Of a stretch of DNA of 43,374 nucleotides, positions 1 to 43,374 are shown piece by piece (position 1 is the first letter of the stretch; every line of letters begins with the position of its first letter). The position numbers and the translations under genes are program-made. Under the pieces are notes generated by a model that ran no database searches, was not told where the DNA came from, and saw only the letters and a program-made list of their open reading frames with translations. The DNA comes from Cardinium endosymbiont of Culicoides punctatus. Lineage in GTDB: Bacteria > Bacteroidota > Bacteroidia > Cytophagales > Amoebophilaceae. The stretch lies in the NCBI RefSeq assembly GCF_004354815.1, contig NZ_QWJI01000055.1, forward strand, positions 1 to 43,374, written 5' to 3'.

Positions 1-130
1 TTTAAAATCAGGTTTTGGCTTATTTTATGATTTTTTGTGTAAAAATATCATGAGACAACCCTAAAAATATAAACATTTATGTAATAAATAGAGAAAATAA
101 AAAATCTCAAATTTTTGTGCGAAATGTCGG
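1..130. repeat. Truncated end of a MITE/IS-like element
   Basis: AT-rich non-coding DNA whose right boundary (111-130) resembles, in degenerate form, the terminal inverted repeat of the element at 1625-1972. It abuts the IS66 fragment exactly where the transposase sequence, known from the second copy, breaks off. The other end lies outside the window, so size and type are unknown. No gene is visible here. Confidence 0.5.
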
Positions 131-451
131 TTTAATAATGGTAGTAGCTGGAATATGAGCTATAGATTGGTGACATGATCGGCACGCAACCACTTCGTGA
201 ATAATTTTCGCATCAGGAGTATCTATTTGTTCAAGCGTATTGCCCTGGTGACCTTGTTGACCACCTGTCGGACGCACGCCAGGTGTACGCAAAGACTGAG
301 GAGTAGGCTTTTTAGACAAGCCATCACTAGAGGGTGGTTTCGAGCTATTCCTGCTGTCCAGCCCTAAACGACGTTCTAGAACAGCTAAACGTTGCCGTAA
401 AAGCTTATTTTCTGATTCCAGTTCCGCTATCCGTTTATCTTTTGCATCCAT
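107..451 (-). pseudogene. IS66 transposase, N-terminal fragment
   Basis: N-terminal piece of an IS66 (TnpC-type) transposase. It shows the leading coiled-coil/leucine-zipper segment (residues 1-35), the linker around SRNSSKPPSSDG that is typical of the family, a GGQ(Q/K)GHQG motif, and the first part of the zinc-binding segment (CRSCHQS). About 104 residues are genuine; the last residues (PTFRTKI) are read from the inserted neighbouring element. The catalytic DDE domain is absent, so this is non-functional. Confidence 0.85.
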
Positions 452-546
452 ATCACATATCTAACAAATGGTACTCAATAGTAAGAAAAAAATTTTGATA
501 TACCTGAAAAGTCACGAAAATTCAAAAAAGGTACCTGGGGAGTTAC
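131..546 (-). mobile_element. IS66-family fragment Z (5' end plus N-terminal transposase)
   Basis: Fragment of an IS66-type element on the minus strand. It runs from the terminal repeat (GTAACTCCCCAGGTACC on the minus strand, ending at 546) through a 95-bp leader to codon ~104 of the transposase, where another element interrupts it at about 130. The leader at 452-546 is identical to that at 1172-1266. The 8 bases just outside the end (547-554, CTAGAACC) are the same target as at 1267-1274 read on the other strand. The copy differs from fragment Y at several residues, so it is not simply a fresh duplication. Confidence 0.8.
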
Positions 547-1171
547 CTAGAACCTCTTGTTGCAATGGGGCAACCGTATGAGAAAATGCCTCATTCATTT
601 TAACAAGTGTAGCTGTTGCAATACGCAATCCAAATACATCTTGGAAAGTTTGTTGCAAGCGATCTTCTGGAATAAATTGCTGATTTAACAAATAAACGGC
701 TAACGCTTTAACACGTGATCCATACTGTACAGGAGCTGTAACATCTTTAGGAAATGCAGCTACTGTTTGATGACCACATGAACATATTTTAATCTCAGCT
801 TGATGTTCTGTTACCAGAATCTTAGGAGCAGGGATATCGAAGACTTGGCGCTTAATAATGGTAGTAGCTGGAATATGGGCTATAGATTGGTGACATGATC
901 GGCACTCAACCACTTCGTGAATAATTTTCGCATCAGGAGTATCTATTTGTTCAAGCGTATTGCCCTGGTGACCTTTTTGACCACCAGTAGCATGTTGACC
1001 AGGAGTACGCAAAGATTGAGGAGTAGGCTTTTTAGACAAGCCATCACTAGAGGGTGGTTTCGAGCTATTCCTGCTATCCAGCCCTAAACGGCGTTCTAGA
1101 ACAGCTAAACGTTGCCGCAAAAGCTTATTTTCTGATTCCAGTTCCGCTATCCGTTTATCTTTTGCATCCAT
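547..1171 (-). pseudogene. IS66 transposase, N-terminal half
   Basis: About 208 genuine residues of an IS66 transposase: N-terminal coiled coil, SSKPPSSDG linker, zinc-binding part (CRSCHQSI ... CSCG), and the start of the central helical domain (PVQYGSRVKALAVYL, then EDRLQQTFQDVFGL). The gene breaks after QQEVL, where the end of fragment Z begins; the open frame then runs a few codons into Z and stops at 512. The missing continuation (EQLKGVAVKHVDESGFR) is exactly what the plus-strand fragment at 1267 begins with, so the two halves come from copies cut at the same codon. Confidence 0.85.
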
Positions 1172-1266
1172 ATCACATATCTAACAAATGGTACTCAATA
1201 GTAAGAAAAAAATTTTGATATACCTGAAAAGTCACGAAAATTCAAAAAAGGTACCTGGGGAGTTAC
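547..1266 (-). mobile_element. IS66-family fragment Y
   Basis: Second IS66 fragment on the minus strand. Its terminal repeat ends exactly at 1266 and its interior is cut at 547-554 by the end of fragment Z. Both junctions lie in the same octamer (CTAGAACC / GGTTCTAG) inside the transposase gene. IS66 members normally make 8-bp target duplications, so the octamer fits two successive insertions into the same site of the same element family. Confidence 0.8.
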
Positions 1267-1624
1267 GGTTCTAGAGCAACTTAAAGGTGTAGCAGTAAAA
1301 CACGTGGATGAGTCGGGCTTTCGTATCGGTGGAAAAACACAATGGCTACATGTGCTTAGCTCAAAAGAAATGACCCACTATCGGTCTAGTCCAAAACGTG
1401 GAGCTCATATAAAAGATGTACAAGGTGTTATTGTCCACGACCATTTTAAGCCTTACTTTACCATCGATAATGTTAAACATGGTTTGTGTAATGCGCATCA
1501 TTTACGAGAATTAAAGGCTTTAGAAGAAGTGGACAAAGAACCATGGGCTCCTAAAATGAGTAAACTCTTAAAGTGGTTAAGTAAGATAAAGGCCCCTCCA
1601 TTAAAAATGGTATTTACATTTTAT

Positions 1625-1972
1625 CCCACATTCCGCACCTTTTTTTAGATTCTTATTAATTAAATTAAGATCAATTGATAACATCAAAACTATTTAATAT
1701 TACTTCAAAAACAACATTTTGTAGAATATATTGTTTAATGAAACACTCATTTCATAATGAATGATTAGGTTTGCTTCCTTATTATACTAAATAAAAAGTT
1801 ACCATACAATAGTAAAGCAAAAAATTATTACTAATTAGTAGTTTCTAAAACTTATACTCTGTACAAAGTTTTACTTTGGCTATGAAAGTATATTACTATA
1901 CAATTATAAAAATTATTAGTAATCAATTATAAAATAATTGTAAGATTTGCATTTTTTGGTGCGGAATGTGGG
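1625..1972. mobile_element. MITE-like element A, 348 bp
   Basis: Non-coding AT-rich element bounded by the inverted repeat CCCACATTCCGCACC (1625-1639) and GGTGCGGAATGTGGG (1958-1972). It is flanked by a perfect 6-bp duplication TTTTAT (1619-1624 and 1973-1978). It carries no open frame of note, so it would need a transposase supplied in trans. Related ends occur near 130, at 40837 and at 42089. This accounts for the long stretch without a gene here. Confidence 0.8.
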
Positions 1973-2061
1973 TTTTATGATTACATCATCAAAGAGGGGT
2001 TGTTGTTTCACGAAAGCAAAACGGCATTGGCTGGAAGAAAACGACGACCAGGTCATAATTT

Positions 2062-2206
2062 CAGGACTTTCGCACTTTTAGTTAAAAACACTGTTTATAG
2101 ACTAGTCTATAAAATAGAGAAATGTTAATATTATTGATTATAAATACTATAAAACATGTCCATGTCTAAAAATGCAAACACAATTATCTGTTTTGCGAAA
2201 GTCCTG
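2062..2206. mobile_element. MITE-like element B, 145 bp
   Basis: Short non-coding element with inverted ends CAGGACTTTCGC (2062-2073) and GCGAAAGTCCTG (2195-2206), flanked by a perfect 5-bp duplication AATTT (2057-2061 and 2207-2211). A perfect 16-bp palindrome TATAGACTAGTCTATA lies inside (2096-2111). Its ends and target length differ from element A, so it belongs to a separate family. Excision restores IS66 codons from GHN to LLIRL. Confidence 0.8.
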
Positions 2207-2646
2207 AATTTATTAATAAGGCTACGAGATTTTAAAGATGCAGTACTCAGATTTTTAACTACACCAGAGGTGCCTTTTACAAATAATCAAGCTGAACAAG
2301 ATATTCGCATGATTAAAGTCAAACAAAAAATCTCGGGGGGATTTCGTACCCAAAAAGGGGCAGAGATGTTTTGCACTATTCGTGGATTTTTATCAACAAA
2401 ACGTAAACAAGGGACCAATTTGTTTCAGGCTATTCAACAAGTATATGCTACCGCTTAAGTGAGGCACCTGGGGAGTTACGGTTTTTTAACAAAATAATCC
2501 TAAAACTGGTGTTTTCTTAATACAAATATAACATATTTAATATTGAAAACCAAATTATTTTATGATATTGCAGGGCCGACTATTTAGAACGCAAAAACAT
2601 GATGGTGGGATTATTTTATAATGGATTAAGATTTAAATCGAACTGA

Positions 2647-4170
2647 TTACCTCCGCGAATGATTCATCGAATCATTCTTGGTGAGTAATAAATGGTATTC
2701 TTTTGATAGCGTTCTAACGGCTATAATCCATGTAATGCATATGAACAAAAACATGATAGCCAAAAATGGAGATATTTGATCTGGTTGGGCATGAGTAAAA
2801 ATAGTATAACACACGACTTGTAAGATGGCACCAGCTGATTTACCGATTTTTCCCCCTAAAATGTCAACAGAAGCTTTTCCTTTTGCACGCATTTCTTTAT
2901 CTAGAGGAATGTAAACCATTTCTTTGGTTATATCAAAAAAACAATATTTAGCTCCTTTAGCTAACACATTTTGTAAACCACCAATGGCTACAATAGCAAA
3001 TAAAATAGATATACCCATTACATGAGTTGGTAATAACTTAAAATAGTTTAGTACTACTAAAGCAAAGAACATACTTCCCATAATAAGTGTTATAATAGGT
3101 GTTCCAAGGGCTGCTCCCTTCCAGCCTAATTTTTGGGTAATAGCATTGCCTACAAATGAACATATAAGTGTAAAAATACCTGTCCAAAATAGAACCTTCC
3201 CTTGGTAAGTAATGAAAAGAGCTGGGTCTTTTCTGTAAAAAAGACTTGTTTCATGCAACCAAATTCCTTCAATTAAATTGATAACCATAGAATAAGAAAT
3301 CATTAACACACAAATTAATCTTAAATATTTAGATTGTGCAATCATTTTAAAGCTTGTCCATAATCCTAGTTTTAATTTAGATGGTACATTTTCAACTTCC
3401 TTGTCAATTTGGTGATATATAATACGTGTTTCTACATATCTATGTAAAAAGAGTACAAGAATACATAAAAGAATAACAATAGTTATAAGGGAAGCAACCT
3501 GAAGCGTTGTTCCTGTTTTATAAACACCAAGAAATGGCAATAAAAAATGGTCATTACGAGAAAAATAAACCATAATGCTACCAGAAACCAATAGATTGGC
3601 TTGTCCGAGTAGATTGAAAACAAAGTAAAATCTACTAGCCTCTTCGGTTTTTGTTATCTTATTTGCTAACTGCCAATATAATAGGGTAAAAATAATCATT
3701 GGCCATAATTCACCCATCATATAAAAAAAGACCAATATCCATTTACCCCAGATTATAAAGAACCACTTAAAATGAGGATATAACTGAACATAATTGCTAA
3801 TAGTATTCGCGCTTGGATGTAATAGTTCTTGGTTGGGAAATAAGAAAAAGCCAAATAAGCTAAAAAAAAGCAGAAAAAAAAGCATGACTCCCCTGAAGAT
3901 ATTTTCTTCTGTTGTCTTATTGCATAATATAGTGTATATAATAACGAACAAAATGCCAGCTGGCATTTCAATAAAAAGCTTAATAAAGCTCAAAGCTTCT
4001 GCCCCTATCATGGTAACAACTAAACCGTCTTTAATACCACGAATTAAGTTTTGATTAAGCAGTATAAAAAACATCATGACTGCCATGGAAAAAAACTTTG
4101 GCAACTCTCTTCTCTTAATAGGAAAAAAAAGTTCCCTCCATTTTTTTCTTGTAATGCTGGTTTCTTTCAT
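2647..4170 (-). CDS. tlc: NTT-family ATP/ADP translocase 1
   Basis: Inner-membrane nucleotide transporter of the NTT/TLC family (507 residues, the family's usual length, about 12 membrane segments). The family exchanges host ATP for bacterial ADP or imports other nucleotides. The four charged residues known to matter in plant and rickettsial NTTs are in place: Lys47 (RGIKDGL), Glu154 (GELWP), Glu301 (IEGIW) and Lys444 (KIGKSAG). The N-terminus (KKWRELFFPIKRRELPKF) is the usual basic NTT lead-in before helix 1. The closing segment IPLDKEMRAKGKASVDILGGK is characteristic. It lies just upstream of a carrier-like gene and shares the neighbourhood with a second NTT. Substrate (ATP/ADP or other NTPs) cannot be read from sequence. 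Confidence 0.93.
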   Translation of the reverse strand: MKETSITRKKWRELFFPIKRRELPKFFSMAVMMFFILLNQNLIRGIKDGLVVTMIGAEALSFIKLFIEMPAGILFVIIYTILCNKTTEENIFRGVMLFFLLFFSLFGFFLFPNQELLHPSANTISNYVQLYPHFKWFFIIWGKWILVFFYMMGELWPMIIFTLLYWQLANKITKTEEASRFYFVFNLLGQANLLVSGSIMVYFSRNDHFLLPFLGVYKTGTTLQVASLITIVILLCILVLFLHRYVETRIIYHQIDKEVENVPSKLKLGLWTSFKMIAQSKYLRLICVLMISYSMVINLIEGIWLHETSLFYRKDPALFITYQGKVLFWTGIFTLICSFVGNAITQKLGWKGAALGTPIITLIMGSMFFALVVLNYFKLLPTHVMGISILFAIVAIGGLQNVLAKGAKYCFFDITKEMVYIPLDKEMRAKGKASVDILGGKIGKSAGAILQVVCYTIFTHAQPDQISPFLAIMFLFICITWIIAVRTLSKEYHLLLTKNDSMNHSRR

Positions 4171-4393
4171 GTACTAAAGTAGTTTAGAGATATATTCATA
4201 TTAAGAATGATTGCCTATTTTGATAAAATAATTCAGAATCACCTAAATGAATAGAATTCAGTAGGGTTAATGCACATGCTTACATAAGCATTTTAAGGAA
4301 TCAACTGCTCCGTTAGTACTTCATGATGTTTTTGTATGCAATGGCTAGTTGTATATAAACTAAATTATTAATTATTCAATAGTGCACAAAAAC

Positions 4394-5158
4394 TTAGGTA
4401 GCAGTATTTCCTAATAAAAGCATTACTAGGCTGTGTGCGACCGAATAAGGAATAATTTGAATCATACGCATCGTTAAACCATTGAAAATTACACGAAAGT
4501 TTTTTTCTACTACAACATTTTGTTTAAGCCTACCTATCCAAGTCATAGGTATTTCTGCACCACAATTTTGTGTGGCAATAAGATCAAACGGCATAGTTAA
4601 AACGGATACACCAATTCCTGCTATAGAACTAACAAGTATATTCATGCCCATACCGGTCATGTTTTTTGTAATTTCATACCCTAATACAGCAGCTGAACAG
4701 GCAAGTATATTTCTCAAAAGTATTGGTGTAATAATATCTAAAATTTTTGCCTCTCGTTTCATTAGCGGTCCTTTATTAGCAGTGATCTCCCGTGCTTCAC
4801 TATATACTGTAACAACTGTTTCTACGCCACCAGCTAAAAAGCATTGCCAAACGACCAATAGGATAAAGTTCGTTATAGGAAAGTAGTTAAGAGATAAAAA
4901 ATAGAGCCATTGGGCAATTCCAAAAGCAAATGCCGCTATAAATTGTCGCAATGCGTAAATATGAGCTCCAGAGAAGAAAATCTTAAAATTTCGAATATGG
5001 ATATACTTTGTAATAATGGCAGAATATGATTCTTTCGTCTCTTGATAAACCACTTTTATAAATTGAGTAGGGGCAACTAAATAGGCAACAACCATACAGG
5101 CTATACCATGTGCAACTGGATCAAGAAATAGGCGATATAGAAGACTGTTTTGCTGCAT
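4394..5158 (-). CDS. Mitochondrial-carrier-like (SLC25-type) membrane protein
   Basis: A 254-residue membrane protein with an apparent three-fold repeat. Repeat 1 has a proline-kinked helix with P30-TQFI-K35 (compare Px[DE]xx[KR]) followed by FFSGAHIYALRQ (61-72). Repeat 2 has LAGGVETVVTVYSEA (108-122) and PILLRNILACSAAVLGYE (145-162). Repeat 3 has SSIAGIGVSVLTMPFDLIATQ (178-197) followed by FNGLTMRMIQ (225-234). The spacing from Pro to the xGxxxxxR segment is similar in repeats 1 and 3 (about 34-37 residues), as in mitochondrial carriers. That family is almost wholly eukaryotic, and Legionella LncP is the known bacterial example. Here it follows an NTT translocase gene on the same strand (223-bp gap), which fits host-metabolite exchange. 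The family call is by eye, the second repeat lacks the Pro, and the substrate is unknown. An unrelated helical membrane protein is the alternative. Confidence 0.62.
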   Translation of the reverse strand: MQQNSLLYRLFLDPVAHGIACMVVAYLVAPTQFIKVVYQETKESYSAIITKYIHIRNFKIFFSGAHIYALRQFIAAFAFGIAQWLYFLSLNYFPITNFILLVVWQCFLAGGVETVVTVYSEAREITANKGPLMKREAKILDIITPILLRNILACSAAVLGYEITKNMTGMGMNILVSSIAGIGVSVLTMPFDLIATQNCGAEIPMTWIGRLKQNVVVEKNFRVIFNGLTMRMIQIIPYSVAHSLVMLLLGNTAT

Positions 5159-5567
5159 CTTGTAAATTAAAATATAAGTATTAAAATTGATTGAACTAAA
5201 GTGACCTCATGTTTTCCCTTAAAAAAACATTATCGCTATCTTGTAAATTTTCAGATAAAGATAAAAAATGATTTTCAAATCTTTATGGTTATAAAGTAGC
5301 ATTATTAGTCCTAAGACAAATAAATTCATATATTCAGCTGCTTGCCGAAACCCTTAGTGCAAAACCAACCCAAATCTTTGAGACATGAAAAAGGTCACTA
5401 TTTAAGACCGTACGTTAGTAACGTGGCTTAAAACAAAGCAATTTACCACTTTTTATTGAAATTATCAAACAAATTACAGCTCCTTGCATTTATATGACTA
5501 AAGCTATTAACCATTATTTTCCATTAGTGATATGAATTCTAGTCTGATACCTTATAAAGGTAAAAAA
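5159..5567. other. Gene-free stretch with a short palindrome
   Basis: About 410 bases between the carrier-like gene and frr, with no credible reading frame or RNA gene. The one notable structure is a perfect 13-base palindrome ACGTTA-G-TAACGT at 5412-5424, which could be a protein-binding site. It presumably holds the promoter of the carrier-like gene, but I see no convincing promoter match. Confidence 0.4.
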
Positions 5568-6128
5568 CTATACGGTCATTATATCAGATTCCTTTAATTC
5601 TAGTAATTCATTAATTTTATTAATAAAATCATCCGTTATTTCTTGTAGTTTTTTTTCTGAGCGTTTTATTTCATCTTCTGGTATACCATCTTTTTGCATG
5701 GTTTTTAATATTTCCTTATAATCACGACGAACATTTCTAATAACGATCCTTCCTTTTTCTGCTTCATTTTTAACTAATTTAACTAGATTTTTTCGTCTTT
5801 CCTCAGAAGATGGTGGTAGGGTTACTATTACCATACGGCCATCATTTCTAGTAGAAAATCCAAGTTGACTTTCTGAAATGGCTTTCTCTATATGTGGAAT
5901 AGATTTCTGTTCCCATGGTTGGACTATTAAGGTCCGTGCGTCAGTAGCACTAATGGAGGCTAATTGATTTAATGGTGTAGGATTTCCATAGTATGTTACC
6001 ATTAATCCTTGAAGCATAGCAGGAACGGCTCTACCTGCATTTACTTTCGCAAAAGCTTCTTGTGTACAAAGGTAGGCTTTTGCCATGTTATGTTTGGCGT
6101 CATCTAAATGTTGTTGAACTACTTCCAT
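5568..6128 (-). CDS. frr: Ribosome recycling factor
   Basis: Splits post-termination ribosomes together with EF-G, releasing mRNA and subunits. At 186 residues it has full family length. The family core is clear: NAGRAVPAMLQGLMVTYYG, then PLNQLASISATDARTLIVQPW, then a second conserved block DGRMVIVTLPPSSEERRKNLVKLV, and the basic helix RIVIRNVRRDYKEILK. In many bacteria frr follows pyrH; here pyrH is far away at 26659, so the usual pair is split, as is common in rearranged symbiont genomes. It stands alone between two transport genes. Confidence 0.96.
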   Translation of the reverse strand: MEVVQQHLDDAKHNMAKAYLCTQEAFAKVNAGRAVPAMLQGLMVTYYGNPTPLNQLASISATDARTLIVQPWEQKSIPHIEKAISESQLGFSTRNDGRMVIVTLPPSSEERRKNLVKLVKNEAEKGRIVIRNVRRDYKEILKTMQKDGIPEDEIKRSEKKLQEITDDFINKINELLELKESDIMTV

Positions 6129-6321
6129 GAATAGATAAAAATTATAATATACTAAGATTGTATTAGCTCCTTACTTTTCCAAATATAACAATGCTTAACG
6201 GTATATCTATATGATTGGGAAAAATTGTCTAGTCGATTTTAAACTATTTTCTATACTTTTTAGCGGAAATCTATTCGTTCACATTGGAGTCTATCATGCA
6301 TCTATGGAATATAAGAGCCTG

Positions 6322-6354
6322 TTTTGGATTTTATTATCCATCATATAATCTTTG
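6322..6354 (+). promoter_or_regulatory. Candidate promoter of NTT translocase 2
   Basis: TTTTGG at 6322-6327 and TATAAT at 6344-6349 are separated by 16 bases, about 95 bases upstream of the likely ATG at 6448. The TTTG ... TAATCTTTG pattern also partly resembles the Bacteroidota -33/-7 consensus (TTTG, TAnnTTTG). It rests on pattern match only in AT-rich DNA. The remaining gene-free bases from 6129 to 6447 show nothing else. Confidence 0.3.
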
Positions 6355-6447
6355 TGAACAAGTTTTTTGTATCAATGCATATGGGAAACTCGTTAATATT
6401 TCTTAAATTTGGAAAGTTTGTGGAGTGAGCATTTTAAGTTTAGTATT

Positions 6448-7935
6448 ATGGAATATCCTTCAGAATCGTGGTTTAAAAAGTGGTTTAAGCTCATTTTTCC
6501 AGTAAAAAAATCTGAAGTAAAAAAGGTTTTTTTATTACTTTTCTTAAAGTTCTTAATCTCTCTTGTCTATTGCATGTTAACAACGCTCAAAGACACCGTT
6601 CTAGTTACTGCAAGTCAATCTGCCGCTGAAGTCATTCCAATTGTAAAAGGTTCTATTGTTTTTCCTATTTCTATAGCTGTTATCGTGCTATATACGAAAC
6701 TAAATAACCATTTGAAACAAGCTACCCTTTTTTATGCCACGATCCTCCTTTTTTTATCTTTAATACTGATATATAGCTTTATTTTATACCCAAATGCAGA
6801 TGCATTCAGTCCACATGCTACGGCAGATTGGCTAATTTCCTATACAGAAGGTAAATACTTACATTGGATTGCCGTATTGCGTCATTGGATACATGTTTTA
6901 TTTTTTGTTATTGCAGAACTTTGGGGACAAATTGTGTTAATGGTACTCTATTGGAGTTTTGTTAATAATGTTTGTAAAATTCATGACGCCAAGCGCTTCT
7001 ATGCCATATTTATTGCTGCGGGAGATATCGCGTTAATTGTTACGGCTCCTCTGATCTTAACATACACTAAAAAATATAGTCATGTAGACTTTTTATGCAC
7101 TGTGCAAGCTTTAGTGGGGTATATTATGTTTTTTTGTTTGGCAATTGTTTTTACCTATTGGTGGGCAAACCATGCTATTAAACTAGATGGGGTTGGAGCA
7201 AATAACTTAACTACTACACCTAAAAAGTTACGTTTATCTCTTTTGGGTAGCTTAAAACATGTTGCCTCCTCCAAATATTTGATGAATATTGCCATTATTA
7301 TGGTCTCATGTGGACTTTCTATAAATATTGTGGAGGGAACCTGGAAATCCTACTTAAAAGAAACATTCCCAAAGGCAGCAGATTATCAAAGCTTTGTTTC
7401 AGGAGTTAATTTTTGGACAGGTATCATAGCATTAATTATCTCACTCTTTTTCAGTGGTGGCATATTAAGAAAGTTTGGTTGGAGAACAGCTGCACGTATA
7501 GCACCAGTAATCATTGGTATTATGGGGTGCATCTTCTTTTTAATGAGTTATGGTAAAAATAACGTTCCCTGTCTGATAAATTGGTTAGGAGCCAGATTCA
7601 TCTTATGGATTGTTATTTTTGGCGGCATACAAAATTTAATAGCAAAATCTGTAAAATATGCTTTTTTTGATAAGACAACTCAAATAGCCTATATACCACT
7701 TGATCCAGAAACAAAGGTCAAGGGGAAAGCGGCTGTAGATGTATTAGGATCTCGTTTAGGTAAAGCAGGGTCTTCATGGATACAGATTACACTTCTAGAA
7801 CTTTTTCATACCAACAGCATTCAACCTCTTTCTGGCATATTGTTTATAATTTTACTTATTGCTATTATATTTTGGTATAGAGCTACCGATAATATTGATA
7901 AGCAACTTGCAATCTTTGAAGCGAAAGATACTTAA
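6448..7935 (+). CDS. tlc: NTT-family ATP/ADP translocase 2
   Basis: Second nucleotide transporter of the NTT/TLC family, clearly paralogous to but diverged from the one at 2647. All four key charged residues are present: Lys in TTLKDTVLVT, Glu in IAELWGQI, Glu in IVEGTWKSYL, Lys in SRLGKAGSS. The ending IPLDPETKVKGKAAVDVLGSR is typical. I chose the ATG at 6448 (MEYPSESW, 495 residues) because it starts next to the usual basic segment (FKKWFKLIFPVKKSE). An upstream TTG at 6409 would add 13 residues. Two divergent copies suggest different substrates, for example ATP/ADP exchange and general NTP uptake, but which is which cannot be told. Confidence 0.93.
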   Translation: MEYPSESWFKKWFKLIFPVKKSEVKKVFLLLFLKFLISLVYCMLTTLKDTVLVTASQSAAEVIPIVKGSIVFPISIAVIVLYTKLNNHLKQATLFYATILLFLSLILIYSFILYPNADAFSPHATADWLISYTEGKYLHWIAVLRHWIHVLFFVIAELWGQIVLMVLYWSFVNNVCKIHDAKRFYAIFIAAGDIALIVTAPLILTYTKKYSHVDFLCTVQALVGYIMFFCLAIVFTYWWANHAIKLDGVGANNLTTTPKKLRLSLLGSLKHVASSKYLMNIAIIMVSCGLSINIVEGTWKSYLKETFPKAADYQSFVSGVNFWTGIIALIISLFFSGGILRKFGWRTAARIAPVIIGIMGCIFFLMSYGKNNVPCLINWLGARFILWIVIFGGIQNLIAKSVKYAFFDKTTQIAYIPLDPETKVKGKAAVDVLGSRLGKAGSSWIQITLLELFHTNSIQPLSGILFIILLIAIIFWYRATDNIDKQLAIFEAKDT

Positions 7936-8214
7936 TCCTAAAACTATTTACCCACAAAAAGATAGGAGAGGAGGTTGAAATTGTATAGATACCTTAGCAT
8001 AAACCAGCAGATCAACACTCTAATGGACATACTTTCTTAAGTCATTTGACAAAACTTAAAAAAAAGCTGGTAAATTACCACAGAAGGCTTCTGCTTTAAC
8101 TAAAGTTGACGGGAACGCTATCAAAACTGAGTAAGATTGACTTGCTTGGAAAATTTATGATAGCGTATGCAATCAACGACAGGGCAAGAAAAAGAAGATT
8201 AAAAAGATAAAATC

Positions 8215-9870
8215 ATGCACAAGATAGATGCACTACCTATTGGTTATTCAGATGTTAAAAGGGTTATCAGAACAGGCTATTATGTAGATAAAACCCGATA
8301 TGCTCAAGAATTGATAGAAAAAGAAAATCCTGTATTTATAGCTAGGCCTAGGAGGTTTGGGAAGTCTCTATTTATTGATACACTGGCTACTATATGCAAT
8401 GGAGAACAGGAGATGTTTAAGGATTACCATATAGGTAAATCAGAAAATAGCTATCAGTGGAAGAAATATCCAGTGATTAATTTGGATTTTTCAGGGTTAT
8501 CTAATAACACATCTGAAGAACTAAGCGCATCTATTAAAATGGTATTAAAAGAAATAGCCATTTCATATAGCCTAAAAATAGAAGCATTTACTGTTAAAGA
8601 TATACTTCGTAGTCTAGTATTACAATTAATAAATTTAAATCATGCTAGAAAAAATGGAAATGTAATATCTATTTATGAGCCTAAAATAGTAGTATTAATA
8701 GATGAATACGATGCGCCTATTGTTCATCTAGCTAAAGGATCTGGCCTAGAACAGGCTAGTATCAAAGTCATGAAAGATTTCTTTATGACATTAAAGTCCC
8801 TCAACAAACATTTTAAGTTTACTTTTATCACTGGTGTAAGCAAATTCAGTTTATCTGATGTTTTTTCGGGGGCTAATCATTTAAATGACATCACGATTAG
8901 CAAAAATGCAGATAGCATGTTTGGATATACTCAAGAGGAAATATTATCTACTTTTTCCCATAATATACATGCTATTGGTTTGGAATGGACTAAAAAAGAA
9001 AGTCAAAAAATCACTGATTTAAAAGTTATGGACCGTATGACGACACATTACAATGGATATAGGTTCCATGAAAATGGAGTGTCTGTTTACAACCCATGGT
9101 CTACACTTAAATTCTTTGAAAGTGGTAAACTAGAAAACTATTGGTATGAGTCAGGTAGTCCAACTATACTTATTAACCAGATGTTAGTAGATCCTGATAG
9201 ATTTGATCTTAATATGGATAATCTACAAATAGAGGCTACCAGAGATGACCTTATGTATACAGGAAGTAGGAGTGAGATTAGTTTAAAATCTCTAATGTTT
9301 CAAACAGGATATTTAACCATTGACAATTATAATGAGTCTACTGGTCTATATACATTAAAATTTCCTAATAAAGAGATAGAAGAATCTTTTCGGAAGAGTA
9401 TAAAGTCCAGTTTAGAAAAGAGTGTAAAAGATTATTTCATACAAGAGCGAGATAAAATCAGAAATGCATTGGCAGATAAAAAAATGGAAACATTTATAGA
9501 TAATATCAATACAGCCTTTTCGACCCTTCCTTATTATATCGATACCAAACAGGAAAAACAGTTCCACAGCAATTTACATATGCTGCTACAAGGTTTGGGG
9601 TTCTTAGGCGGTAGGAAAATGCAAATGTATAGCGAATCACCTTCTAGTCAAGGTAGATCGGATATTGTTTTAGAATTAGAAAGAGTAATATATATTATAG
9701 AAATCAAATATAAATCCAGCGGAAACATAGCCTTAGCACAAATCAAAGCAAACGGGTATTATAAGCCTTACTTACTCAGACAAAAAACCATTATACTACT
9801 AGGTATTAACTTCAATGAAGAAACCAGAATGATAGATAACTGGGAGTATGAAGAGGTGAAGCGCATTTAG
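8215..9870 (+). CDS. AAA-ATPase-like / PD-(D/E)XK nuclease family protein
   Basis: 551-residue member of the AAA-ATPase_like plus PDDEXK_9 family, common as a multicopy family in Bacteroidota, including amoeba and arthropod symbionts. The N-terminus carries LPIGYSDV and GYYVDKT. A variant Walker A RPRRFGKS lies at 44-51, a Walker B VVLIDEYDAP near 160, and a sensor-like FITGVSKFS follows. The C-terminus holds a nuclease-like fold with GRSDIVLE (near 480) and IIEIKYK (near 496), giving the D ... ExK pattern. Biological role is unknown; proposals include mobile-element-linked functions. A degraded paralogue lies at 30077-30763. The gene stands alone with no obvious operon partner. Confidence 0.9.
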   Translation: MHKIDALPIGYSDVKRVIRTGYYVDKTRYAQELIEKENPVFIARPRRFGKSLFIDTLATICNGEQEMFKDYHIGKSENSYQWKKYPVINLDFSGLSNNTSEELSASIKMVLKEIAISYSLKIEAFTVKDILRSLVLQLINLNHARKNGNVISIYEPKIVVLIDEYDAPIVHLAKGSGLEQASIKVMKDFFMTLKSLNKHFKFTFITGVSKFSLSDVFSGANHLNDITISKNADSMFGYTQEEILSTFSHNIHAIGLEWTKKESQKITDLKVMDRMTTHYNGYRFHENGVSVYNPWSTLKFFESGKLENYWYESGSPTILINQMLVDPDRFDLNMDNLQIEATRDDLMYTGSRSEISLKSLMFQTGYLTIDNYNESTGLYTLKFPNKEIEESFRKSIKSSLEKSVKDYFIQERDKIRNALADKKMETFIDNINTAFSTLPYYIDTKQEKQFHSNLHMLLQGLGFLGGRKMQMYSESPSSQGRSDIVLELERVIYIIEIKYKSSGNIALAQIKANGYYKPYLLRQKTIILLGINFNEETRMIDNWEYEEVKRI

Positions 9871-9876
9871 GAGCGT

Positions 9877-9953
9877 AAAGTCAATTTCTGGTATGTTTTA
9901 CTTTAATTGTTATATAATTAATATTATGTTAAATAGAAAATAAAATTGACTTT
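9877..9953. repeat. 77-bp unit with 11-bp perfect inverted ends
   Basis: AAAGTCAATTT (9877-9887) and AAATTGACTTT (9943-9953) are perfect inverted repeats around 55 AT-rich bases, just after the AAA-ATPase-like gene. No clear target duplication is seen. It could be a mini-element or a long-loop RNA hairpin. Confidence 0.35.
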
Positions 9954-10078
9954 CATGAAAAATATGAAAAATTTGTAAATATTTTTGTATACTTGTATGC
10001 GTAGCTACAACTATACTGCCTACATAGCTCATTAAGGCATATCGAGTCGCAAAAAAACAAATGTTTTAAAATTTGATA

Positions 10079-10354
10079 ATGAATGCATTACATAAACTTA
10101 TGCCACTATTATTAGTGGGACTTACTGCTTGTAATAAGCATTCTTTAGGAATAAATAAAAAAGATTTACGACTTTCTCTTAAGGCATCTTGTAAGCCTAA
10201 TGATTGGGGTTCTAAAAATGGTGCTGCTTTTTTATATACTATAATAGAGGTAGAAGGAGATGATACTAAAGAGTTTGATCAAAAAAATAATGAAACGGAA
10301 AGGAAAAAATTCGAAATTTATACTATAAAAGAAGAATGTCATGACGACATATAG
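10079..10354 (+). CDS. Small predicted lipoprotein
   Basis: 91-residue protein starting MNALHKLM, with a short hydrophobic segment (PLLLVG) and a good lipobox LTAC (Cys18), so a lipid-anchored envelope protein. The mature part is hydrophilic, with three further cysteines or so and an acidic, lysine-rich C-terminus (EVEGDDTKEF ... KEECHDDI). I recognise no domain. A TTG two codons upstream (10073) is a less likely start. It faces murF tail to tail. It may be a truncated member of a larger symbiont lipoprotein family. Confidence 0.55.
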   Translation: MNALHKLMPLLLVGLTACNKHSLGINKKDLRLSLKASCKPNDWGSKNGAAFLYTIIEVEGDDTKEFDQKNNETERKKFEIYTIKEECHDDI

Positions 10355-10385
10355 TGATTATTCTGAATCAGAAATAAACTAAAAA

Positions 10386-11690
10386 TTAACGGATATGTTC
10401 TGCTAAGGTATGCATTGCTAGTGCGTTGGTTCCTTTTAAGAGAATAGCACTATGCTGAAAATTCCGAGTACATAAATAATCAACCAATATTTCTTTATTA
10501 GGAAAGCAATGTATGTTTTTATGGGGCTTTTTGCTTGCAGCAACTGTAAATAAAGGGCCACATAATAGTACTAAATTGTAACTTGAATGGCATAATTGTG
10601 CTATAATTTTATCGTGCCAAATAGCTGTTTTGCTACCCAATTCCGCCATATCTCCTAATATAGCAATGTAGTAAGCTGATTTCAGCTGTAATAGCGTATC
10701 TAGGGCTGTTTGCATGGAAGCAGGGCTGGCATTATAGCTATCAATAAGTAATTGATTACTACCTTTTACTACTAGTTCCATTCGAAAGTTTTTAGGAACA
10801 TAAGTTTGAATGGCTTGATGAGCAGCTTCTATAGGTACCTTAAAATACTTGGCTACGCAAAGTGCAGCTGCTATATTATAAATATGTGGTTTGCCTAATA
10901 GGTTTGTTCTAACATGTGTTCCTTCTGGTGATCTGTAACAGAGATATGGGTTTTCAGAAACTAAATCAAGAGGTGCAAAGTCATTAGCTTGAGGATAGGT
11001 AACAAGATTGGGCAGTCGGGCACTCATGGGTTGCAGCAGGGTGTCTAATGTATTTAAAAATACAATTCCCTGAGTAAGGTAGAGGTAGTTATACAATTCT
11101 CCTTTTCCCTGTATGATACCTTCTAGGTTATAAAAACTTTCCAGATGTGCATCTCCAATGGCTGTAATAATGCCATGTGTAGGCTCTGCTATTGAACAGC
11201 ACAATGCAATATCTTTCAATTGTGTAGCCCCCATTTCTACAACAGCTATTTCTGTATCTTGAGCCATAGATAATAGCGTCAAGGCTACTCCTATACTAGT
11301 GTTTAGATTACCTTTGGTAGCTACTGTTTTGTAAGTAGTATGTAAAACGCGCCATATAAGTTCTTTCGTGGTAGTTTTTCCATAAGATCCCGTTATACCT
11401 ATAACAGGGAAGTGTATACCATATTGTCGTCGATGATAATTGGCTAAATAATGTAGTGTAGATAGGCTATCTTCTACTAAAATATAGGCAGATGATGGTT
11501 GCATATATGCTGGATCATCTATAATGGCATAACTGGCTCCTTTAGCTAATGCAGCTTCTGCAAACTCATTTCCGTTAAATTTGGTACCCCTAATGGCAAA
11601 AAAAAGTGAACCAGGAGAAACATTGCGAGCGTCAATCGTAACAGAACGAGTAATTAAATATTTTTGATAGATATATTCTATATCAGCCAT
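10386..11690 (-). CDS. murF: UDP-MurNAc-tripeptide--D-Ala-D-Ala ligase
   Basis: Adds D-Ala-D-Ala to the UDP-MurNAc-tripeptide, the last cytoplasmic step in building the peptidoglycan pentapeptide. At 434 residues it has the usual length. The N-terminal domain has the substrate-binding pattern SVTIDARNVSPGSLFFAIRG. The ATP loop is GITGSYGKTTTK (about 98-109). The central domain has NLNTSIGVALTLL and EMGATQ, and the C-terminal domain holds DSYNASPASM and AILGDMAELG. Together with murB at 38864 it shows that a murein precursor route is retained. It stands between two envelope-protein genes on the same strand as the one upstream (32-bp gap), so cotranscription is possible. Confidence 0.95.
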   Translation of the reverse strand: MADIEYIYQKYLITRSVTIDARNVSPGSLFFAIRGTKFNGNEFAEAALAKGASYAIIDDPAYMQPSSAYILVEDSLSTLHYLANYHRRQYGIHFPVIGITGSYGKTTTKELIWRVLHTTYKTVATKGNLNTSIGVALTLLSMAQDTEIAVVEMGATQLKDIALCCSIAEPTHGIITAIGDAHLESFYNLEGIIQGKGELYNYLYLTQGIVFLNTLDTLLQPMSARLPNLVTYPQANDFAPLDLVSENPYLCYRSPEGTHVRTNLLGKPHIYNIAAALCVAKYFKVPIEAAHQAIQTYVPKNFRMELVVKGSNQLLIDSYNASPASMQTALDTLLQLKSAYYIAILGDMAELGSKTAIWHDKIIAQLCHSSYNLVLLCGPLFTVAASKKPHKNIHCFPNKEILVDYLCTRNFQHSAILLKGTNALAMHTLAEHIR

Positions 11691-11722
11691 AAAGGTAATA
11701 AGAAATAATAATGTTCTATAAG

Positions 11723-13249
11723 TTAATTATATGCTATAAGTGATGGCTTAGGTGCGATTTTATTTTCAAAACAACAAGTAGATAGTGTTACCGATGGAGC
11801 TAACTTCCCTAATAAGGCATTATATCCTACCTTACAATCTACAGTGATCCATTTAATAGTAGTATGTTGTAAACGGAAACCTAATCCACAAGTATCTATC
11901 AGTGTTGCATTCAACAGATTATAGTCTCTATCATATAGTGCAATCAAATCACTAAATCCAAGTAATGCGAAATATACATGATGTATTAAAATGGGTGTAT
12001 GAAATGTGCTAAGTATAGAGCAATTGAGTCGTGCGTTTATAGGTTTTGTAATAGCATAAATAGCATTTTCTTTTTTTTGTCCACATAGTGATTCAGGATC
12101 ACCTTTTCTAATACCTAAACTTCTTTCTTGTGGCATACGATAGCCCATTATATAATTTAAACGAAAAAACTGACGCATGCCATGACGTGTTGTACGCTGG
12201 TTAGAGCTAGCATAGTTAAAGTCTAGTTTTAATACACCTTCTTCTAAAGACTTGTGGTATAAAAAAGCACCCGTTTTGCATGAAAAACTTAGGTAGCCAA
12301 AGGCATTATTTGCTATATTTTTAATGCAGTTTATACCAACATATTGTCTATTATTAAATTCTCCTTTTTGATATCCATACAGTATTTCTATAGATTCTCC
12401 TTTGGGTATTGATTCAGAGGAATGTAAGGAATAAATGCCTTTTGCTTTTTGGTAACCATCTATTACACATTCTATTTTCCCTAAAATCAATCTATAATGA
12501 TGATAGATGGCATTTTGTATGGCAGATACAGTAGGTCGTGTATGAAATGTTTTCTTATAGCCACCTAATGTTACTAGCCAATAGCAGGGAGGTAAATCAG
12601 TTTTTCTCTTTTTTATAAAAGACTTACCTAACCATAAATTTTTACAGTCAAAGGCATATGTATGGGCATTTTCAGTTTGTTTGTACCATTGCGTTCCTAT
12701 AAAGTAGGTGCCATGTATTTGAGGAATAGCATATTCTAGGCCATAACCCCATCTTTTCTTTAAAAAAAATTGATTGTGAAAAATATGTCCATACCCACAT
12801 ATATTATTATGGGTTACAGTAAGTAGTGGCCCTTCCTCTAAACTTAGGGAAAGGCTCATCGGGAATTGGTCTCTGGTTCTTATAGTTATATCAACAACAG
12901 CTGTTTCATCTTCGAGTAGTGTAATTTTTTTTATAACTGATACAGATTTAAAATATGATAATGCTTCTAGTCTTTTACCTATACGTAATAACTCCTCTTG
13001 GCTTAAAACATCCCCTTGTTTTACCTGGATGTATTTATAAATTAATGATGGGTTTGTTGTAGGAGAAAGCCATGTTGCAAAACGTTGATATGGTCTTGGT
13101 TTAAGTGGAATCGGGTCCATAGCGCCTGTAGACTCTATAATTATTTTTCCAATTTTGTATTGATTTTCAATACTATTGCATGCTTTTAATTCGAATGAGA
13201 TACAAAAAGAGAGGACAAAACCAACTGTTAATCCAATGATTTTCAACAT
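11723..13249 (-). CDS. POTRA/beta-barrel outer-membrane protein (BamA/TamA-like)
   Basis: Predicted envelope protein of about 508 residues. A signal sequence (MLKIIGLTVGFVLSF ... ELKA) is followed by a POTRA-like segment (YKYIQVKQGDVLSQEELLRI, LEALSYFKSVSVIKK, then VVDITIRTRDQFPMS) and then many alternating aromatic strands typical of a barrel, such as YGLEYAIPQIHGTYFIGTQWY. I chose the ATG at 13249 because the signal peptide begins there and the upstream bases are A-rich; an ATG at 13291 would add 14 residues. The Cys after LKA might make it a lipoprotein, though Lys at -2 is unusual. It is not close enough to standard BamA to name, and probably acts in outer-membrane biogenesis or as a surface protein. 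Confidence 0.65.
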   Translation of the reverse strand: MLKIIGLTVGFVLSFCISFELKACNSIENQYKIGKIIIESTGAMDPIPLKPRPYQRFATWLSPTTNPSLIYKYIQVKQGDVLSQEELLRIGKRLEALSYFKSVSVIKKITLLEDETAVVDITIRTRDQFPMSLSLSLEEGPLLTVTHNNICGYGHIFHNQFFLKKRWGYGLEYAIPQIHGTYFIGTQWYKQTENAHTYAFDCKNLWLGKSFIKKRKTDLPPCYWLVTLGGYKKTFHTRPTVSAIQNAIYHHYRLILGKIECVIDGYQKAKGIYSLHSSESIPKGESIEILYGYQKGEFNNRQYVGINCIKNIANNAFGYLSFSCKTGAFLYHKSLEEGVLKLDFNYASSNQRTTRHGMRQFFRLNYIMGYRMPQERSLGIRKGDPESLCGQKKENAIYAITKPINARLNCSILSTFHTPILIHHVYFALLGFSDLIALYDRDYNLLNATLIDTCGLGFRLQHTTIKWITVDCKVGYNALLGKLAPSVTLSTCCFENKIAPKPSLIAYN

Positions 13250-13350
13250 ACTTTTTATTTTAAAATTGGTATTATTCTCAAGTATATACAAAAAATTTGG
13301 ATAAAAATTTTTGAATCTCTAAAAAATTTAGAATGGCTGGCTGGATTATT

Positions 13351-13412
13351 TATTTAGCAAATAGAAAAAATGATTGAGTAATTGATCATTTTTTCCCATT
13401 ATTTGCTAAATA
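13351..13412. terminator. Strong hairpin, likely bidirectional terminator
   Basis: A 24-base left arm (13351-13374) pairs fully with the right arm (13385-13412) apart from a 4-base bulge; the loop is 10 bases. It contains A6/T6 tracts in the stem. It follows the stop of the minus-strand DUF2795 gene by 15 bases and precedes the next minus-strand gene, which fits a terminator separating the two. Confidence 0.6.
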
Positions 13413-13427
13413 CTCCATATTTAAGTT

Positions 13428-13649
13428 TTAGTATTCATCTTCATTAAAGATAAAATCATCACCTGTTGGGTAGTCTGGCCATATATCCTCAATCGATGTA
13501 TATAGACATTCATCGTCTTCTAGCTCTTCTAGATTACGAATAACTTCAAAGGGGGCTCCAGACCTTTTGGCATAATCTATTAATTCATCCTTGGTTGCCG
13601 GCCAAGGAGCGTCTTCCAAATAAGATACTAATTCAAGCGTCCAATACAT
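13428..13649 (-). CDS. DUF2795 domain protein
   Basis: 73-residue acidic protein, strongly like a small protein conserved across Bacteroidota. It opens MYWTLELVSYLEDAPWPATK, continues DELIDYAKRSGAPFEVIRNL, and ends with the acidic tail EDIWPDYPTGDDF. The function is unknown. Retention in a reduced genome argues that it matters. It has its own hairpin terminator downstream and appears to be transcribed alone. Confidence 0.85.
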   Translation of the reverse strand: MYWTLELVSYLEDAPWPATKDELIDYAKRSGAPFEVIRNLEELEDDECLYTSIEDIWPDYPTGDDFIFNEDEY

Positions 13650-13873
13650 AATTTAAAAGTGAAAATATAATTTATTAAAGTTGCATTTTTTTTGTTACTC
13701 ATTATTAGTCTTTTAAACTAATCTTTTTAGCAGTCAAAAATATAGTAAATTTTAACTCCATGCAAGTAAAAATGCACTATTTTTTTAGATTATTAAATCC
13801 ATGGATAGCAAAGTAGCTATTTTTATTATCATTATAATTTTTGTTATTTTAACTACCAGAAATTTACTAGTAC

Positions 13874-15115
13874 ATGCATCCAGTTTTTTTTATAACCAAA
13901 CGATATACCCAAAAGCATACGAAACAAACATTGGTTTATCGTTTATCTAGACTTTCTTGTTATAGTACAGCTTTAGCAACAACTATCCTACTATTGGTAC
14001 TGTCCACAATGAATGGTATGGAAAAGCTATTTTCTTCTTTATTTTACGCTTATACCGTTGCATTGCGCATAGAAACGAAGACTAAAAGTTGTTTTTATAG
14101 GGATAACGAATTAAAAGAAAAAATTAAGCGCATGATTAACGTAACGGATGTAGTTGAAGTGTTAGAAACAACAGCATTGGTAGGGCTTAATGGCAAACAA
14201 GCTATTACAGTTATTAAAGGATTTTCTAATAATTTTACAGAAAGTGATTTTTATAAAAAAAGTATCCGCATGGATGCTACTTCTTTTTTGGATCCCAGCG
14301 ATAATAAATATAAGGCTATTATAGGCACACATATTGGTAAATTATTGCAATTAGATGTGATTAGGAATCATACTATGTTAACATTTTTTTATCCTAAACG
14401 AAATGCTTCTCCTCATAGCATAAACCAACCTTATACCTATAGATGTAAAAAATTAGCAGCAGGTGGATTATTTTCTATAGAGCCTAAAATCGATAGTAAA
14501 TACATTATTACCCCAATTGGTTTTTTAGAAGATTTAACAGATAGAAAAAACCAACGAAGCTATTGGGAAGTTGTTCTAAGGGATGAAACAAAAATAAAAA
14601 GTACCCAACAAGCTATACAACAGATATTACCAAAAGAACTAAAGATGAGTAATCGTTATCAACAAAATGAATGTAAAAACAGGGCTATTTTAATTGAAAA
14701 GTTATTTGTATACTTTATTTTTTCTTTAATAGTATTACTTACATCTTTTCATCTCTTTTTTATGCTTTGCATGATTATTTTAGCAAAGAAGAAAGATATA
14801 GCTATATTGTCTTTGCTTGGCATCACGCAAAATCAAATAGGAAGAATATATTTCTATAATGGATTATTGGTATCCTTAGAGGGCATATTATATGGTCTCT
14901 GTACCGCATTCACTATGTGTTTTTTACAACAAAAATTTAAAATAGTTCACTTTATTAAGCTTAAAACAGCTGGGGCTATTTCCTATCCTATGGATATACA
15001 CGCATGTGATTTTATATATACGGCTATATTAGCCATTTGTGTTGGAATACTTGCATCTCTTTGGCCTATGAAACGTGCTATGGCACTAACGCAACACAAC
15101 CAAAAAATCTATTAG
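13874..15115 (+). CDS. FtsX/LolC-E-like ABC transporter permease
   Basis: 413-residue membrane protein with the layout of LolC/LolE/MacB permeases: one N-terminal membrane helix (ALATTILLLVLSTMNGMEKL), a periplasmic domain of about 220 residues, and three C-terminal helices (around FIFSLIVLLTSFHLFFMLCMI, GLLVSLEGILYGLCTAFTM, and FIYTAILAICVGILASLWP). The segment AKKKDIAILSLLGITQNQIGRIYFYNG matches the conserved cytoplasmic loop of this family. In Bacteroidota these proteins release lipoproteins from the inner membrane toward the outer membrane. The ATPase partner is not in the window. It faces the next gene tail to tail (35 bp). Confidence 0.85.
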   Translation: MHPVFFITKRYTQKHTKQTLVYRLSRLSCYSTALATTILLLVLSTMNGMEKLFSSLFYAYTVALRIETKTKSCFYRDNELKEKIKRMINVTDVVEVLETTALVGLNGKQAITVIKGFSNNFTESDFYKKSIRMDATSFLDPSDNKYKAIIGTHIGKLLQLDVIRNHTMLTFFYPKRNASPHSINQPYTYRCKKLAAGGLFSIEPKIDSKYIITPIGFLEDLTDRKNQRSYWEVVLRDETKIKSTQQAIQQILPKELKMSNRYQQNECKNRAILIEKLFVYFIFSLIVLLTSFHLFFMLCMIILAKKKDIAILSLLGITQNQIGRIYFYNGLLVSLEGILYGLCTAFTMCFLQQKFKIVHFIKLKTAGAISYPMDIHACDFIYTAILAICVGILASLWPMKRAMALTQHNQKIY

Positions 15116-15150
15116 ACCTGTTGCGTAAGTCCTCGGCCCACTGAAGTGGA

Positions 15151-16362
15151 CTAAAACCTACTCAAAAATCCATAATTGGCTGCGTAATGTAGGGTTGTCA
15201 ACCGAAAATTACCACTATAAGATAATCCAAAAGAAAATCCATATTCAAACAATTGGTTCTTACAATCATAATAGGGTCTAAAAGCAGCTTCAATGGTTAT
15301 GTCTGGAAAGGGTATCCAGTTTTTATGTAGCGATACCAATAGGAGCTCTCTGGATGGTTCATAGTAGGTTACTGTATTATTTTCTATCCGAATAGATTGA
15401 TATAATGGATACCCCATATTTTCAGAAGAGAAATTAGTACCATGCCAATAACTCATTGATAACTCAACCCATCCCATAGCACAATTAAAAATATATAGCT
15501 GACCATACCCTCCTTTAGAGGGTCTATCAACTGTTTTTACATACCTATTTAAAAGTAAATAACCAGCACAAGTTATTTTTTCAAAAAAACTGTTTGGTGG
15601 CATAAAAGTAAACAATAAACCACCAGATCCAGCAAATAAACTATAATCTTTTATAGGGATACCTTGGCCTCCTAAATGATAAATAGCTAATTGAAATATT
15701 GTACATAGTCCTATCTTTTGAGTATGATAAAATTGATATCCTGTATCTAAATGAAATGTAAACGTTTCAGGTCTCGATTTTTTCTTTGATAGTAATGTCA
15801 ACCAATCCAACCAACCAGATAAATAGGTTTTATCGCTTTCTACTCTAAAATGAATACCTTCTATAAAAGGCCTTCGTAGCAAATTATGAAAATTCCAAAG
15901 AGGTTCTATTAATGTAGGCTGGTAATCTTTGAGATAAAAAATACCCATTACAAAAGCATTACACTTGTTTTTATAATAGGTTGATAGCATGGGTGTTATG
16001 CCACCCCATGGTTTGACCTGTCCAAAATACTTCTTCCAAACCAACCCTATGTCAAGCCCTATATATGGAGTTATCTGTAGGGATATACTGGGAAAAAAAT
16101 GTAGGCCAAAAATAGTTTCACCTTCCATTATTTTGTTAAAATACTCAATATTATCTACAAAATTGTAATTTCGGATGGTTAGCAAAAGATCCGTTGCATG
16201 ATCACTCGGCAGCGTAGTTTCATCCCCGTGGTGTTGATGTATTACATCTTGATTTTTATAATCAATAGCATGTAGGGGAATTAAAGGAAGAAACCATAGT
16301 ATAAGAACCACTAAATAGTCAATTCTGAAATATTCCCTAGAAGACCATCGAGTTGCTAACAT
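15151..16362 (-). CDS. Predicted outer-membrane beta-barrel protein, unknown
   Basis: 403 residues. A hydrophobic signal (YLVVLILWFLPLIPLHA) is followed by a segment rich in aromatic, alternating strands and ending in an aromatic residue (NYGFLSRF), as barrel proteins do. Segments such as GETIFGLHFFPSISLQITPYIGLDIGL and LSMSYWHGTNF vaguely recall PagL/acyloxyacyl-hydrolase-like barrels, but I see no convincing active-site motif and do not name it. It is transcribed alone; the downstream gap to the permease gene has a small inverted repeat (CCACT-GA-AGTGG). Confidence 0.5.
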   Translation of the reverse strand: MLATRWSSREYFRIDYLVVLILWFLPLIPLHAIDYKNQDVIHQHHGDETTLPSDHATDLLLTIRNYNFVDNIEYFNKIMEGETIFGLHFFPSISLQITPYIGLDIGLVWKKYFGQVKPWGGITPMLSTYYKNKCNAFVMGIFYLKDYQPTLIEPLWNFHNLLRRPFIEGIHFRVESDKTYLSGWLDWLTLLSKKKSRPETFTFHLDTGYQFYHTQKIGLCTIFQLAIYHLGGQGIPIKDYSLFAGSGGLLFTFMPPNSFFEKITCAGYLLLNRYVKTVDRPSKGGYGQLYIFNCAMGWVELSMSYWHGTNFSSENMGYPLYQSIRIENNTVTYYEPSRELLLVSLHKNWIPFPDITIEAAFRPYYDCKNQLFEYGFSFGLSYSGNFRLTTLHYAANYGFLSRF

Positions 16363-16518
16363 CTATTTAATTTAAAATACTTACTTTTCTATGTCGAATT
16401 ACCCAGCAGCGCGCGTTTTACTTTTTGAAGACAAAAAATAAGAACGAAATCCTTTTAAACTGGAAGAGTATATTAAAAAATAATTATAAATCAATAAAAA
16501 TATTTCATTATATCCATA

Positions 16519-17160
16519 CTATACCTTATGGATCTTATAAGATCTATGCCATTTTATTTGACCATAAATACCTATGAATACGAGAACCAAATGTTGGATA
16601 CTAAGTATACTGGCACCAGTATGGTAGCATGCTATGGAAAAAGCTGCATAACGCAATAAAGCTATAAGCCATCTTTCTAACTTTTTATGTGACATAAACC
16701 ACTTTTCTACAAGGCCAAAAGATAGATTAAAAGCATCTCCACAAATAGCAAAAGAAAATTTATTCGAATCTGTAACCATCATAATGATAAATATAAATCC
16801 AAGTGCACCAAGTATACCCGTGCCTATGGCATATAAAAGCATATGATTGGATGTGCGCGTTACATATAATGGTTGTTGATGGGGTTTGCCTCTCCATTTT
16901 ATATGGGCATATACATTAAACGCTGTAGATATAATCGTATAAATTACTTTTCCATAGAGCCTTCTAACAAAATAGACCTTGATATTCATAAAAAGAATAG
17001 GATAGGTCAATATCCTACTCCAAATATTTTGACGTGCATCTAAAATATGCGCAAAAATAGATAAGACAACTAAAGTTATTTCCCATAGCAATTTTTTATC
17101 ATTGCATAAAAGCAATTGACTATAATCGGCTATAGTGGCCCACAGTTGATCCAGATTCAT
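16519..17160 (-). CDS. pnuC: PnuC-like nicotinamide riboside/mononucleotide transporter
   Basis: 213-residue membrane protein with about seven helices and an internal duplication. FNVYAHIKWRGK in the first half and GIYGQIKWHRSYK at the end match the N-x-Y-G-x-x-x-W type motif of PnuC. LVEKWFMSHKKLERWLIALLRY resembles the QxLxxKKxxxxW segment between. PnuC imports NAD precursors by facilitated diffusion, coupled to phosphorylation in the cytosol. No kinase such as NadR is in the window. In a symbiont with nucleotide translocases this suggests dependence on host NAD precursors. Specificity for NR, nicotinamide mononucleotide or a related compound is uncertain. Confidence 0.75.
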   Translation of the reverse strand: MNLDQLWATIADYSQLLLCNDKKLLWEITLVVLSIFAHILDARQNIWSRILTYPILFMNIKVYFVRRLYGKVIYTIISTAFNVYAHIKWRGKPHQQPLYVTRTSNHMLLYAIGTGILGALGFIFIIMMVTDSNKFSFAICGDAFNLSFGLVEKWFMSHKKLERWLIALLRYAAFSIACYHTGASILSIQHLVLVFIGIYGQIKWHRSYKIHKV

Positions 17161-17216
17161 AAAGAAAAGATATTGTATATAACAAAAGAATTTTATAACT
17201 GATATACAGAATATGT

Positions 17217-17381
17217 TTATAAAACATCTTTGAATTCCTCCGATTTAAGCTGATTGCTAGATTGAGCATGAATTTTGCCTATGAGTTCATAAACTTCTCG
17301 AAATGGCCTTTCAGATAATGCTTTAATGATTATATTGACTTCAGCGATATCTAATTTAAGATCTATTGTATTTGGTTTCAT
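17217..17381 (-). CDS. Small conserved Bacteroidota protein
   Basis: 54 residues from the ATG at 17381 (MKPNTIDLKLD). An upstream ATG at 17405 would add 8 residues with little family support. The sequence IAEVNIIIKALSERPFREVYELIGKIHAQ resembles a short Bacteroidota family of unknown function in which the C-terminal half forms an amphipathic helix. It lies between pnuC and tamL on the same strand. Confidence 0.6.
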   Translation of the reverse strand: MKPNTIDLKLDIAEVNIIIKALSERPFREVYELIGKIHAQSSNQLKSEEFKDVL

Positions 17382-17459
17382 ACGTGCACCCATTGCATAT
17401 CCCACTAACTAATTAATAAAAAAAAATCATATACACAAACAAAACTTTCATTTTTTTCC

Positions 17460-19805
17460 TTAAAAAGGGTAACCAATAGTAAGGTTAAAGTTAACAAGTT
17501 TTGATTGCGAAATCAAACCAGAAGGACTACGTAACTTAATGGCTACATCCCCACAAAGTACAAAGGTATTATAAAAATTCAATCTTAACCCAAAACCACC
17601 CCCTATAGCAAAAGCTTTATAAAAATTATTAAAATTGAACTTTGCTTCCATTGGTGCATTTCTTGATAAACTCCAAGTATTTCCTATATCTACAAAAAGA
17701 GCTCCTTCTAAAAAGCCTATTAGTTTTTGACGAAGCTCTATATTCCCCAATAACAGCAAATCACCATTACCTTCTCTTATTTTATTTTTCTTAGATTGGC
17801 AATAACCAGGACCTATTTTATGTGTATCCCAAGCCCTAACGCCACTATACCCTCCAGCTTGATATTGTTTATCTGGATGAACTATGTCATTTTCTCCATA
17901 GACTATGTTTACCCCTAATTTGGTTTGACAAACTACCATAGTATCTTCCGTAAGATTAAAAGAACGTCTATGATCTAAGTCAAGCTTAATATATTGATAA
18001 AATTGAAATTTTCTTGGGAAGATCTTTTTTAAAGAAAAAATCTTTTCATATAATCCTCCATGTTCCACCCCAATGGAAAAAATCCATTTATACCTATTTA
18101 AAACATCTAAATATTCGTTAGCAGTAGTGTCCTTAATGGTAGATGCGAATCCTATGCTTGTTAAAAAAGAAGGTATTAAAATATTGTTTTCTAATTTATA
18201 TTGAGCATTTTTATCTATCACCTTTGGATGTATATATGAGATCTTACAGGGTGAAAACTGGTATGAAATATTTTTATCTCTATGACGCCAGTCATAGATC
18301 AGTTCGCTATCTGTTTTTTTTCTAGTGTAAATTGGATTATGAATATAATTAAACCCAATATGCACTGCTGTATTTGGGCTAAAATCCTCTAATGCCACCT
18401 TTGCTCTTTCTGGCAAAGGCAATAAAAAATGTGGAGTGGTGTATTTAAGGCGTAATCCACAAGAAAGGTGTTTGTAAAAAGCCTGTTTTTTTCCTGTTAA
18501 TTGTTCGCTTAATGAAACATTTGTTTCTATTTGTACAATACCAAGGCCTCCAAATAACTGCCTTATGGTAGGTATAATTTTAATAGTTGGACGTAATCGT
18601 TTAAGATTTAGATTAATACACTCCCCCCCTATTTCGGTCTGTACGATAACACGTTCATAAGGCTTCAAATATATATATATAACCAAATGATTTGCTTCTT
18701 TTTTAGGGAAAATAGTAATAGACTCAAATATACCAAGGCGATGGAGTCGCTCAGATGTTTCTAGAATCTTACTTTTATCATAAAAGTCTCCAGGTCGAAT
18801 AGCTATTTTATGGACTAAATCTTTAAGTAAGTGTTTAGCTGATTCAATTAGAAATACAATCCCTTGGCATTCCTTCGTGAGTAAAGTAGTCTGTCCTTTG
18901 GTTTTATTTTTGGGAGTTAAATCTACAATAACACGTCCTACTTTAATCTTATTATGAGTTAATTGATTATCAGGTTTTTCTATAACAGTAGTAATGGCTA
19001 TCGTATGATCATTTTGAGAAACTTCTGCTGTAAAATGACAATATGCTTCATTAAATTCAAAATATCCATTATTGGATAACAAAGTTATAATTCTCTCTTG
19101 TTCATTTATAAAATCTTGATATTGATATGGATTATTTTTTTTAATAAAACTTTCTTTCACATGCTTCAATAATATTTCTTTTATAGATGGGTCTTTGATA
19201 TCTAGTTCTATAGATGAAATTTTATACGCATGCCCTTGCTGTATACGATAGGTCACACATACACTGTTTTTTTTAAAATCAGTTTGCGTAGTAATGATAG
19301 CATCTAGATATCCTTTGGAATGAAGATAGTCTAGAAATATTTTTTCATTCTGTTGCACATAAATTCGATTGTAGGCCATTGGCTTTTCTCCCATACGCAT
19401 AAAGCGATTTCCATGTGCAAGTGCTCTTTCTTTTGACTTAATAAGTCTATCTCTCTGAGCAATAAGTTTAATTTTATCCTTCTCGTTAATAGCTTGATCT
19501 ATTTTACTTTGATATACACGATTAATTCTAATAATTTTTGCTTGTATTTTTTCGGGATAAAAATGTTTTTCCCCAAGCTGGTATAACCATTTTTTTATTG
19601 GTATAAATAAAAAAGTGCTATGTGGTTGATAAATAGAATATTTTTTTAGTTCCTTTTTTTGAGTAGAACGGACACCTACTATGACCTCTTTAATAGACAA
19701 GGATTCATTTGCATGTACCTCTATTACCATGCAACCAGTGAATGATAATAGATATAGAACGAATAGTAAGAATTTTTCTTTTCTTCTTAAAAAATATGTT
19801 TTCAA
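17460..19805 (-). CDS. tamL: Translocation and assembly module lipoprotein TamL-like
   Basis: 781-residue Omp85-superfamily protein. An N-terminal signal carries a lipobox-like FTGC (Cys25), which is the mark of the lipidated Bacteroidota TamL. POTRA-type segments follow (YLHSKGYLDAIITTQTDF near 150; ITLLSNNGYFEFNEAY near 235; RLHRLGIFESITIFPKK near 350). The C-terminal barrel includes YQAGGYSGVRAW, the equivalent of the VRGY motif, then ELRQKLIGFLEGALFVDIGN and a final GGFGLRLNF block ending in Phe. TamL works with TamB in moving proteins or lipids to the outer membrane; no tamB is in the window. The gene is divergent from recA. Confidence 0.85.
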   Translation of the reverse strand: MKTYFLRRKEKFLLFVLYLLSFTGCMVIEVHANESLSIKEVIVGVRSTQKKELKKYSIYQPHSTFLFIPIKKWLYQLGEKHFYPEKIQAKIIRINRVYQSKIDQAINEKDKIKLIAQRDRLIKSKERALAHGNRFMRMGEKPMAYNRIYVQQNEKIFLDYLHSKGYLDAIITTQTDFKKNSVCVTYRIQQGHAYKISSIELDIKDPSIKEILLKHVKESFIKKNNPYQYQDFINEQERIITLLSNNGYFEFNEAYCHFTAEVSQNDHTIAITTVIEKPDNQLTHNKIKVGRVIVDLTPKNKTKGQTTLLTKECQGIVFLIESAKHLLKDLVHKIAIRPGDFYDKSKILETSERLHRLGIFESITIFPKKEANHLVIYIYLKPYERVIVQTEIGGECINLNLKRLRPTIKIIPTIRQLFGGLGIVQIETNVSLSEQLTGKKQAFYKHLSCGLRLKYTTPHFLLPLPERAKVALEDFSPNTAVHIGFNYIHNPIYTRKKTDSELIYDWRHRDKNISYQFSPCKISYIHPKVIDKNAQYKLENNILIPSFLTSIGFASTIKDTTANEYLDVLNRYKWIFSIGVEHGGLYEKIFSLKKIFPRKFQFYQYIKLDLDHRRSFNLTEDTMVVCQTKLGVNIVYGENDIVHPDKQYQAGGYSGVRAWDTHKIGPGYCQSKKNKIREGNGDLLLLGNIELRQKLIGFLEGALFVDIGNTWSLSRNAPMEAKFNFNNFYKAFAIGGGFGLRLNFYNTFVLCGDVAIKLRSPSGLISQSKLVNFNLTIGYPF

Positions 19806-20060
19806 CTTCGACAGTTAATAGATAATTAAAGTTTTAAAATTGTAAATTAATTAAAAAATCTCATAATTGGTAAAGATGGCATGTTCAATAGGTGTCCCAT
19901 GTATCATATTATCAAATAAATGTAGTATGTTTGATATACGCTGATTTTATTTTGCTTTGACTTTAAAATCTGGCAGTGAATCATGGGCAATCTTGGACTA
20001 ACTTGTATAACTAGGCTAACTAAAAAATGAAAAAAATATTTTTCTAGCCCCTAAAACTAT

Positions 20061-21080
20061 ATGACCGATAATACAGAAAAATTAAAAGCGCTGCAAATTA
20101 CCATTGACAAATTAGAAAAGACATATGGACGTGGAACAGTAATGAGATTAAGTGATAATCCCATAGTGGACATTCCTATCATTTCCACAGGCTCCTTAGG
20201 GTTAGATTTGGCATTGGGCATAGGTGGTATACCACGTGGCAGAATTGTTGAAATTTATGGTCCAGAATCTTCTGGTAAGACAACGCTATCTCTGCACTGT
20301 ATAGCAGAAGCACAAAAAAAAGGAGGACTGGCTGCCTTTATTGATGCAGAACATGCTTTTGATAGAAGCTATGCAGAACGTTTAGGTATAGATACTGAAA
20401 ATTTGTTAATCTCCCAGCCAGATGATGGAGAACAAGCACTAGAAATAGCAGAACATCTCATTCGTTCTGGTGGTATAGATATTATAGTAATCGACTCTGT
20501 TGCAGCATTGGTACCCCGTAGTGAAATCGAAGGAGATATGGGTGACAGCAAAATGGGGTTACAAGCCCGTTTAATGTCACAAGCATTAAGGAAACTTACA
20601 GGGACTATTAATAAAACAGGTTGTTCTTGCATTTTTATTAATCAATTAAGGGAAAAAATTGGGGTAATGTTTGGCAATCCAGAAACTACCACTGGTGGAA
20701 ATGCACTAAAGTTTTATGCCTCTGTTCGTCTAGATATTCGTAGTATAACAGCTTTAAAAGAAAGCGACGGTACAATCTTAGGCAAACGTACTAGGGTTAA
20801 GATTGTAAAAAATAAAGTAGCACCTCCTTTTAGAGTAGTTGAGTTTGATATTGTTTATGGAGAAGGTATTTCTAAAGTTGGAGAACTTATCGATATCGGA
20901 GTAGAATTGGGTGTTATTAAGAAAGCTGGCTCTTGGTTTTCGTATGAAGACAATAAATTAGCTCAAGGAAGAGAAGCTAGTAAGGAGGTACTGAACAATA
21001 ACCCAGAACTATTTGCAAAAATAGAAAGGGAAATTAAAGCAAAAATTTCTGAGATTACTTTTAAATCAAAAACGGATTGA
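20061..21080 (+). CDS. recA: Recombinase RecA
   Basis: DNA-strand-exchange ATPase for homologous recombination and repair, 339 residues. The N-terminal helix ends in [11 protein letters not shown]. The Walker A is [10 protein letters not shown] (66-75) and the Walker B region reads [20 protein letters not shown]. Loop 1 ([20 protein letters not shown]) and loop 2 ([30 protein letters not shown]) are standard. The C-terminal domain is short. There is no neighbouring lexA, recX or SOS-type operator that I could recognise. The presence of RecA is consistent with the recombination scars seen among the IS fragments. Confidence 0.97.
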
Positions 21081-21215
21081 TTTTACTAAACTAAAGGTAT
21101 TATTATTGCTAGCGGTTTAGAGTAAATTAGACCTTTATAAACATATATTTTGTAATGTCCTCTTAGGACATACTCCAGAACCGACTATTTCATATATTAG
21201 GCGCATCTTTACTAC

Positions 21216-21926
21216 ATGGTAGAAAATACAATAATAGAGGTCAAAAATTTAGGGTTAATAGCGTATAAAGAAGCACTTGCCATTCAAGAAGCACACTATC
21301 AGACAATTGTTGATAGAAAGAAAAAAAATAGCACTTTGCCTCAAGATGAGCAAGAACCAACTCCTAACTATTTGCTCTGTTGCGAACATTTTCCTGTATA
21401 TACACTTGGAAGAAGTAGTTCTATAGATCACTTGCTTGTAGACAATGCTGTGCTACAAGCACAAGGTATTGCGTTATATAATGTCAATAGAGGTGGAGAT
21501 ATTACCTACCATGGACCTGGCCAATTGGTAATTTACCCTATTATTGATCTGGAGTTTTTTTTTAAGGACATACATCGTTACCTTCGGCTACTTGAATCAT
21601 CTGTTATAGAAACGTTACGTAATTTTAATATTGTTTCTACGCAGCTTCCTGGATTTACAGGAGTATGGTTAAACGAAGATAAGAACAAACAATGTGCCGA
21701 GAGAAAAATTTGTGCGATTGGCATTAGAGTAAGTAGGTGGGTAACCATGCATGGACTTGCGTTAAATGTATGTAATGATCTAATGCCCTTCAGTCAGATT
21801 ATACCTTGTGGTATAGCTAAACAGGTCACATCTATACAACAAGAACTAAAAAAAACGATTCCAATGCGTTCTGTTGAAGATATGCTAACCAAATCTATTA
21901 TAAATAATCTTTTGGGTAACACATAA
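21216..21926 (+). CDS. lipB: Octanoyl-[acyl-carrier-protein]:protein octanoyltransferase
   Basis: Transfers octanoate from ACP to lipoyl domains, the first step of lipoate assembly. 236 residues with the LipB core: LLCCEHFPVYTLGRSS, then RGGDITYHGPGQLVIYPI, the catalytic Lys region RKICAIGIRV, and the catalytic Cys in IIPCGIAKQVTSI. WVTMHGLALNV is also typical. LipA is not in the window. Its presence implies that a 2-oxoacid dehydrogenase or similar lipoylated enzyme remains in the cell. A gap of 135 bp separates it from recA. Confidence 0.94.
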   Translation: MVENTIIEVKNLGLIAYKEALAIQEAHYQTIVDRKKKNSTLPQDEQEPTPNYLLCCEHFPVYTLGRSSSIDHLLVDNAVLQAQGIALYNVNRGGDITYHGPGQLVIYPIIDLEFFFKDIHRYLRLLESSVIETLRNFNIVSTQLPGFTGVWLNEDKNKQCAERKICAIGIRVSRWVTMHGLALNVCNDLMPFSQIIPCGIAKQVTSIQQELKKTIPMRSVEDMLTKSIINNLLGNT

Positions 21927-21931
21927 TTATA

Positions 21932-21991
21932 ATGGACTGAAAAAGTTAGGCAAAAAGGGGAAACTCCTAGCCATAAATTATTTTCATCCAT
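21932..21991. repeat. Imperfect hairpin after lipB
   Basis: ATGGACTGAAAAAGTTAGGC (21932-21951) pairs imperfectly with GCCATAAATTATTTTCATCCAT (21970-21991), roughly 16 of 22 positions. It could end the lipB transcript or be a decayed small repeat. The rest of the 305-base gap before the next gene shows nothing else I can name. Confidence 0.35.
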
Positions 21992-22231
21992 AGCATTTGC
22001 TTTTATTTTTTCAGTTTATTAACTTTGAAAGTTGATTGAAATTTTATCAATAAGTCCTATCAAAGGCGCATCTTATCTTTGGTGTATTATTTCCCCATTT
22101 TTAAGTTTAAGCCTTATTAGGCCTGTGTTGCATATTAAGTAGATAGACGTTATGCTAAAAATAACATTTTGCATATACGTTTCTAATGTAATACAGTGAT
22201 TTTCTGTTTATGCTTTTAACATTATGTAAAA

Positions 22232-23236
22232 ATGAAATTCCGCCTTTTTATGCTCTTTTTATCTATTGTCCTAGCTATAAAATCATGCAAAAGCCCTGCA
22301 GCAAGTTCTAGCACAACAAGTGTCCAGGCTAATGGACCTGAAAAAGTGAATTCCGAACGTGGGAAATCTACAAGCAGCAGCAAGGCATCTGAAGAAGAGT
22401 ATAAAGAAAAACCTTCCAAGCCAATTTTTTCCCTCAAAGACATTACTATACAAACTGGTAATACAGAAGAGATGATTTTAGAAGTTCAAGGGCCAATAGA
22501 GGGATATGTAGTTAAATCTATTACAATAAATGGCAAATATGATGTGCATAACTTTCAATTAAGTGCGCTAAAGAATCAATCCATACCATCTACTGGTTTA
22601 ACATTTTCCATAAATCCAGTGAATACCTTAAGACCAGGTGCCTACAGATTAACAATAAAGGTCGGCAAAATAGGGTGTGGTAGTCGAGCTACAGAGCAAT
22701 ATATTAGTTGTACCATTACCATTTCCACAAAACCAGAAGAAACCAATCTCCCTTCCTCAGAACAACAGAAATGTACTAATAGTGATAGTAATAAAAAACC
22801 AGATAGGGTGTCAAAAGAGAAAAAAAAAGGTAAAAAGTCAAAAGCTAACGCAACAGAAGATGCAAACCTATCCGATCCAACACGGGATTTCCCTCTTTTT
22901 ACAAAATCCTTGCCAGAACCTGATACAATTCCTATCTATACATTTCTATGTACAAACGGTCAAAATACTGTGATTACGTATGATTTAGATAATACCCTAG
23001 AAAAGTTTCAAATACAAACAATTAAAATCGTGAAGCAACCAAATGGGAAAAATTCTACTGCCCTCAACCGTTTTGGCCTAGATAAATATAAGAAGGGAGG
23101 AATATTTAATAAATCCATAACCATATCTACAAGTATTAATCAGTCGGGTATGTATCGATTGACTGTAGAGATTAAAAACACAAATTCATCAGAAACATGG
23201 ATATCTGTATGCAATATACAACTTGGTAATAACTAA
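22232..23236 (+). CDS. Predicted two-domain lipoprotein, unknown
   Basis: 334 residues. The signal MKFRLFMLFLSIVLAIKSC has a lipobox-like IKSC (Cys19), followed by a Ser/Thr-rich linker. Two domains of about 100 residues appear to be repeats. Residues ~67-168 contain TGLTFSINPVNTLRPGAYRLTIKVG and residues ~230-334 contain NKSITISTSINQSGMYRLTVEIKN; both end in a beta strand with a Cys. A Lys-rich linker (VSKEKKKGKKSKANA) joins them. The fold is probably a beta-sandwich, with no known family recognised. An IS66 end lies only 15 bases after the stop codon, so the natural 3' flank is lost. Confidence 0.55.
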   Translation: MKFRLFMLFLSIVLAIKSCKSPAASSSTTSVQANGPEKVNSERGKSTSSSKASEEEYKEKPSKPIFSLKDITIQTGNTEEMILEVQGPIEGYVVKSITINGKYDVHNFQLSALKNQSIPSTGLTFSINPVNTLRPGAYRLTIKVGKIGCGSRATEQYISCTITISTKPEETNLPSSEQQKCTNSDSNKKPDRVSKEKKKGKKSKANATEDANLSDPTRDFPLFTKSLPEPDTIPIYTFLCTNGQNTVITYDLDNTLEKFQIQTIKIVKQPNGKNSTALNRFGLDKYKKGGIFNKSITISTSINQSGMYRLTVEIKNTNSSETWISVCNIQLGNN

Positions 23237-23251
23237 AATATATGATGACAG

Positions 23252-23306
23252 GTAACTCCCCAGGTATATCAAATTTTTTTTCTTACTATTGAGTAATATT
23301 TGATAT
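23252..23306 (+). mobile_element. Solo IS66 end, decayed
   Basis: Starts GTAACTCCCCAGGTATATC and continues TTCTTACTATTGAGTA, matching the terminal repeat and leader of the IS66 fragments at the window start. About 26 leader bases between two CAGGTA copies are missing. The remainder shows short deletions, and no transposase sequence follows. This is a dead remnant in the orientation of a plus-strand element. Confidence 0.75.
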
Positions 23307-23406
23307 GGATAAAATTGTTAAAGAAAATAACTTAAGTAATCAGTCCTAAAATATCATAAAATGTTTTGGTTCAATATCAATTACAAAACAGGCCTAATCA
23401 AGATTT

Positions 23407-24717
23407 ATGGTACACATGCCTCATTGGCCTAAATTAGTTAATAGCAAGTCAACATTTTCTATCGATCGCATCAAAGGTTATTTAAGTAAATTAGGTCATC
23501 CTGAAAAAAGAATACCACCTATTATTCATATAGCTGGAACCAATGGCAAAGGATCAACACTATCATTTATAAGATATATAATGCAAACAGCAGGATATAC
23601 AGTGCATACATATACTTCTCCACATTTAATCAATTTTAATGAGCGAATAGTTATTGCAGGTAGCTATATCGATGATCATGCACTATACAACTTATTGGAA
23701 GAATGTCGCACTGTAATTGCAGATCAGCCGATTACTTTGTTTGAAGCTGCAACGATGGCATCCTTTTTAGCTTTTTCCCGCCATAAAGCTGATGTCACTC
23801 TGGTTGAAGTAGGTATAGGTGGAAGATTAGATACAACAAATGTTATAGAGCATCCAATCTTAACCATAATTACTTCCATTGCACTTGATCATATGGAGTA
23901 CCTTGGCCCTACTGTAGAAAGTATAGCATATGAAAAGGCTGGAATAATGAAACCTAATGTTCCCTGTATCATAGCACCACAAAAAAAAGCTATAATGAAT
24001 GTACTAGAACACAACGCAATCAACAATAAAGCACCTTTATATAGAGGAGAAATCGAATGGAATTGCGAAAGAAAGAACCATAAAATGGTGTTTCAATCCG
24101 TTATGCAATCCACGGAATTTCCTTTACCATCTTTAAGGGGTGATCATCAAATAATTAATGCAGGAAATGCCATTGCAGCATGTAATATTTTGAGTAAAAA
24201 ATATGGATTTAAGATCGAAAAAGAGGATATCACTTTAGGACTACAACAGACTTATTGGCCTGCACGACTAGAACTTATAGAAGAGGGTAATTTAATTGCT
24301 TTGCTACCAAAAGGGTGGAAGTTATTTTTAGATGGTGCACATAATAATGAAGGTGCTAGAATATTAGCTGAGTGGATAAAAGACCACTTTAATGAAGGTG
24401 TTTATATAATTTTTGGGATTACTGGCAATAAAAATATAGAAGAATTTTTGAGCCATTTAAAACCATATATCAGGCTATTATGTTCTATTGATATAAAAAT
24501 TGAACATAAAGCAACCGATATGAGTTTAGTTAGATCAGGAGCAAACAATATAGGAATCAATGCCATTGAGTGTGTATCGATCAGCGACGCAATATTCAAT
24601 CACATACTAAAAAAATCTGTCGAAAATGTTAAAACTATATTAATTTGTGGTTCGCTATACTTGGCCAGAGATTTTGCTATGGAGAATATGAAACGATATA
24701 TTCCACATTTTAATTAG
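23407..24717 (+). CDS. folC: Folylpolyglutamate synthase / dihydrofolate synthase
   Basis: Mur-ligase-type enzyme that adds glutamate to folates (and to dihydropteroate in bifunctional members), 436 residues. The ATP loop is IAGTNGKGST (about 42-51). Further markers are YTSPHLINFNERI, the metal-site block TLVEVGIGGRLDTTN, ITSIALDHMEYLG, and YEKAGIMKPNVP. The C-terminal domain has FLDGAHNNEGAR. No other folate gene is in the window, so it may act on imported folates, keeping them in the cell. The start at 23407 (MVHMPHW) could equally be the ATG three codons later. Confidence 0.93.
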   Translation: MVHMPHWPKLVNSKSTFSIDRIKGYLSKLGHPEKRIPPIIHIAGTNGKGSTLSFIRYIMQTAGYTVHTYTSPHLINFNERIVIAGSYIDDHALYNLLEECRTVIADQPITLFEAATMASFLAFSRHKADVTLVEVGIGGRLDTTNVIEHPILTIITSIALDHMEYLGPTVESIAYEKAGIMKPNVPCIIAPQKKAIMNVLEHNAINNKAPLYRGEIEWNCERKNHKMVFQSVMQSTEFPLPSLRGDHQIINAGNAIAACNILSKKYGFKIEKEDITLGLQQTYWPARLELIEEGNLIALLPKGWKLFLDGAHNNEGARILAEWIKDHFNEGVYIIFGITGNKNIEEFLSHLKPYIRLLCSIDIKIEHKATDMSLVRSGANNIGINAIECVSISDAIFNHILKKSVENVKTILICGSLYLARDFAMENMKRYIPHFN

Positions 24718-24736
24718 TCGGTTTTAAAGTATTCAT

Positions 24737-24762
24737 ATATCGGATTTTTTATAAACCGATAT
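24737..24762. repeat. Short inverted repeat after folC
   Basis: ATATCGG (24737-24743) and CCGATAT (24756-24762) flank a 12-base T-rich loop, and an alternative pairing TCGGTTT/AAACCGA overlaps it. It may end the folC transcript; no T-tract follows the stem, so confidence is low. Confidence 0.3.
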
Positions 24763-24964
24763 TCTACCAGATTACTCCTTTGTATTCTTGATATACTCCG
24801 AAACAACTAGTTATTTCTTTGTTTAATTGGATATTTTTTGTAAAATTGTAATGTATTGCCTACATGATTCTCAATTCTCAGGATATAGGTAAACACAATA
24901 AGTAGAAGATTCAACCATTACATCGTAATGTATATAAAACATATAACGTTATAAACATAATAAA

Positions 24965-25703
24965 ATGAGTATTTTAAAAATAAAAAGTATTGGGTTACTA
25001 GCTGCTTCCGTTCTGTTCTCATCACAAGAAGCTATAGCAGAAGATCATTGGGGTGCTGGTATAAAAGCATCTGGATCCATTTCTTTTATGAAAGAATCAG
25101 CTAAAATGACTAAAGAGATTGAAGACGTCAAAAAGAGCGGTATTGATGTTTCAACTAACTATTTTAACCCTTGGTTTGGTGCAGGTATATATGCAGAGTA
25201 CGCTTTTTTTAATGACCATATAGGAGTTGGTACAGAAATATTGTATAATAGATTTATTGGTTCCTTTAGTAGGAGTTCCAAACCTAATTCTGCTGTTGCT
25301 CCGAATATTTCTGATACAGATACAGGTACAGATACAATTAGAACAGATACTATTGCCTTCCCACTTACTTTTGGAGTGTATTGGACTTCTTTTATTCGTC
25401 CATCATTTTAAAGATGACTATTTTCTTGCTAGATTGTTCTTCGGTATATGTCCTGTCGTTTGTTTTGGAGATAAAGCAACTTCTGCAGATCCTGGTAAAA
25501 TTCCTAAGATTAACAATGATATAAGACGTAGATTTGGCTTTATCGGTGGACATAGTTTTGAATTTCCTAATGGATTGTTGCTAGAGCTTAAGGGTTTACT
25601 CCCTTATAACCTTTACGATTCCGATGAAGAAGATAATCGTCCTTTCGTAACATCTTGCCACCTTTCACTCGGTTACAATTTTGCTAAGTTATTAGAAAAT
25701 TAG
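24965..25703 (+). pseudogene. Outer-membrane beta-barrel (porin-like) gene, frameshifted
   Basis: The first part (24965-25411) encodes a signal peptide (LLAASVLFSSQEAIA), then GAGIKASGSISFMK and strands such as FGAGIYAEYAFFNDHIGVGTEILYNRF, ending FGVYWTSFIRPSF-stop. The second part (to 25703, another frame) continues with KDDYFLARLFFGICPVVCFG, RRFGFIGGHSFEFPNG, and closes with a barrel-like ending SCHLSLGYNFAKLLEN. One single-base shift near 25390-25410 would join them into about 246 residues, the size of a Bacteroidota 8-10-strand barrel (OMP_b-brl type). A run of GATACA-like hexamers lies upstream of the shift (25314-25336), but six-base slippage would not alter frame. A sequencing error or programmed shift cannot be excluded. 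Confidence 0.7.
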
Positions 25704-25741
25704 GGCAATAATATATATTCCTGTAATAAGGTTTTAAAATT

Positions 25742-25797
25742 GTTGGCTATGCCGATCAGCTGGTATTGAGCTGTTTGGCATAGCCAACTTTTATTTT
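25742..25797 (+). terminator. Rho-independent terminator
   Basis: Perfect 12-bp stem GTTGGCTATGCC (25742-25753) / GGCATAGCCAAC (25777-25788) with an inner AGCT/AGCT pairing, followed at once by TTTTATTTT. It closes the porin-like gene. The rest of the 309-base gap before nth shows no gene. Confidence 0.85.
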
Positions 25798-26012
25798 ACC
25801 TAGTTCATTGATTCTTAAGCAAATAGAAGCATCCATCAAAACGTCCACGTTGAAGAAAAATGCGCAAAAAAATCTAGATAAGTTCAATCTATACTGTAAA
25901 TCTCATTTGTAATATGGTAGTGTATGTATATCACATATATTTATTTGTTATATTAAGCATTGGTATATAAAACCCATGTATTTGTATTTTGATGGATATT
26001 TAGCATAACTGC

Positions 26013-26711
26013 ATGTTTACAAATACAACAAAACGTTATCAAGCTTTTATTAAACATTTACGCAAAGAGCCAGCTCAACGTAAGACAGAGCTTGTTTACA
26101 ATACACCTTTTCAATTGTTGGTAGCTGTTATATTGAGTGCACAGTGTACCGATAAAAGGGTAAATCTATGTACACCAGCACTATTTTCCCTATTCCCTAC
26201 AGCATCTCTTTTGTCCAAAGCTTCCTTTGATGCAGTATTTGACTGTATCAAAAGTATCTCCTATCCTAGAAATAAAACTAATTTTTTAATAGAAACTGCT
26301 AAGCGTCTTGTAACCACATTTAATGAGACCATTCCCTCTTCTGTAGAAGCTTTACAAACCCTACCTGGAGTAGGACGTAAAACAGCACACGTGATTGCAT
26401 CCATTTTGTATAATAAGCCTACTTTAGCCGTAGATACACATGTTTTTAGGGTAGCAAAACGCATTGGATTAGCTCCACAATCAGCCACCACACCACTCAT
26501 GGTAGAGAAAGAACTGATGGCCCATCTTCCTATTAAGTATATACAAAGCGCAAACCAATGGATTTTGCTCCATGGGAGATATATTTGTATAGCAAGAAAG
26601 CCAAAATGTAATGCATGTCCTATAACAGATTTTTGTGACTATTTCCAAAACAACCCATATGCAGTACAAACGCGTATTACTAAAACTGAGTGGAGAACTG
26701 CTAAAGAGTAA
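26013..26711 (+). CDS. nth: Endonuclease III
   Basis: DNA glycosylase/AP lyase that removes oxidised pyrimidines in base-excision repair. 232 residues. It has the helix-hairpin-helix LPGVGRKTA with the catalytic Lys, the catalytic Asp in VDTHVFRVAKRIGL, and the [4Fe-4S] cluster pattern C-x6-C-x2-C-x5-C in CIARKPKCNACPITDFC. The N-terminal ILSAQCTDKRVN is standard. The last codons overlap the start of pyrH in another frame, so the two are likely transcribed together and may be coupled in translation. Confidence 0.96.
   Translation: MFTNTTKRYQAFIKHLRKEPAQRKTELVYNTPFQLLVAVILSAQCTDKRVNLCTPALFSLFPTASLLSKASFDAVFDCIKSISYPRNKTNFLIETAKRLVTTFNETIPSSVEALQTLPGVGRKTAHVIASILYNKPTLAVDTHVFRVAKRIGLAPQSATTPLMVEKELMAHLPIKYIQSANQWILLHGRYICIARKPKCNACPITDFCDYFQNNPYAVQTRITKTEWRTAKE

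Positions 26712-43374: not shown

What the first reader, a model, noticed from the sequence alone, without database searches (positions are those of the whole stretch)
4394..5158. A mitochondrial-carrier-like protein in a bacterial genome, next to an ATP/ADP translocase
The 254-residue protein shows a three-repeat pattern: P-x-Q-x-x-K at 30-35 and P-F-D-L-I-A-T-Q at 190-197, each followed 34-37 residues later by an xGxxxxxR-type segment (FSGAHIYALR, FNGLTMR), with a middle repeat ending PILLRN ... GYEITK. This is the plan of SLC25 carriers, a family nearly confined to eukaryotes, with Legionella LncP as the known bacterial case. If right, this symbiont pairs an NTT translocase with a host-derived carrier type. 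The family call is inference by eye.
Basis: partly seen in the sequence, partly recalled or inferred. Interest (0 to 1): 0.85.

Follow-up and report, generated by a model that had tools for sequence, protein, structure and literature searches.

The report
Mitochondrial-type carrier in a Cardinium symbiont
An insect symbiont has a gene for a small membrane carrier of the kind normally found in mitochondria, next to an ATP/ADP translocase gene in the related genomes examined; its presence in this genus was already published, but the pairing and its worn-down gates hint at a job in the bacterium's own membrane.

Summary
Right in kind, not new. The 254-aa ORF (4394-5158, minus strand) matches PF00153 Mito_carr at 36.4 bits (cut-off 22.3, E 4.5e-9), and two low-confidence AlphaFold models both rank mitochondrial carriers first. 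The genome is Cardinium cCpun. Brown et al. 2018 already reported this carrier as a core Cardinium gene and transfer candidate. Not found in print: (1) in 7 of 7 carrier-bearing genomes of the genus the next gene, same strand, is one genus-specific NTT subtype; an eighth keeps that NTT without the carrier. (2) The carrier is under purifying selection, yet most gate residues are gone: one of three matrix pairs possible, no cytoplasmic pair, contact point III is Q, recalling the 'peculiar' MTCH1/2 and SLC25A46. Best reading: an inner-membrane anion carrier working beside the NTT. Rivals: a non-transport carrier-fold protein, or an LncP-like secreted one. Host origin was not tested.

The parts
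4394..5158 (-). mitochondrial-carrier-family homologue, 254 aa
   Evidence: ORF; PF00153 36.4 bits; orthologues 60-72% identical in 6 of 7 other genomes of the genus
4925..5116 (-). repeat 1 (residues 15-78) with matrix motif P30-x-Q32-x-x-K35-x-x-x-Q39 and contact point I = R71
   Evidence: Pfam repeat match 18.3 bits; P, Q, K and R invariant in 7 of 7
4709..4726 (-). repeat 2, PILLRN (residues 145-150) with contact point II = R149-N150
   Evidence: R-N invariant in 7 of 7; aligned to G182-I183 of bovine AAC1
4427..4648 (-). repeat 3 (residues 171-244): PFDLIA motif, FNG, contact point III = Q234
   Evidence: Pfam repeat match 20.8 bits; motifs
2647..4170 (-). NTT-type ATP/ADP transporter of the genus-specific subtype, directly downstream (gap 223 nt)
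   Evidence: PF03219 464.9 bits; the same gene follows the carrier in 7 of 7 genomes; 58-69% identical in 7 of 7 other genomes of the genus, at most 35% in other genera of the family
6409..7935 (+). second, divergent NTT on the other strand; not part of the doublet
   Evidence: PF03219 438.7 bits; 33% identical to the linked NTT

Best explanation
A divergent mitochondrial-carrier-family protein that sits in the symbiont's own inner membrane, with its three positively charged loops in the bacterial cytoplasm (the side that is 'matrix' in mitochondria), and passes a small anionic metabolite across it as a partner of the NTT encoded next. The NTT exchanges host ATP for ADP; the carrier would balance what that exchange leaves over or does not bring, most plausibly phosphate or an organic anion. 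Shown here: homology, agreement of fold, conservation, gene pairing. Inferred: which membrane, the partnership, the anion class. The particular substrate is a guess.
For: Family and fold. Pairing with one NTT subtype in 7 of 7 carrier-bearing genomes, same strand, gaps 18-223 nt. That subtype is in 8 of 8 genomes of the genus; of 13 genomes in other genera of the family 12 have only NTT matches of 35% identity or less and 1 has none at E <= 1e-10. Purifying selection: dN/dS 0.070-0.243 over 21 pairs, 0.098-0.165 over the 6 pairs with dS under 1. Putative cavity residues R71, R149, N150, Q234 are invariant in 7 of 7; they align with AAC1 R79, G182-I183, R279 in both runs of a weak profile alignment. 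Charge: 12-17 K/R in the three loops of one face against 2-4 on the other, loop limits set by hand. In strain cEper1 all 62 transport proteins are reported as expressed and CAHE_0789 is one of four moderately expressed NTTs (passages of PMC5698495); that CAHE_0789 is the linked NTT is my inference from gene order.
Against: The gate networks that drive alternating access are mostly absent: only D192-K35 could form a matrix pair; the cytoplasmic motif survives only in repeat 2, and complete only in 4 of 7. Contact point III is Q, though the review calls it nearly always positive. The NTT occurs without the carrier in G001, so it does not need it. Neighbourhoods are partly shared by descent, which makes the pairing weaker evidence than independent recurrence, and no genome-wide gene-order control was run. 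No transcript or transport data for this protein were found. The charge bias fits host mitochondria as well.
Confidence: 0.5

Rival explanations
1. A carrier-fold protein that no longer transports, in the manner of the peculiar members MTCH1, MTCH2 and SLC25A46: it keeps the six-helix fold but acts as a membrane scaffold, insertase or accessory subunit, for instance of the neighbouring NTT.
For: Charged gate residues lost, prolines kept in repeats 1 and 3, the pattern the review gives for MTCH1/2 and SLC25A46. The one carrier chain found by sequence in the PDB is an MTCH2/UCP1 chimera at E 0.91.
Against: Two arginines, an asparagine and a glutamine at the contact-point positions are invariant in 7 of 7, more than a scaffold would seem to need. 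E 0.91 is not significant. Both models have low confidence (mean pLDDT 53.6), lowest in the h34 stretch among others.
Confidence: 0.27
2. A secreted protein that goes to host mitochondria, as reported for LncP of Legionella.
For: LncP sets the precedent, and Brown et al. draw the comparison. Cardinium has a phage-derived secretion system (passages of PMC12342168). A carrier fold is by nature importable by mitochondria (general knowledge).
Against: Gene pairing with an NTT, a membrane protein of the symbiont itself. Gates and contact point III differ from those of carriers that must hold a high membrane potential. Secretion signals were not examined.
Confidence: 0.15
3. A decaying remnant of an acquired gene without function.
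For: Weak middle repeat, lost gate residues, absent in one of eight genomes.
Against: Open in 7 of 7 genomes down to 60% identity; dN/dS far below 1, like the NTT next to it.
Confidence: 0.03

Closest known systems
Cardinium mitochondrial carrier protein cPpe 01095 and its orthologues (Brown et al. 2018, PMC6232779; passages read)
   Same: Very probably the same gene: a core Cardinium carrier, 66-67% identical among strains, called a horizontal-transfer candidate; best outside match Neorickettsia, at most 33% similarity
   Different: cPpe was not among the genomes I could name, so identity was not tested directly. The passages seen do not mention the NTT pairing or the lost gates
LncP of Legionella pneumophila (Dolezal et al. 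2012, PMC3252375; abstract and passages)
   Same: Mitochondrial carrier family in an intracellular bacterium; LncP carries ATP in liposomes
   Different: LncP is secreted during infection; here the gene is paired with a bacterial NTT. Sequences were not compared: LncP was not fetched
ADP/ATP carriers and UCP1 (PDB 6gci, 1okc, 8hbv)
   Same: Best structural matches of both models
   Different: Their salt-bridge motifs and positive contact point III are not kept here
MTCH1, MTCH2, SLC25A46 (PMC7611774, passage)
   Same: Prolines kept, charged network residues lost; shortened h34 as in SLC25A46
   Different: Those are eukaryotic proteins of the mitochondrial outer membrane; here contact-point residues are invariant. 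Sequences were not compared

Membership tests
Mitochondrial carrier family by descent (PF00153) | profile match above the curated cut-off | tested here: met
   Whole protein 36.4 bits against 22.3; 7 of 7 orthologues match at E <= 0.01. Single repeats in the six-frame scan stay under the cut-off, 20.8 and 18.3 bits
Mitochondrial carrier family by descent (PF00153) | six-helix carrier fold | tested here: met
   Two models without templates, both mean pLDDT 53.6. This protein: 3 best Foldseek rows are carriers, none at E <= 0.001; 11 best VIA rows carriers, Z 12.9 to 6.6, the last of them tied with unrelated rows from 6.0. Orthologue: 9 best Foldseek rows carriers, best E 4.3e-3; 11 best VIA rows carriers, Z 15.4 to 8.3, next unrelated row 6.5. 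That 7w5z_M1 and 8b6h_DS are carriers is recalled
Mitochondrial carrier family by descent (PF00153) | three tandem homologous repeats | tested here: inconclusive
   Pfam finds repeats 1 and 3; repeat-to-repeat comparison not above shuffles
Canonical SLC25 transporter | Px[DE]xx[RK] on H1, H3, H5 (matrix salt-bridge network) | tested here: not met
   P-Q-K, [GMIV]-E-[VI], P-D-[AI]: none of three complete. The register of repeat 2 is unsure: the profile alignment places it three residues further on, where the motif is no better. Motif as given in PMC12410006
Canonical SLC25 transporter | [YF][DE]xx[RK] on H2, H4, H6 (cytoplasmic network) | tested here: not met
   Only H4: Y-E-K in 4 of 7, Y-A-K in 3 of 7; no D, E, K or R in the stretches checked for H2 and H6
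Canonical SLC25 transporter | positively charged contact point III on H6 | tested here: not met
   Q234 in 7 of 7; position by alignment to AAC1 R279 (weak: probability 6.7%, P 0.0055)
Canonical SLC25 transporter | substrate transport | not testable with these tools
   needs a liposome or cell assay
LncP-type secreted carrier | delivery into the host cell and its mitochondria | not testable with these tools
   needs localisation in infected cells
Host-derived carrier (horizontal transfer from a eukaryote) | branches inside eukaryotic carriers in a tree | not tested
   no eukaryotic sequence collection at hand

The most novel reading that the evidence does not exclude
A carrier-fold protein re-tooled for a bacterial inner membrane: freed from holding a mitochondrial potential, it shed most of both salt-bridge gates and became a partner of one genus-specific NTT, acting as a uniporter, leak-tolerant anion channel or accessory subunit of that NTT.
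Probability: 0.3. Interest if true: 0.72.

Novelty: new member of a known kind. Interest (0 to 1): 0.42.

Why it matters
The best-known bacterial mitochondrial-carrier homologue, LncP, is read as a protein aimed at host mitochondria. A conserved carrier-NTT gene doublet in a symbiont that takes nucleotides from its host suggests another use: the carrier fold at work in a bacterial membrane. It would also offer a naturally gate-poor carrier for testing which parts of the SLC25 cycle are really needed.

Tried and rejected
Sequence search of the PDB with the protein alone found nothing real (1 match at E <= 10, a sulfate adenylyltransferase at E 1.9); the 7-row profile gave two matches, an MTCH2/UCP1 chimera at E 0.91 and an unrelated protein at 1.3. 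NCBIfam gave only a CysD model at E 0.11, 11.8 bits against a cut-off of 413. I take these as chance.

The viral collection gave none.

Weak hits outside the genus (E 0.007-0.14) cover at most 95 residues, several broken by stops, and were dropped. In the phylum sample 2 of 395 genomes ring at E <= 0.001: this one, under the cut-off, and G354, a 39-position match in a 69-aa frame with a stop, which is the only one over the cut-off; I take it as spurious, without following it up. A PF00153 match in G011, another genus of the family, is a separate protein: 26.4 bits, similar to P0001 over one 41-column stretch (E 3e-4 for that single comparison), found in 1 of 21 family genomes.

Internal repeats by profile comparison: negative. 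Promoter and terminator scans around the doublet: no more than shuffles (21 against a mean of 20.4; 2 against 2.2). Rfam: no match in 2400-6500. Substrate classes for contact point II (G-I for adenine nucleotides, R with Q/H/N/T for keto acids) are recalled; by that recall R149-N150 speaks against an AAC-like nucleotide site, but I do not rely on it.

That the doublet and the lost gates are not in print rests on the listings and on passages read. Supplementary files were not read, and most papers of subscription journals are not held.

Full report
What is there. The ORF at window 4394-5158 lies on the minus strand and reads 254 codons from ATG to a stop. The window's assembly has 1,137,634 bases in 57 contigs, exactly the figures given for Cardinium cCpun, the symbiont of the biting midge Culicoides punctatus (PMC6387759, passages). 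The next gene on the same strand, 223 nt further, encodes a TLC/NTT transporter (2647-4170; PF03219 464.9 bits). A second, divergent NTT lies on the other strand at 6409-7935 (438.7 bits).

Is it a mitochondrial carrier? By descent, yes. PF00153 scores 36.4 bits over a cut-off of 22.3, and 7 of 7 members of the orthologue alignment match it at E <= 0.01. Scanned in six frames, where each repeat is scored apart, repeats 3 and 1 stay below the cut-off (20.8 and 18.3 bits; E 2.6e-4 and 1.6e-3), and repeat 2 is not seen; at E <= 10 that scan also rings in 8 of 14 control genomes, none over the cut-off, and in none of 14 at E <= 0.01. Of 395 Bacteroidota genomes 2 ring at E <= 0.001: this one, and G354 with a 39-position match in a 69-aa frame with a stop, which alone passes the cut-off and which I take as spurious. 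PDB searches by sequence do not reach the carriers with any significance. A profile alignment of the 7 orthologues to four solved carriers runs collinear over 219 columns but is weak (probability 6.7%, P 0.0055; a global run gives 1.0%, P 0.024).

Fold. Two AlphaFold models, one of this protein and one of the orthologue of Cardinium sp. TP, each with four sequences and no templates, have the same low mean pLDDT of 53.6. Both put carriers first. For this protein the three best Foldseek rows are UCP1 and an ADP/ATP carrier, none at E <= 0.001, and the 11 best VIA rows are carriers with Z 12.9 to 6.6; the last of these are tied with unrelated rows, which start at 6.0, and Z 12.9 is still in the range that the tool gives for helical bundles by arrangement alone. 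For the orthologue the nine best Foldseek rows are carriers (best E 4.3e-3, none at E <= 0.001), and the 11 best VIA rows too, Z 15.4 to 8.3, with unrelated rows from 6.5. That the Tetrahymena complex IV chains among them are carriers is recalled. What counts is that carriers lead in both and cover nearly the whole chain.

Known already. Brown et al. [quoted passage not shown] PMC5977736 (passage) lists a Cardinium endosymbiont among seven bacteria with such proteins. [quoted passage not shown] So the finding is correct but not new, and LncP is not the only bacterial case.

Distribution. Of 8 genomes in the genus, this one included, 7 have the gene; the 6 others that have it are 60-72% identical to it. 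Of 13 genomes in other genera of the family none has an orthologue (the best stray match, G012, is E 0.007 with three stops); one, G011, has a separate PF00153 protein. By length against Table 1 of PMC6387759, G007 is cEper1, G005 cHgTN10 and G017 Amoebophilus asiaticus.

The doublet. In 7 of 7 carrier-bearing genomes the carrier is followed on the same strand by an orthologue of the window's NTT, with gaps of 18, 68, 68, 74, 126, 181 and 223 nt. That NTT subtype is in 8 of 8 genomes of the genus, the 7 others 58-69% identical to the window's; of the 13 genomes in other genera 12 have matches of 35% or less and 1 has none at E <= 1e-10. The surroundings differ, but not independently. The genes after the NTT (by eye rodA, nusA, infB) are shared by G001, G002, G003, G004 and G007; a murF-like gene and two more beyond the carrier are shared by the window and G007; G005 and G006 share no other gene of this neighbourhood with the rest except a frame antisense to the carrier (clusters at over 45% identity and half the length, in fetched stretches of 12-19 kb and the first 16 kb of the window; gene names by eye). 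So the doublet may partly be old gene order kept by descent, and I could not run a genome-wide control. G001 has the NTT and the rodA-nusA-infB run but no carrier and no recognisable remnant on that contig (best tblastn E 0.04 over 37 residues), and an ankyrin-repeat ORF lies in its place. In the NTT tree G001 falls with G002, G003, G004 and G007 (support 99/99), while the window, G005 and G006, which have the carrier, lie outside that group. So G001 most likely lost it, and the NTT does not depend on it.

Selection and anatomy. dN/dS for the carrier is 0.070-0.243 over all 21 pairs; in 15 of them dS is over 1, and the 6 others give 0.098-0.165. The NTT is alike: of 28 pairs 5 gave no dS, the rest 0.066-0.216. 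The gene is kept for a function. Matrix-gate motifs, Px[DE]xx[RK]xxxQ in canonical carriers (PMC12410006, passages), read P-Q-K, [GMIV]-E-[VI] and P-D-[AI] in repeats 1 to 3. The register of repeat 2 is unsure (by eye and by a non-significant match to repeat 1; would shift it by three residues), but the two pairs that involve Q32 or residue 195 are lost in any register, so only D192 with K35 could pair. The cytoplasmic motif [YF][DE]xx[RK] survives only in repeat 2, Y-E-K in 4 of 7 and Y-A-K in 3 of 7. The positions that align with contact points I, II and III of AAC1 (R79; G182-I183; R279) are R71, R149-N150 and Q234, invariant in 7 of 7. The review calls contact point III nearly always positive; here it is not. 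The review PMC7611774 (passages) names MTCH1, MTCH2 and SLC25A46 as members that keep prolines but lose the charged networks, SLC25A46 also with a short h34; the models here show little or no h34, in a stretch of low confidence.

How it may work. Invariant polar and charged residues at the cavity positions argue that something anionic is still bound. The lost gates argue against a tight, strictly coupled exchanger. The gene pairing argues that the protein serves the symbiont's own membrane beside an NTT rather than host mitochondria. Charge counts (12-17 K/R on one face, 2-4 on the other, loop limits set by hand) suit a bacterial inner membrane, but would suit mitochondria too. I therefore put about one half on an inner-membrane anion carrier working beside the NTT, about a quarter on a non-transport carrier-fold protein, and less on a secreted LncP-like protein. 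Which anion is not shown by anything here.

Not tested: origin from a host, transport, location, co-transcription.

Noticed in passing
L023:1408-2448 (G011, another genus of the family): A 346-aa PF00153 protein (26.4 bits) with a leader-like N-terminus; its first 36 residues are 53% identical to a stretch in a 430-aa frame elsewhere in G011, as if two proteins shared a secretion leader.
   Followed up: partly
L061:8326-14152 (G001): A genome of the genus that keeps the linked NTT but has no carrier; an ankyrin-repeat ORF lies in its place.
   Followed up: yes
window 4482-4886, + strand: A 134-aa frame antisense inside the carrier gene has a counterpart in G006 (46% identical); probably a shadow of the coding strand, not a gene.
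   Followed up: no
window 107-2458: Repeated transposase-like fragments at the left end (IS66-like by eye), two of them with near-identical N-termini.
   Followed up: no
window 6409-7935, + strand: Second NTT, 33% identical to the linked one; five relatives from other genomes of the genus group with it in the tree.
   Followed up: partly
window 16519-17160, - strand: A 213-aa membrane protein that looks PnuC-like by eye (recalled, not searched; ORF).
   Followed up: no
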